A stretch of 54,123 nt of DNA, from assembly GCA_004282875.1 (NCBI GenBank), contig SHLT01000005.1, forward strand, positions 1-54,123. Reading direction: 5' to 3'. The notes under the pieces were generated by a model. The model was given only the letters and a program-made list of their open reading frames with translations. It ran no database searches and was not told where the DNA came from. Position numbers and translations under genes: made by a program. Below are positions 1 to 54,123 of this stretch, piece by piece. This stretch comes from Chromatiales bacterium (GTDB lineage Bacteria; Pseudomonadota; Gammaproteobacteria; Steroidobacterales; Woeseiaceae). Position 1 is the stretch's first letter, and each line of letters starts with the position of its first letter.

Positions 1-818
1 GACCTTCGTTTGCTTGGTTCGGTTGGCGAGCCGATCAATCCGGAAGCCTGGAATGGTATTACAACGTCGTCGGCGACGGTCGTTGCCCAATTGTCGATAC
101 CTGGTGGCAGACGGAAACCGGTGGCATCCTGATCACACCATTGCCGGGCGTGACGGCGCTCAAACCGGGTTCGGCGACAAACCCGTTCTTCGGCATTCGG
201 CCGGAGCTCCTGGATGCCGAGGGCAGGACGCTGGAAGGCGCCGTGTCTGGCAACCTCGTCATCGCCGACAGCTGGCCGGGACAGATGCGGACGGTCTATG
301 GCGATCACGAACGCTTTGTTGAGACCTATTTCTCGACCTACGATGGTTATTACACCACCGGAGACGGCGCGCGGCGCGACGAGGACGGCTATTACTGGAT
401 TACGGGCCGCACCGACGACGTTATCAACGTGTCCGGTCACCGCATGGGTACGGCCGAGGTCGAAAGTGCACTGGTTTCCCACGACAACGTTGCAGAGGCG
501 GCGGTCGTCGGTTACCCGCATGAGATCAAGGGCCAGGGCATCTACGCTTACGTGACGCTGATGGAAGGTGTCGAGCCGAGTGACGAACTGCGTGCCGAGC
601 TGCAAAAATGGGTACGCAAGGAAATCGGACCGATCGCGAAACCGGATCTGCTGCAATGGGCGCCGGGGCTGCCGAAGACGCGCTCCGGCAAGATCATGCG
701 GCGCATCCTGCGCAAGGTGGCGGCCGACGACTTTGGCAACCTGGGGGACACGTCGACGCTTGCCGATCCCTCAGTGGTGGAGGAACTGATCGAGAACCGG
801 CAGAACCGCTCCGGCTAG
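1..818 (+). CDS. acs: Acetyl-CoA synthetase, C-terminal part, apparent frameshift
   Basis: AMP-forming acetate:CoA ligase (acetate + ATP + CoA to acetyl-CoA), cytosolic. The gene enters from outside the window. Bases 1-51 read [16 protein letters not shown] in frame 1, then the family sequence continues in frame 3 from base 51 ([20 protein letters not shown]). Frame 1 itself stops at 130-132. A single G seems missing from a TGGG at 49-52. Downstream are the conserved [20 protein letters not shown] core, the hinge region [16 protein letters not shown] and the [15 protein letters not shown] tail with the regulatory lysine that is acetylated in this family. The product ends at the TAG at 816-818, overlapping the convergent tagH gene by 4 bp. 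Identity is certain. Whether the frameshift is biological or a base-calling error cannot be told here. Confidence 0.93.
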
Positions 819-2224
819 CTGCCCAGCTGGTCCTGGCGGATCTCTTCGGACATGCTGTTCTCGAGGTCGTCGATGAAACTTTGATCGAGGTCATCGGTGT
901 CGACGACGTCGATGACAGCGTCCTCCTCAAATGCCGAGTCGGCATTCGCTGACTCGGCGACCACGGGGCCGTCGAGCTTCTGCGTTTCCATAAGCGCGGG
1001 ATCGAGGTCCGCGTCGTTGTCGGTTTTGGCCGGGCGCGCCATGCCCTCGCGCTCGATGCGCTGGTATTCGGCGACCTGCCGTTCGTAAGCCCTTACAAAC
1101 TCTTCGCCGAACATCTGCGGAAATCGTCCGCCGCCCTTTTCGGTCATGATCGGGTACAGGTCTCTGTACAAATCCCAGTACTTCGATTTGTTCATGAATG
1201 CGAACAACTTGTTGCCGGCGGTCCGGTCAAAGCCTTCCTGCAATTCGTCGGGGTCGAATCGATCCGCGAATTCGATAAACGCGCTGTTCATCGCGTCGAG
1301 GAACGCATTCTGGTGATTCAGCAGGTCGCGATTGACCTCGCGTACCGCATCGCGTGCGCCCAGGTATTCGCCTTCGGTGCCGATCAGCAGCTGCTTGATG
1401 AGATCGTTCGCGTTCTCCGAGAACTTCATCGGGTTGTTATGGCGAGGAAGGACGGTCGTCTGGTCGAGACGGAACGTGTTCTTAAGGTTTGCCCGGGACG
1501 ACAACAGGTTGATGGCGCCCTCGACAAACTCGCGCAGGACCATGCCCGCCGTTATCATTAGTTCAGGACGGTCGATGGCCGGATGAAGTTCGACGCGGCT
1601 GATACCCAGGCCATCGAGGAATGAGTCGAACAGGTCTTCGGCGGTGACGTTGACCGGCCCCTTGGCCGCCGCCTCGTTTGCGGAAGCCGCTCTGGGCTTG
1701 GGTGCCGGAGCCGGCACCGGTTCGGGCTGGGCGCTCGGCGCCGGCTTGCCGAACAATACCGACTGAAACTCGTCGTCGCCGGTAATTTCGGCTTCGTCCA
1801 GCAGCTGCATGCCGGTCTCGATTACGTCTTCGTCGACGAATTGCTCGATATTGTCGGGCGCGACCGTGGGTTTGGGGTCGAGGGGCATTACCAGGCTCTC
1901 ACCCTTGTCGATCGAGATCTCGAACTCGAAGTCGCCCAAGCGCATGCGGTCGCCGTCGAACAGGCGGCGCGGATTGCCTTTGCCGATCGGCTCCATTTCA
2001 CCGTTCATGTAGACGCCGTTGCTGCTCGTATCCGCGAGGTAGTACATGCCACCGCGGTAGTCGATCGTGGCGTGACGGCCCGAGATGTAGCGGTCCGGGT
2101 CGGGGAGAATCCAGTCGTTCTGCAGCGAGCGACCGATGGTGCCGCCGTCTTCGTAATACTCCCGGACGGCGTCGTCGCCGACAAGATCACGGTGTTCCGA
2201 GACAAGTTTTATGATTAACGGCAT
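815..2224 (-). CDS. tagH: Type VI secretion-associated FHA domain protein TagH
   Basis: 469 residues. The N-terminal FHA domain (about 1-110) shows the phosphothreonine-binding signature: [21 protein letters not shown] and [10 protein letters not shown]. An acidic and proline-rich linker (about 120-190) follows. The C-terminal half (about 195-430) matches the T6SS FHA-associated C-terminal domain, with the stretches [39 protein letters not shown] and [17 protein letters not shown]. In T6SS, Fha/TagH proteins read threonine phosphorylation laid down by PpkA-type kinases and switch on assembly. No other T6SS gene is in the window, although two Ser/Thr kinases are. The gene is transcribed alone on the minus strand and is convergent with acs. 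Family is certain; the functional link to T6SS here is inferred. Confidence 0.88.
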
Positions 2225-2259
2225 GATATTCCTCTTGTAGATCGGTTAATTGTGCGCTG

Positions 2260-2327
2260 AATCAAGGCCTTAGACTGCTACACAGTTCACATAATCAAGC
2301 ATGGCGGCGGCGCCTAAGGCCTTGATT
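2260..2327. repeat. 14-bp inverted repeat pair between tagH and the DUF1820 gene
   Basis: AATCAAGGCCTTAG at 2260-2273 and its exact reverse complement CTAAGGCCTTGATT at 2314-2327 lie in the divergent intergenic region. Each arm contains the 8-bp palindrome AAGGCCTT, so the pair can be seen as two operator-like sites whose centres are 53-54 bp apart, about five helical turns. The pair sits upstream of both the tagH start (2224) and the DUF1820 gene start (2379). It could be a paired regulator-binding site or an RNA hairpin; no regulator is recognised. Confidence 0.6.
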
Positions 2328-2378
2328 TTCAGTAAATGCAGCCAACATTGCGGGTTTTGGTTAGACTGAGAGCCAAGC

Positions 2379-2711
2379 ATGAGCAAGCAGCCACTCTTCA
2401 AAGTCGTATTCATGAGCCAGGGACAGGTCTACGAGATCTATGCGCGCTCGGTGGGGCACGGCGAGTTGTTCGGTTTTGTCGAGGTCGAGGAACTGGTCTT
2501 TGGCGAGCGCACCACGGTCGTGGTCGATCCGTCGGAAGAGAAGATCAAGTCCGAGTTCGAAAACGTTCGACGGACCTACCTGCCGATGCACTCCATCATC
2601 CGGATCGACGAGGTGGAGAAGCAGGGTGTGAGCAAGATTTCAAAGCTCGAGGGCGGCAATGTTGCGCAGTTCCCGTTGCCCGTATACACGCCCGGGGATA
2701 GCAATAACTGA
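2379..2711 (+). CDS. DUF1820 family protein
   Basis: 110 residues, matching the small DUF1820 family of Gammaproteobacteria in length and in its blocks: LFKVVFMSQGQVYEIYARSV at the start, GFVEVEELVFGE, then VDPSEEKIKSEFENVRRTYL and a C-terminal IIRIDEVEKQG. It is a compact mixed alpha/beta protein with no signal peptide or membrane segment, so it is probably cytosolic. No biochemical function is established for the family. It starts at the ATG at 2379, 51 bp after the 14-bp inverted repeat, and lies 87 bp upstream of purL in the same direction. Separate transcription is possible, since the gap before purL is wide enough for a promoter. Confidence 0.85.
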   Translation: MSKQPLFKVVFMSQGQVYEIYARSVGHGELFGFVEVEELVFGERTTVVVDPSEEKIKSEFENVRRTYLPMHSIIRIDEVEKQGVSKISKLEGGNVAQFPLPVYTPGDSNN

Positions 2712-2798
2712 CGGGATAAACTGAGTAGTCGCCGGGTACGGGTTCCAGTATTATCGCGACTCGCTTTCCACGTACGTCGCACAAGGCCCTCGAACCCG

Positions 2799-5700
2799 AT
2801 GCTCGAACTGCCAGGACAGGCGGCACTTTCTGACTTTCGCCTGGCCAAACTGACCCGCTCACTGAAGCGCGCCGATGACCGCGTAGTCGCCGTCGAGGCC
2901 CGCTTCACCTATTTCGTTGCGACCCATGCGGACTTGTCCAGGGAGGACCGCAGCCGCTTGGACGGCTTGCTGCTCTCAGGAGACAAGCCGGCGCGCCTGT
3001 CGCGTGGCGCCAGGACGCTCTATGTCGTGCCGCGGCCCGGCACCATTTCACCGTGGTCCTCCAAGGCGACGGATATTGCAAGGGCCTGCGATATCGGCGC
3101 GATCGATCGCATCGAGCGTGGCCTGTGCTACGGACTGCAATTCAAGGGTAAAGTCGGTGACGAGGAGGTGCTGGCGCTGCGCCACCTGCTCTTCGATCGC
3201 ATGACCGAGGCTGTCTTCGAGGACCCGGACGGCGTTGCGGCCCTGTTTGCCGAGCATGATCCGGCGCCGGTCGGCATCGTGCCCTTGTCGGAAAACGGCA
3301 AAGACGCGCTGGTCGCCGCCAATACCGACCTCGGCCTTGCACTGTCCGACCAGGAGATCGACTACCTCGTCGAGTGCTATGGCGACCTGGCTCGAGACCC
3401 GACCGACGCGGAGCTGATGATGTTTGCCCAGGCGAATTCGGAGCACTGCCGCCACAAGATCTTCAATGCGAGCTGGGTCATCGACGGCGAGGCGCGCGAG
3501 CAGCGCCTGTTCGGCATGATCAAGTCGACGACCGAGAAGACACCCGACGGTGTGATCTCGGCCTACAGCGACAATGCCGCGGTGTTCGAAGGCTGGAACG
3601 GGCAGCGCCTGCTGCCCCGAACCTCCGATCGCGAGTACGAATTCGTCGAGGAGCCCGTACACGTCCTTATCAAGGTCGAGACGCACAATCACCCAACCGC
3701 CATTTCGCCGTTTCCGGGTGCGGCAACCGGGTCCGGCGGCGAGATTCGTGATGAAGGCGCGACCGGTCTCGGCGCGAAGCCCAAGGCAGGCCTGACGGGC
3801 TTCACGGTGTCGCACCTGCGTATCCCCGGGTACGAGCAACCCTGGGAGGACGATTTCCCGCATCCCGAGCACCTGGCGACGCCACTCGAGATCATGATCG
3901 ACGGGCCGATCGGCGGTGCGGCGTTCAATAATGAATTCGGCCGGCCGAACCTGGCGGGCTACTTCCGCACTTTCGAAAGTCGCCTTGCGGGGCTCCCGGA
4001 TACGGAGATTCGCGGCTATCACAAGCCGATCATGATCGCGGGCGGTGTCGGCAACGTTCGGGAAGAGCACGCCAACAAAATCGACGTGCCGGTTGGCGCG
4101 CGGGTTGTTGTACTCGGCGGACCGGCCATGCTCATTGGCCTCGGCGGCGGTGCGGCGTCCTCGCTTGCGAGCGGTACTTCGAGCGCGGAGCTGGATTTTG
4201 CCTCGGTACAGCGCGGCAACCCGGAAATGGAACGCCGTGCGCAGGAAGTTATCGACCGTTGCTGGCAGATGGGCAAGAGCAACCCGATACTGCTGATCCA
4301 TGACGTCGGTGCCGGCGGCCTGTCGAACGCGGTACCCGAGGCAGTCGATCACAGCGGCCACGGCGCGCTGATCGAGCTGCGCGAAGTCGATAATGCCGAG
4401 CCCGGCATGTCCCCGATGGGTATCTGGTGCAACGAGGCCCAGGAACGCTACGTCCTGATCGTCGCGGATGATCGCATCGAGGAGTTCAGGGCGCTTTGCG
4501 AACGCGAGCGCTGCCCCGTATCGGTCATCGGTACGCTGACTGACGATGGCAATCTCACGGTGACCGATCGACACTTCGACAACCGCGTCGTCGATATGCC
4601 GATGCAGATGCTGCTGGGCAATCCGCCGAAAATGGAGCGCGAGGTCGCGCATCAGTTTCTCGGCGAGGAGCAACTGAATCTCGACGGTATCGAGATCGAG
4701 GAAGCGGCGTTGCGAGTTCTGCGGTTCCCGGCCGTTGCAGACAAGTCCTTCCTGATTCACATCGGCGACCGGACCGTCGGAGGCCTGAGTGCCCGCGACC
4801 AGCTTGTGGGTCCATGGCAGGTTCCGGTCAGCGACGTCGCCATCACGGCGACGGGATTCACTGGCGGTACCGGCGAGGCCAAGGCGATGGGTGAACGCAC
4901 GCCGCTGGCGGCGACCAATGCGCCGGCTTCGGGACGCATGGCCGTCGCCGAAGCCATTACGAATATCGCAGCTGCGCCCATCGACGCTCTCGACAAGGTG
5001 CGCTTGTCCGCCAACTGGATGGCGGCTGCAGGGCATCCCGGAGAAGATGCCAACCTGTTCGACACCGTCAAGGCCGTGGGCGACGAGTTGTGTCGCGCGC
5101 TGGATATCGCAATCCCGGTGGGCAAGGACTCGATGTCGATGCGCACCCGCTGGGAAGATGAGAGCGGCGAGCACAACGTGGTGGCGCCCGTATCACTGAT
5201 TATCTCGGCATTCGCGCCGGTTTCCGACGTCACCCGCCATTTGACGCCGCAGCTGCGCCAGACAGAAGAGGCGAGCTACCTGCTTCTGTTTGACCTCGGG
5301 CAGGGCAAGAACCGACTCGGTGGGTCATGCCTCGCGCAGGCCTACGCACAGACAGGCGGCGCGACGCCGGATCTGGATGATCCCGGGTTGCTAAAAGGGC
5401 TGTTCGCGGCTGTCCAGGAACTCAACGCGCGAGACATGTTGCTGGCCTATCACGATCGCAGTGACGGTGGCTTGCTGGCGACGGTTGCGGAGATGATTTT
5501 CGCGAGCCGGCTCGGCGTAACGCTGACCCTCGATGGGTCGCGCGTCGAACTGCTCAAGCGCCTGTTCAGCGAAGAAGTTGGCGCAGTGGTCCAGGTGGCG
5601 AAAAGCAAGCTGCCGCAGGTGCAGATGGTGCTGGACCGCAACTGCGTCAAGGCCGATGCGATTGGGCTCGTGGACGACAGCGGCAGGCTCGTCGTGCGCG

Positions 5701-6677
5701 GCGACAAAGGATCCGAACTCGACCTGGATCGCAAGACCATGCAGCGTGCGTGGTCCGGGATGAGCCATCAGATCCAGGCGCTGCGTGACAACCCGACGAC
5801 GGCCAAGGAAGAGTTCGATCGCATTCTTGACGACAAGGACCCGGGGCTCAACGTCGTGCTTTCGTTTGATCCGCAGGACGACATCGCGCGACCGTTGCGC
5901 GCGACCGCGAAACCGCGCGTCGCGATTTTGCGTGAGCAGGGAGTTAACAGCCAGAACGAAATGGCGGCGGCGTTCATCAAGGCCGGATTCACTGCTGTCG
6001 ACGTGCACATGAGTGATCTGCTGGACGGTCGCGACACACTCGATGCCTACCAGGGGCTCGTGGCCTGCGGCGGTTTCTCCTTTGGCGATGTGCTGGGTGC
6101 CGGTGGAGGCTGGGCCAAGTCGGTCCTCTACCACGCGCGAACCCGGGATCAGTTTGCCGCGTTCTTCGAGCGCAATGACACGTTCGCGCTTGGTGTCTGT
6201 AATGGATGCCAGATGATGTCCCATCTCAAGGACATCATTCCTGGTGCCGGTCATTGGCCGCGCTTCCTGCGTAACAAGTCGGAGCAATTCGAAGCACGCC
6301 TGAGCCTGGTCGAGGTCGTGGAGAGTCCGTCCCTGTTCCTGGACGGCATGGCCGGGTCGCGCTTACCGATTGCCACGTCTCATGGCGAGGGCCGCGCCGA
6401 ATTCGCCGACGACACGGCGCGCTACACGTCCTCCTACACGGTTGCGATGCGCTACGTCGACAATTACGGCGAGGTGGCCGATGCGTATCCCGCCAATCCG
6501 AACGGTTCTGTCGATGGAATCTGCGGACTGAGCAGTGACGACGGCCGTGTCACGATCATGATGCCGCATCCGGAACGCGTGGCGCTGACCCGGCAGAACG
6601 CCTGGCATCCTGATGACTGGGGTGAGGACGGTCCCTGGATGCGCATGTTCCGCAATGCGCGGGTAGCGCTGGGCTAG
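2799..6677 (+). CDS. purL: Phosphoribosylformylglycinamidine synthase (FGAM synthetase)
   Basis: Large single-chain PurL of 1292 residues, the usual size in Gammaproteobacteria. It converts FGAR + glutamine + ATP to FGAM, the fourth step of purine synthesis. Visible signatures are the substrate-binding block [20 protein letters not shown], the ATP-site stretches [12 protein letters not shown] and [15 protein letters not shown], and the second half of the tandem AIRS-like fold with [11 protein letters not shown]-terminal class I glutaminase carries the nucleophile in GVCNGCQMM (Cys1134) and the His/Glu pair in MPHPERVA (His1257, Glu1259). It is convergent with the DUF4145 gene, with only 13 bp between them and no obvious terminator. 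It shares a pathway with purF near 48 kb. Confidence 0.98.
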
Positions 6678-6690
6678 GCGGCCCGCGAGA

Positions 6691-7383
6691 CTAGGCCGAG
6701 GCGACGTTGTCGTTGTTGGCCTCGGTCACGAAGAAGCGCCGCACCTTGATCGCGCGCGTCAGCTTTCCGCGGCGGACGAAGCACTGGTAGAACATGTCTT
6801 TGAGAACCTCGAGCAGAATCCCGGCCTGCGCGCGATTCAACAGCGGCATGTCCTCGTGCGTGCCCGTGCCAAAAAGGACGTTCTTGATGGGTCCGAATGT
6901 ATCGTCGTCGATACCGGCAATGTCCTGGGCGACGACAACTTCTTCGAAGGCGCGCAGCTTGCCGCCTTCGCCCAGGGCATGGAATGCGCTGACCGCTGCA
7001 CGTCGGCACATGGACGCGAACGCATTGAAGTTGTTGTTCGAGTAACAGCTCAGCGCTTCGCGGAACAGTACTTCGGTATGTTTCGGCAAATAGGAAAAAG
7101 CGAAGCGCTCTTTCGGCCGTTCGAGTTCGACGTAGTTGCGGTACAGCTCAACCTTGTTGTCCTGGTATTGGCGCACCGCGAAACGCAGGAAAATCGGCGC
7201 GTTACAGGCATCGCATTTGTAGACGAGGCCAACATGCTTGGGCCGGTCGCGCAGCAGCGACGCCGCATCAGGAACGGATTGCGGCTGCATGTGTGCAAAC
7301 ACGCCGCAGTAGGGGCACTCGAGTCCAATCTGGTCGTCGAGTTCGCTTTTTATCCCCTGATCTCTGTCAATTACGATTGCCAT
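6691..7383 (-). CDS. Zinc-ribbon DUF4145-type protein
   Basis: 230 residues. An N-terminal zinc ribbon is formed by CPYCG (about residues 24-28) and CDAC (about 58-61). The rest resembles the helical DUF4145 domain: a FREALSCYSNNNFNAFASMC helix, RRAAVSAFHALG, then helices around ILLEVLKDMFYQCFVRRG. No signal peptide or membrane helix is present. DUF4145 domains occur alone or fused to nucleases and restriction-type enzymes, but no nuclease domain is present here and the function is unknown. The start codon at 7383 overlaps a short palindrome (7382-7395). The gene follows the small membrane protein gene on the same strand, 91 bp downstream of its stop. Confidence 0.65.
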   Translation of the reverse strand: MAIVIDRDQGIKSELDDQIGLECPYCGVFAHMQPQSVPDAASLLRDRPKHVGLVYKCDACNAPIFLRFAVRQYQDNKVELYRNYVELERPKERFAFSYLPKHTEVLFREALSCYSNNNFNAFASMCRRAAVSAFHALGEGGKLRAFEEVVVAQDIAGIDDDTFGPIKNVLFGTGTHEDMPLLNRAQAGILLEVLKDMFYQCFVRRGKLTRAIKVRRFFVTEANNDNVASA

Positions 7384-7395
7384 ATCGCTCGATAT
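7382..7395. repeat. Short palindrome at the DUF4145-type gene start
   Basis: ATATCGCTCGATAT has 6-bp arms around a central CT and overlaps the start codon of the minus-strand gene (complement of CAT at 7381-7383). It could be an operator or a start-codon hairpin. A chance occurrence is equally possible at this length. Confidence 0.3.
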
Positions 7396-7474
7396 TATTT
7401 TTTATAGATCAGCGACTTCAGTATGCCCGATCAACGCCGCATCGCCTCAGGCGCTTTACATAATCCATAAATGA

Positions 7475-8131
7475 TTATTGTCCCCATTGGCCGACAGCAT
7501 TGGTCGCCGCCTCGTTGACAGGCCGCGCGATCAATCCGGTTCGCGTCATCGTAAGCTCGAAGATCGCGTCGTCCGCCATCGGTAAATAGGTTGCCGTTCC
7601 GTAGTGCGCGTCGACCCCCGGCATCAGCTTCGGGTACTTGCGCGCAAACTGCCAAACGTCCATCGTCACGGGTTCCGACAGCGAATGCACCGAGCGCACT
7701 TTGGAGCGCTCATCAATGATTTCAGCGTAGCGCCCGCTTAACCGGTCGAGACGAAAGATCGGGTCGAGGCCGAGCAGGGTGGCCGGCGGTTTCCAGGTAA
7801 CGACGCGCGCATCCATCTGCCATTCGTTGCCCAGCAGCTCATACATCTGATCCTGCTCATTCTCAACCATGAGGCGGGCGACATATTGCTCGGGTGCGGA
7901 CTGGCTGAACTGAATCCTGCCGACGTACTGTTCGTCGACCAGGCGATCGTAGCCGTAGTAACTGAAGGCCAGCATGATACTGGCGCCGCCGGCGAAGGCG
8001 GATGCGGTTCCCCCGGCCAGCGAACGTGTCGCCCGGACCGGGCGCCGCCGCTTCGCATGGCGGGTCATCGAGAAAAAGAAGTACAGCGTGAGCAGAGCGA
8101 AGACCGTACTGGCTGTCAGCAGCAGATTCAT
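7475..8131 (-). CDS. Hypothetical membrane-anchored protein
   Basis: 218 residues. An N-terminal transmembrane helix (about 1-22, LLLTASTVFALLTLYFFFSM) is followed by a strongly basic stretch (RHAKRRRPVR). A second hydrophobic segment (about 42-60) follows, and then a roughly 155-residue soluble domain without a motif I can name. The order of charges suggests two helices with the soluble domain on the same side as the N-terminus or in the periplasm. It lies 18 bp downstream of ettA on the same strand and may be transcribed with it. I do not recognise the family with confidence. Similar short proteins beside ettA in Gammaproteobacteria are sometimes labelled efflux-related, but nothing here supports transport. 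Confidence 0.6.
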   Translation of the reverse strand: MNLLLTASTVFALLTLYFFFSMTRHAKRRRPVRATRSLAGGTASAFAGGASIMLAFSYYGYDRLVDEQYVGRIQFSQSAPEQYVARLMVENEQDQMYELLGNEWQMDARVVTWKPPATLLGLDPIFRLDRLSGRYAEIIDERSKVRSVHSLSEPVTMDVWQFARKYPKLMPGVDAHYGTATYLPMADDAIFELTMTRTGLIARPVNEAATNAVGQWGQ

Positions 8132-8149
8132 CGTCGTACTCCCAGATTC

Positions 8150-9823
8150 CTAAGCGTCCAACCTCTTATACTTGATTCGGTGGGGGTTTGCCGCATCGGC
8201 ACCCAGGCGACGTTTCCGGTCTTCTTCGTAATCGGCATAGTTACCGGCAAACCAGACCACTTCGGAGTCTCCCTCGAACGCCAGCATGTGCGTGCAGATG
8301 CGATCGAGGAACCAGCGATCATGGGATATGACCATGGCCGAGCCGGGGAACTCCAGCAGTGCTTCCTCGAGCGCGCGCAGGGTCTCGACGTCGAGATCAT
8401 TGGTCGGTTCGTCAAGCAGCAGGAAGTTGCCGCCTGCCTTGAGCATCTTGGCAAGATGAACACGGTTGCGTTCCCCGCCCGACAGCAGGCCGATCTTCTT
8501 TTGCTGATCCTGGCCGCGGAAATTAAAGCGACCGACGTAAGCGCGCGACGAGGTTTCGTAATTGCCGACACGAATCATGTCGAGGCCGTCCGAAATCTCT
8601 TCCCACACCGTCTTGTTGTCGTCGAGGCTGTCGCGGGACTGGTCGACGGCCGCGATTTGCACGGTGTCGCCGAGCCGCAGCGTTCCCGAGTCGGGTTTCT
8701 CCTGACCCGTGATCATGCGCGTCAACGTGGTCTTGCCGGCACCGTTGGGACCGATCACGCCGACAATGCCGCCCGGCGGCAACTGGAAACTGAGATCGTC
8801 GATGAGCAGCTTGTCGCCGAACCCTTTCTTGAGATTCTCGACCTCAAGGACGACGTCGCCGAGACGGGGCCCCGGGGGAATGTAGATTTCATTGGTTTCG
8901 TGCCGCTGCTGATAGGACGGTGACGACAGCTCCTCGAACTGCTTCAGACGCGCCTTGGATTTCGCCTGGCGTCCTTTGGGATTGCTGCGAACCCACTCGA
9001 GCTCGTGTTCCATGGCTCGTTTGCGGGCCTTTTCGCCAGCCTCTTCGACCTTGAGGCGCGCCTCCTTCTGTTCGAGCCAGGACGAGTAGTTGCCTTCCCA
9101 GGGGATACCGTGCCCGCGGTCGAGTTCCAGGATCCAGCCCGCCACATTGTCGAGGAAGTAGCGGTCATGCGTGACCGCGATAACGGTGCTTGGATACTCA
9201 TCGAGGAAGCGCTCGAGCCAGGCGACCGACTCGGCGTCGAGGTGGTTCGTGGGTTCGTCGAGCAGCAGCATGTCAGGTTGTGACAGCAGCAGGCGGCACA
9301 GCGCGACGCGACGTCGCTCACCACCCGACAGCTTGCTGACGTCGGCATCCCAGGGCGGCAGGCGCAAGGCATCCGCGGCGACCTCGAGCTTGCGGTCGAT
9401 TTCCCAGCCGCCGCCCGCATCGATGGCGTCCTGCAGCTTTCCTTGCTCTTCGAGCAGCGCGTTCATTTCATCGTCCGACATCGGCTCCGCAAACTTCTCA
9501 CTGATCTCATTGAAGCGATGCAGGTGCTCGATAATGTCCCCCAGGCCTTCCTCGACGTTGCCGCGAACGTCTTTTTCGGAATCCAGCTCGGGTTCCTGCG
9601 GCAGGTAGCCGATCTTGATGCCCGGCTGCGGGCGCGCCTCGCCGTCGATTTCCGTATCGAGTCCCGCCATGATGCGCATGAGCGTGGATTTACCCGATCC
9701 ATTGAGGCCGAGCACGCCAATCTTGGCGCCCGGGAAAAACGAGAGGGAGATATCGCGAATGATGTGCCGCTTCGGCGGAACAACCTTCGCAACGCGGTTC
9801 ATTGTATAAATATACTGAGCCAT
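8150..9823 (-). CDS. ettA: Energy-dependent translational throttle ATPase
   Basis: ABC-F protein of 557 residues when started at the ATG at 9823 (MAQYIYTMNRV), close to the 555 residues of E. coli EttA. The open frame extends upstream but would run into the divergent hydrolase gene. Two ABC cassettes carry Walker A GLNGSGKST and GPNGAGKTT, signatures LSGGERRRVALC and LSGGERNRVHLA, and Walker B LLLDEPTNHLD and LLLDEPTNDLD. The arm inserted in the first cassette and the charged interdomain linker (ARKRAMEHELEWVRSNPKGR) are present. EttA binds the ribosomal E site and gates entry into elongation according to the ADP/ATP ratio. It is cytosolic, with no membrane partner. It is divergent from the HDAC-like gene with a 71-bp gap. 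Confidence 0.95.
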   Translation of the reverse strand: MAQYIYTMNRVAKVVPPKRHIIRDISLSFFPGAKIGVLGLNGSGKSTLMRIMAGLDTEIDGEARPQPGIKIGYLPQEPELDSEKDVRGNVEEGLGDIIEHLHRFNEISEKFAEPMSDDEMNALLEEQGKLQDAIDAGGGWEIDRKLEVAADALRLPPWDADVSKLSGGERRRVALCRLLLSQPDMLLLDEPTNHLDAESVAWLERFLDEYPSTVIAVTHDRYFLDNVAGWILELDRGHGIPWEGNYSSWLEQKEARLKVEEAGEKARKRAMEHELEWVRSNPKGRQAKSKARLKQFEELSSPSYQQRHETNEIYIPPGPRLGDVVLEVENLKKGFGDKLLIDDLSFQLPPGGIVGVIGPNGAGKTTLTRMITGQEKPDSGTLRLGDTVQIAAVDQSRDSLDDNKTVWEEISDGLDMIRVGNYETSSRAYVGRFNFRGQDQQKKIGLLSGGERNRVHLAKMLKAGGNFLLLDEPTNDLDVETLRALEEALLEFPGSAMVISHDRWFLDRICTHMLAFEGDSEVVWFAGNYADYEEDRKRRLGADAANPHRIKYKRLDA

Positions 9824-9894
9824 GTCGGGACCGTGTGTGGAGAAGCGCGCATTATCCGGTATGCTGCCGCACAAGCAAACAGAATAAGGCGCCA

Positions 9895-10845
9895 ATGAGC
9901 GAAACTGTGCTCGTCTACAAGGGACCCGAGATTGCGGCGTATGGCTTTGGCGATCCGCACCCCTTCGGCACCGATCGCCACGACGTGTTCCATTCCGAGC
10001 TCGAGCGGGCCGGCCTGGAGGCGAACATCGACTTTGGCCACCCGAGGCCCGCGCTCGTTGACGAGCTGGCGCTGTTTCACACCGCCGAATACATCGATAA
10101 GGTCTCGCGCTTGTCGGCGACGGGCAAAGGCTGGCTGGACGATGGCGATACACCGGCCATAAAAGGCATCTACGATGCGGCATCGGCCGTTGTCGGCGCG
10201 GTTCTGTGCGCGGTCGATGAGGTCATGCACGATAACTACAAGCGCGCATTCGTCCCGATTGCCGGTCTCCATCATGCGGCGCGCGACCGCGCGGCCGGCT
10301 TTTGTGTGTTCAATGATTGCGGCATCGCCGCCGAGTACCTGCGGCGGGAATTCGCTCTGCAACGCGTTGCCTATGTCGATATCGACGCACATCACGGGGA
10401 TGGCGTTTTCTATGCCTTTGAAGAGGACCCCGACCTGATCTTTGCCGATATCCACGAGGATGGCCGATACCTGTACCCGGGCACCGGGCACGCCCACGAA
10501 ACGGGCAAAGGCCGGGCGAAGGGCACGAAGCTGAATATCCCGGTGCCGCCGGGTGCGGACGATGCCGAGTTCCGGCGCGCATGGGACCGGGTCGAGGCCT
10601 ACATCGACGCGCAGCGGCCCGAGTTCATACTGATGCAGTGCGGGGCCGACAGCCTCGAGGGCGATCCGATCACTCATATGGCCTGGACCGAGGATGCGCA
10701 CGCGTACGCGGCAGCGGCGCTGTGCCGGCTGGCGGACAAGCACTGCCAGGGCCGCATCATCGGGACCGGCGGCGGGGGGTATAACCGCAGAAACCTTGCC
10801 CGTGCCTGGACACGGGTGGTCCGGTCCTTTGTGGAGGCCGGATAA
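9895..10845 (+). CDS. Histone deacetylase superfamily hydrolase (class II-like)
   Basis: 316 residues from the ATG at 9895 ([10 protein letters not shown]); an upstream ATG at 9802 lies in the ettA promoter region. This is a zinc-dependent deacetylase/amidohydrolase fold with the substrate-channel block [18 protein letters not shown] and the metal-binding aspartate and histidine in [12 protein letters not shown]. Further conserved stretches are [16 protein letters not shown] and IGTGGGGYN near the C-terminus. Bacterial members deacetylate acetylated lysines (AcuC acts on acetyl-CoA synthetase), acetylpolyamines or other amides. With acs in the same window an AcuC-like role is tempting, but the two genes are 9 kb apart and the sequence does not decide the substrate. 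It stops 52 bp before glyA in the same direction. Confidence 0.85.
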
Positions 10846-10897
10846 CCCTGTAATATGCCGCCCTTTCCAGCCCAACCGACCGCGGAGTAACCCCCTG

Positions 10898-12151
10898 ATG
10901 TTCGACACCTCGATGACGATCGAGTCCTTCGATCCTGAAGTAGCCAAAGCCATAGAACTCGAGAACCAGCGCCAGGAAGAGCACATCGAGCTGATCGCCT
11001 CGGAGAACTACACGAGCCCGCGGGTCATGGCGGCGCAGGGCAGCAAGCTCACCAACAAGTATGCGGAAGGGTATCCCGGCAAACGCTACTACGGCGGTTG
11101 CGAGTTCGTGGACGATGTGGAAACCCTTGCTATCGAGCGCGCCAAGGAGTTGTTCGGTGCCGACTACGCCAACGTACAGCCGCACTCCGGTTCACAGGCG
11201 AACGGCGCGGTCTATCACGCGCTGGTCGAGCCGGGTGACACGATTCTCGGTATGAGCCTGAATGAGGGCGGCCACCTGACCCACGGGTCCCCCGTTAACT
11301 TCTCGGGCAAGCTGTTCAACGTGGTGCCTTATGGCCTCGATCCCGAAACCAGCCTGATCGACTACGACCAGGTCCAGGCACTGGCGACCGAACACAAGCC
11401 GAAAATGATTATTGCCGGTTTTTCGGCGTACTCGCAGATCGCCGACTGGGCACGTTTTCGTGAGATCGCCGACAGCGTGGGCGCCTACCTGTTCGTGGAC
11501 ATGGCGCACGTCGCGGGCCTCGTAGCAGCAGGCCTCTATCCGAGCCCCATCCCGCATGCAGACGTGTGCACGACGACGACGCACAAGACGCTGCGCGGAC
11601 CGCGCGGCGGTCTGATTCTCGCGCGCAAGAACGACGAACTGACAAAGCGCTTCAACTCGCTGGTATTCCCGGGGACGCAGGGCGGCCCGTTGATGCATGT
11701 CATTGCTGCCAAGGCGATCGCGCTCAAGGAGGCGCTCGAGCCCGGCTTCAAGGATTACCAGGCGAAGGTCATCGAGAATGCCAAGGCCATGGCCGACGTT
11801 CTCAACGAACGTGGTTATCCGATTGTCTCGGGCGGTACCGAGAATCACCTGATGCTCGTGAGCCTGATCGAACAGGGCCTTACCGGCAAGGCTGCCGACG
11901 CGGCGCTTGGCCGCGCCTACATTACGGTGAACAAGAATTCGGTCCCGAATGATCCCCAGTCGCCCTTCGTCACGAGTGGTCTGCGCCTCGGCACACCCGC
12001 TATCACGACGCGCGGCTTTGGCGTCGACGAAACCCGGCAGCTGACAGGCTGGATAGCGGATATACTGGACGATCTTGAGAACGAGGAGACGATCGATCGC
12101 GTCCGTCAGCAGGTGCTCGAGCTCTGCGCGAGATTTCCTGTCTACGGCTGA
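10898..12151 (+). CDS. glyA: Serine hydroxymethyltransferase
   Basis: 417 residues from the ATG at 10898, the same length as E. coli GlyA. This PLP enzyme interconverts serine + tetrahydrofolate with glycine + 5,10-methylene-THF, feeding purine, thymidylate and methionine synthesis. Conserved blocks are [49 protein letters not shown] and [17 protein letters not shown]. The PLP lysine is in [14 protein letters not shown]. Downstream, nrdR begins 12 bp after the stop, so glyA probably heads the nrdR-rib-nusB run or is read together with it. A TAATAT at 10852-10857 might be a -10 element, but its -35 is poor. Confidence 0.98.
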
Positions 12152-12163
12152 TCGTACCGGCGA

Positions 12164-12682
12164 ATGCACTGTCCGTTTTGTGCCCACGATGAGACCAAGG
12201 TCATCGACTCGCGCCTGGCGGGCGAGGGTCGGCAAATTCGCAGGCGCAGGCAATGCCTGGCATGCAACGAACGCTTCACGACATTCGAGACCGCCGAGCT
12301 GGTCATGCCACGGCTGGTCAAGAACGACGGCCGCCGCCAGCCGTTCGACGAAAACAAGTTGCGCAACAGCATGGTGCGCGCGCTCGAGAAGCGCCCGGTA
12401 CCCAGCGACGAGCTTGAAGAAGCTGTCGGGCACCTGATTCACAAGCTGCGCACGATGGGGGAACGCGAGGTACCGTCGCGGCTGGTCGGTGAATTCGTCA
12501 TGGAGGAGCTGCGCGCGCTCGACGAGGTCGCCTATGTGCGATTCGCATCCGTCTACCGCCGTTTCCAGGACATCACCGAGTTCGAAGACGAGATCAAACG
12601 TCTGCAAAAAATCTCCCAGACGGCCGCGAGTCGCGAACAAATGTCGCTGCTGCCCGAGCTGCTGGGCAAGAAGAAGGACTAG
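12164..12682 (+). CDS. nrdR: Transcriptional repressor NrdR
   Basis: 172 residues. The N-terminal zinc finger CPFC (3-6) pairs with CLACN (about 32-35), followed by the basic RRRRQ DNA-binding face. An ATP-cone domain (about 49-139) holds [29 protein letters not shown] and [14 protein letters not shown]. NrdR senses ATP/dATP and represses ribonucleotide reductase operons at paired NrdR boxes. It sits between glyA and ribD with a 12-bp gap before and a 2-bp gap after, a common proteobacterial arrangement (glyA-nrdR-ribD). No NrdR box or reductase gene is in the window, so its targets lie elsewhere. Confidence 0.97.
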
Positions 12683-12684
12683 GC

Positions 12685-13779
12685 ATGTACTCCACAGATG
12701 ACTGCACGCATATGGCGCGTGCGTTGCAGCTGGCGGCGCGCGGACGTTACTCGGCACATCCCAATCCGATGGTCGGCTGCGTGATCGTGCGCGACGGCGA
12801 GGTCGTCGGCGAGGGCTGGCACGAGAAGGCCGGAGAAGCGCATGCGGAGATCAACGCCCTGCGAGCGGCCGGTGATAAAGCGCGGGGCGCGACAGCCTTT
12901 GTTTCACTTGAGCCCTGTGCCCATACGGGCAAGACACCACCCTGTGCGGCCGCACTGATCGAGGGCGGCATCAAACGAGTGGTTGCGGCCATGCAGGATC
13001 CGTTTGTCGAGGTGGCGGGAGGCGGCCTGAGCAGGCTGCGCGATGCCGGGGTCGAGGTGGATGTAGGGCTGATGCAGTCGGCGGCCGAGGCTCTGAATGC
13101 CGGATTCGTGCGTCGCGTTACGGGCGGGCGTCCGCGCGTGCGGCTCAAGATTGCGGCAAGCCTTGACGGGGCGATTGCGATGGCCAGCGGTGAGAGCCAG
13201 TGGATAACCGGTGCCGAGGCCCGCCACGATGTGCAGCGGCTGCGGGCGCAATCAGGGGCGGTCATGACCGGAATCGGGACGGTCCTGGCTGATGACCCAT
13301 CACTTAACGTGCGCGCGCGCGATCTGGATACGCGCGGGCTGCAGCCTCTGCGCGTCGTTCTCGACAGCCACCTGAGGATGCCCCTGACGGCAAAGATGCT
13401 CACCCTGTCCGGCGGTACGCTGGTCTGCTGTGTGGGCGAACGCGACGCCGGACCGTTGGAGGACGCGGGGGCCGAAGTGCGCGAATTCGGCGCACATGGC
13501 GAGGTCGTCAACGTTTTCGAGGTGCTGGCGTCGCTGAGTGAGCGCGAGATCAACGACGTGCTCGTGGAAGCCGGGCCTCGCCTTGCCGGCTATCTTCTGG
13601 AAAAAGAACTCGTCGATGAGCTTGTGATTTACCAGTCACCCCACATAATGGGCTCCAGTACACGCGGCATGTTCGAAACACCGGCATGGGAGGCGCTGGC
13701 GGATCGTAAGACGCTCGATGTCACCGATGTTCGTCGCGTCGGTGTCGACACGAAGACAACAGCGACTATTCAATACTGA
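12685..13779 (+). CDS. ribD: Bifunctional riboflavin deaminase/reductase
   Basis: 364 residues. The N-terminal cytidine-deaminase-like domain (about 1-145) has the zinc ligands in HAEINALRAAG and SLEPCAHTGKTPPCAAALI. The C-terminal reductase domain (about 148-364) includes RPRVRLKIAASLDGAIAMAS, SGAVMTGIGTVLADDPSLNVR and DVLVEAGPRLAGYLL. The enzyme catalyses the second and third steps after GTP ring opening, giving 5-amino-6-ribitylaminouracil phosphate. Its stop overlaps the ribE start (TGATG at 13777-13781), which suggests translational coupling. No FMN riboswitch precedes it, since the gap to nrdR is only 2 bp. Confidence 0.97.
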   Translation: MYSTDDCTHMARALQLAARGRYSAHPNPMVGCVIVRDGEVVGEGWHEKAGEAHAEINALRAAGDKARGATAFVSLEPCAHTGKTPPCAAALIEGGIKRVVAAMQDPFVEVAGGGLSRLRDAGVEVDVGLMQSAAEALNAGFVRRVTGGRPRVRLKIAASLDGAIAMASGESQWITGAEARHDVQRLRAQSGAVMTGIGTVLADDPSLNVRARDLDTRGLQPLRVVLDSHLRMPLTAKMLTLSGGTLVCCVGERDAGPLEDAGAEVREFGAHGEVVNVFEVLASLSEREINDVLVEAGPRLAGYLLEKELVDELVIYQSPHIMGSSTRGMFETPAWEALADRKTLDVTDVRRVGVDTKTTATIQY

Positions 13780-14417
13780 TGTTTACAGGAATTATTAAGG
13801 CCAAGGGCACGATCAAGGCGATGGAGCAGCGCGGCGGCGACGTACGCCTCAGTGTACGCTCCGACGGACTGCCCTGGTCGGATTACGAACTCGGCGAAAG
13901 CATCGCCGTCAATGGTGTTTGCCTGACCGCGGTTGAACTGTACGACGATGGTTTCGACACCGACGTTTCCGTCGAAACCCTCGACGTCACTGCACTCGGC
14001 GGGCTCGATATCGGGTCCCCGGTCAATCTCGAACCGGCGATCAGCCTGGGCGAGCGGCTTGGCGGTCACCTGGTGAGCGGCCACGTGGACTGCACGGGCA
14101 AGGTCGTGTCACGCGCGACCGATGCCCGGTCGATACGCCTGTCGATAGAAATCCCGAAGGAATACGCCCGCTACGTGGCGAAGAAGGGCTCGGTCTGTGT
14201 CGACGGCGTCAGCCTTACCGTCAACGAGGTATCGGGAAACCTGTTCGAATTGAATATCATCCCGCATACCACCGAGGTCACAATCATCGACGACTATGCA
14301 CCCGGCACTGTCGTCAATGTCGAGGTCGACCTGCTGGCGCGCTACCTGGAGCGGTTGCTGGACAAGGACGGCGACGGAATTTCCCTGGAATTTTTAAAGG
14401 CCCATGGCTATGCCTGA
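13779..14417 (+). CDS. ribE: Riboflavin synthase (alpha subunit)
   Basis: 212 residues with the tandem lumazine-binding domains of the trimeric enzyme. The start MFTGIIKAKGTI is diagnostic, followed by GESIAVNGVCLTAVE. The second repeat has GGHLVSGHVDCTGKVVS and KGSVCVDGVSLTVNEVSG. It dismutates two 6,7-dimethyl-8-ribityllumazine molecules to riboflavin and the pyrimidinedione that RibH reuses. It overlaps ribD by one base and the ribBX start by 14 bases, so the block is probably co-translated. The C-terminus (LEFLKAHGYA) extends a little past the second repeat. Confidence 0.97.
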   Translation: MFTGIIKAKGTIKAMEQRGGDVRLSVRSDGLPWSDYELGESIAVNGVCLTAVELYDDGFDTDVSVETLDVTALGGLDIGSPVNLEPAISLGERLGGHLVSGHVDCTGKVVSRATDARSIRLSIEIPKEYARYVAKKGSVCVDGVSLTVNEVSGNLFELNIIPHTTEVTIIDDYAPGTVVNVEVDLLARYLERLLDKDGDGISLEFLKAHGYA

Positions 14418-15549
14418 CAACACAACGATGCACCCCAGTGCGGCGACTGCGCCGTTCAGCGCCATCGAAGACATCATTGCCGACATTGCGGACGGCAAGA
14501 TGGTCGTGATGGTTGACGATGAAAATCGCGAGAACGAGGGTGACCTGATCATGGCGGCCGCCAAAGTACGGCCCGAGGACATCAACTACATGGCCATGCA
14601 CGGTCGTGGCCTGATTTGCCTGACGATGTCGCGCGAGCGCTGCAAACAACTGCGCCTGCCGCTCATGGTCAGCGACACCGACCAGCATCACGCAACGAAT
14701 TTCACGATCTCCATCGAAGCGGCCGAAGGCATCACCACGGGTATCTCCGCCCACGATCGTGCCAAAACCATCCAGGCTGCCGTTGCCGATGGCGCGAAGC
14801 CGGAGCACCTGCGCCAGCCGGGACACATTTTCCCCGTGATGGCACAACCCGGTGGCGTTCTTACACGCGCCGGACACACGGAAGCCGGGTGCGATCTTGC
14901 GCGCCTGGCCGGACTGGAGCCCGCGGCAGCCATTGTCGAGATTCTGAACGACGACGGCACGATGGCGCGCCGGCCCGATCTCGAGAAATTCGCTCGAGCG
15001 CACGGTATCCGGATCGGTACGATTGCGGACCTGATTCGCTACCGTCTCGAAAAAGAGCGCAATGTAGAACGTATTGCCGAGAGGCCGATCAAAACCGAGT
15101 TTGGCGAGTTCACGCTGTATTGCTATGACGACCACGTGAACCGTTCCGTGCATGTCGCGCTGGTGAAGGGAGATCTCGAGAAGGTCGACACACCGCTCGT
15201 GCGTGTGCATCTTCAGGATACCCTGGGCGACGTGGTCGGCGTGCAAAGCGAGTCGTTGGGATGGCCGTTGCACAATGCGATTGAACGCATCGGCGGTGAG
15301 GAGGCGGGTGTTATCGTGCTGCTTCGTGACCAGGAAACGTCGCGCGACTTCATCGACGCGGTCGAGAATCTCGGCCGGCATCGTGATGATCTCGAAAAAC
15401 AGCGAAGTGGGGACGCCGTGCTGCGGACCTATGGCATTGGTGCACAGATCCTGCGTGACCTCGGCCTCAGCAAAATCCGTGTATTATCAGCGCCTAAACA
15501 AATGTACGCGATCTCGGGTTTCGACCTCGAAATTACCGAGTACGTCTGA
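14404..15549 (+). CDS. ribBX: DHBP synthase with degenerate GTP cyclohydrolase II domain (RibBX type)
   Basis: 381 residues. The RibB half (about 20-220) is intact: VDDENRENEGDLIMAA, HGRGLICLTMS, HATNFTISIEAAEG and GHIFPVMAQPGGVLTRAGHT. It makes 3,4-dihydroxy-2-butanone 4-phosphate from ribulose 5-phosphate. The GTP cyclohydrolase II half (about 225-381) keeps the fold outline (LVRVHLQDTLGDVVG) but lacks the three zinc-binding cysteines of the CX10CXC motif, having T/D, S and S at those places. The catalytic EGRG region is also lost. This matches the RibBX variant described in Proteobacteria, so GTP ring opening must depend on a separate RibA outside the window. An alternative ATG lies at 14410. 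Confidence 0.9.
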   Translation: MAMPDNTTMHPSAATAPFSAIEDIIADIADGKMVVMVDDENRENEGDLIMAAAKVRPEDINYMAMHGRGLICLTMSRERCKQLRLPLMVSDTDQHHATNFTISIEAAEGITTGISAHDRAKTIQAAVADGAKPEHLRQPGHIFPVMAQPGGVLTRAGHTEAGCDLARLAGLEPAAAIVEILNDDGTMARRPDLEKFARAHGIRIGTIADLIRYRLEKERNVERIAERPIKTEFGEFTLYCYDDHVNRSVHVALVKGDLEKVDTPLVRVHLQDTLGDVVGVQSESLGWPLHNAIERIGGEEAGVIVLLRDQETSRDFIDAVENLGRHRDDLEKQRSGDAVLRTYGIGAQILRDLGLSKIRVLSAPKQMYAISGFDLEITEYV

Positions 15550-15564
15550 CAAGAACGGCTCAGC

Positions 15565-16038
15565 ATGGACAAAATCAAGACTACAGAAGGCGACCCGATC
15601 GTTCGCGACGGACGGTTTGCAATCGTTGCAGCGCGGTTTAACGAGTTTATCGTCGAATCTCTGATTAAGGCTGCGGTGCATTGCCTGCGCCAGCACGGGG
15701 CCGATGACGGCGATATCGAGATCATCCGTGTTCCGGGTGCATTCGAAATGCCGCTGGCCGTTGACAAGGTTGCCGGGACCCGGCGCTTTGACGGCATCAT
15801 TGCCCTGGGCGCGGTCATTCGTGGCGGCACCCCGCATTTTGACTATGTAGCAGGAGAATGCGTCAAGGGCATCACGGCGGCAGGTCAGCGCCATGGTGTT
15901 CCTATCGGTAACGGTGTCCTGACTGTCGACACGATCGAGCAGGCAATAGAGCGCGCCGGCACCAAAGCGGGCAACAAGGGCGAGGAAGCCACGCTCGCCG
16001 TGGTCGAGATGGTCAATCTACTCAGAAAAATCGACTAA
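15565..16038 (+). CDS. ribH: 6,7-dimethyl-8-ribityllumazine synthase
   Basis: 157 residues, the normal length for a lumazine synthase subunit that assembles into pentamers or icosahedra. Visible are the aromatic/substrate block [16 protein letters not shown], the PGAFEMPLA loop, [17 protein letters not shown] with the catalytic histidine, and [20 protein letters not shown]. It condenses the RibD pathway product with the RibB product. It lies 15 bp after ribBX, and its TAATG stop overlaps the start of nusB by one base, continuing the operon. Confidence 0.97.
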
Positions 16039-16493
16039 TGAGCAAATCCGCCCAGGCTGGAGCAGGCGCCCGCACGCGCGCCCGCGAGTTGATGGTGCAG
16101 GCGCTCTATCAAAAGCAGATTGCCGGCCACACGACGGCCGAACTCGTCGCGCAGTTCCGCGACGACACCGCGTACGCACGCGTGGACCAGGCGTTTTTCG
16201 ACGAGCTGTTCCCCGCGATCAGCAACGGCCAGGAGCATATCGAGAAGAAGATCGACAGCCTGATCGATCGACCGCTGGCACAGCTCGACCCCATCGAATT
16301 GTCGATCCTTCTGATCGGTGTACACGAACTCGAGACCCGCATCGACATTCCTTACAAAGTCGTCATTAACGAGGGCGTCAACCTCGCCAAGCGCTTCGGA
16401 TCGACGGACGGGCACAAGTACATCAACGCTTGCCTCGACGTTGCCGCGCAATCACTGCGCGAAGTCGAGGTTTCCGCAAACGCCGGTGGATGA
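16038..16493 (+). CDS. nusB: Transcription antitermination factor NusB
   Basis: 151 residues, all-helical NusB fold: an ARTRARELMVQALYQKQIAG N-terminal helix, then LAQLDPIELSILLIGVHEL and the C-terminal IPYKVVINEGVNLAKRFGST and HKYINACLDVAAQSLR. NusB binds boxA RNA with NusE (S10) and supports rRNA antitermination. Linkage to ribH on one side and thiL on the other is the common proteobacterial order. It overlaps the proposed GTG start of thiL by 8 bp. Confidence 0.97.
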   Translation: MSKSAQAGAGARTRARELMVQALYQKQIAGHTTAELVAQFRDDTAYARVDQAFFDELFPAISNGQEHIEKKIDSLIDRPLAQLDPIELSILLIGVHELETRIDIPYKVVINEGVNLAKRFGSTDGHKYINACLDVAAQSLREVEVSANAGG

Positions 16494-17400
16494 ATTTGAA
16501 CTGATTCGTCGCTTTTTTTCACGCGACGCACAGGCAACCGATGTTGGCGTCGGCGATGACGGCGCCGTGATGACACCAACACCCGGGACACAGCAAGTCC
16601 AGGTTATCGACACGCTGGTCGAGGGCGTGCATTTTCCAGCCAATATCACGGCAGCCGACGTCGGTTACCGGGCCGTGGCGGTTAACCTCTCGGACATTGC
16701 CGCGATGGGCGCCCGCCCACGCTGGATGACACTCGCACTAACCTTGTGGGACAAGGACGAACTCTGGGTCGAAGACTTCGCGGCCGGGATGTTTGCGGCG
16801 GCGGATGAGCATGGTGTAGTCCTGGTTGGCGGGGATACGACGCGAGGCGATTCCGTTGTTGTTTCGATCAATGTGACGGGCGAAGTCGAAGACGGCGCGG
16901 CCCTCCTTAGAAGTGGCGCGAAAGTGGGTGACACCGTGTTCGTTACCGGCACAGTGGGTGATGCCGCCGCCGGACTCGAGCTGCTCCAGCAGGGAGAACA
17001 TGATGAATTTCTTGTCGGAAGATTCCTGCGGCCGACGGCAAGGCTGGCGCTGGGCAGGATGCTCGTCGGCAAAGCGCATGCGGCCATCGACATCTCCGAC
17101 GGTTTGGTGGCCGACCTCAGCAAGCTGCTGGCCGCCAGCGGACTGGGCGCACAGATCAATGTCGAGAACGTACCGGTGTCCTCGGCGCTGACGGCGCGCT
17201 TCGATGACAAGACGGCGCTGCAGTTTGCGCTCTCCGGAGGCGACGACTACGAACTCTGCTTCACGGCACCGGCGGACGCGGTAGCTGCAATCGACGGCAT
17301 CACCGCGATCGGCACGGTGACGGCCGACGAGGGCCTGGAGTGTCGGCGGGGCGGCGAGATTGTTGACGTCGACGTCAGCGGTTACCGTCACTTCACATGA
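16486..17400 (+). CDS. thiL: Thiamine-monophosphate kinase
   Basis: 304 residues when started at the GTG at 16486, which gives the canonical opening VDEFELIRRFF; ATG codons upstream would only extend into nusB. PurM/AIR synthase-like fold with GVGDDGAVM, DTLVEGVHFP, the glycine-rich VAVNLSDIAAMGARPRWMTL, GGDTTRGDSVVVS, DISDGLVADL and SGGDDYELCF. It phosphorylates thiamine monophosphate to the pyrophosphate cofactor. It overlaps nusB upstream by 8 bp and pgpA downstream by 4 bp (ATGA), and is part of the same transcription unit. Confidence 0.95.
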   Translation: MDEFELIRRFFSRDAQATDVGVGDDGAVMTPTPGTQQVQVIDTLVEGVHFPANITAADVGYRAVAVNLSDIAAMGARPRWMTLALTLWDKDELWVEDFAAGMFAAADEHGVVLVGGDTTRGDSVVVSINVTGEVEDGAALLRSGAKVGDTVFVTGTVGDAAAGLELLQQGEHDEFLVGRFLRPTARLALGRMLVGKAHAAIDISDGLVADLSKLLAASGLGAQINVENVPVSSALTARFDDKTALQFALSGGDDYELCFTAPADAVAAIDGITAIGTVTADEGLECRRGGEIVDVDVSGYRHFT

Positions 17401-17885
17401 GCGCAGGTCCGGACAAGCTCGCACGCACGGTGCTCCGGGATCCGGTGCATTTCCTGGCGTTCGGCTTCGGCACCGGGCTGATGCCCTTCGCGCCGGGCAC
17501 TTTCGGCTCGATTCCTGGCGTCATCCTCTTCTGGCTGACGATGGATTTCGGACTTTATGTTCAATTGGGGCTGGTCGCGGCAATGACGCTGGTGGGAATC
17601 TGGCTGTGCGGCGAAAGCGCCAGGCGCATCGGCGTGCATGATCACGGTGGCATCGTGTGGGACGAGATTGTCGGCATGTACGTGACCTTGCTGGTGGCGC
17701 CCGTCACTGTCGTCGGATTCGTGCTTGCGTTTGTCTTTTTTCGCGTGATGGATATTGTCAAACCCTGGCCGATTCGGGACCTGGATCACAGTATCCATGG
17801 GGGTCTGGGAATTATGCTGGATGACCTCGTAGCTGCCCTGTATGCCGCATTGTTACTGACTTTGTATGGGTGGCTCATGACCTGA
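17397..17885 (+). CDS. pgpA: Phosphatidylglycerophosphatase A
   Basis: 162 residues, inner-membrane enzyme that dephosphorylates phosphatidylglycerophosphate to phosphatidylglycerol. Signatures are FGFGTGLMPFAPGTFGS at the start and HDHGGIVWDEIVGMYVTL with the catalytic acidic residues. Hydrophobic segments lie around 37-60, 95-115 and 140-160, and FRVMDIVKPWPIRDLD precedes the last one. It overlaps thiL by ATGA, the standard thiL-pgpA order. The kinase gene 13 bp downstream may be read from the same message. Confidence 0.96.
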   Translation: MSAGPDKLARTVLRDPVHFLAFGFGTGLMPFAPGTFGSIPGVILFWLTMDFGLYVQLGLVAAMTLVGIWLCGESARRIGVHDHGGIVWDEIVGMYVTLLVAPVTVVGFVLAFVFFRVMDIVKPWPIRDLDHSIHGGLGIMLDDLVAALYAALLLTLYGWLMT

Positions 17886-17898
17886 ACTGTGAGACAAC

Positions 17899-19203
17899 AT
17901 GGCCAGCAAGGTATCTGAGATCACGCGCCCGTCAGACGTGCCCGAAAAAATCGGTAAGTACGTCATCATCAACAAGATTGGCAAGGGCAGCACCGGTACC
18001 GTTTACCTGTCTCACGACCCGTACTACCGTCGCGACGTCGCGATCAAGGTCTACAACATCGAAGAGGATGCCGATGCCGAGCGCGCGAAGGTGTCCCGCA
18101 AGATGTTCTTCAACGAAGCCCACATGGTCGGCATGTTGCAGCACCCGAACATCATGCCGATCTACGACGCCGGCGAGGAAGACGGCAGCTACTACGTTGT
18201 CACCGAACACATCCAGGGCGCACGTACGCTGGCCGCCTATTGCCGCCCCGATAACCTGTTGCGCGTCGATGATGTCGTCGAAATCATCTACAAGTGCGCC
18301 AAGGCACTGCACTACGCGCACGGTCGCGGCGTCATCCATCGAGACATCAAGCCATCGAACGTCATGCTCACCATCGACAACGACGTGCGCATCATCGACT
18401 TTGGCATTGCGATCGTCAGCGACTCCGAGGTATCGCGAATCGAAGGCATCGCGGGCTCACCGAGCTACATGTCGCCGGAGCAGGTGCAGTCGGAGGAACT
18501 GACGCCACGCTCTGACCTGTATTCATTGGGCGCCGTCATGTACGAACTGTTGACCGGGTTCCGCCCGTTCCGCGCCGACAACCTGTCAAAACTTCTGCAC
18601 CAGATCGTGTACGCGACACCGCCACCGATTCACACCTATCGCGACGATCTTCCCGAAGAACTCGAGCACGTCGTCATGACGACGATGCAAAAAGAACCGA
18701 ACAAGCGTCTCACCACGGGCAACGCGATGGCGGCAGAGCTAACGCGTGTCTACAAGGACCTGCGCCAGAAATACGACAGCCTCGATAACCAGGAGCATTT
18801 TGACCTGCTCCGTACGCTGCACTTTTTCCACGAGTTTTCCCATGCCGAAATTTGGGAAGTCCTGCGCGCCTCCGACTGGCACGAGTACAAGGACAGCGAA
18901 GATATCGTGCGCGAAGGGGAAGTCGACGATCGTTTCTACATTATCGTGTCGGGCGCGGTTGAAGTGCAGGCTAACGGCAACAGCATCGGCACTCTGAGCA
19001 ATGGCGATTGTTTTGGCGAGACCAGCTATGTGCGCGGTGCCAAGCGCCAGGCTTCGATTCAGGCCCGGGGCCAGGTGACGATACTGCGCGTGAGTTCGAC
19101 ACTCATGGAGCAGGTCTCATCAGCCTGTCAGCTGCGCTTCAACAAGGTCTTTCTGCGTTCATTGATCACCCGATTGCAGGGCAGCGGCGGCGCCAATACC
19201 TGA
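17899..19203 (+). CDS. Ser/Thr protein kinase with C-terminal cyclic-nucleotide-binding domain
   Basis: 434 residues. A complete Hanks-type kinase occupies about 20-285. It has a glycine loop GKGSTGTVY, the ATP lysine K50 in VAIK, E73 in the C helix, catalytic HRDIKPSN (D149), DFG (D167), and the activation and APE-equivalent region SPSYMSPEQ. A CNB domain occupies about 310-430, with REGEVDDRFYIIVSGAVEV and a phosphate-binding-cassette-like FGETSYVRGAKRQASI that keeps the E and R used to hold cAMP or cGMP. No transmembrane helix is seen, so it is probably cytosolic. The architecture resembles a cyclic-nucleotide-regulated kinase with the order reversed relative to eukaryotic PKG. Ligand and substrates are unknown. 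It is only 13 bp after pgpA. Confidence 0.9.
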   Translation: MASKVSEITRPSDVPEKIGKYVIINKIGKGSTGTVYLSHDPYYRRDVAIKVYNIEEDADAERAKVSRKMFFNEAHMVGMLQHPNIMPIYDAGEEDGSYYVVTEHIQGARTLAAYCRPDNLLRVDDVVEIIYKCAKALHYAHGRGVIHRDIKPSNVMLTIDNDVRIIDFGIAIVSDSEVSRIEGIAGSPSYMSPEQVQSEELTPRSDLYSLGAVMYELLTGFRPFRADNLSKLLHQIVYATPPPIHTYRDDLPEELEHVVMTTMQKEPNKRLTTGNAMAAELTRVYKDLRQKYDSLDNQEHFDLLRTLHFFHEFSHAEIWEVLRASDWHEYKDSEDIVREGEVDDRFYIIVSGAVEVQANGNSIGTLSNGDCFGETSYVRGAKRQASIQARGQVTILRVSSTLMEQVSSACQLRFNKVFLRSLITRLQGSGGANT

Positions 19204-19280
19204 TCGCCTGGCAAAGGGCGATACGCACTTACGTATAAACAGCAATTAACCTCCGCGCGGCGAGGCGTATTCTGGCGCGC

Positions 19281-20252
19281 ATGCGCAGGATATTGCTCAC
19301 GGCGATGTTCCTATTCGGCTCCCCGCTGCCGGCCGCGGCAGAGGCACCGATTTCCGATGCGTTTCCGCTTCGTAATCACAATCCTTTTCTGCAGGTCTAC
19401 GGATTACCCACGTTCCAGACACATGAACTCGTGGCCGAGGGAAGAACCGACGTCAGTCTGAGCTACGACGTTGCCAATGATGCTGATGACGCGGACCGTT
19501 TGGGCGAGCGGCTGATCATCGATGCCGAGAGCCAGGTACTGAATCTCTCGATCCGTCGCAGGTTTGGCGAACGATTCGAATTCGGCATTGATGTGCCGTG
19601 GGTGCGTCATTCGGGCGGGCGCATGGACAGCGTGATTTTTAACTTCCACGATCTCGTCGGCTTGCCCAATTCCAACCGTGACGGCCCGGATGATCAGTAC
19701 CGTCTCTTTTTTGAACAACAGGGTACCGTGCTGTTTGATACCGACGTGCCGACGTCAGGCATCTCGGACGTACAGGTTACCGCAGCCATGGACCTCGGCA
19801 AGGCAACGCTCCGAGCCGGCATCAAGCTGCCGACGGGCGACCCCGACAAGCTGACTGGCAGCGGCGCGGCCGATGTTTCCCTGGGACTCCATGGCGGGAG
19901 CGCGACATTACTGTTCAAGCGCGAGCTGGCGTACTCGGGGTTCCTCGGCGTCCTGGTACTCGGCGACGGCGATATCATGCCTTCCCTGCAGCGGAGTGCT
20001 GTGCCGTATGCGGGCGCTGCGCTCAGGTGGCAAGCGACGAGAAAGATAGCGCTGGCAACGCAGCTGTACGTCCAGGGACCTTACTTCGATGCCGAACTCG
20101 ACGAACTGGGCGGCAACACCTTCCAACTCTCATTCGGCGCAGATTTCCGTCTGCAGGGCTCGTTCTTGCGACTTGCCATCGTCGAGGACATCGCGGCGGC
20201 CGCTGCACCGGATTTCGCACTGCACCTGTCGTTCCGTAGTTTCGGCGGCTGA
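19281..20252 (+). CDS. DUF3187-type outer-membrane/periplasmic protein
   Basis: 323 residues with a cleavable signal peptide (ILLTAMFLFGSPLPAAAEA, about 1-21). The mature part begins PLRNHNPFLQVYGLP, a block typical of DUF3187 proteins. Alternating hydrophobic strands follow (VSLSYDVAN, RFEFGIDVPWVRHSGGRMDS, ATLRAGIKLPTGDP, AALRWQATRKIALATQLYVQ), ending in ALHLSFRSFGG. The C-terminal beta-strand pattern looks like an outer-membrane beta-barrel, but no terminal aromatic residue is seen. Function is unknown. It is followed 42 bp later by another exported protein, the M20 amidohydrolase. Confidence 0.75.
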   Translation: MRRILLTAMFLFGSPLPAAAEAPISDAFPLRNHNPFLQVYGLPTFQTHELVAEGRTDVSLSYDVANDADDADRLGERLIIDAESQVLNLSIRRRFGERFEFGIDVPWVRHSGGRMDSVIFNFHDLVGLPNSNRDGPDDQYRLFFEQQGTVLFDTDVPTSGISDVQVTAAMDLGKATLRAGIKLPTGDPDKLTGSGAADVSLGLHGGSATLLFKRELAYSGFLGVLVLGDGDIMPSLQRSAVPYAGAALRWQATRKIALATQLYVQGPYFDAELDELGGNTFQLSFGADFRLQGSFLRLAIVEDIAAAAAPDFALHLSFRSFGG

Positions 20253-20294
20253 TTTCCGGTTACACTCGGGCCCAGACATCTTCGAGGGGTCCTC

Positions 20295-21608
20295 ATGATC
20301 AAGCGCGCCACCTGCCTGCTGGCAGTCCTCTTTTCGTTGCCGGCCCTTGCCAGCGAACTCAGCGCAAGTATCCAGACGGATTATGACGAGCATCTCGGGG
20401 CGCTCTTCGATCACTTCCATCGCAACCCGGAATTGTCCACCGTTGAGACGGAAACGGCACGCCGCATGGCGCTTGAGCTCAGCCTGGCCGGTTTCGACGT
20501 CACCGAGGGCGTCGGCGGAACCGGTGTCGTGGCCATGATGGAGAATGGCGACGGCCCGCTGGTCATGATGCGCGCCGACATGGACGGCCTGCCGGTCGAG
20601 GAAAAGTCGGGCCTGGCGAATGCCTCTCGTGCCAGGCAAAAGGACCCGATCACGGGCAATGACGTGTTTGTCATGCATGCGTGTGGACACGATGTGCATA
20701 TTACGAGTCTTGTTGGCACGGCCCGACACATGGCGGCGCATCGGGATGAATGGACCGGTACGCTGATGCTGGTCGTCCAGCCTGCCGAAGAGCGTGTGCT
20801 GGGCGCCCGTGCCATGCGCGACGATGAAATCTGGGAGCGCTTTGGCAAGCCGGACTATGCGCTGGCGTTTCACGTCGCGTCATCGGGCACAGCGGGTGTC
20901 ATTAATGTCCAGGAAGGCAGTCCATACGCGGGCGCCGATACGGTCGACATTATCATTCACGGTGTTGGCGCCCATGGCGCGAGCCCGCACCGCGGCAAAG
21001 ATCCGATCGTCCTGGGCAGCCAGATCGTGCTCGCGTTACAGACCCTGGTCTCGCGCGAGTTGTCGCCCCGTGATCCGGGAGTTGTGACGGTCGGGTCGTT
21101 CCACTCCGGCACCAAGCACAACATTATTTCGGATCGCGCGCACCTGCAGCTCACCGTCCGTAACACCAGTGAAGCAACACGCCAGATACTGCTGGACGGT
21201 ATCGTGCGCATCGCTGAGAACATGGGGCGTGTCGCGGGCCTGCCTGAGGATAAGCTTCCCGAAGTCATCATCTCGAACGAGAGCGTGCCGCCCGTTGTCA
21301 ACGATGCGCCGCTGGTACGCCGCCTGCGCGCAGCCTGGATCGATGGCATGGGAGACGCCTCGGTCGTTGATATTCCGACCAAGGGCATGGGTGCCGAGGA
21401 CTTCCCGTTCTTTACGCAGGACCCGGAGATTTCGAGCGTGTATTGGGCCGTCGGTGGCACGCCGCAGGAGGACTTCGATGCGGAAGCCGCAGGTGGGCCG
21501 CCGGTCCCGAGTCATCATTCGCCGTTGTTCAAGATATCGCCCGAGCCGTCAGTGACAGCGGGCGTCGAGTCGACGGTGCTGGCGCTAAAAACGCTGATGC
21601 AGGAGTAG
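20295..21608 (+). CDS. Secreted M20-family amidohydrolase
   Basis: 437 residues with a signal peptide (ATCLLAVLFSLPALA, about 5-19). The body is an M20D/hippurate-hydrolase type metallohydrolase: RNPELSTVETETARRM, RADMDGLPVEEKSGL, the metal site HACGHDVHI, and LVVQPAEERVLGARAM. The dimerisation-domain histidines are in GVGAHGASPHRGKDPI, and GMGAEDFPFF comes near the end. Such enzymes remove N-acyl groups from amino acids or peptides; the export signal suggests periplasmic scavenging. The substrate cannot be deduced. It is convergent with xseB with a 6-bp gap. Confidence 0.88.
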   Translation: MIKRATCLLAVLFSLPALASELSASIQTDYDEHLGALFDHFHRNPELSTVETETARRMALELSLAGFDVTEGVGGTGVVAMMENGDGPLVMMRADMDGLPVEEKSGLANASRARQKDPITGNDVFVMHACGHDVHITSLVGTARHMAAHRDEWTGTLMLVVQPAEERVLGARAMRDDEIWERFGKPDYALAFHVASSGTAGVINVQEGSPYAGADTVDIIIHGVGAHGASPHRGKDPIVLGSQIVLALQTLVSRELSPRDPGVVTVGSFHSGTKHNIISDRAHLQLTVRNTSEATRQILLDGIVRIAENMGRVAGLPEDKLPEVIISNESVPPVVNDAPLVRRLRAAWIDGMGDASVVDIPTKGMGAEDFPFFTQDPEISSVYWAVGGTPQEDFDAEAAGGPPVPSHHSPLFKISPEPSVTAGVESTVLALKTLMQE

Positions 21609-21614
21609 GGCGCG

Positions 21615-21851
21615 TCAGTCGTCGTCGACTTCGAATTCCTCGAGATCTTCATTGCCCGCACTCTTGAGCAGTATCTCGACCTTTTGCTCAGCTTCGCGGA
21701 GTGCGGTCTGGCAGCCCCGGGTCAGCTTGATGCCTTCCTCGAATTTCTTCATGGCCTTCTCGAGCGGCAGGTCGCCGGACTCGAGTTCATCGACCAGTTC
21801 TTCGAGGTCGGCGAGTGATTTTTCGAGGTTGATTTTCTTAGGAGAGCTCAT
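21615..21851 (-). CDS. xseB: Exodeoxyribonuclease VII small subunit
   Basis: 78 residues, the characteristic short helical hairpin protein: LEKSLADLEELVDELESGDL, PLEKAMKKFEEGIKLTRGCQ and ALREAEQKVEILL, with an acidic tail. Several copies bind one XseA to form the single-strand-specific nuclease Exo VII. In many Gammaproteobacteria xseB precedes ispA and dxs; here it stands alone and faces the amidohydrolase gene, so the usual operon has been broken up. The start ATG at 21851 is preceded by a 175-bp region shared with the divergent rubrerythrin operon. Confidence 0.95.
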   Translation of the reverse strand: MSSPKKINLEKSLADLEELVDELESGDLPLEKAMKKFEEGIKLTRGCQTALREAEQKVEILLKSAGNEDLEEFEVDDD

Positions 21852-21929
21852 GATGGGTCCCGAAGTCGCGCTGCGTGCGTAAGCTACAGCGCGGCTCGTG
21901 GGAGGTCAACGCGTCAGGGACTCCCACAA

Positions 21930-21958
21930 TTGACATGTCGTGCCCGGATTCTTACAGT
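21930..21958 (+). promoter_or_regulatory. Sigma-70-like promoter for the rubrerythrin operon
   Basis: A consensus -35 TTGACA at 21930-21935, a 17-bp spacer and a -10 TACAGT at 21953-21958 (4 of 6 consensus bases). The expected transcription start is near 21965, giving a leader of about 60 nt before the ATG at 22027. This is a visual match only. Confidence 0.6.
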
Positions 21959-21968
21959 AACCCCTCGG

Positions 21969-21983
21969 TTAGAATGACTCTAA
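21969..21983. promoter_or_regulatory. Fur/PerR-like 7-1-7 box before rubrerythrin
   Basis: TTAGAATGACTCTAA is an inverted repeat of two 7-mers around one central base (TTAGAAT/G/ACTCTAA, 6 of 7 symmetric). This is the layout of PerR-type boxes. It lies just after the predicted transcription start, a good place for repression of a peroxide-defence operon. The TAGAAT inside it could alternatively be a -10 hexamer. Confidence 0.45.
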
Positions 21984-22026
21984 TACGCAATCCAGAGACC
22001 CTGGTACTCACTCGAGAGGAAGAAAA

Positions 22027-22446
22027 ATGTCCCTGAAAGGCAGCAAAACCGAAGGAAATTTGAAAGACGCATTTGCCGGTGAATCCCAGGCAAACCGCCG
22101 CTACCTGTATTTCGCAGCGAAAGCCGACGTCGAAGGTTACAACGATGTCGCCGCTGTATTTCGTTCCACGGCTGAAGGTGAGACGGGCCATGCGCATGGC
22201 CATCTCGAGTATCTGGAGGAGACCGGCGACCCGGCTACGGGCCTGCCGATCGGCTCGACTGCCGAGAACCTGGCCGCAGCGATTGCCGGTGAGACGCATG
22301 AGTACACCGACATGTATCCGGGTATGGCCAAGACTGCACGCGATGAGGATTTCGACGAGATTGCGGACTGGTTCGAGACGCTGGCCAAGGCCGAGCGTTC
22401 GCACGCCAACCGTTTCCAGAAAGCGCTGGATACTCTCGACGACTAA
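22027..22446 (+). CDS. Rubrerythrin-family diiron protein
   Basis: 139 residues, only the four-helix ferritin-like domain; the C-terminal rubredoxin domain of classical rubrerythrin is absent. Diiron ligands appear in [51 protein letters not shown] and [15 protein letters not shown]. Family members reduce hydrogen peroxide. Without its own rubredoxin centre it needs an external electron donor, and the Fe-S protein encoded next is the natural candidate. The start at 22027 follows a GAGGAAG Shine-Dalgarno sequence. It heads a three-gene unit with the Fe-S protein and the DUF3501 protein. Confidence 0.93.
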
Positions 22447-22457
22447 AACTTGCGGAG

Positions 22458-22479
22458 AGCCGGGTCGCAAGGCCCGGCT
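22458..22479 (+). other. Intra-operon RNA hairpin
   Basis: AGCCGGG (22458-22464) pairs with CCCGGCT (22473-22479) across an 8-nt loop, between the rubrerythrin stop and the Fe-S gene start. There is no U-tract, so it is more likely an mRNA-stability or partial attenuation element than a terminator. It could set rubrerythrin expression above that of the downstream genes. Confidence 0.4.
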
Positions 22480-22488
22480 TCCAGCCTC

Positions 22489-23826
22489 ATGAGCGAATCA
22501 CGACGCGAGGGTAGCCTCGAGGCGCCGACGCGCCATCCCCTGGACTGGCGTTCCGACGAATTCTACGACGACCAGTCCCTGTTCGATGAACTGGAACGGG
22601 TGTTCGACATCTGTCACGGCTGTCGCCGCTGTTTCAATCTGTGTCATTCCTTTCCAACCCTGTTCGACCTTGTCGATGAGTCCGACACGATGGAAGTGGA
22701 CGGTGTCGCCAAAGACGACTACTGGCAGGTCGTGGACCACTGTTACCTCTGTGACATGTGCTACATGACCAAGTGCCCGTACGTGCCTCCGCACGAGTGG
22801 AATGTGGATTTTCCGCACCTCATGTTGCGGGCCAAGGCGGCGCGCTTCAGGAAAGAGGGCGCATCCACACGCGATAAGATTCTTAGCGCAACCGACAAGG
22901 TCGGCAAGCTGGCAGGCATTCCCGTTGTCGTGAACGCCGTGAACGCGGTCAATCGAAGCAAATCGGGACGTAAGCTCCTCGAGAAAACGCTCGGCGTACA
23001 CAAGGATGCGCCGGTTCCCGAATACCATGCGAAGACCGCGCGCAAACGCCTGCAAGGACTTGGCGAAAACGGGGCTGTAGCAGGACAGGCCACGGCATCG
23101 ACGCACGGCAAGGTTGCGCTGTTTACGACCTGTTACTGCAATCGCAATCACCCGGGCGTCAACGAAGACCTCGTCGCGGTCTTTGAGCACAATGACATCG
23201 CCGTGCGGCTTGCCAGCAAGGAAGTTTGCTGCGGCATGCCCAAGCTCGAACTGGGTGACCTCGAAGCCGTTGCCAGGGCCAAGGAAACGAACATTCCCGC
23301 GCTGGCGAAGCTGGTCGATGAAGGTTGGGACATCGTGACGCCGATCCCCTCATGCACGCTGATGTTCAAGCAGGAACTCCCGCTCATGTTCCCCGACGAT
23401 GCTGATGTCATCAAGGTTCGTGATGCAATGTACGATCCGTTCGAGTACCTGATGCTGCGGCACAAGGATGGCAAGCTCAAGACGGAATTCGTGACGTCGC
23501 TGGGCAAGGTGACGTACCAGGTGCCTTGCCATCTGCGCGTGCAGAATATCGGCCTGAAAACCCGCGATGCGCTGCAACTGGTCCCGGACACGAGTCTCGA
23601 AGTCATCGAGCGCTGTTCGGGACATGACGGCACGTACGCGGTGAAGAAGGAGTTTCACGATATCTCGAAGAAGATCGCGCGCCCTGTGATTAATAAGCTC
23701 AAGAAGGGCGAGGCCGACCACTTTACCAGCGACTGCCCCATGGCCGCGGAGCAAATCGTGCAGGACCTCGACGATCATGACGCCAACAACCCAATGAGCC
23801 TGCTGCGTAAGGCATACGGAATCTGA
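22489..23826 (+). CDS. Heterodisulfide-reductase-related Fe-S oxidoreductase (GlpC-like)
   Basis: 445 residues from the ATG at 22489. Two cysteine clusters near the N-terminus, CHGCRRCFNLCHSFP and CYLCDMCYMTKCPY, should bind two [4Fe-4S] centres. The C-terminal half has the two cysteine-rich CCG-type segments of HdrB/GlpC proteins, seen as TTCYCNRNHPG with KEVCCGMPKLELGD, and YQVPCHLRVQNIG with RCSGHDGTYA. It is probably a soluble or membrane-associated electron-transfer protein. Its fixed neighbours, rubrerythrin upstream and the DUF3501 gene overlapping by one codon position downstream, suggest that it delivers electrons to the diiron peroxidase. Confidence 0.88.
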   Translation: MSESRREGSLEAPTRHPLDWRSDEFYDDQSLFDELERVFDICHGCRRCFNLCHSFPTLFDLVDESDTMEVDGVAKDDYWQVVDHCYLCDMCYMTKCPYVPPHEWNVDFPHLMLRAKAARFRKEGASTRDKILSATDKVGKLAGIPVVVNAVNAVNRSKSGRKLLEKTLGVHKDAPVPEYHAKTARKRLQGLGENGAVAGQATASTHGKVALFTTCYCNRNHPGVNEDLVAVFEHNDIAVRLASKEVCCGMPKLELGDLEAVARAKETNIPALAKLVDEGWDIVTPIPSCTLMFKQELPLMFPDDADVIKVRDAMYDPFEYLMLRHKDGKLKTEFVTSLGKVTYQVPCHLRVQNIGLKTRDALQLVPDTSLEVIERCSGHDGTYAVKKEFHDISKKIARPVINKLKKGEADHFTSDCPMAAEQIVQDLDDHDANNPMSLLRKAYGI

Positions 23827-24410
23827 TGCAAAAATTATCCCGGGAAGACCTTTTCAGCCTCGAGAAATATGCCGAGGCACGTTCGGCGTTTCGCGAGAAA
23901 GTGCTGGAGCACAAGAAGAATCGCCGCCTCAGTCTTGGTACCAATGCGGCCCTTTATTTCGAGGACCGCCTGACCATGCAATACCAGGTACAGGAGATGC
24001 TGCGCATCGAGAAGATCTTCGAGGCGGACGGTATCGAGGAAGAGCTTGACGCGTACAACCCATTGATCCCGGACGGCAGCAACTGGAAAGCGACCTTCAT
24101 GGTCGAATTCCCCGACGTCGAAGAGCGTCAGCAGATGCTGACTCAGCTCGTCGGAATTGAGGATCGCGTGTATATGCACGTTGCGGATTTTGATCGCGTT
24201 TACGCCATCGCTGACGAGGACCTCGAGCGTGCCGACGAAGAAAAGACGTCGGCTGTGCACTTTATGCGCTTTGAACTGCCGCCCGAGCAGGCAGCCGCGT
24301 TGAAGAACGGCGCGGCGCTGGGTGCAGGAATCGATCACGATAACTATCGTGTGGAAATCTCACCCATTCCCGCGAATATCCGCGATTCCCTCGTCAACGA
24401 TCTCGATTAA
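23826..24410 (+). CDS. DUF3501 family protein
   Basis: 194 residues; the stop of the Fe-S gene overlaps the ATG (TGATG at 23824-23828). It matches DUF3501 in length and in conserved blocks: SREDLFSLEKYAEAR, FREKVLEHKKNRRLSLG, LYFEDRLTMQYQVQEMLR and EDRVYMHVADFDRVYAIADED. There is no signal peptide or cysteine cluster. The function is not established. It recurs as the third gene of rubrerythrin/Fe-S protein/DUF3501 units in Proteobacteria, so a role in the same peroxide-related redox system is a context inference. Confidence 0.88.
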   Translation: MQKLSREDLFSLEKYAEARSAFREKVLEHKKNRRLSLGTNAALYFEDRLTMQYQVQEMLRIEKIFEADGIEEELDAYNPLIPDGSNWKATFMVEFPDVEERQQMLTQLVGIEDRVYMHVADFDRVYAIADEDLERADEEKTSAVHFMRFELPPEQAAALKNGAALGAGIDHDNYRVEISPIPANIRDSLVNDLD

Positions 24411-24464
24411 CGCTAGAATTCCGCCGGGCACTCTCTGGCAACCTACAATCTTGCGTTCTAATCG

Positions 24465-26351
24465 ATGACTAAACGTTACGATGCTGCGGACATCGAAGTC
24501 CTCAGCGGACTCGAGCCTGTCCGGCGCAGACCGGGCATGTACACCGACACCACGCGGCCGAATCACCTGGCCCACGAGGTCGTCGACAACTCCGTTGATG
24601 AAGCGCTTGCGGGGCACTGCAAGAGGATCGACGTCACGATCTACAAGGATGGTTCGCTGGAGGTCAGCGACGACGGCCGCGGCATGCCCGTCGACAAGCA
24701 CCCGAAAGAAAAGATCCCGGGCGTCGAGCTGATCCTCACGCGCCTGCATGCAGGCGGCAAGTTCTCGAACGAGAACTACCAGTATTCTGGCGGCCTGCAC
24801 GGGGTTGGTGTCTCGGTCGTCAATGCGTTGTCGAAGAACCTAGAGGTGTGGATTCGCCGCGGCGGCAAGGAATACAACATGTCCTTCGCCGGCGGCAAGA
24901 AGCGCGGCAAGCTCGAAGTCGTTGGTAAGGTTGGCAAAGCCAATACCGGGACGACGATCCGCTTCTGGCCCGACGAGCAGTATTTCGATACGACGAAGAT
25001 ATCCGTCAAGAGCCTGAAACATGCGCTCAAGGCCAAGGCCGTTCTCTGTCCCGGTCTGAAAGTCAGCCTGAAGGTCGAAAAGCCCAAGGAAAAGATCGAG
25101 TGGCAGTACGAGGGCGGGCTTGAGCAGTACCTGCTCGAAGAAATTGGCGGCACGGAGACGCTGCCGGCCGAGCCGTTTTCGGGCAGCCTGAAGGGCAACA
25201 ACGAAGCCGTCGACTGGGCGCTCGTCTGGACGACCGACGGCGGCCCGTCGGTGACCGAGAGCTACGTGAACCTGATTCCGACGCCACAGGGTGGCACCCA
25301 CGTGAACGGCCTGCGCACCGGGTTGACGAATTCGCTGCGCGAATTCTGCGATTTCCGGAACCTACTGCCTCGCGGCGTGGCGATCGCGCCAGAGGATGTC
25401 TGGGACGGACTCAGTTTCGTGCTGAGCACCAAGCTCGAAGACCCGCAATTCTCGGGGCAGACCAAGGAGCGGCTGTCGTCGCGCGAATCGGCCGCCTTTG
25501 TCGCCGGCGTCATCAAGGATAATTTTTCACTATGGTTGAATCAGCATCCGGAAACCGGTGACCTGATTGCACAGTTGGCGATCACCAAGGCACAAAAGCG
25601 CCTGAAGTCCGCCAAGAAGGTCGTCCGCAAGAAGATCGTGTCGGGCCCTGCGCTGCCGGGCAAGCTGGCCGACTGCACGTCCCAGGAGCCCGAGCTTTGC
25701 GAGCTGTTTCTCGTCGAGGGTGACTCGGCCGGTGGTTCGGCCAAGCAGGCGCGTGACCGCAATACGCAGGCAATCATGCCGCTGCGCGGCAAGATCCTGA
25801 ACACCTGGGAAGTCGATACGGCCGAGATTTTGGCGTCGGCGGAAGTACACGACATCTCGGTTGCGCTGGGTGTCGATCCCGGCTCCGACGACATCAGTGG
25901 TCTTCGCTATCACAAGATCTGCATCCTTGCGGATGCCGATTCGGACGGTCTCCACATTGCGACCCTGCTGTGCGCGCTGTTCCTGCGCCACTTCCGCGAA
26001 CTGATTCTCGCGGGACACGTCTACGTTGCAATGCCGCCGCTGTACCGCATCGACGTTGGTAAGGAAGTGTCGTACGCGCTCGATGAGGGTGAACGCAAGG
26101 GCATTCTCGATCGTATCGAGGCCGAGAAGAAGAAGGGCAAGGTCACAGTGACGCGCTTCAAGGGCCTCGGCGAAATGGACCCCGAGCAGCTGCGCGAGAC
26201 GACGATGAATCGCGACACGCGTCGCCTCGTACAACTCACAATCAGCGGGCGCGACAAGACCGACCAGCTCATGGACATGCTGCTCGCCAAGAAACGTTCC
26301 AAGGACCGCCGCACCTGGCTCGAAACCAAGGGCAACCTGGCGGAGGTATGA
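24465..26351 (+). CDS. parE: DNA topoisomerase IV subunit B
   Basis: 628 residues, the ParE length, and without the long insertion of gammaproteobacterial GyrB. The GHKL ATPase region shows [24 protein letters not shown] and [17 protein letters not shown]. The transducer and TOPRIM domains follow with [32 protein letters not shown] and [15 protein letters not shown]. With ParC it decatenates daughter chromosomes. The gap to parC is one base plus a GGAGG Shine-Dalgarno sequence at 26342-26346, so the two subunits are made from one message. Confidence 0.97.
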
Positions 26352-26352
26352 G

Positions 26353-28602
26353 ATGACAACGATGCAGAATTCCCTGAACCTCGAAGGCGTCGAGCAACAG
26401 CCGCTCAAGGAATACACCGAGCGCGCGTACCTCGATTACTCGATGTACGTCATCCTCGACCGCGCGCTGCCGCAGATTGGCGACGGCCTGAAACCCGTAC
26501 AGCGCCGCATCATTTACGCAATGAGCGAGCTTGGGCTCTCCGCCTCGTCGAAGCCGAAGAAATCGGCGCGTACCGTCGGCGATGTCATCGGCAAGTTTCA
26601 CCCGCATGGTGATTCGGCCTGTTACGAAGCCATGGTCCTCATGGCGCAGGGGTTCTCGTACCGCTATCCGATCGTCATCGGCCAGGGCAACTGGGGCTCG
26701 ACCGACGACCCCAAGTCTTTCGCTGCAATGCGCTACACCGAATCGCGCCTCGCGCCGTACGCCAAGAGCCTGCTGCAGGAACTGGGGCAGGGGACGGTCG
26801 ACTGGACGCCCAACTTCGACGGGACGCTCAAGGAGCCCGTCGTATTGCCGGCGCGCCTGCCCAACCTGCTGCTGAACGGCACGACGGGCATCGCGGTCGG
26901 CATGTCGACCGATGTGCCGCCGCACAACCTCAATGAAGTCACGAGTGCACTGGTGCACCTGATCGACAATCCGAAGGCAACCGTCGCTCAGCTCATGAAG
27001 CACATCAAGGGGCCGGACTTTCCAACCGGTGGGGAACTGGTATCGCCCCGGGACGACATTCGCGAGATCTACGCCACCGGTAACGGTACGTTGCGGCTGC
27101 GCGCCTCGTACAAGATGGAAGGCACCGACATCGTGATCACGTCGCTGCCGCACCAGATCTCGGGAGCCAAGATCCAGGAGCAAATTGCTGCGCAGATGCG
27201 CGCGAAGAAATTGCCCCAGGTTGACGACCTGCGTGATGAGTCGGACCATGAAGACCCGACGCGCATCGTCATTAGCAAGAAGCGTGGCGTGGATGTCGAG
27301 CAGCTGATGTCGCACCTGTTCTCCACGACCTCGCTCGAGCGCACGCTGCGCGTCAATATGAACATCATCGGTCTTGACGGACGGCCGCGCATGTTCGACC
27401 TGGTCGGGCTGCTCAAGGAGTGGCTGACGTTCCGAAAGGAGACGGTAAAGAACCGGCTCGGTCATCGCCTGCAAATCGTCAACGACCGCCTGCACATCCT
27501 GGATGGTTTGCTCGTCGCCTACCTGAATATCGACGAGGTCATTGCGATCATCAGGGAAGAAGACGAGCCCAAGCCCGTTCTCATGAAACGCTTCAAACTC
27601 TCGGACGTCCAGGCCGAAGCGATCCTCAATCTTCGTCTGCGCAACCTGGCCAAGCTCGAAGAGTTCAAGATCAAGGGCGAACAGGACGAGCTGCAGCAAG
27701 AGCGAGACCTGCTCGAGAAGACGCTCAAGAGCGCGGCGCGGCTGAAGACCCTGATCAAGAAAGAGATCCTGGAAGACGCGGAAGCGTATGGCGACGACCG
27801 GCGCACCGAGATCGTGGAACGCGAAGCGGCACAGGCCCTCGACGAGACGCAACTCGTTGCAAGCGAACCGGTTACCGTCGTCCTGTCGCAGGCAGGCTAC
27901 GCCCGCGCGGCGAAGGGCCACGAGATCGACCCGGCGACCCTGAATTACCGCTCAGGGGATAGCTTCCTGGCATCGGCGCAGGGTCGCAGCAACCAGCTGG
28001 CGATGTTCGTCGACAGTACCGGCCGCGTCTACAGCGTCATGGCAGGGACCCTGCCGTCGGCGCGAGGGCAGGGCGAGCCGCTGTCGAGCCGCTTCAAGCC
28101 GCCCGACGGCGCCGCATTCTGTGGAGCCATGATCGGCGACAATGACCAGAAATACCTGCTGGCGAGCGACGCGGGCTACGGTTTTATCGCGACACTGAGC
28201 GATCTCGTCTCACGCAACAAGGCGGGCAAAGCCGTCCTGCGCGTGCCGTCAGGCGGCAAAGCCGTGGTGCCGATGCCCGTGCCAAAGAACAAGGAATGCC
28301 TGATCGCTGCGGTGAGTTCGATTGGACGCCTGTTGTTGTTCGAGATGGAAGAATTACCCGAGCTTGCCAAAGGCAAGGGCAATAAGCTGATCAACATCCC
28401 CGGTCCGAAGTACAAGAGTGGCGAAGAGAAAATGGTTGCCGCTGCGGTGGTGCCGGAGGACGGCCACCTCGAGGTCTACACCGGAACGAGAAAGATGACG
28501 ATCAAATGGAACGACCTCGATGACTATTACGGTGATCGGGCGTTGCGCGGAGCGCTGCTTCCCAAGGGTTGGCGCAAAGTCGAGCGGCTGGCCGGCGCCT
28601 AA
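26353..28602 (+). CDS. parC: DNA topoisomerase IV subunit A
   Basis: 749 residues. The winged-helix breakage domain has the active-site tyrosine in [10 protein letters not shown] (Tyr128). The quinolone-resistance region reads [12 protein letters not shown] with the wild-type serine and glutamate. It is followed by the tower and coiled coil ([20 protein letters not shown]) and a C-terminal domain with degenerate beta-pinwheel blades. It pairs with ParE immediately upstream. A hairpin at 28609-28631 lies just past the stop and separates it from the convergent FimV-like gene. Confidence 0.97.
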
Positions 28603-28608
28603 CGAAAA

Positions 28609-28631
28609 GACCCCGGTACTGAGCCGGGGTC
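28609..28631 (-). terminator. Rho-independent terminator for the FimV-like gene
   Basis: GACCCCGG (28609-28616) and CCGGGGTC (28624-28631) form a perfect 8-bp stem with a 7-nt loop. On the minus strand the stem is followed by TTTT (complement of AAAA at 28605-28608), so it terminates the minus-strand FimV-like gene that ends at 28656. On the plus strand it lies 6 bp after the parC stop and may also slow parC transcripts, but with a weak T-tract. Confidence 0.7.
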
Positions 28632-28655
28632 ATTAGATTCGAGCTGGCAGGGCGC

Positions 28656-30608
28656 CTAGCGGCGCTTGGTGTCGACCTTGCCGCCGGAGATGTCCATTTC
28701 CGCCGTTTCGTCGTCATTCGCGACTGGCATTTCCGCCGTCTTTTCGTCGTTTGTCATGTTGACCGTAACGGCTGCGGTTGCGTCGAGCTGCTGCTGCTGA
28801 GTTTCCGTATCTACCGTGTCGTCGTCAGCCGCCGGCATTTCCGCAGTCGCATCGAATTCCGATACATCGGCAAGCGGCATCTCGGATGTCTCGTCGTCGA
28901 GCGAGGGGTCGTCGAACGTCTCACTAAGGTCCGCTGCGGCGCGTTCAATCTCCGCGTTCAGAGCCTGCGTTGCTGTCAGTTCGTCTTCATAGTCCTGCGC
29001 GAGAATCTCGGCGACGTCCTCGTTGATCGTGTATTCGTCAGTGGGCGACATGTCCTGCTTGACAGTGTACTCATCGGTCGATGAGTCATCGGTTTCGAAT
29101 TGAGGCGCCTTGGTCGCATCGAGAACGAGCGACACTTCGAAGTCGTCGTCCTCAGGCAGGATTTCACTCTCGAGAATTGAATCCGTCTTGACGCGCGGCG
29201 GGGGCAGTCCCTCCGAGGTGTCGTCGACCGGCTGCGGCTCAAAGGGCAGCTCGATATCGACATCGGTTGGCGCGGCGAAGCCGAAGTCCTGCGCGACGTC
29301 CATATCCGTACCACCGGCCAGGCCGGTGCCGAGCACGAGATCGGCGTCGAGCGCGAGGTTCTCCTCAGTTGGGGAGTCGTCTTCGATATCGTACTCGTCA
29401 TCGGCAAGCTCATAGCTTGCAGGGCTTACGGCCGCGGCGCCGACGGGTGCCGCGCCGAAACGTTCGCGAATACGACGGCCAAAGAGCACCAGCACGCCAA
29501 AGATGGCGAGACCGCCGCCAATGAACCATGCGAGCATCGATGTTGATTCGCTACGCGATCCGGTGCTGATGATGGCGGTCGGAACATTGGGCGACTCGGA
29601 CGATGTCGTCGGGCCTTCGAGCTCGGTGTCGGGAATCGCGACCGTCGCTTCCGGTTCGACGTAAGGATTGTCACTTTCAACAACAGTGGGGCCAGAACTG
29701 ACTTCACTTCTCATCTCTGTTGCAAGCATGTCAGTGGCGGCTGTGTCGTTAACAACCGGCTGGGCCGCATCATCGAGAATGGGTGGTTCGTAAACCGCGC
29801 CATCGACAGTGTCCACGATTGGCAACTCGGCGGCCGCCGCGACCGCCGGGGCTGCGGCAGGCGTCGCCGCGCTGACGACAGGGGCCGAACCGTCGAGGCT
29901 CGGGATCGTCAACCAGGCACCCGCTTTGAGTTTGTTCGGGTCGTCGTCGATAAAGGCGTCAGGATTCGCAACGAAAATCGTGTTGACCGCTGGCCACAAG
30001 CTCATCGAGCGGTTTTCGATGCGGCTGACGATCTCGCCCAGCGTCTCACCGGGTTTCACCTGGTAGCGCGTCGCCTGCCCAATAGGCGTGGTGTCCGTCG
30101 TTCTCGCAGGCTGCGTAGTCGTGCGCACGACGGGCTGCGGGGCCGCGGCAACAACGGGCGCCGCTTGCGGGGTGGCAGCGGCAGCCTGGGCCTCTGCAAC
30201 GGCGGCCGGATCGACGAACAGCATATATTCGCGGCTGAGGTTTGGCGTGTACGGGCAGTTGATCGTGACGCGCGTGGCCATCATGGGCTCGCGAATAATC
30301 GTCCGGCCTGTAATCAGGATGGCGGTATCCGTCACGCTGATGGTGCTGCGTCCAATACCTGGCAAATCGCTGGTTGAACGGCCACCGCCGACCGACACGC
30401 AGGCATCGCTGAGCATTTCATTGGGTGCGAGCGCATAAGCGATGCTCGCCCGCAGCGGCTGTCCGAGATTCGATTGCACAGTCAGCTCACCCAGTTCCAG
30501 TGCTGCAGCCGGCGTTACCGCGAGGCCGCCGCCAAGTGCGACCAGGGGCAGAAGAGCGCGCTTCGAGGCGCGGTCCTTCGCATGCATGGGAGTAAGTGTT
30601 TTGTTCAC
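28656..30608 (-). CDS. FimV-like LysM protein (second FimV-family gene)
   Basis: 650 residues. A signal peptide (ALLPLVALGGGLAVTPAAA, about 18-36) is followed by a FimV-type N-terminal beta domain (LELGELTVQSNLGQPLRASI) and a LysM domain at about 183-245 (YQVKPGETLGEIVSRIENRS). A single transmembrane helix lies at about 356-378, and a very acidic cytoplasmic tail ends the protein. The tail repeats a TAEMPxA-like motif about four times (SEMPLADVS, TAEMPAADD, TAEMPVAND, TAEMDIS). Unlike the FimV at 40.2 kb it has no recognisable C-terminal TPR motif. FimV/HubP proteins mark cell poles through peptidoglycan and recruit pilus and signalling proteins. The FimX-like gene lies immediately upstream on the same strand. 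Confidence 0.78.
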   Translation of the reverse strand: MNKTLTPMHAKDRASKRALLPLVALGGGLAVTPAAALELGELTVQSNLGQPLRASIAYALAPNEMLSDACVSVGGGRSTSDLPGIGRSTISVTDTAILITGRTIIREPMMATRVTINCPYTPNLSREYMLFVDPAAVAEAQAAAATPQAAPVVAAAPQPVVRTTTQPARTTDTTPIGQATRYQVKPGETLGEIVSRIENRSMSLWPAVNTIFVANPDAFIDDDPNKLKAGAWLTIPSLDGSAPVVSAATPAAAPAVAAAAELPIVDTVDGAVYEPPILDDAAQPVVNDTAATDMLATEMRSEVSSGPTVVESDNPYVEPEATVAIPDTELEGPTTSSESPNVPTAIISTGSRSESTSMLAWFIGGGLAIFGVLVLFGRRIRERFGAAPVGAAAVSPASYELADDEYDIEDDSPTEENLALDADLVLGTGLAGGTDMDVAQDFGFAAPTDVDIELPFEPQPVDDTSEGLPPPRVKTDSILESEILPEDDDFEVSLVLDATKAPQFETDDSSTDEYTVKQDMSPTDEYTINEDVAEILAQDYEDELTATQALNAEIERAAADLSETFDDPSLDDETSEMPLADVSEFDATAEMPAADDDTVDTETQQQQLDATAAVTVNMTNDEKTAEMPVANDDETAEMDISGGKVDTKRR

Positions 30609-30693
30609 TTCATGTTCCTCGAAAAATACTTGCAGGACTCAGTCTAGGATTAAGGCGCATCCATCGCTAAGAACCTATTCTAGTTTTTTGGCG

Positions 30694-30717
30694 GAACCAC
30701 CTGTTAGCGGGTGGTTC
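30694..30717 (-). other. Hairpin between the FimX-like and FimV-like genes
   Basis: GAACCACC (30694-30701) and GGTGGTTC (30710-30717) form a perfect 8-bp stem with an 8-nt loop, 40 bp past the FimX-like stop in the 148-bp gap. Neither strand has a U-tract after the stem: the minus strand reads CGCCAAAAAAC. It is therefore a processing or attenuation hairpin at best. Confidence 0.4.
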
Positions 30718-30756
30718 AGAGATGGGCCTGTGACATGCGTCACACTTTGCCGGGCA

Positions 30757-32868
30757 TCAGGTAGCCTGTGCGGCGGTCAATTCGTCGAGGGTCGTATTGA
30801 TGACGTCGCTCTCGTTGTGTTGCAGTACAACTTCGGGCTCGTGAACATAATGTCCCTGCATAAAGTCGAGACCGAGCTGGAACAGTACGGCCATGGCATT
30901 GGCGTTTTCCACTCGTTCTGCGATGGTCTTGATCTCGCGTGACTGTGCCGCCGCGACGATTCTCTTGACCGCGGCCTGCATGGATTCGTCCGTCATCAGC
31001 GTATGCATGAGTTCGCCGTCGATCTTGATGTAGTCCGGCTTGAGGATATCCAGAATCTGGAAGCGGTCGCGATCGACGCCATAGTGCTCGAGCGCAAATC
31101 CGATGCCGAGTTGGCGCGTGTGCTTCACCAGCGCCCTGGTCTGCTTGATATGCTTGGCTGCGTCCGTTTCGGGAATCTGGACGACGAGGCGCGAACAGTC
31201 GAATTCGCTTTCGTCGAGTTTCTGCTGTATCCACGCGGCGGTTGACGGGTCCGTTAATGATTGCCTGGACAGGCGCACGAATACGCGATCTGCGTCATTC
31301 TTCGCACAGAAATCCATCGCCGCCGTCAACATCCAGCGGTCGATGTTCTTCATCATGTTGTTGCGTTCTGCGGCGGGAATGAATTCGGACGGAAGTACGG
31401 AGTTGTTCTGCTCGTCGATCATGCGTACGAGAAGGTCGTACATTTGGATGGAATCGCTGCGCAGGCCGGCAATTGGCAATTGTGCGAGGCGGAATCGATT
31501 GTCCATCAGCGCGGCCTTCAGGTGTTTGACCCAAATAGCGTCGAACTCACGCTGCTTCGTATCTTCGTCAGCGGCTTCGCTGAGGTATGAGGTGTTGCCA
31601 CCTTCTTCCTTCCCCAGCCGATACGCACTTACGGCGGCTGCCACAAAGTCTTCGAGGCTCTCGAATACTTCATTAGCGCCGCAGGCGCCAACCGTACAGG
31701 TCATTTGCGTCGATGTGTCACCCACTTCGAAGGTGACACTCTCCAGATGATCGATCAGCTGTTTGCCCCAGACCTGCGCATCCCTGGCACTGCCGCGCTC
31801 CAGCAGGACCATCAGTGAGGTGCCTTCGAAGCGTCCGGCAACATCACGCGGCTGCATCCGCTTGCGGACGACCTCAGCGAACTGCGCAAGAATTTCCTCG
31901 GACCGGATAATGCCAACCTTGTCTCGAACGTCGCTGAACTTGTCGGGCTTGATGTAAACCAGGCAGTGCGTGCCGGAAGCGGGTTTGCGCTTCAGTCGCT
32001 TGGCGACGCGTTCGAGGAATTGTGCGCGGTGGAAAAACAATGTCGTTGGGTCACGCTTGAGGGCATCGTGAACGAGTTTGGTGGGTTCCTCCGCAACCTT
32101 GAGTTGCTGGGCGATACGTATCTGTACGTTCGGGCCGTCCTCGAGATCGATCTTCCGGAATTCAAGGTGAAGTTCTTCGGCATCTCCGGTGTCGATGTGA
32201 GTCTTGACGATAAGCTTCTCGTCCCGTTGCCATTTGCCGGCAATCGTGGCGATCAGGGCACCCTTCAGGGCAGCCTGGCTCTCTGCCTCGAAGTAGTCCA
32301 TGACAGGCAAACCAAGCAGCTCGTCGCGTTCCTTGATTTTGAATTGCTTGAGCCATGCGTCGTTGACGTCAGTGAAAATGCCTTCCTGCACCAGCGCATA
32401 GCTGCTGGCGGACGTGGCCATATGGTCCTTGAGATGCTTCTTGTATTCGGTCGCGGACTGGAGGGTGGAGTTTAGTGCCCGCTCGACCCGCAATGCGCGT
32501 AGCTCACGAGAGACGACCGACTGCAGGCGCTTTTTCAGGCCTATCGAAACCAGGTCGCAGGCGCCGGAACGCATTGCCGACTCGATGTCGGCTTCTTCCG
32601 CGTTCTCCTGCATTACGATGACCGGGACCTCGGGGTTGTAACGGTCCTTTTGCTTGACCACCTGCCGGATCGAGTCGGGGTAGCTGTCAGAGTTCAGGAT
32701 CAGCAGTTCGACCATCTCGGCCGCCAACGTATCGGCCAGCCGGGTCGGGTTGGCTGTCCAGTGGCAATGCGCCGCGTGGCCCGCGTCGCGAAGCGCACTA
32801 TTGATCAGCTCTACGTCGTCCTGATGTTCGCTCAGGACCGCAATTGATATGCTCTGACGCCCGTTCAA
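30757..32868 (-). CDS. FimX-like pseudo-receiver/PAS/degenerate GGDEF-EAL protein
   Basis: 703 residues, close to FimX (about 690). Domains: an N-terminal receiver-like fold (about 8-115) with Asn59 where the phosphoacceptor aspartate should be (ELLILNSD); a PAS domain (about 145-250, EGIFTDVNDAWLKQFKIKER); a GGDEF-like domain (about 285-425) with EGTSL in place of GGDEF; and an EAL-like domain (about 440-690) reading DLL in place of EAL and lacking DFGTGYSS. Catalysis of c-di-GMP synthesis or hydrolysis is therefore unlikely. In FimX the degenerate EAL domain binds c-di-GMP and drives polar type IV pilus assembly. The FimV-like gene downstream supports that reading. Orthology is an inference from architecture. 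Confidence 0.78.
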   Translation of the reverse strand: MNGRQSISIAVLSEHQDDVELINSALRDAGHAAHCHWTANPTRLADTLAAEMVELLILNSDSYPDSIRQVVKQKDRYNPEVPVIVMQENAEEADIESAMRSGACDLVSIGLKKRLQSVVSRELRALRVERALNSTLQSATEYKKHLKDHMATSASSYALVQEGIFTDVNDAWLKQFKIKERDELLGLPVMDYFEAESQAALKGALIATIAGKWQRDEKLIVKTHIDTGDAEELHLEFRKIDLEDGPNVQIRIAQQLKVAEEPTKLVHDALKRDPTTLFFHRAQFLERVAKRLKRKPASGTHCLVYIKPDKFSDVRDKVGIIRSEEILAQFAEVVRKRMQPRDVAGRFEGTSLMVLLERGSARDAQVWGKQLIDHLESVTFEVGDTSTQMTCTVGACGANEVFESLEDFVAAAVSAYRLGKEEGGNTSYLSEAADEDTKQREFDAIWVKHLKAALMDNRFRLAQLPIAGLRSDSIQMYDLLVRMIDEQNNSVLPSEFIPAAERNNMMKNIDRWMLTAAMDFCAKNDADRVFVRLSRQSLTDPSTAAWIQQKLDESEFDCSRLVVQIPETDAAKHIKQTRALVKHTRQLGIGFALEHYGVDRDRFQILDILKPDYIKIDGELMHTLMTDESMQAAVKRIVAAAQSREIKTIAERVENANAMAVLFQLGLDFMQGHYVHEPEVVLQHNESDVINTTLDELTAAQAT

Positions 32869-32992
32869 GTCCTAATCCCTGGCAAACCGGTTGCTTCCCC
32901 GTGATGTCCATATTCTGTTAATAATTATGGAGTCTAGACACTGTAGCGAGGGGAGTCCCGGCCCGGAGTCCAAAACCGTGACCTGAATCAAG

Positions 32993-33033
32993 TTTCGGCT
33001 CGTTTCGAGGCCATTTCAGGCCGAAAATTCGGC
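32993..33033 (+). promoter_or_regulatory. Possible alternative hairpins in the efp leader region
   Basis: TTTCGGC (32993-32999), GCCGAAA (33020-33026) and TTCGGC (33028-33033) can form two mutually exclusive stems, the middle segment pairing with either flank. They lie about 75-115 bp before efp in a 240-bp gene-free gap that otherwise shows only AT-rich bases near 32917-32930. No U-tract follows, and it may lie upstream of transcription. Weak evidence. Confidence 0.25.
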
Positions 33034-33108
33034 TGGCGTCCGACGTTCACTCCGGTATCATAGCGCCTCGCCGCGCACCCGCGGCCCTGCTTCCTGAGAG
33101 CGATAACC

Positions 33109-33675
33109 ATGGCAAATTACAGCACCAGCGAATTCCGGTCCGGTTTGCGGATCATTATTGACGGCGACCCATGCATTATCGTGGACAACGAATTCGTTAA
33201 GCCGGGCAAAGGCCAAGCGTTCAACCGCGTCAGGATCAAGAATCTGAAAACCGGGAAGACCGTCGACAAGACGTTCAAATCGGGCGAATCAGTCGAGGCT
33301 GCCGACGTCATGGACACGGAGATGCAGTACCTCTACTCGGACGGCGAGTTCTGGCATTTCATGTTGCCGGATACGTTCGAGCAGTACGCGGCTGACGCCA
33401 AAGCTGTCGGCGATGCGCAGGACTGGATCACGGATGGCGATATGTGCGGCATCACGCTGTGGAACAACTCGCCGCTGATCGTTTCCGCGCCGAATTTCGT
33501 CGAGCTGGAGATCACCGAGACGGACCCCGGGGTCAAGGGCGATACAGCGAGCGGCGGCGTGAAACCGGCAACCCTGTCGACGGGAGCGGTTGTACGGGTT
33601 CCGTTATTCGTTGATCAGGGCGAGGTGATCAAGGTCGATACACGTTCACGTGAGTACGTGTCGCGCGTCAAATAA
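33109..33675 (+). CDS. efp: Elongation factor P
   Basis: 188 residues, the same length as E. coli EF-P. It binds between the P and E sites of ribosomes stalled at polyproline and promotes peptide-bond formation. The three-domain fold is visible: N-terminal [11 protein letters not shown], the loop [11 protein letters not shown] whose Lys34 is the site of beta-lysylation, then [16 protein letters not shown] and the C-terminal [20 protein letters not shown] and [10 protein letters not shown]. The modifying ligase gene epmA is only 0.5 kb away on the opposite strand. The stop overlaps the end of the convergent sulfoxide reductase gene by 8 bp. Confidence 0.98.
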
Positions 33676-34141
33676 AATACTTGCGCTTCTCCTGCAGCGC
33701 GCAGAAAGTCTCGCATAGTTTTTCCACGCCCACCTGGTCGGCCGGATTGAAACGGCGCGTTATCGGGCTGTCGATATCGAGCACGCCGATAAGCCGGTCA
33801 TGCACGATCAACGGAACGACAAGTTCGGATCGCGAATCCGGGTCGCACACGATGTGTCCGGGAAACGAGTGAACGTCGGCCACGCGCTGTGTTTCACGCG
33901 TTGCCGCGGCCGCGCCGCAGACGCCTTCATCCAGCGCGATATGCACACAGGCGGGTTTGCCCTGGAATGGACCCAGCACGAGTTCGTCGTCTCGCAAGAC
34001 GTAGACACCGAGCCAGTTGATTTCCTCGAGCGCGCTGTACAACAGCGCGACGAAGTTGGCGGTCGCGGCAAGCGCGTCGCGTTCACCGTCCAGGAGAGCA
34101 TGCAGCTGTGAGTTGAGCAGCTTGTAGTTCGTGTCGATCAT
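33668..34141 (-). CDS. msrC: Free methionine-(R)-sulfoxide reductase (GAF-type)
   Basis: 157 residues forming one GAF domain of the fRMsr type. It shows [20 protein letters not shown], then three conserved cysteines in [19 protein letters not shown] and [16 protein letters not shown], and VLDIDSP. The enzyme reduces free methionine-R-sulfoxide using thioredoxin; the GAF domain is the catalytic unit and not a sensor. The start at 34141 overlaps the epmA stop by 4 bp (ATGA), so the two are translationally coupled. It is convergent with efp with an 8-bp overlap. Confidence 0.92.
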
Positions 34142-35109
34142 GCGCCTTCTTCGAAAGTGAATGAAATTACGTCACGTATATCGTCGGTCTTGTCGCACAG
34201 CATTTGCAAGCGCTCGAGCCCCATCGCAACCCCTGCACACTGTGGCAGACCGGCGGCGAGAGCGGCAAGCAGGTTCTGGTCCACGGGCCGAACGATTTGT
34301 CCGCGACGTTTGCGGCTTTCGATGTCACTGGCGATCCGCGCAGCCTGCTCCGCGGCGTCCGTCAATTCGACGTACCCGTTGGCGAGTTCCAACGGCCCGA
34401 GGAAGATTTCAAAACGATCTGCGACGTCAGGATCCCCCGGGCAGAGGCGCGCCAGTGCGGCCTGGCTGGCCGGGTAGTGCTGCAGCACAGTCAGTCGATT
34501 CGCGGCGAACGAGGGAATGACGCGGGTTGCGAGCAGCAGGTCGAGCCAGTCGTCCCGCTCGCGCCCCAGCGCCGCCTGCAACTGCTCATCGGCATCGGCG
34601 GCGCGGATCAGCTTGTCGAGGCTGGCGGTTCGCGCATCAACGCCGACCGTATTGAGGAAGGCGTCATAGTAATCAATGCGCACGGGTAATTCCGTCGGTG
34701 CCGCGTCCGCGAGCACCTGGCCGATGAGCGACGTCGTGTCCTGGATAATCTGAGACAGCCCCATGTCGAGGCGATACCACTCCAGCATCGTGAATTCCGG
34801 CTGGTGCTTCCTGCCTGCCTCGCCATCGCGAAAGACCCGGGCGATCGAGAAAATGTCGGGGTAGCCTGCCGCCAGCAGGCGTTTCATGCAGAATTCAGGC
34901 GAGGTGTGCAGGAATAACGGTCCGCCACCGACGGCACAGTCCGTGATTTCGAGGCTTTCTATCTGAATGTCGCTGACCGCCGTTCGGCTCAGGGCGGGCG
35001 TGTCGACCTCGAGTACGTTCGTCGTGTCAAAGTAGTTGCGTACGCGCCGCAACATGGCGGCCCGACTGCGTGCGGCCTCCGGGCCCGTCGCGGGTCGCCA
35101 GTCATTCAC
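34138..35109 (-). CDS. epmA: EF-P--(R)-beta-lysine ligase
   Basis: 323 residues, a class II lysyl-tRNA-synthetase-like catalytic domain without the anticodon-binding domain. Motif 2 region FSIARVFRDGEAGRKHQPEFTML (split across about 90-112) and motif 3 GVAMGLERLQML near the C-terminus are clear. LHTSPEFCMKRLLAAG is also present. It attaches beta-lysine to Lys34 of EF-P. The mutase EpmB that makes beta-lysine is not in the window. It overlaps psd upstream (4 bp) and msrC downstream (4 bp). The epmA/psd neighbourhood is also found in E. coli. Confidence 0.96.
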   Translation of the reverse strand: MNDWRPATGPEAARSRAAMLRRVRNYFDTTNVLEVDTPALSRTAVSDIQIESLEITDCAVGGGPLFLHTSPEFCMKRLLAAGYPDIFSIARVFRDGEAGRKHQPEFTMLEWYRLDMGLSQIIQDTTSLIGQVLADAAPTELPVRIDYYDAFLNTVGVDARTASLDKLIRAADADEQLQAALGRERDDWLDLLLATRVIPSFAANRLTVLQHYPASQAALARLCPGDPDVADRFEIFLGPLELANGYVELTDAAEQAARIASDIESRKRRGQIVRPVDQNLLAALAAGLPQCAGVAMGLERLQMLCDKTDDIRDVISFTFEEGA

Positions 35110-35969
35110 TCCGCAGGTCTCTTCAGTTCACCAATCTCGACACCCATACGCAGCGTCTCGCCCGTTTCCAGATCGTCGTCCCACTCGCACACGCCCTCGG
35201 GCAGCAGCATGATGACGGTCGACCCCATGTTGAACCAGCCGAGCAGGTCGCCTTTGTCCACGGTGGTCGGGTGCCCTGACAGGTCGAGAATGTCGACGAC
35301 ACCGGACTTGCGAGGACGAATCTCACCGCTCCACGGTGTCGAAATGCTGCCGACATTCAGTGCGCCAACGAAGATCAGGACCGCCGGACCAAAGTCCGTG
35401 CGGAAGTGCATGATCAGCCGTTCGTTACGGCGAAACAGACCGTCGAGGCGGGAAACCGTCGCTTCATTCACGCTGAACAGGTCGCCCGGCACGTAGCGCG
35501 CAGCAACGAGTTCACCCGCCATTGGTGCATGGACCCGGTGATAGTTGTAAGGCGCGAGGTAGATTGTCGCGAAGCTGCCGTCCCGATAGTGGTCGACTTC
35601 CGCGAGATCGGTCGCCAGCAGGTCGCCGAGAGAGTAGTCGATCCCCTTGGCCTGGAAAACGCTATCAGCGCGGATGGCCCCTGCGAAGCTGACGGTGCCG
35701 TCGACGGGCGAGACGATCGCGTTTTCGTCGCCGTCAATCGGCCGTGTTCCGTCGGCGAGTTCGCGGATGAAGAAATCGTTAAACGTCGGGAAATCGCCAG
35801 GTACGTTGAGCCTGACCTCCTCGAGATCGACATCGAAGGCGCTGGCGAATCGCGCAATCAGGAAATTCTTGACGCGGGTATGCCGAATCCTCGCAATGCG
35901 CCAGATAGCCGCCGTGAGCCAATGACGCGGCAGCAGATACTGCAATGCGACGAACGCGATGGCCTTCAT
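35106..35969 (-). CDS. psd: Phosphatidylserine decarboxylase proenzyme
   Basis: 287 residues, the bacterial type I length. The proenzyme self-cleaves at a GS bond to create a pyruvoyl group; here the site is FNMGSTVIML, with MGST in place of the common LGST. Other blocks are FPTFNDFFIRELADGTRPID, SPVDGTVSFAG and APYNYHRVHAPMAGELV with the catalytic histidines. It makes phosphatidylethanolamine at the inner membrane. It overlaps the PCu(A)C gene by 4 bp upstream and epmA by 4 bp downstream. Confidence 0.96.
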   Translation of the reverse strand: MKAIAFVALQYLLPRHWLTAAIWRIARIRHTRVKNFLIARFASAFDVDLEEVRLNVPGDFPTFNDFFIRELADGTRPIDGDENAIVSPVDGTVSFAGAIRADSVFQAKGIDYSLGDLLATDLAEVDHYRDGSFATIYLAPYNYHRVHAPMAGELVAARYVPGDLFSVNEATVSRLDGLFRRNERLIMHFRTDFGPAVLIFVGALNVGSISTPWSGEIRPRKSGVVDILDLSGHPTTVDKGDLLGWFNMGSTVIMLLPEGVCEWDDDLETGETLRMGVEIGELKRPAE

Positions 35970-36385
35970 TGGTCTCCCTCCTCCGGGAAGGTGTAGTTCA
36001 CCGAAAGGATCGGCGTCCCGCCGCTGAAGAACTGCAGCGTGACGGCGCCCTCCAGGTCTTTGGGTCCCATCAGCATCAGGTGTTTGCCGCCGCGTTGGAG
36101 CGTCACGCTGTCGTGCGCCGGCACGGTCAATTCAGCTAGCTTGCGCATCCGTGAAACACCGTCGGTGATCGTCGTCTCATGGACTTCGACGCTGTTGAAT
36201 TGCGGACTCTCTACCCTGGTTATGCGCAGGGGTTCGTCGGTATTATTTGCGAGGACCAGGTAGCCGGCGCTCATGCGTCGCCCGGGCATCGGCTTCGTAA
36301 TTTCGAGCTCGCCAACCACCAGCGGTGGCTCGGGAGCTCCGCAGGCCGTAAGCAGGACAGCCAGTAAGAGCAGGGCGGCACGCAT
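35966..36385 (-). CDS. PCu(A)C-type periplasmic copper chaperone lipoprotein
   Basis: 139 residues. The N-terminus is a lipoprotein signal ending in the lipobox LLTAC (Cys about 15). The mature domain has the copper-binding pattern of the family: a VH pair in EVHETTITDGVSRMRKL and the downstream HLMLMG, giving the H/M ligand set H...M...H-x-M. PCu(A)C proteins carry Cu(I) in the periplasm and help build the CuA site of cytochrome c oxidase together with SCO proteins. The gene directly upstream encodes SCO, with abutting ends at 36385. Confidence 0.9.
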   Translation of the reverse strand: MRAALLLLAVLLTACGAPEPPLVVGELEITKPMPGRRMSAGYLVLANNTDEPLRITRVESPQFNSVEVHETTITDGVSRMRKLAELTVPAHDSVTLQRGGKHLMLMGPKDLEGAVTLQFFSGGTPILSVNYTFPEEGDQ

Positions 36386-36996
36386 CAGCGGTCATCCATC
36401 AGGATTGGAAGATCGCGGACATAATTGTCAACGACGTGCGGCGAGCCGATCAAGGAGTGGCGCTTGCCATCGGGATCGATAACGTAAACGCCGGCCCAGT
36501 GGTCGACAACATAGTTGTCCCCCTCGGTGCCGCGCTTCTCGAAATAGACGCCCAACTCCGTCGTGAGCTTGCGAATCTCCTCGATCGTTCCCGTGAGCCC
36601 CAGGTTGCCGTCGCCAAAGTAGTCGACGTACTGGCCGAGGATCTCGGGAGTGTCCCTCTCCGGGTCCACACTGACGAGGACGATGCGGGGCAGGGGCTGT
36701 TGTCCCATGCCGGCAAGAGTCTGCTTCGCGGTGGCGAGGACCTGCAGTGTCGTCGGGCAAATATCGGGGCAATGGGTGAAACCGAAGAACACCAGGTCCC
36801 ACTGACCCTCGAATACGCTTTGATCGACCTTGTCGCCATCCTGGTTAAGGAGCGAAAACTGGGGTACCGGTTCGGGTTCGGGCAGGATCAGCGCAGATGC
36901 CGGCACCGCGGGTGCCGTTGAGCGAATGGCGAGGAAGATGCCGGCAGCAAGCGCGACGGCCACAGCGGCGGCGATAACGAGGTTCTTGGGACTCAT
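36385..36996 (-). CDS. SCO1/SenC/PrrC family protein
   Basis: 203 residues with one N-terminal membrane anchor (LVIAAAVAVALAAGIFLAI, about 6-24). A thioredoxin-like domain follows, with the copper/redox motif in FTHCPDICPTTLQ (CxxxC) and the conserved histidine in VVDHWAGVYVID. SCO proteins assemble the CuA centre of cytochrome oxidase or act as thiol oxidoreductases. The PCu(A)C gene overlaps it by one base downstream. The gene is divergent from prmB with a 56-bp gap that must hold both promoters. Confidence 0.93.
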   Translation of the reverse strand: MSPKNLVIAAAVAVALAAGIFLAIRSTAPAVPASALILPEPEPVPQFSLLNQDGDKVDQSVFEGQWDLVFFGFTHCPDICPTTLQVLATAKQTLAGMGQQPLPRIVLVSVDPERDTPEILGQYVDYFGDGNLGLTGTIEEIRKLTTELGVYFEKRGTEGDNYVVDHWAGVYVIDPDGKRHSLIGSPHVVDNYVRDLPILMDDR

Positions 36997-37052
36997 GAAA
37001 GTGATCTGTTTATTGCGGACAACCAGGGGGCAATTCTACAGGCAGAACGACC

Positions 37053-37949
37053 ATGAGCGTGATAGATTCGCGCGGCATGAACGTTGACCAGCTCATCCGG
37101 GAAATCGCAAACCGCTTCGACGAAGCGGGGTTGACGTATGGGCATGGCACTGACAATGCGACGGACGAGGCGGCCTGGCTGGTATTCGCGCAGCTAGGCT
37201 TGTCACACGATGACGCACCGGCCGTGTACGCCAACACAGTGTCGGCTGACGAATTGGCTGACGTCGAGGCGCTGGCTGCGCGCCGGGTCACTGAGCGCAT
37301 CCCGCTTGCCTACCTGCTAAACCAGGCCTGGTTCGCCGGGCTGGAGTTTTACGTCGATGACCGCGTACTGGTGCCGCGCTCGCCGCTCGCCGAACTGATC
37401 CATAAGCGGTTTTCACCGTGGATCGCTGAGCGCGAGGTCCGGCGGGTCGTCGACCTGGGGACGGGGAGCGGCTGCATCGCCATTGCGATAGCCCTGGCGT
37501 TTCCGGAGGCCGTGGTCGATGCGGTCGATATCTGTGACCAGGCGCTCGCCGTCGCCGACATAAACGTCAAGCGGCATGGCCTCGAGGACCGTGTGCGCAC
37601 GATCAAGTCCGATTTCTTCGACGCGCTTGTCGATGAACGTTATGACCTCATCATTAGCAATCCGCCTTATGTCGATCAGGTGGATATGGAATCCCGCGCG
37701 TCCGAGTTCCGGCACGAGCCTGAGCTTGGGCTGGCTGCCGGGCAAGATGGTCTGAATTGTGCCCACCGGATTCTGCAAGATGCCTCGCGATTTCTTACGG
37801 ACAATGGAATACTCATCTGTGAGGTCGGTAACAGTCAGGCAGCGCTGGAAGCTGCTTACCCGGAACTGCCATTCGTCTGGCTCGAATTCGAGCAGGGCGG
37901 CGCTGGTGTGTTCCTGCTGACCCGCATCGATTTGGACTTGATCAGGTAA
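37053..37949 (+). CDS. prmB: Ribosomal protein L3 glutamine methyltransferase
   Basis: 298 residues. An N-terminal helical domain carries [18 protein letters not shown], followed by the PrmB-specific [20 protein letters not shown] and [15 protein letters not shown]. The SAM-binding Rossmann fold has [14 protein letters not shown], and the substrate motif is NPPYVD. It N5-methylates a glutamine of L3; the sister enzyme PrmC acts on release factors and has a different N-terminal block. An internal ATG at 37077 is an alternative start. aroC follows 7 bp later, the same order as in E. coli. Confidence 0.95.
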
Positions 37950-37956
37950 TACACGC

Positions 37957-39042
37957 GTGTCGGGCAACAGTTTTGGAAAATCGTTTGTCGTGACGACCTT
38001 TGGCGAGAGCCATGGCGTCGCGCTCGGCTGCATCGTGGATGGTTGTCCGCCGGGCATGGAATTGTCCGAGGCGCATATCCAGGCCGACCTGGACCGGCGC
38101 CGGCCGGGTCGCAACAAGCACACCACGCAACGTAACGAACCCGACCAGGTCCGCATTCTGTCGGGCGTCTTCGAGGGCAAGACGACGGGTACGCCGATTG
38201 GCCTCATCATCGAGAACATGGACCAGCGCTCTAAAGACTACGGGGACATCAAGGACAAGTTCCGGCCGGGCCATGCTGATTACACGTACCAGCAAAAGTA
38301 CGGTATACGCGACTATCGTGGCGGCGGCCGCTCGTCGGCCCGCGAAACCGCCATGCGCGTGGCGGCTGGTGCCATTGCCCGCAAATACCTCAGGGAACGC
38401 GCCGGTATCGACATCCAGGGCTACCTGGCGCAGCTCGGCCCCCTCGAGCTGGCGGCCACGGATTTGTCGATCGTGAACGACAACCCGTTTTTCTGCGCGG
38501 ACCCCGGCAAACTCGATGAACTCGAGACTTTCATGAACGAGCTACGAGAACAGGGTGATTCGATCGGCGCCAAGATCAGCGTCCTTGCGCGTGGCCTGCC
38601 TCCGGGTCTTGGCGAGCCTGTCTTCGACAAACTCGAAGCGGATCTCGCGCATGGCTTGATGAGCATTAATGCGGTCAAGGGCGTCGAGGTCGGTGCCGGT
38701 TTCGCGGCGGTTTCCCAGCGCGGCAGTGAACATCGTGACGAGATGTCGGCCGAGGGTTTCAGCAAGAACGATGCCGGTGGCACGCTTGGCGGCCTTTCAT
38801 CAGGCCAGGACCTGGTCACGAGTATTGCGCTCAAGCCAACCTCGAGTATTTCCAGGACCGGCAAGACCATCGACAAGAGCGGCAAGGAAACCGAGATTGT
38901 AACGAAGGGCCGCCACGACCCCTGTGTCGGTCTGCGCGCAACACCCATCGCCGAAGCTATGGTGGCACTGGTTATCATGGATCACTACCTGCGCAACCGT
39001 GCACAAAATGCGGACGTGCGTTCGGATACTCCCCACATTTAG
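37957..39042 (+). CDS. aroC: Chorismate synthase
   Basis: 361 residues, started at a GTG at 37957 because the family opening [19 protein letters not shown] follows at once. FMN-dependent trans-elimination of phosphate from EPSP gives chorismate, the branch point to aromatic amino acids, folate and quinones. Conserved blocks are [35 protein letters not shown] and [17 protein letters not shown], with [14 protein letters not shown] at the end. It is 7 bp after prmB and 34 bp before asd. Confidence 0.97.
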
Positions 39043-39076
39043 CAGGAGGGCCAGCGGGCCCGAATAATCACACCTT

Positions 39077-40099
39077 ATGAGTAAAACATTTGATATCGCC
39101 GTCGTCGGCGCCACGGGCGTCGTCGGCGAGTCCATGTTGGAAATACTGAGCCAGCGCGACTTTCCGGTGGGTAAGGTCTATGCGCTTGCGAGCGAGCGCT
39201 CTGTTGGCAAGACGGTGGCGTTTGGTAACCGCGAGCTCATGGTGGAAGACCTGGCCGAATTCGATTTCTCGAAGGTGCAGATCGGACTGTTTTCTGCCGG
39301 CGGGTCGGTTTCAGCGGAGTTTGCGCCCCGTGCGGCAGAGGCGGGGTGCGTGGTTATCGACAATACATCGCACTTTCGCTACGACGAGGACATCCCCCTC
39401 GTGGTGCCCGAGGTCAACCCGGACGCGATTGCCGGGCACACCCGGCGCGGCATCATCGCCAACCCCAACTGCTCGACCATACAAATGGTCGTTGCGTTGA
39501 AGCCGATCTACGATGCGGTCGGCATCGAGCGCATCAACGTTTGCACCTACCAGGCCGTGTCGGGCGCGGGACGCAGTGCCGTCGAGGAACTGGTGCGGCA
39601 GACGACGACCCTGCTCAACGGCCGCCCGCTGGAAATCGATGGGGACGCGAAGCAGATTGCTTTTAATGCCATTCCGCACATCGATGTCTTTGAAGACAAT
39701 CGCTACACCCGGGAAGAGATGAAGATGGTGTGGGAAACGCGCAAGATACTGGATGATGAGGAAATTCTCGTGAACCCGACCGCGGTCCGGATTCCGGCAT
39801 TCTTCGGCCATTCGGAGGCGATCCATCTGGAGACACGCGAGCAGATTTCCGCATCCGACGTAGCGGCCTTGTTGGCAAAAGCGCCGGGTATCGAGGTGCT
39901 CGATGGCGTGGAAACCGGGGAATATCCGACGGCGGTGACAGAAAGCTCCGGAGCTGACCCTGTTTTTGTCGGCAGAATTCGCGAGGACATCTCTCATCCA
40001 CGTGGAATCGACCTTTGGGTGGTGGCCGACAACATACGTAAGGGCGCGGCTCTAAATAGCGTCCAAATTGCTGAAATATTGGCAAAAAACTATCTTTAA
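39077..40099 (+). CDS. asd: Aspartate-semialdehyde dehydrogenase
   Basis: 340 residues with the NADP-binding loop VVGATGVVGESMLEIL. The active-site cysteine is in IIANPNCSTIQMVVALKP, and the catalytic arginine/histidine region is VRIPAFFGHSEAIHLET. It reduces aspartyl phosphate to the semialdehyde for lysine, diaminopimelate, threonine and methionine. This is the form usually found upstream of fimV and truA in pseudomonads and relatives, and fimV follows here after 76 bp. Confidence 0.96.
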   Translation: MSKTFDIAVVGATGVVGESMLEILSQRDFPVGKVYALASERSVGKTVAFGNRELMVEDLAEFDFSKVQIGLFSAGGSVSAEFAPRAAEAGCVVIDNTSHFRYDEDIPLVVPEVNPDAIAGHTRRGIIANPNCSTIQMVVALKPIYDAVGIERINVCTYQAVSGAGRSAVEELVRQTTTLLNGRPLEIDGDAKQIAFNAIPHIDVFEDNRYTREEMKMVWETRKILDDEEILVNPTAVRIPAFFGHSEAIHLETREQISASDVAALLAKAPGIEVLDGVETGEYPTAVTESSGADPVFVGRIREDISHPRGIDLWVVADNIRKGAALNSVQIAEILAKNYL

Positions 40100-40175
40100 G
40101 CTATAGTTCGCAGGCACATCGGCCCCTGACTGGATGTCGCTAAAGGGGGCTTCGAAGGGTTTGGAGAAATACATT

Positions 40176-43100
40176 ATGTCGCGAAGCCTTACGCGTATCT
40201 CGCTTGCACTTGTCCTTTTGCTGTCGAGCGAGGTCTGGGCCATTGGACTCGGTGATATCAATCTTGATTCGGCGCTGAATGAGCCACTGCGCGCCGAGAT
40301 TGAATTGCTGTCCGCCACGCCGGATGAATTGGCGAATCTGAATGTCGCACTGGCCTCGGACGAGACGTTCGCACGCTACGGCATCGACCGGCCGTTCTAT
40401 CTCCAGGGCATCGAATTCAACATTGTGTCAAATGGTCCTGACAGCGCCGTTATCCAGGTTCGTTCCCGAGCGCCCATCACCGAACCCTTCCTGACGTTCC
40501 TCGTGGAGGCAACCTGGTCCAGTGGCCGATTGTTGCGCGAGTACACGGTGCTGCTCGACCCGCCGACGTACGCGCCGCCGGCTGTACAGGAGGCGCCCGC
40601 TGTTGCAGCGCCACGCCGCGCCGCGCCGACTGACAGTGGGCGTATCGAACGCCAGCCGCAGCCGCAGCCGGAGCCAGCAGCGCCGCCAGCGGCGCAGCCG
40701 GAGCGTGCGACACCACCCGCGACGCAGCCGCGTGTGACGCCGCCGCCGTCGCCGGCGCTCGATGACGGCTACGTTCCGCCTCCGGCGCCAGGCGAATCGC
40801 CGTATTCGACAAGCTCTGCTGGTGATTACTATGTAGAGCGCGGTGACACGCTCTGGGGCATCGCAAGTCGCATGCGACCGGACGATCGCCTGACAATGAA
40901 CCAGACCATGATGGCGATTTTCGAGGCCAACCCGGAAGCCTTCTCAAACAACATTAATCGCCTTAGCGCCGGCGCGTCTTTGCGCATTCCGAGCGCTGAC
41001 GAAGTGTTCCAGATCAGCCGCTACGATGCCTTCTCCGCAGTCAAGCAGCAGAATGAAGACTGGGGCGGCCCCGCCGCTGTTTCAACGGCGGATACCAGCT
41101 ATGCCGATACCGCTGTCGATACGCCGGCTGAGACTGCGGCGGATGCGGCCTATGCAGGCGAACCCGAACCGGCTGAGACCCGGCCGAGCCTGACACTCGT
41201 GCCGCCCGACGAAGAGCCCGCCGGCATCGAGTATGACGATGACCTGAGCACGTCGGAGCCGATGTCACGTGAGCAGGAAGTCCAGAACCGTATCGCGGAA
41301 CTCGAAGCCGCCGACGTGCCGGACCAGCAGTCGCTGATTGAAATTCGGGACAATGAACTCGCGTCGCTGCGCCAGGAACTCGCCGATATTCGCGGCGAAG
41401 TTTATGAGGCGCCCGCCGACGATGTGATCGCTGATGAAGCCGCCGACGACGAAGTGTTCGCTGACACAGAGGATGAAGCCGCCGATGAAGCGGCTGCGGG
41501 CGATGAGACCGATGCCGCTGAAGCGACGCCGCCGAGCGATGTCGTGCGCACACCGCGCGTCAGCGAGCCAAGCATCATGGATCGCGTCATGGAAATCCTC
41601 GGTAGCTGGTGGCTCCAGGTTGGCGCGGCGGTCGTTCTTGCGGCCGGACTGTTGCTCTGGTTCCTGAGCCGCGGCGGTGACGACGATGATGACGCTTCGC
41701 CCTGGGAGACGCTGGATTCCGACGAGATTGCTGCAGGTGCAATGGCTGCGACGGAAACCTTGCGTGCGCCGTCGCATGATGACGAGTCGATTGTCGTCGT
41801 CGAGCAGGACTCCGGCATTCGGCCGATGGAGCCCGATACGACAGAAAGCATTGAGACGATTGAGGCGCCGGCGCCCGAGCTCGAAGCCGCGACCGGAGAT
41901 ACCGGCGAATTCGGCTCGCTCGAGGATACGTTTAGCAGTGAGACCGCCGTTAATCTCGACCAGACTGATCCGCTGGCCGAAGCCGATTTCCACATGGCCT
42001 ACGGTCTTTACGACCAGGCGGCCGATCTGGTCAATGGCGCGCTCGAATCCGACCCGAACGACACGACGCTCATGGCGAAGCTTTGCGAAATCTACTTCGT
42101 CTGGGGCAACCAGGACGCATTTGTTGATGCCGCGGCCAAGCTGAAGGCTGCCGTCGGTGAGGACGAATCCGCCCAATGGGACAAGATTGTCATCATGGGG
42201 CAACAAATCGCCGCGGACGACGTTCTGTTCGCGGGAGCCGGCGTGGCCGGCGCCACCAAGGCTGTCGACCTGTCCTTCGAAGCAGAAATGGATGACGCTG
42301 CGGAACTCGACATGGACTTCGGCGGTGATGAATCGGGCGAATCGGACATCATCGACCTGGGTGGCGCGGACGACGCGGCCGCCGCCGACGAAGGGCTCGA
42401 TTTTGTATTCGATGAGGAAACTGGCGAGCGCATTGCTGCCAGCGAATCGACGGCGGAGCAGCCGGCTGTCGAAGAGGCCGAGACCATTGAGGCCGGACTC
42501 GACGCAACCGCCGAAATGCCGGCAGCGTCCGAACCGACCGTGGAGTCGCCAACCATCGACGAGCAGTTCGCGGGTCTCGAGGGGACCTCGGAATTGCCGT
42601 CCCTGGATGCCACGCTCGGCGATGCCATCGCGGGCGGTGGCCTGGATTCCGACGCAACGGCCGAGATCAATCTCGACGAACTGGACCTCGATATCACGGG
42701 GACCAATGAAGAACTTTCGGATACGGGCATCAATGAAGCGCTCGGCGATCTCGACGAAGCAACCGGCAATAACCCTGAAATCGACGTTTCCCTCGACCCG
42801 GGCGACGCTGACGAGTTCGACTTCGGAGGACTCGAAGAGACGGGAATGCGACTGGCGCCCGATGAAACCGGCAGAATGCCGCTCGCTGACGTCGAGGAAG
42901 AAACCGATACCTCGATCGACGTGGACCTGCTCGAGGCGACGGGTCGAACACAGATCCTGAGTGACGACATGGCTGTGGAAACGGCGGCCGACCTGGAATC
43001 GAGCATTGGCGACGACGATGCAACCATGCTGGCGCCAGGCTACGGCGACGAGGATACCGAGGTATCAGTCGAGGCTGAGACGATGCTTGCGCCCCTGGAC

Positions 43101-43559
43101 GAAGACGATGACGACTTCGACTTCGCCAAGACAGAAGCACTGCCACCAGAAGCGTTCACAGGCAATGCCAGTCTTGAGGAGACCGGCGAGATGCCGGCTG
43201 TCGCACAAACCGATGTGGACCTGGATCTCGACGATCTTACGGCGGCACTGGCGGTCAGCGAAGTCGGCGACACGGTGGAGCAGCCTCGCGACGATGCGAC
43301 GGTTGAGCAGCCACGTCCGTCGGTTAGCGAAGAAACGGCCGAGATCCCGACGATGGAGATGTCGCCCGAGGATATGAGCGACGATCTGCATGACGCGCGC
43401 ACGATGACGGAGGTTGGTACCAAGCTCGACCTGGCGCGTGCGTATGTTGACATGGGTGACCCGGCAGGGGCGCGCAGCATCCTCGAGGAAGTGTTGGACG
43501 AGGGCGATGAAGGCCAGCGCCAGCAGGCGCAGCAGCTGCTCGATTCATTGCCGAGTTAG
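40176..43559 (+). CDS. fimV: FimV polar hub protein
   Basis: 1127 residues from the ATG at 40176, chosen because it gives a signal peptide (SLTRISLALVLLLSSEVWA). Domains: FimV N-terminal beta domain (GLGDINLDSALNEPLRAEIE), a proline-rich linker, LysM at about 218-285 (YYVERGDTLWGIASRMRPD), a coiled coil (RIAELEAADVPDQQSLIEI), one transmembrane helix (about 478-500), a long very acidic cytoplasmic region, and a C-terminal TPR-like FimV domain (LDLARAYVDMGDPAGARSIL). The acidic region contains TAEMPAASE, TGRMPLADV, TGEMPAVAQ and TAEIPTMEM repeats shared with the FimV-like protein at 28.7 kb. FimV anchors at poles via peptidoglycan and recruits type IV pilus and signalling factors. Order asd-fimV-truA is classic. 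Confidence 0.93.
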   Translation: MSRSLTRISLALVLLLSSEVWAIGLGDINLDSALNEPLRAEIELLSATPDELANLNVALASDETFARYGIDRPFYLQGIEFNIVSNGPDSAVIQVRSRAPITEPFLTFLVEATWSSGRLLREYTVLLDPPTYAPPAVQEAPAVAAPRRAAPTDSGRIERQPQPQPEPAAPPAAQPERATPPATQPRVTPPPSPALDDGYVPPPAPGESPYSTSSAGDYYVERGDTLWGIASRMRPDDRLTMNQTMMAIFEANPEAFSNNINRLSAGASLRIPSADEVFQISRYDAFSAVKQQNEDWGGPAAVSTADTSYADTAVDTPAETAADAAYAGEPEPAETRPSLTLVPPDEEPAGIEYDDDLSTSEPMSREQEVQNRIAELEAADVPDQQSLIEIRDNELASLRQELADIRGEVYEAPADDVIADEAADDEVFADTEDEAADEAAAGDETDAAEATPPSDVVRTPRVSEPSIMDRVMEILGSWWLQVGAAVVLAAGLLLWFLSRGGDDDDDASPWETLDSDEIAAGAMAATETLRAPSHDDESIVVVEQDSGIRPMEPDTTESIETIEAPAPELEAATGDTGEFGSLEDTFSSETAVNLDQTDPLAEADFHMAYGLYDQAADLVNGALESDPNDTTLMAKLCEIYFVWGNQDAFVDAAAKLKAAVGEDESAQWDKIVIMGQQIAADDVLFAGAGVAGATKAVDLSFEAEMDDAAELDMDFGGDESGESDIIDLGGADDAAAADEGLDFVFDEETGERIAASESTAEQPAVEEAETIEAGLDATAEMPAASEPTVESPTIDEQFAGLEGTSELPSLDATLGDAIAGGGLDSDATAEINLDELDLDITGTNEELSDTGINEALGDLDEATGNNPEIDVSLDPGDADEFDFGGLEETGMRLAPDETGRMPLADVEEETDTSIDVDLLEATGRTQILSDDMAVETAADLESSIGDDDATMLAPGYGDEDTEVSVEAETMLAPLDEDDDDFDFAKTEALPPEAFTGNASLEETGEMPAVAQTDVDLDLDDLTAALAVSEVGDTVEQPRDDATVEQPRPSVSEETAEIPTMEMSPEDMSDDLHDARTMTEVGTKLDLARAYVDMGDPAGARSILEEVLDEGDEGQRQQAQQLLDSLPS

Positions 43560-43580
43560 TTCACGCCGGACGGTCGGCTC

Positions 43581-44345
43581 ATGCGCGTCGCGCTAGGGAT
43601 TGAATACGACGGTACGTCGTACAACGGCTGGCAGCGGCAGAAGACCGGCCTCGGCGTCCAACAATGCGTCGAGGAGGCACTCGAGGCCGTCGCCAATCAC
43701 CGGGTCGAAGTGGTTTGTGCCGGCCGCACAGACACGGGTGTACACGCGTCCGGCCAGGTCGTCCATTTCGATACCAGCAGCCAGCGTAGCGAACGTGGCT
43801 GGTTACTTGGTGCGAACACCAATCTGCCGGACGACGTCAATGTGTCCTGGGTTGCGCCGGTCAGTGACGATTTTCACGCGCGTTTTTCGGCCGTATCGCG
43901 CAGTTATCGCTACCGGATTCTGAATCGACTGCAGCGCTCGGCTCTGCATCGCTATCGTGCCTGGTGGGTCTATGAGCCACTGAACGCAGCGTCCATGCAT
44001 GCGGCAGCACAGCGTTTGCTGGGTGAACATGATTTCTCGGCGTTTCGGGCAGCCGGCTGCCAGGCGTCGACAGCGGTCCGCACGGTCAGGGATATCTCGG
44101 TTCGCCGCTCGGGTGACTGGCTGACGCTCGACGTCACGGCGAATGCATTCCTGCAGCATATGGTGCGCAACATCACGGGCACGCTAGCCACAGTCGGGCT
44201 CGGCGAACAGGATGAGAACTGGGTCAGCGACGTGCTCGAGAGCCGCGATCGTAAGGCCGGCGGCATCGCCGCCCCACCACACGGTCTGACGCTGGTCAGC
44301 GTGGCATATCCCGCGGGATTTGGCCTGCCTGCGGCTGGCTGTTAA
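43581..44345 (+). CDS. truA: tRNA pseudouridine(38-40) synthase
   Basis: 254 residues, matching TruA. It isomerises uridines 38-40 in the anticodon arm of many tRNAs. The opening is ALGIEYDGTSYNGWQRQK, the catalytic aspartate is in CAGRTDTGVHASGQVVHF, and NAFLQHMVRNITGTLA and the C-terminal PPHGLTLVSVAYP follow. It lies 21 bp after fimV and 25 bp before accD. Confidence 0.97.
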   Translation: MRVALGIEYDGTSYNGWQRQKTGLGVQQCVEEALEAVANHRVEVVCAGRTDTGVHASGQVVHFDTSSQRSERGWLLGANTNLPDDVNVSWVAPVSDDFHARFSAVSRSYRYRILNRLQRSALHRYRAWWVYEPLNAASMHAAAQRLLGEHDFSAFRAAGCQASTAVRTVRDISVRRSGDWLTLDVTANAFLQHMVRNITGTLATVGLGEQDENWVSDVLESRDRKAGGIAAPPHGLTLVSVAYPAGFGLPAAGC

Positions 44346-44370
44346 CTGTTGATACGGCTATGATTCTCCC

Positions 44371-45240
44371 ATGAGCTGGTTAGAAAAATTGATGCCCTCG
44401 CGCATCAGTACCGAGAAACGCGGCAAGTCCGTGCCGGAAGGTGTCTGGATCAAGTGCCCCGCGTGCGACGCGCAGCTGTACCGGAATGAGCTCGAGCGCA
44501 ATCTGCACGTATGTCCGAAGTGTAATTTCCACATGCGCATCGGTGCCCGCAAACGACTCGGGTTCTTCCTCGACCCGGACTCGCAGCAGGAGCTGTCAGG
44601 CCAGCTCGAGCCTGAAGATCCGCTCAAATTCCGGGACAGCAAACGCTACCGCGATCGCCTCGTCCAGGCGCAGAAGAAAACAGGTGAGAAAGACGCCCTC
44701 GTGACGGTAGCCGGCACGCTGTTCAATCGGCCGATTGTCGCCTGCGCCTTCGAATTCGGGTTTATGGGCGGCTCCATGGGGTCTGTTGTGGGTGAGCGCT
44801 TCGCCCGCGCGGCGCAATACGCGGCGAACAACAACATGCCGCTGGTCTGCTTTGCGGCGAGCGGTGGCGCACGTATGCAGGAAGCGTTGTTTTCCCTGCT
44901 GCAGATGGCGAAGACCTCGGCTGCGCTCGCTAACCTGGGGTCTCGGGGTATTCCTTACGTATCCGTGTTGACTGATCCGACGACGGGCGGTGTCTCTGCG
45001 AGCCTCGCCATGCTGGGCGACGTCAATATCGGCGAGCCTGGCGCGCTGATCGGTTTTGCTGGCCCTCGCGTCATCGAACAGACCGTGCGCGAACGTCTCC
45101 CCGAGGGTTTTCAGCGCAGTGAGTTCCTGCTCGACCACGGGGCGATCGACATGATCCTGGATCGCCGCAAGATGCGCGAGGAAATAGCCGACATGCTGGC
45201 AAAATTCAGCGGCCAGCCAAGCCCCGTTCCCGCTTCCTGA
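44371..45240 (+). CDS. accD: Acetyl-CoA carboxylase carboxyltransferase subunit beta
   Basis: 289 residues. The N-terminal zinc ribbon has four cysteines in [11 protein letters not shown] and [10 protein letters not shown]. The crotonase-like carboxyltransferase core holds [36 protein letters not shown] and [19 protein letters not shown], then [20 protein letters not shown]. With AccA it transfers carboxyl from carboxybiotin to acetyl-CoA in fatty acid synthesis. It is followed almost at once by folC, as in E. coli. Confidence 0.98.
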
Positions 45241-45244
45241 CGTC

Positions 45245-46501
45245 TTGACCGTGTTGCCCGCCGGCGCGCCGCTCTCCGACTGGCTGACGTGGCTCGAAAC
45301 ACTTTCGCCAACCGAAATCGACCTCGGATTGGAGCGCGTACACGATGTGCTCGGACGCTTGTCTCTGCGGCAGCCTGAGCACGTATTCCTGATCGCCGGC
45401 ACCAACGGCAAGGGCTCGAGCGTTGCCATGACCGGCGCGTTGTTGCGCGCAGCCGGATTGCGTGTCGGCGCTTATACCTCACCGCACGTTATCGATTACA
45501 ACGAGCGCATTGCTGTCGACGGCCGGTTTGCGAGCGACGATGACATTGTGGCCGCATTCGAAGCCGTTGAGGCGGTCCGTAACGACGTACCGCTGACCTA
45601 TTTTGAATACGGCACCCTGGCGGCTCTGGTCGTATTCTCCGAGGCCGGGCTCGATGCGTGGGTACTCGAGGTCGGTATGGGCGGGCGCCTCGATGCGACC
45701 AACGCCATCGAGCCGACCGCGGCGCTGATTACGAACGTCGCGCTCGATCATTGCGACTGGCTGGGCGAGGACGTCGAAACTATTGCCGCGGAAAAAGCCG
45801 GGGTGATGCGCGCGGGGGTCCCCGTTGTTTACGGCGGCACGCCGGTCCCCGAGGCGATTGTCAGTCGGGCGGTGGAAGTGGGTGCGACCCTGTTGTTGAG
45901 GGACCGGGACTTTGCGCTTGACGGTGTACCGCGACCGGGGCTTGCGGGTGACTTCCAGGTCGGCAATGCGGCCGCCGTTATCGCCTTGCTGACGGCCTCC
46001 GGAATCGACGCGGCCGTCGACCCTGTCCTGGTCCGGCGCGTGTTGCCGTCGGTTCGCCTGACGGGCCGCAGCCAGCGCGTCGAACAGGACGGCATTGAAT
46101 GGCTGCTGGATGTCGCACATAACCCGGCGGCGGCCCGGGCATTGGCGACTTTGCTCGACTCTGAAACTCGCGACGGTACGACGACTGCGCTCGTTGGCTT
46201 CCTGGATGACAAGGATGTGGAGGGGGTCGCACAGGCACTGAACGCGCACGTCGACCGCTGGATAGGCGTGGCGGCGGAGAGTCCCCGGGCCATTCCGGCG
46301 GCCGAGCTCGGCAGGCGCATTGCGAACGCCTGCAATCGGCCCTGCCTGATTGCCGAGTCGCTGGAGTCGGCCATCGAATCGGCGCGGCGCGACGCCCGAA
46401 TAAATGACAGAATACTGGTCACGGGGTCCTTCTACCTGGTGGGTCCCGTGCTGGAGCAGCTTGGCGCTGACACTGGGTTATACTCGCGACCCCAATCATG
46501 A
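45245..46501 (+). CDS. folC: Bifunctional folylpolyglutamate/dihydrofolate synthase
   Basis: 418 residues with a TTG start at 45245; a GTG at 45251 is an alternative, and no ATG precedes the family sequence (LSDWLTWLETLSPTEIDLGL). Mur-ligase fold: P-loop FLIAGTNGKGSSVAM, YTSPHVIDYNERI, EVGMGGRLDATN, TNVALDHCDWLG and LLDVAHNPAAARAL. It adds glutamates to tetrahydrofolate and makes dihydrofolate from dihydropteroate. It overlaps dedD by 4 bp (ATGA at 46498). Confidence 0.96.
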   Translation: MTVLPAGAPLSDWLTWLETLSPTEIDLGLERVHDVLGRLSLRQPEHVFLIAGTNGKGSSVAMTGALLRAAGLRVGAYTSPHVIDYNERIAVDGRFASDDDIVAAFEAVEAVRNDVPLTYFEYGTLAALVVFSEAGLDAWVLEVGMGGRLDATNAIEPTAALITNVALDHCDWLGEDVETIAAEKAGVMRAGVPVVYGGTPVPEAIVSRAVEVGATLLLRDRDFALDGVPRPGLAGDFQVGNAAAVIALLTASGIDAAVDPVLVRRVLPSVRLTGRSQRVEQDGIEWLLDVAHNPAAARALATLLDSETRDGTTTALVGFLDDKDVEGVAQALNAHVDRWIGVAAESPRAIPAAELGRRIANACNRPCLIAESLESAIESARRDARINDRILVTGSFYLVGPVLEQLGADTGLYSRPQS

Positions 46502-47106
46502 TGGAACGAGCTTTGAAAGAACGAATTATCGGCGCTGCGGTGCTAGTTATCTTCGCAGTACTCGTCGTACCCATATTTCTCGACGGTCCCCCGGGGGATG
46601 GGGACGTGGTCACCGAGCGCGTCCTGCTGCCGGGCCAGGACGATCAGAAGACCCAGACCGTGGTATTGGATCGCGACCGCGAGGAGCCGGTGCCAGCGGC
46701 CGCAACGCCGTCACCTGACAAGCAGGAGCCGGTCGTCGAGGAGTCTGTTGATGAGGAACCGGTCCGGGATGAGCCCCGGCCAGCGGTCGTGCAGCAGGCA
46801 GAGCCGGAAGCGGCATCCGCGACCCCCGAGCCTGAGTCCGAAACCACGGTCATGCCGGCTGCCACGTCCACAACGGGCATGTGGGCCGTGCAGCTGGGCA
46901 GCTTTTCCAACAAGGACAACGCCGAAAAACTGGCCGCCGACCTGCGCAAACAGGGATACGCGGCGTTCCTGAGCCAGCTGACGACCGACAAGGGACTGTT
47001 GCATCGTGTGCGCATCGGACCACAAAAGGATCGTGCGAGTGCCGAGGCCATGGCCGGTCGCCTGGCGAAGGTCGGACACAAGGGGCAGGTTGTACCGCAC
47101 CCATGA
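46498..47106 (+). CDS. dedD: SPOR-domain cell-division protein (DedD-type)
   Basis: 202 residues. Short cytoplasmic start (MMERALKER), one transmembrane helix (about 10-29, IIGAAVLVIFAVLVVPIFL), then a long acidic proline-rich periplasmic linker. A C-terminal SPOR domain (about 120-200) reads WAVQLGSFSNKDNAEKLAAD, GLLHRVRIGPQKDRASAEAM. SPOR domains bind denuded septal peptidoglycan. Position after folC and before cvpA is the standard dedD place. Starts at 46498 and 46501 cannot be distinguished. Confidence 0.93.
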   Translation: MMERALKERIIGAAVLVIFAVLVVPIFLDGPPGDGDVVTERVLLPGQDDQKTQTVVLDRDREEPVPAAATPSPDKQEPVVEESVDEEPVRDEPRPAVVQQAEPEAASATPEPESETTVMPAATSTTGMWAVQLGSFSNKDNAEKLAADLRKQGYAAFLSQLTTDKGLLHRVRIGPQKDRASAEAMAGRLAKVGHKGQVVPHP

Positions 47107-47160
47107 TACTATCGCGATCCGTTTTGACCCCAAGCGTGCCGACCTGAGACGACATCTCCG

Positions 47161-47691
47161 ATGCCGATCATCGACATTCTCATTATTGTAGCCGCCGCGA
47201 TATCCATCATCGTCGGCATTTTCCGCGGCCTCGTTAAGGAGGCCATCTCGATCGGCGCTTTGCTCTTCGCGATCTGGGCGGCGCTGTATTTCGGACCGTC
47301 GGTCGGCGATGTGTCGCAGAGCTGGCTGAGTTCGGAGGAACTGCAGATGTGGTTCGGCCGGATCCTGGTGTTTGCCGTGATCCTGGCGCTCGGCGGTCTG
47401 CTGGGCTGGGGTATATCAAAACTCGTGCGCCTGTCCGTCCTCAGCGGCATGGACCGCTTCCTTGGTTCTCTATTCGGCGCGTTGCGCGGTATTCTGCTCG
47501 TGGCTGTATTCATTATTGGCGGACAGTTCGCGGGATTCGATAACGATGAGTGGTGGCTTAATTCCCGGTTGATCCCACATTTCGAGGTCGTGGCGGAGTG
47601 GATCAAGGTCATGGCCCCACAGGGCCTTGAACTCATCACTCCTGACGAGGCAGCGAAATCGCTGCCCGTCGATGTACCGGTAGAGCTCTGA
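47161..47691 (+). CDS. cvpA: CvpA family membrane protein
   Basis: 176 residues with four hydrophobic segments (about 4-22, 28-46, 63-83, 102-123). The family motif region is IIVAAAISIIVGIFRGLVKE and SVLSGMDRFLGSLFGALRG. CvpA is an inner-membrane protein first linked to colicin V export, with a poorly defined envelope role, and is almost always upstream of purF. Here purF starts 15 bp later. Confidence 0.95.
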   Translation: MPIIDILIIVAAAISIIVGIFRGLVKEAISIGALLFAIWAALYFGPSVGDVSQSWLSSEELQMWFGRILVFAVILALGGLLGWGISKLVRLSVLSGMDRFLGSLFGALRGILLVAVFIIGGQFAGFDNDEWWLNSRLIPHFEVVAEWIKVMAPQGLELITPDEAAKSLPVDVPVEL

Positions 47692-47706
47692 GAGAGAATC
47701 TGATCT

Positions 47707-49218
47707 ATGTGTGGCGTCGTAGGCATTGTTAGTACGCAACCGGTCAACCAGGCGCTTTACAACGCTTTGACCGTCCTGCAGCACCGCGGCCAGGACGCGG
47801 CGGGCATCGTGACCTGGGGCGAGGGTGACGGCATGAAACAGCGTAAAGGCAATGGCCTCGTACGTGACGTGTTCCGCAGCCGCCACATGATGCGCCTGAA
47901 AGGCAATGTTGGCATCGGGCATGTTCGCTACCCGACAGCCGGTGGCTCGAAGTCATCCGAGGCACAGCCGTTCTACGTGAACTCACCGTACGGCATTTGC
48001 CTCGCACACAACGGCAACCTGACCAATTATGACGAGCTTGCCGAAATGCTGATACGCGAGGATCGCCGGCACCTGGCGACCAATTCCGATTCCGAGGTGC
48101 TGCTCAACGTATTTGCTCACGAGCTGCAGACGCGCCTTAACGGCCGGCCCACGGCCGAGAATATTTTTGATGCGGTTGAAGCGGTTCACCGTCGCTGCAG
48201 CGGAGGCTATGCCGTCGTTGCCATGATCATCGGCTTCGGCATCGTGGCGTTTCGTGATCCGAACGGGATCCGGCCGCTGGTACTCGGTGAGCGCAAGGGC
48301 GACGGGGCCGCGGACTATATGGTCGCATCGGAAAGCGTTGCGCTTGATGCGCTGCAGTTCAAACGAGTTCGCGATCTTCGGCCGGGTGAGTGCCTGTATA
48401 TCAGCAATGACGGCGCCCTCCACACGCGGGACTTTCCTGGGGACGTGAAGCACACGCCCTGCATTTTTGAGTACGTTTATTTCGCGCGACCCGATTCGAT
48501 TCTCGATGACCTGTCGGTTTACAAGACGCGTCTGCGCATGGGCGAGCAGCTGGCGGGCAAGGTTGTGCGCGACTTTCCGGATCACGATATCGACGTGGTG
48601 ATTCCGATTCCCGACACGAGCAGCACGTCCGCGCTGCAGGTGGCCTACCATCTTGGCGTCAAGTATCGGGAAGGTTTTATCAAGAACCGTTATATTGGCA
48701 GGACCTTCATCATGCCCGGCCAGGCGGAACGCATGCAGTCCGTGCGTCGCAAGCTGAACGCTATCGACCTTGAGTTCCGTGGCAAGAACGTCTTGCTGGT
48801 CGACGACTCAATCGTACGCGGCACTACCTCGCAGCAGATCATCAAGCTCGCCCGGGAAGCTGGCGCCAGGAAAGTGTATTTCGCATCGGCCGCGCCACCC
48901 GTGCGCTATCCGAATGTCTACGGCATCGACATGCCCGCGGCATCGGAACTCGTTGCGAACGGGCGTGAGGTCGAGGAAATCGAGAAGCTGATTGGTGCGG
49001 ATCGCCTGATCTACCAGGACTTGAACGGCCTGATTCGAGCGGTCCGCCATGGTAATTCCGCGATTACAGAGTTTGATACATCGTGTTTTTCGGGCAAGTA
49101 CGTTACGGGCGAAGTTACGCCGGAGTACCTCGATGATCTCGAATTGCGCCGCAATGACGCGGCGAAGCAAAAGCGTTCAAAGAAAGCGTCCTCGGATGCC
49201 AAGGTCGTTTCCTTGTAA
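47707..49218 (+). CDS. purF: Amidophosphoribosyltransferase
   Basis: 503 residues. The N-terminal glutaminase has the catalytic cysteine right after the initiator ([14 protein letters not shown]), with [12 protein letters not shown] and [15 protein letters not shown]. The phosphoribosyltransferase half carries the PRPP loop [17 protein letters not shown] and [13 protein letters not shown] [14 protein letters not shown]. It catalyses the committed step of purine synthesis. A basic tail ([12 protein letters not shown]) ends the protein. No PurR-like box was seen before cvpA. Confidence 0.98.
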
Positions 49219-49225
49219 CGTGCCC

Positions 49226-49251
49226 TTGTAGGAGTCCGCTCCGGCGCGAGA
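49226..49251 (+). repeat. REP-like short sequence after purF
   Basis: The stretch beginning TTGTAGGAGTCCGCTCCGGC resembles the GTAGGAG-type repetitive extragenic palindromes of pseudomonads and relatives. Only one copy occurs in the window, so it cannot be called a repeat from this sequence alone. Confidence 0.3.
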
Positions 49252-49264
49252 CAATCCCACTCCT

Positions 49265-50470
49265 ATGAGTATCAAGGTCATGATCATCGACGAGCAGGCG
49301 GACTTTCGCAGCCTGCTCATGCACCACGTCACCACGAACTGGCCCGACGCGATTATTTCCGCGTACGACCCGGTGGCAGCCGGCCATTTGCCCGACGAGT
49401 TTTCGGGCGCAGGTAATGACCTCATCCTGCTGGGCAGCCGCCACGGTGATCGGGAGGGCGTCGATGTCCTGCGCCGCTTCCAGAGCCGCAAGAATTTCCC
49501 GCCGCTCGTCTACTTTGGCACTGAGGACGATGAGAAAGAAGCGCACGAATTACGCCCCGACGCACATTTCATTCGCGGACACATCAACCATGAATCCCTG
49601 ATCGTCGGGCTCAACGACGTGCTCCTGGCGCGGCAGCGTGTGGCATCGCCCACGTCGTTGTTCACGGGCGATATGCGGATGAGTATTCATCCGCTGATCA
49701 AGGGCTATCGTTTCATGCGCAAGTTGGGTTCGACCGAGCATTCGGGTGTATATCTCGCCGAACGCGAGTCGACGCACCTGCAGGTCGTGCTCAAGGTTTT
49801 GCGGCAAATGCCGGGCGGCTCGAACAGCATCGGCGCGTTCGATCGATTCCTGCAGGAGTATGAAACGATTGCCGCGATGGACCACCCGAATATCGTTCGT
49901 ATTTACGATCTGGGCGTGGGTGACGATCACGCACACATCGCGATGGAATACCTGGACGGCGGCGACCTGCGCGTGAAGATAGAAAACGGTGTTCCAGAAA
50001 GGGCCGCCGTGCAGTATCTGCGACAGATCGCGAGCGCGCTTTCTGCGGTGCATGCCAAGGGTGTCCTGCATCGTGATCTGAAGCCTGCCAATATCATGTT
50101 GCGCAAGGATGGCTCTGTTGCCCTGATTGACTTCGGTCTTGCCAAGACGGCCAAAATCGAGAGCGAGATTACCGACAAGGGCGAGATATTCGGCACGCCG
50201 TACTACATGAGTCCGGAGCAGGGCCACGGCAACGCCGTGGATGAGCGTAGCGATATATACAGTCTCGGCGTGATCTTCTACGAGATGCTCACGGGCGAAA
50301 AACCGTTCAAGGCCGACACGGCGATGGGCATCATTTACCTGCACGGCAATGCGCCGGTCCCGCTGCTACCGCCGCGCTTTGCCCGCTACCAGGCCCTGCT
50401 GAACATGATGCTGGCCAAGGCGCCTGGTGATCGCCTGCAGACGATTGCGGAGGTTGAAGAATGGCTGTAG
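49265..50470 (+). CDS. Pseudo-receiver/Ser-Thr protein kinase fusion
   Basis: 401 residues. Residues about 1-122 have a response-regulator receiver pattern (IKVMIIDEQADFRSLLMHHV), but the expected phosphoacceptor aspartate is Gly57 (DLILLGSRHGD), so phosphorelay input seems lost. Residues about 145-401 form a full Hanks kinase: a glycine-loop-like LGSTEHSGVYLAE, Lys177 in VVLKVL, HRDLKPAN (Asp271), DFGLA (Asp289), and TPYYMSPEQGHG with SDIYSLGVIFYEMLTGEKPF. The kinase ends right at the C-terminal lobe. No membrane segment is present. It overlaps miaE by 10 bp and follows purF after 46 bp. It may be a cytosolic kinase controlled by partner binding to its N-terminal fold. Confidence 0.88.
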   Translation: MSIKVMIIDEQADFRSLLMHHVTTNWPDAIISAYDPVAAGHLPDEFSGAGNDLILLGSRHGDREGVDVLRRFQSRKNFPPLVYFGTEDDEKEAHELRPDAHFIRGHINHESLIVGLNDVLLARQRVASPTSLFTGDMRMSIHPLIKGYRFMRKLGSTEHSGVYLAERESTHLQVVLKVLRQMPGGSNSIGAFDRFLQEYETIAAMDHPNIVRIYDLGVGDDHAHIAMEYLDGGDLRVKIENGVPERAAVQYLRQIASALSAVHAKGVLHRDLKPANIMLRKDGSVALIDFGLAKTAKIESEITDKGEIFGTPYYMSPEQGHGNAVDERSDIYSLGVIFYEMLTGEKPFKADTAMGIIYLHGNAPVPLLPPRFARYQALLNMMLAKAPGDRLQTIAEVEEWL

Positions 50471-51084
50471 ACACGCCGGTGCCCGCCAACATTGCGGCGT
50501 TCCTGCCGACGTCGACGCCGGAGGCGTGGCTCGATGAGGCCTGCGAGCAAATTCCCGCGATGCTGCTCGACCACGCCAATTGCGAACTCAAGGCGGCGTC
50601 AACGGCGCTTGGTTTTCTTTACCGTTACCCGGAACGGACGGAGCTGGCGCAGCGGATGTCGCGGCTGGCCCGGGAAGAGCTGCGTCATTTTGAGCAGGTG
50701 CGGTCGATCATGGCCGATATGGACGTTCCGTTTGAGCGCTTGTCTGCGTCACGCTATGCCGGTGGCCTGCGCGACGTTGTGCGCCACGAAGAGCCCTACA
50801 AATTGCTCGACTTGTTGCTGATCGGGGCGCTGATCGAAGCACGTTCCTGCGAACGCTTCGCAAGAATCGCGCCGCGGCTGCCCGAACGGCTGGGACGTTT
50901 CTATGGAGGGCTGCTGGCCTCGGAAGCACGGCATTTCGAACACTACATTGCGTTCGCAAAATCCGAGTGCGGCGTAGACGAGGCAGAGATCGATGCCCGC
51001 CTTGAGGAACTCAAAGCGGTTGAGTCGTCGTTGATCACGGAGCCCGACGACGAATTCCGTTTCCACTCGGGCACGCCGAAATAA
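50461..51084 (+). CDS. miaE: tRNA-(ms2io6A) hydroxylase MiaE
   Basis: 207 residues, ferritin-like diiron monooxygenase that hydroxylates the isopentenyl group of ms2i6A37 in tRNA. Iron ligands are in LLDHANCELKAASTAL, REELRHFEQVRSIM, LIEARSCERFARIAP and ASEARHFEHYIAFA. The start codon overlaps the kinase gene by 10 bp. The last codons (CCG AAA TAA) run into the left arm of the 51-bp palindrome, so the gene is terminated by that structure. Confidence 0.93.
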   Translation: MAVDTPVPANIAAFLPTSTPEAWLDEACEQIPAMLLDHANCELKAASTALGFLYRYPERTELAQRMSRLAREELRHFEQVRSIMADMDVPFERLSASRYAGGLRDVVRHEEPYKLLDLLLIGALIEARSCERFARIAPRLPERLGRFYGGLLASEARHFEHYIAFAKSECGVDEAEIDARLEELKAVESSLITEPDDEFRFHSGTPK

Positions 51085-51129
51085 GGTACCAGTTACCCTA
51101 ATTGAATTAGGGTAACTGGTACCTTATTT
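51079..51129. terminator. Bidirectional terminator: perfect 51-bp palindrome
   Basis: Bases 51079-51103 and 51105-51129 are exact reverse complements (25-bp arms) around G51104. The outer ends are AAATAAGG and CCTTATTT, giving a U-tract on either strand. The stop codon of miaE (TAA at 51082-51084) and that of lpxH (complement of TTA at 51124-51126) lie in symmetric positions inside the arms. It should end transcription from both convergent genes. Confidence 0.85.
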
Positions 51130-51849
51130 TCGCGGTAACTCTTCGAGCCGCGGGCCGTCTTCGTCCCATACGACCATGCTGCCTTGCTCGTACCAATCAC
51201 CGAGGACGATACGGTGCACGGGTCGGTCGTCAACGTGGAATGGATGAACCGCCGGGCGGTGGGTGTGGCCGTGCAGCAAGATGTCGGCGCCAGAGTCGCG
51301 TAAGGTCTGCTCGACGGCTTCCTGGTTGACGTCCGAGATTTCCTCGGTCATCGATTCGCCCCGTGCGAGGCTCTGTTCGCGCGCCTGCACGGCGAAGGCG
51401 ACACGTTCCTCGATCGACTTGGACAGCATCATGGCCTGCCAGTCCGGATTGCGCGTCATGGCGCGAACCGTCTGATACTCCACGTCGTCGGTGCACATCG
51501 CATCGCCGTGGCTCAGCAGTACGTTTTCTCCGTGCAGCTCAATCGAGTGTGGGTCGTCCAGCAACCTTACTCCGGCCTCGGCGGCAAATTGCTTGCCGAT
51601 CATGAAGTCGCGATTGCCGTGCATGAAGAACACGGGTACGCCGCTGTCGGCCAGCTCCCGGATTGCTGACTTCATTTGCCCGTAGTACGGGTTCGGGTCG
51701 TCATCCCCGATCCAGGCTTCGAACAGGTCGCCGAGGATGTAGAGCGCATTAGCCTCGCGCGCGGGTCCGGTAAGGAAAGCAAGAAACTGCTCGCCGATCT
51801 CGGGCCGTCCGGGTTCCAGGTGCAGGTCGGAAATAAAGAGGGTTGCCAC
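51124..51849 (-). CDS. lpxH: UDP-2,3-diacylglucosamine diphosphatase
   Basis: 241 residues, calcineurin-like metallophosphoesterase of lipid A synthesis that cleaves UDP-2,3-diacylglucosamine to lipid X and UMP. Metal ligands are visible in FISDLHLEPGRP, LGDLFEAWIGDDDPNP, FMHGNRDFMIGKQFA, VLLSHGDAMCTDD and LHGHTHRPAVHPF. It is a peripheral inner-membrane enzyme. It is convergent with miaE across the palindromic terminator. The cyclophilin gene upstream on the same strand ends 1 bp before its start. Confidence 0.97.
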   Translation of the reverse strand: MATLFISDLHLEPGRPEIGEQFLAFLTGPAREANALYILGDLFEAWIGDDDPNPYYGQMKSAIRELADSGVPVFFMHGNRDFMIGKQFAAEAGVRLLDDPHSIELHGENVLLSHGDAMCTDDVEYQTVRAMTRNPDWQAMMLSKSIEERVAFAVQAREQSLARGESMTEEISDVNQEAVEQTLRDSGADILLHGHTHRPAVHPFHVDDRPVHRIVLGDWYEQGSMVVWDEDGPRLEELPRK

Positions 51850-51850
51850 G

Positions 51851-52516
51851 CTATTGGCCCTGGACGCGTTTCATATTTTCGATAATCACGGGAATGATCG
51901 GCGCAGGGGCGCCGCCGGGTCCGTTTGGCTCGGTCTCGTACGCGGCGATCAGGTCGACGACGTCCATGCCCTCCGTGACGTAACCGAATACCGTGTAACC
52001 CCAACGGCCCTGTACGGGGTGCTTGATCGGGTCGAGCATGGCCGTGTTCGGGTCTTCGGCCACGTTGTCGACCACGTTAATGTAGAACTGCGTCCCGGCG
52101 GAGTGCGGGTCGCCCGTTCGCGCCATCGCGATCGTTGACCGGACGTTGGACAGGCCATTTCCCGACTCGTTCGGGACGGTCTCGGCGGTCTCGCGCAAAT
52201 CGAGGTTCTCGGTATAGCCGCCGCCCTGGATCATGAAGCCGGGGATGATGCGGTGAAAAACGGTGCCGGTATAGAAGCCCGAGTCCACGTTCTTGAGAAA
52301 GTTCGCGACGGTCAGTGGGGCCGCCCGTCCATCGAGCCGCAGCGTGAAGTTCCCGGCCGACGTGGTCACTTCCACAAACGCGACCGCCGGTGCTCTCCCG
52401 TTCGTGGCGAGTGCCGCCGGTGTCTCGGCCTGTTCGGCAGCCGGCGGTGGTGCCTCATCGGCCGTACAGGCAGCGAGAATCATCAGGGAAATCAGCGAAA
52501 TGAGGCGTCTGGTCAT
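51851..52516 (-). CDS. Cyclophilin-type peptidyl-prolyl isomerase lipoprotein
   Basis: 221 residues from the ATG at 52516, chosen because it gives a lipoprotein signal with lipobox (ISLMILAAC). Longer frames upstream would run through the tRNA-Pro gene. After a short Pro/Ala linker the cyclophilin domain starts at about 47: VEVTTSAGNFTLRLDGRAAP, FHRIIPGFMIQGGGY with the catalytic arginine, NVRSTIAMARTGDPHSAGTQ and VFGYVTEGMDVVDLI. It should assist folding in the periplasm. Only 1 bp separates it from lpxH, the PpiB-lpxH order seen in E. coli. Confidence 0.92.
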   Translation of the reverse strand: MTRRLISLISLMILAACTADEAPPPAAEQAETPAALATNGRAPAVAFVEVTTSAGNFTLRLDGRAAPLTVANFLKNVDSGFYTGTVFHRIIPGFMIQGGGYTENLDLRETAETVPNESGNGLSNVRSTIAMARTGDPHSAGTQFYINVVDNVAEDPNTAMLDPIKHPVQGRWGYTVFGYVTEGMDVVDLIAAYETEPNGPGGAPAPIIPVIIENMKRVQGQ

Positions 52517-52573
52517 CAGGGAGTTCCACGTCTTGGAGTGGCTGGAGACAGGCAATATAACCGAGCCAAACCC

Positions 52574-52602
52574 TTGATTGCCAACCATCACGCCCGTATT
52601 AT
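52574..52602 (+). promoter_or_regulatory. Sigma-70-like promoter for the tRNA cluster
   Basis: -35 TTGATT at 52574-52579, a 17-bp spacer, and -10 TATTAT at 52597-52602, followed by a C-rich discriminator. The expected start is near 52609, about 50 nt before tRNA-Pro. This promoter could drive Pro, Arg, His and Lys together. Visual match only. Confidence 0.6.
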
Positions 52603-52659
52603 CGCACCCCCGCAAAGCCCGGCCTCGGCCAGGCAGTGCGGGATGAAAGATCTGGCAAT

Positions 52660-52736
52660 CGGGGCATGGCGCAGTCTGGTAGCGCAACTGCTTTGGGAGC
52701 AGTGGGTCGGCGGTTCGAATCCGTCTGCCCCGACCA
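52660..52736 (+). tRNA. tRNA-Pro(TGG)
   Basis: 77 nt including the encoded CCA. Acceptor CGGGGCA pairs with TGCCCCG. The anticodon arm ACTGC/GCAGT encloses TTTGGGA with anticodon TGG at 52694-52696. T arm CGGTTCGAATCCG is normal. It is the first gene of the four-tRNA cluster and lies 29 bp before tRNA-Arg. Confidence 0.97.
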
Positions 52737-52800
52737 GCCAGATTTCCGGTTAGACTTGAACAAATGCGCCCGTAGCTCAACCGGATAGAGCATCGGCCTT

Positions 52801-53445
52801 TAAGTGAGGAGCCTGTGCCGGGAAACAGAACCGGTACAGTGGACTGCACTGTAACGGGGAAACCTTAACAGGTAATGCTGATGGCAATCCCGTGGAAACC
52901 TGTGGACAACCGACGTATGTCGTGCGGTAAGGTCAAGAGATGGCCTTGCACCACACGAAAGACAAAGGTGACCTGGGAGTCCTGAAGGCTCAGATTGATC
53001 TGTTCGAGCAAGGGTTCACTATCTTTGTACCGCTAACCGAGCATAGTCCGTTCGACTTGGTGGCCTACAAAGATGGCGAATTCAGAAGGGTGCAGGTGAA
53101 GTACCGGTCAATGGATCGGTTCGGCAAGGTCGATGTGAAGTTCTCGACCTCGTGGGCCGACCGGAACGGTACGCATACATCGCCGATCGACAAGAGCGAA
53201 GTAGATATCTACTGCGTCTATTGTCCTGACAGCGATGAGTGCTACTATCTGCGCCCGGCGAAATTTGGCTCGAATGCATCGCTGAGGGTAAGGGCACCCA
53301 AGAATGGGCAGCTAAGGAAAGTAAATTTCGCAGCTGACTATCGCAGGGTTCCGTAGAGACTATACGTGCGGCGCCTGAGATGGCGAAGAGATAGTCCAGA
53401 CCACAAACCTGCGAGGGCAGGGCCGCGAAAGCGGTAGTTGGTAAG
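52801..53445 (+). mobile_element. Group I intron (IC3-like) with homing endonuclease gene
   Basis: 645 nt. Exon 1 ends in CCTT, which pairs with the internal guide GAGG (52806-52809) to leave the U.G wobble at the 5' splice site; the intron ends in G (53445). Core pairings visible: P2 GTGCCGG/CCGGTAC (52815-52821/52831-52837); P3 GCAC/GTGC (52846-52849/53366-53369); P4 ACGGG/CCCGT (52854-52858/52889-52893) with GAAACCT and GATGGCAA as in the Azoarcus tRNA-Ile intron; P7 GACTAT/ATAGTC (53358-53363/53391-53396); P8 CGCC/GGCG (53372-53375/53382-53385); and P9 CCGC-GAAA-GCGG (53423-53434). The endonuclease gene fills the P6 region. Self-splicing is expected but not proven. P10 looks weak. Confidence 0.93.
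52940..53356 (+). CDS. Intron-encoded PD-(D/E)XK homing endonuclease (I-Ssp6803I-like)
   Basis: 138 residues, entirely inside the group I intron. It begins HHTKDKGDLGVLKAQIDLFE, then QGFTIFVPLTEHSPFDLVAY with Asp39, and RRVQVKYRS with Gln52 and Lys54: the D-x12-QxK version of the PD-(D/E)XK core. This resembles the tRNA-intron endonuclease I-Ssp6803I rather than LAGLIDADG or GIY-YIG families. A later SEVDIYCVYCPDSDECYYL completes the sheet. It would cut intronless tRNA-Arg genes and so drive intron homing. The TAG stop (53354-53356) ends one base before the P7 strand, so coding sequence and ribozyme core abut. The frame is intact, suggesting recent activity. The ribosome site is weak (AAGG at 52929-52932). 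Confidence 0.88.
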   Translation: MALHHTKDKGDLGVLKAQIDLFEQGFTIFVPLTEHSPFDLVAYKDGEFRRVQVKYRSMDRFGKVDVKFSTSWADRNGTHTSPIDKSEVDIYCVYCPDSDECYYLRPAKFGSNASLRVRAPKNGQLRKVNFAADYRRVP

Positions 53446-53487
53446 CTAAGCCGAGGGTTGCAGGTTCGAGTCCTGCCGGGCGCGCCA

Positions 53488-53615
53488 AGTCTTCCCGCTT
53501 TGATTGTAGCGGGACTATGGTAGGTGAAGACTTACCTTTAGTGGGTAGACTTGGAAAATTGACAAGCCAACGTGGTGTAACGAGGCGCGTGGTTTGGCAG
53601 AATTACAGAACTATG
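53488..53615 (+). other. Spacer between tRNA-Arg and tRNA-His
   Basis: No gene is recognised in this 128-bp spacer. It holds a nested inverted repeat: an outer AAGTCTTC/GAAGACTT (53487-53494/53526-53533) enclosing CCCGCT/AGCGGG. A perfect -35 hexamer TTGACA lies at 53559-53564 but has no acceptable -10 at 15-19 bp. It may be processed from the tRNA precursor. Confidence 0.4.
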
Positions 53616-53691
53616 GTGGCTGTAGCTCAGTTGGTAGAGCCCCGGGTTGTGATCCCGGTCGTCGGGGGTTCGAGTCCCCTCGTCCACCCCA
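53616..53691 (+). tRNA. tRNA-His(GTG)
   Basis: 76 nt with encoded CCA; the G at 53615 can serve as the extra G-1 of histidine tRNA. The anticodon arm CCGGG/CCCGG holds TTGTGAT (anticodon GTG at 53649-53651), and the D and T arms are normal with a G.U at 49-65. The acceptor is imperfect: GTGGCTG faces CGTCCAC, giving a C5.U68 mismatch and a U6.G67 wobble. Identity is clear from G-1, C73 and the anticodon. Confidence 0.93.
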
Positions 53692-53727
53692 CTTTTTTGA
53701 AGGACCGTGCGCAAGGCACGTACAGGT

Positions 53728-53803
53728 GGGCCTCTAGCTCAGTTGGTAGAGCATCGGACTCTTAATCCGCTGGTCCGGGGTTCGAGCCCCCGGGGGCCCA
53801 CCA
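53728..53803 (+). tRNA. tRNA-Lys(CTT)
   Basis: 76 nt with encoded CCA. Acceptor GGGCCTC pairs with GGGGCCC (one T.G), and the T arm CGGGG/CCCCG is perfect. The anticodon loop CTCTTAA gives anticodon CTT at 53761-53763. The first anticodon-stem pair (T27.C43) is a mismatch; the other four pairs are intact. It ends 14 bp before the convergent regulator gene. Confidence 0.95.
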
Positions 53804-53817
53804 CTTCTTTCATATCT

Positions 53818-54123
53818 TCAGCTGGGGCAGGGCTCGTTCGCCACTGTCTCTAGTTGGTCCCAGTCCAGGATTTCGATCTTGCCACGCGGCGCATACAGGA
53901 TGCCGCGACGCTTCATCTTGGCCATTTGCCGGCAGACGGTTTCCTCGCTAAGGCCCAGCAGGTTGGCGATCTCGCCCCGCGAGAAGGGCAGCGTAAAGCG
54001 TTTATGTCCGTGCTCGGAGCTCGGAATGATGAGCTGAATGAACGAGGCGATCTTGGCCGCGGCGCACTTGTGGCCCATGACTTTCATCAGGGAGCGGCTG
54101 TGAGCAAGCTGCGCATTGATCGA
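53818..54123 (-). CDS. Crp/Fnr family transcription regulator, C-terminal part
   Basis: 101 residues are visible and the gene continues beyond the window edge. The visible part starts in the dimerisation helix (SINAQLAHSRSLMKVMGHK). It continues with KIASFIQLIIP and a winged helix-turn-helix typical of FNR-like proteins (FTLPFSRGEIANLLGLSEET, VCRQMAKMKRRGIL, GKIEILDWDQLETVA). The recognition helix has ETVCRQ where FNR has ETVSR. The sensor domain is off the window, so whether it binds an Fe-S cluster, haem or cAMP cannot be seen. Confidence 0.88.
   Translation of the reverse strand, partial: SINAQLAHSRSLMKVMGHKCAAAKIASFIQLIIPSSEHGHKRFTLPFSRGEIANLLGLSEETVCRQMAKMKRRGILYAPRGKIEILDWDQLETVANEPCPS

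What the first reader, a model, noticed from the sequence alone, without database searches (positions are those of the whole stretch)
52766..53487. Group I intron splits a tRNA-Arg(UCU) anticodon
A chromosomal tRNA-Arg gene in a gammaproteobacterium is interrupted between anticodon bases 34 and 35 by a 645-nt group I intron with a complete readable core (P1-P4, P7-P9, U.G splice site, terminal G). Known bacterial tRNA introns lie in Leu(UAA), fMet, Arg(CCU) and Ile(CAU); I do not know of a described Arg(UCU) case. The position matches the cyanobacterial Leu(UAA) insertion. Reading of AGA/AGG codons would depend on splicing unless another copy exists.
Basis: partly seen in the sequence, partly recalled or inferred. 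Interest (0 to 1): 0.92.

Follow-up and report, generated by a model that had tools for sequence, protein, structure and literature searches.

The report
Self-splicing intron inside a tRNA gene
A marine bacterium's only detected gene for the tRNA that reads the arginine codon AGA is split by an RNA element that probably cuts itself out and carries a gene for a DNA-cutting enzyme likely to spread it; close copies sit in the same spot in many bacteria and in some phages.

Summary
Confirmed: window 52766-53487 is a tRNA-Arg(UCU) gene split between anticodon bases 34 and 35 by a 645-nt group I intron. Covariation in 34 short homologues supports the ribozyme core (98.4% of cells paired), although Rfam's group I model misses it at its cut-off. 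In the family (Woeseiaceae, inferred) 20 of 107 genomes carry the intron signature: 11 with an intact endonuclease, 5 with remnants, 3 with none, 1 incomplete; 40 of 107 show an intact tRNA gene. One MAG holds an empty and an occupied allele. This looks like a homing cycle caught at several stages. A putative group I intron in this tRNA was already reported (Beggiatoa 2013, Thiomargarita 2016), so the site is not new. Apparently new, within my searches: the endonuclease, the breadth (99 of 115 signature loci, several phyla), copies in viral contigs, and related phage cassettes that interrupt a tRNA and carry an intact tRNA-Arg(UCU). Splicing and cleavage are inferred.

The parts
52766..52800 (+). 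5' exon of tRNA-Arg(UCU), bases 1-34, ending C32 U33 U34
   Evidence: ARAGORN intron mode
52801..53445 (+). group I intron, 645 nt, last base G
53446..53487 (+). 3' exon of tRNA-Arg(UCU), from C35, with CCA
52798..52811 (+). P1: exon C32 U33 U34 (52798-52800) pairs with guide GAG (52809-52811), U.G at the splice site
   Evidence: invariant in 34 of 34 homologues
52813..52839 (+). P2 hairpin (9 pairs)
   Evidence: 9 of 9 pairs change on both sides in the alignment
52844..52849 (+). P3 5' strand, pairs with 53366-53371
   Evidence: 4 of 6 pairs change on both sides
52854..52893 (+). P4 (52854-52859 with 52888-52893), P5 and P5a between
   Evidence: P4 2 of 6, P5 1 of 2, P5a 2 of 3 pairs change on both sides
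52894..52904 (+). 5' strands of P6 and P6a, pairing with 53350-53352 and 53342-53347; the ORF lies in this loop
   Evidence: 2 of 5 pairs change on both sides
52940..53356 (+). homing-endonuclease gene, 138 aa, PDDEXK_5; its last codons make the 3' strands of P6a and P6 and its stop TAG (53354-53356) lies just before P7
   Evidence: Pfam E 2.8e-38; profile match to 2ost E 4.6e-10
53358..53363 (+). P7 5' strand, pairs with 53391-53396
   Evidence: invariant in 34 of 34, so no covariation evidence
53366..53371 (+). P3 3' strand (pseudoknot with P7)
53372..53385 (+). P8 hairpin
   Evidence: 2 of 4 pairs change on both sides
53391..53396 (+). P7 3' strand
53400..53442 (+). P9.0 (53400-53403 with 53439-53442) enclosing P9 (53408-53421) and P9.1 with GAAA loop (53422-53435)
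   Evidence: P9.1 4 of 5 pairs change on both sides, P9.0 0 of 4, P9 not tested
52660..52736 (+). neighbouring tRNA-Pro(UGG), same order at empty sites of relatives
53616..53691 (+). neighbouring tRNA-His(GUG)

Best explanation
A mobile, self-splicing group I intron (cyanobacterial tRNA-intron type, IC3-like by recalled layout) sits in the chromosomal tRNA-Arg(UCU) gene between U34 and C35. After transcription the core pairs U34 with a G in the guide sequence (P1), bound guanosine attacks after U34, the freed U34 attacks after G53445, and the two halves join to a normal tRNA that reads AGA (inferred). The intron's PD-(D/E)XK endonuclease cuts intron-less tRNA-Arg(UCU) genes at the anticodon arm, so that repair copies the intron in (homing; inferred). 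The intron splits the cut site and so protects its own copy (inferred). Where sites are filled the endonuclease decays while the ribozyme is kept, because the tRNA is needed. Shown: anatomy, covariation, site identity, occupied/empty/decayed states. Not shown: splicing, cleavage, transfer.
For: Anatomy and exact tRNA call. Covariation in 34 short homologues: 98.4% of 1969 cells paired, slid controls 34-43%, 29 of 58 pairs with changes on both sides (26 of 53 without the tRNA's own anticodon stem), 0 of 500 shuffles. ORF-less homologue aligns to RF00028 from 1 to 253, below the cut-off. Endonuclease: PDDEXK_5 E 2.8e-38; profile to 2ost E 4.6e-10; D39, Q52 and K54 fit the PD-(D/E)XK pattern, K54 invariant in 28 of 28 rows, Q52 replaced by S in some viral rows. 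Purifying selection on the endonuclease: dN 0.08-0.23 against dS 0.76-2.43 in 10 of 10 comparisons with the window. Sporadic presence at one site with the same neighbours. Intact, remnant and absent endonuclease in 11, 5 and 3 of 19 complete introns of the family. Empty and occupied alleles of one locus in one MAG. Of 24 viral loci with a relative of the endonuclease, 20 have it within 200 nt of a tRNA-Arg(UCU) gene.
Against: No splicing or cleavage data. Rfam RF00028 does not reach its cut-off in the window, the own genome or in any of 18 related loci. The endonuclease tree broadly follows the host phyla, which fits long vertical descent with local movement rather than free transfer. dS is near saturation in several pairs. 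P1 and P7, the most diagnostic helices, do not vary in the alignment and so are not tested by it. The genome is an 86% complete MAG, so a second Arg(UCU) gene cannot be excluded.
Confidence: 0.92

Rival explanations
1. The intron splices, but it is an old vertically inherited resident; the endonuclease is no longer spreading it and the patchy pattern comes from loss.
For: In the endonuclease tree the 4 Omnitrophota rows and the gammaproteobacterial rows form separate parts, the 3 Bacteroidota rows group together (joined by the one Bacillota row and one viral row), and the window sits with 3 Woeseiaceae rows (98/93).
Against: Purifying selection on intact endonucleases in 10 of 10 comparisons beside decayed ones; empty and occupied alleles with 99.2% (131 nt) and 92.4% (289 nt) flank identity in one MAG; same intron site in viral contigs.
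Confidence: 0.25
2. The gene is a dead pseudo-tRNA or an assembly chimera; the insert is not removed and AGA is read by another tRNA.
For: No RNA evidence; the assembly is a MAG of 210 contigs, 86% complete.
Against: The joined exons match uninterrupted genes of 10 relatives over 77 of 77 bases; the 7 family genomes of high quality (at least 90% complete, at most 5% contaminated) that carry the signature show no intact copy by pattern; the core is conserved with compensatory changes; the same split recurs in other assemblies, 99 of 115 genomic loci.
Confidence: 0.04
3. A protein-spliced (bulge-helix-bulge) intron or another insertion type that merely looks like group I.
For: BHB introns also lie in tRNA anticodon loops (established knowledge).
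Against: P1-P9 core with P3/P7 pseudoknot and covariation; RF00028 aligns end to end to the ORF-less homologue, below its cut-off. I did not test for a BHB motif.
Confidence: 0.02

Closest known systems
Synechocystis tRNA-fMet group I intron with I-Ssp6803I (PD-(D/E)XK)
   Same: [quoted passage not shown] The window's protein matches 2ost by profile, E 4.6e-10; that 2ost is I-Ssp6803I is recalled
   Different: Different tRNA (Arg UCU), different bacterial phylum; by single-sequence search the two proteins are only weakly similar (E 0.005)
Putative group I introns in tRNA-Arg-TCT of Beggiatoa (MacGregor 2013, not read) and Ca. Thiomargarita nelsonii (Flood 2016, PMC4853749, passages read)
   Same: Same tRNA, same class of bacteria
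   Different: No structure, position or endonuclease is given in the passages read. A Thiomargarita locus that I fetched (L198) is split two bases later, after U36, so theirs may be another insertion
Cyanobacterial and plastid tRNA-Leu(UAA) intron (IC3)
   Same: Insertion between bases 34 and 35 and a very similar core layout (recalled; a Leu(UAA) intron with the same signature and site in a viral contig, L212)
   Different: Different tRNA; the known cyanobacterial Leu introns usually lack an endonuclease (recalled)
tRNA-Arg(CCU) and tRNA-Ile(CAU) introns of alpha- and betaproteobacteria
   Same: Group I introns in proteobacterial tRNA anticodon loops (recalled; Ile2 cases in Acidovorax and Burkholderia named in passages of PMC8450103)
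   Different: Other tRNAs; L138 and phage L237 in my set read as Arg(CCU), split after base 36
SegB, a free-standing endonuclease beside phage tRNA genes (PMC13096335, passages read)
   Same: Homing endonuclease that cuts within tRNA genes
   Different: SegB is not PD-(D/E)XK (GIY-YIG family) and is not inside an intron

Membership tests
Group I introns | P1 with U.G at the 5' splice site | tested here: met
   34 of 34 sequences
Group I introns | P3-P8/P4-P6 core with P3/P7 pseudoknot, supported by covariation | tested here: met
   (structure defined from one member, so compare with the slid controls: 98.4% against 34-43%; P7 itself never varies)
Group I introns | G at the 3' end of the intron | tested here: met
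   also 107 of 107 loci with accepted borders, but G was part of the rule used to find the border
Group I introns | Reaches the gathering score of Rfam RF00028 | tested here: not met
   the best related match is 24.7 bits against 50. This is a property of the database model, not of the class: the same model gave no significant archaeal hits in a study where subtype models found 39 archaeal group I introns (PMC6125680, passages read)
Group I introns | GTP-dependent self-splicing | not testable with these tools
   needs a bench test
PD-(D/E)XK homing endonucleases (I-Ssp6803I type) | Sequence family PDDEXK_5 and catalytic D...QxK | tested here: met
   which residues are catalytic in I-Ssp6803I is recalled; no structure was predicted
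PD-(D/E)XK homing endonucleases (I-Ssp6803I type) | Encoded inside the element it mobilises | tested here: met
   ORF 52940-53356 within 52801-53445
PD-(D/E)XK homing endonucleases (I-Ssp6803I type) | Cuts the empty site and not the filled one | not testable with these tools
   only indirect: 20 of 24 viral relatives lie by tRNA-Arg(UCU)
Bulge-helix-bulge tRNA introns | BHB motif at the exon-intron junctions | not tested
   set aside on the group I core instead

The most novel reading that the evidence does not exclude
One lineage of PD-(D/E)XK endonucleases is specialised on the anticodon arm of tRNA-Arg(UCU), an essential gene, and survives there in more than one way: inside a self-splicing intron (bacterial chromosomes and some phages), as a neighbour of the tRNA gene in phages, and as ribozyme-free phage cassettes that break the target tRNA but bring an intact tRNA-Arg(UCU) as a replacement. 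The intron and the spare tRNA would be two answers to the same problem, how to sit in a gene the cell cannot lose. Phages could also carry the intron between bacteria. (Probability lowered from 0.5 on re-checking: the evidence for co-conversion in the cassettes is weaker than I first wrote.)
Probability: 0.45. Interest if true: 0.72.

Novelty: new member of a known kind. Interest (0 to 1): 0.52.

Why it matters
If it splices as inferred, AGA codons in these cells are read through a ribozyme's work, while the two standard searches that I ran (ARAGORN in normal mode, Rfam) report this tRNA as missing. The family offers a natural series at one fixed site: empty, filled with an intact endonuclease, filled with a decaying one, filled with none. 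That makes the homing-cycle model testable in free-living bacteria. Group I introns in phage tRNA genes go beyond a 2014 review that knew none (PMC3984707, passages), and the phage cassettes with a spare tRNA suggest a second way for a selfish gene to live in an essential one.

Tried and rejected
Rfam at gathering and in E-value mode on the window and RF00028 on G000: no group I match; replaced by a homologue-based test. One search was badly designed: its gap of 15-22 bases excludes this tRNA's gap of 14, so its 1 of 107 is void; redone. ARAGORN's isotype labels in intron mode are unreliable when the 3' splice border shifts by a base: one search labelled 77 of 128 as Arg(tct) and 15 as Ser(gct); after re-reading borders by the rule CTT|...G|CTAA, 107 of 128 are Arg(UCU). 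Dropped before that count: 12 loci without an ARAGORN call (several cut at a locus edge) and 9 that do not fit the rule (L131, L132, L138, L159, L177, L198, L209, L212, L214). For the structure test I used 34 of the 46 introns of at most 300 nt, chosen by hand to leave out near-duplicates. Exact patterns for the empty sites of the phage cassettes found nothing in viral contigs (0 matches each). A similarity search with the joined outer halves of one cassette found uninterrupted tRNA-Arg genes, among them two Synechococcus phages at 89%, but 600 phage records match, as any tRNA-Arg would, so this says only that the halves make a tRNA-Arg. Structure prediction of the endonuclease was asked four times and never ran, as the machine was busy; a sequence profile against the PDB was used instead. 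The hit in G019 is not a tRNA, so intact genes are in 40 of 107, not 41.

Considered and rejected: that the Arg(UCU) site is unreported (Flood 2016 and the 2013 paper that it cites speak against it); a prophage-borne tRNA (of the 20 empty sites fetched, all have tRNA-Pro and 19 tRNA-His as neighbours, as here).

Full report
What is there. The window's tRNA-Arg(UCU) gene runs from 52766 to 53487. ARAGORN in intron mode gives a 77-base tRNA-Arg(tct) with a 645-nt intron inserted between tRNA bases 34 and 35; in its normal mode it reports only the neighbouring tRNA-Pro, tRNA-His and tRNA-Lys. The 13 helices of a group I core that I named pair fully in the window. The exons are ordinary: joined, they match uninterrupted genes of 10 relatives over 77 of 77 bases.

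The P6 loop holds a reading frame of 138 codons, 52940-53356. It is a PDDEXK_5 protein (Pfam E 2.8e-38). Alone it reaches the solved structure 2ost, which I recall as I-Ssp6803I, only weakly (E 0.005), but a profile of 28 relatives reaches it at E 4.6e-10. D39, Q52 and K54 fit the PD-(D/E)XK pattern; K54 is invariant in 28 of 28 rows, D39 nearly so, and Q52 is S in some viral rows. The last codons of the gene form the 3' strands of P6a and P6, and its stop codon (53354-53356) lies between P6 and P7, so protein and ribozyme share bases. Its fold was not predicted, as the machine was busy.

Is it a group I intron? Rfam's group I model does not reach its gathering score in the window, in the whole genome or in any of 18 related loci, and has no match on the 781-base segment even at E up to 10. 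In E-value mode an ORF-less homologue from the same family aligns to the model from first to last position at 24.7 bits against a cut-off of 50, E 1.9e-4. I therefore tested the structure directly: 34 short homologues with their exons (A1), 58 pairs written down from one member, 5 of them the tRNA's own anticodon stem. 98.4% of 1969 cells form standard pairs, against 34-43% when partners are slid by 1-3 columns; 29 of 58 pairs show changes on both sides (26 of 53 without the anticodon stem); 0 of 500 shuffles reach the observed value on any of five measures. P7, P1 and 3 of 4 pairs of P9.0 do not vary and so say nothing either way; P2 (9 of 9), P3 (4 of 6), P8 (2 of 4) and P9.1 (4 of 5) carry most of the signal. 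The P1 layout (CUU with GAG, U.G at the splice site) and the 34/35 site resemble the cyanobacterial tRNA-Leu intron as I recall it.

How widespread. After correcting splice borders, 107 of these 128 loci are tRNA-Arg(UCU) genes split at CTT|...G|CTAA: 99 of 115 genomic and 8 of 13 viral. The viral labels are IMG/VR's and were not checked. The hosts of the 115, by record title, are mostly Gammaproteobacteria and include Bacillota, Bacteroidota, Omnitrophota and Chloroflexota. The window's endonuclease matches at least 110 residues in 26 of the 107 introns and shorter stretches in 11; 70 show no match. In an even draw of 369 genomes of the class, 15 carry the signature and 9 carry a relative of the endonuclease, 3 of them weak; both counts include the window's own genome.

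The family. The signature is in 20 of 107 genomes and an intact Arg(UCU) gene, by pattern, in 40 of 107 (one false hit removed). Only G083 has both; the remaining genomes show neither, through gaps or sequence variants, so both counts are lower bounds. The 7 signature-bearing genomes in the high-quality set (at least 90% complete, at most 5% contaminated; 7 of 45) show no intact copy by pattern, which argues that the split gene is in use. Of the 20, 11 have an open endonuclease frame of 135 codons from HHTK on, 5 have remnants, 3 have none and 1 (G102) was too incomplete for the script (its 3' part looks like a remnant). dN is 0.08-0.23 and dS 0.76-2.43 against the window in 10 of 10 comparisons (several dS values are near saturation). 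In G083 an empty copy (C5) and an occupied copy (C72) share flanks at 99.2% over 131 nt and 92.4% over 289 nt: two alleles of one locus, from mixed strains or close species in one MAG. I fetched the 20 best empty sites: 20 of 20 have the same tRNA-Pro neighbour and 19 of 20 the tRNA-His.

AGA decoding. In the window's own genome no second Arg(UCU) gene was found. A tRNA-Arg(CCU), read by eye and cut by a contig end, is present (L029) and would read AGG. In 50 long stop-to-stop frames of the window, some of which may not be genes, AGA makes up 58 of 1939 arginine codons.

Phages. 6 of 16 viral loci of the first pattern are short introns in tRNA-Arg(UCU) at the same site; the other 10 are not in a tRNA by the sequence that follows them and were not examined further. 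A named phage, Microcoleus phage My-WqHQDG, is annotated with a 286-nt tRNA-Arg, which reads as Arg(CCU) with an insert; an uncultured 484-kb phage record holds a split Arg(UCU) (L238). Relatives of the endonuclease occur in 24 viral loci: 19 within 200 nt of an intact tRNA-Arg(UCU), 1 by an intron-split one, 1 by a tRNA-Arg(CCU), 3 by neither. Several of these contigs are near copies of one another. Two named phages show the same neighbourhood: Synechococcus phage Sf-FR1 and Acinetobacter phage Herod.

Cassettes with a spare tRNA. In L001-L008 the 5' half of another tRNA ends at ...TTCT (8 of 8) and is followed by an intact tRNA-Arg(UCU), then the endonuclease, then a 3' half. In the three that I read at that point, an 11-base inverted repeat flanks the intact tRNA (L001, L002; one mismatch in L005). 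In 2 of 8 (L002, L005) the outer halves fit each other as tRNA-Arg(UCU), with 5 of 5 anticodon-stem pairs; in 3 of 8 (L003, L004, L007, near copies) the acceptor ends fit but only 3 of 5 anticodon-stem pairs do; in 3 of 8 (L001, L006, L008) the 3' half next to the endonuclease does not fit the acceptor end, while ARAGORN finds a fitting one farther on. Joined, the outer halves of L005 match tRNA-Arg genes of many phages. A second arrangement, in L010-L016 and L019, has the endonuclease first and the intact tRNA-Arg(UCU) overlapping or abutting its end; outer 5' halves are seen in 8 of 8 and 3' halves, within the 90 nt printed, in 3 of 8. No group I match at Rfam's cut-off was found in the loci scanned, but that model also misses the true introns, so absence of a ribozyme there is only an impression.

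Phylogeny. The endonuclease tree (38 rows) puts the window with three Woeseiaceae rows (98/93) and broadly separates phyla, with viral rows outside and one among the Bacteroidota-Bacillota rows. This is evidence against frequent recent transfer across phyla, and it leaves room for local movement.

Literature. Ten searches of the held library brought up one paper that reports this split tRNA in bacteria: Flood et al. 2016 (PMC4853749, passages), which cites MacGregor et al. 2013 (not looked up, not read; a sister paper, PMC3697557, is not held). Hausner et al. 2014 (PMC3984707, passages) state that the phage introns observed to that date all lay in protein genes. A 2025 database paper (PMC11835236, passages) does not mention bacterial tRNA-Arg in the passages seen. 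Two further papers on sulfur bacteria (PMC5728499, PMC4914600, passages) say nothing of tRNA introns in the passages seen. Most subscription papers are not in that library, so 'not in print' is not claimed.

Verdict. It is a new, endonuclease-bearing member of a known kind in a tRNA already reported as interrupted in sulfur bacteria. Its value lies in the natural series of states in one family and in the link to phages.

Noticed in passing
L001-L008, L010-L016, L019 (viral contigs): Cassettes of a related endonuclease plus an intact tRNA-Arg(UCU) that seem inserted into the anticodon loop of another tRNA, in L002, L005 and L016 itself tRNA-Arg(UCU), without an evident ribozyme.
   Followed up: partly
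G083: L241 (C5, empty) and L230 (C72, occupied): Empty and intron-filled alleles of the same tRNA-Arg(UCU) locus in one MAG.
   Followed up: yes
L238 (LR756508.1, 484-kb phage) 1062-1330 and 1461-1712: Two split tRNAs in one phage record: one reads as Lys(UUU), one as Arg(UCU), both split between bases 34 and 35 by my reading.
   Followed up: partly
L132, L159, L177 (Chloroflexota); L209, L214 (viral): Signature introns in tRNAs that by eye read as threonine-type anticodons, so the family may have moved to other tRNAs.
   Followed up: no
L198 (Thiomargarita MAG): tRNA-Arg(UCU) split after base 36 instead of 34, a second insertion point in the same anticodon.
   Followed up: no
L237 (Microcoleus phage My-WqHQDG) 1013-1298: A phage tRNA-Arg annotated as 286 nt long; the sequence reads as Arg(CCU) with a group I-like insert.
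   Followed up: partly
L033, L037-L041, L043, L045-L047 (viral contigs): The same P7 signature at sites that are not tRNA genes by the sequence that follows.
   Followed up: no
G352, C1:4946-4991 and C2:3054199-3054244: Two copies of the P7 signature in one genome.
   Followed up: no
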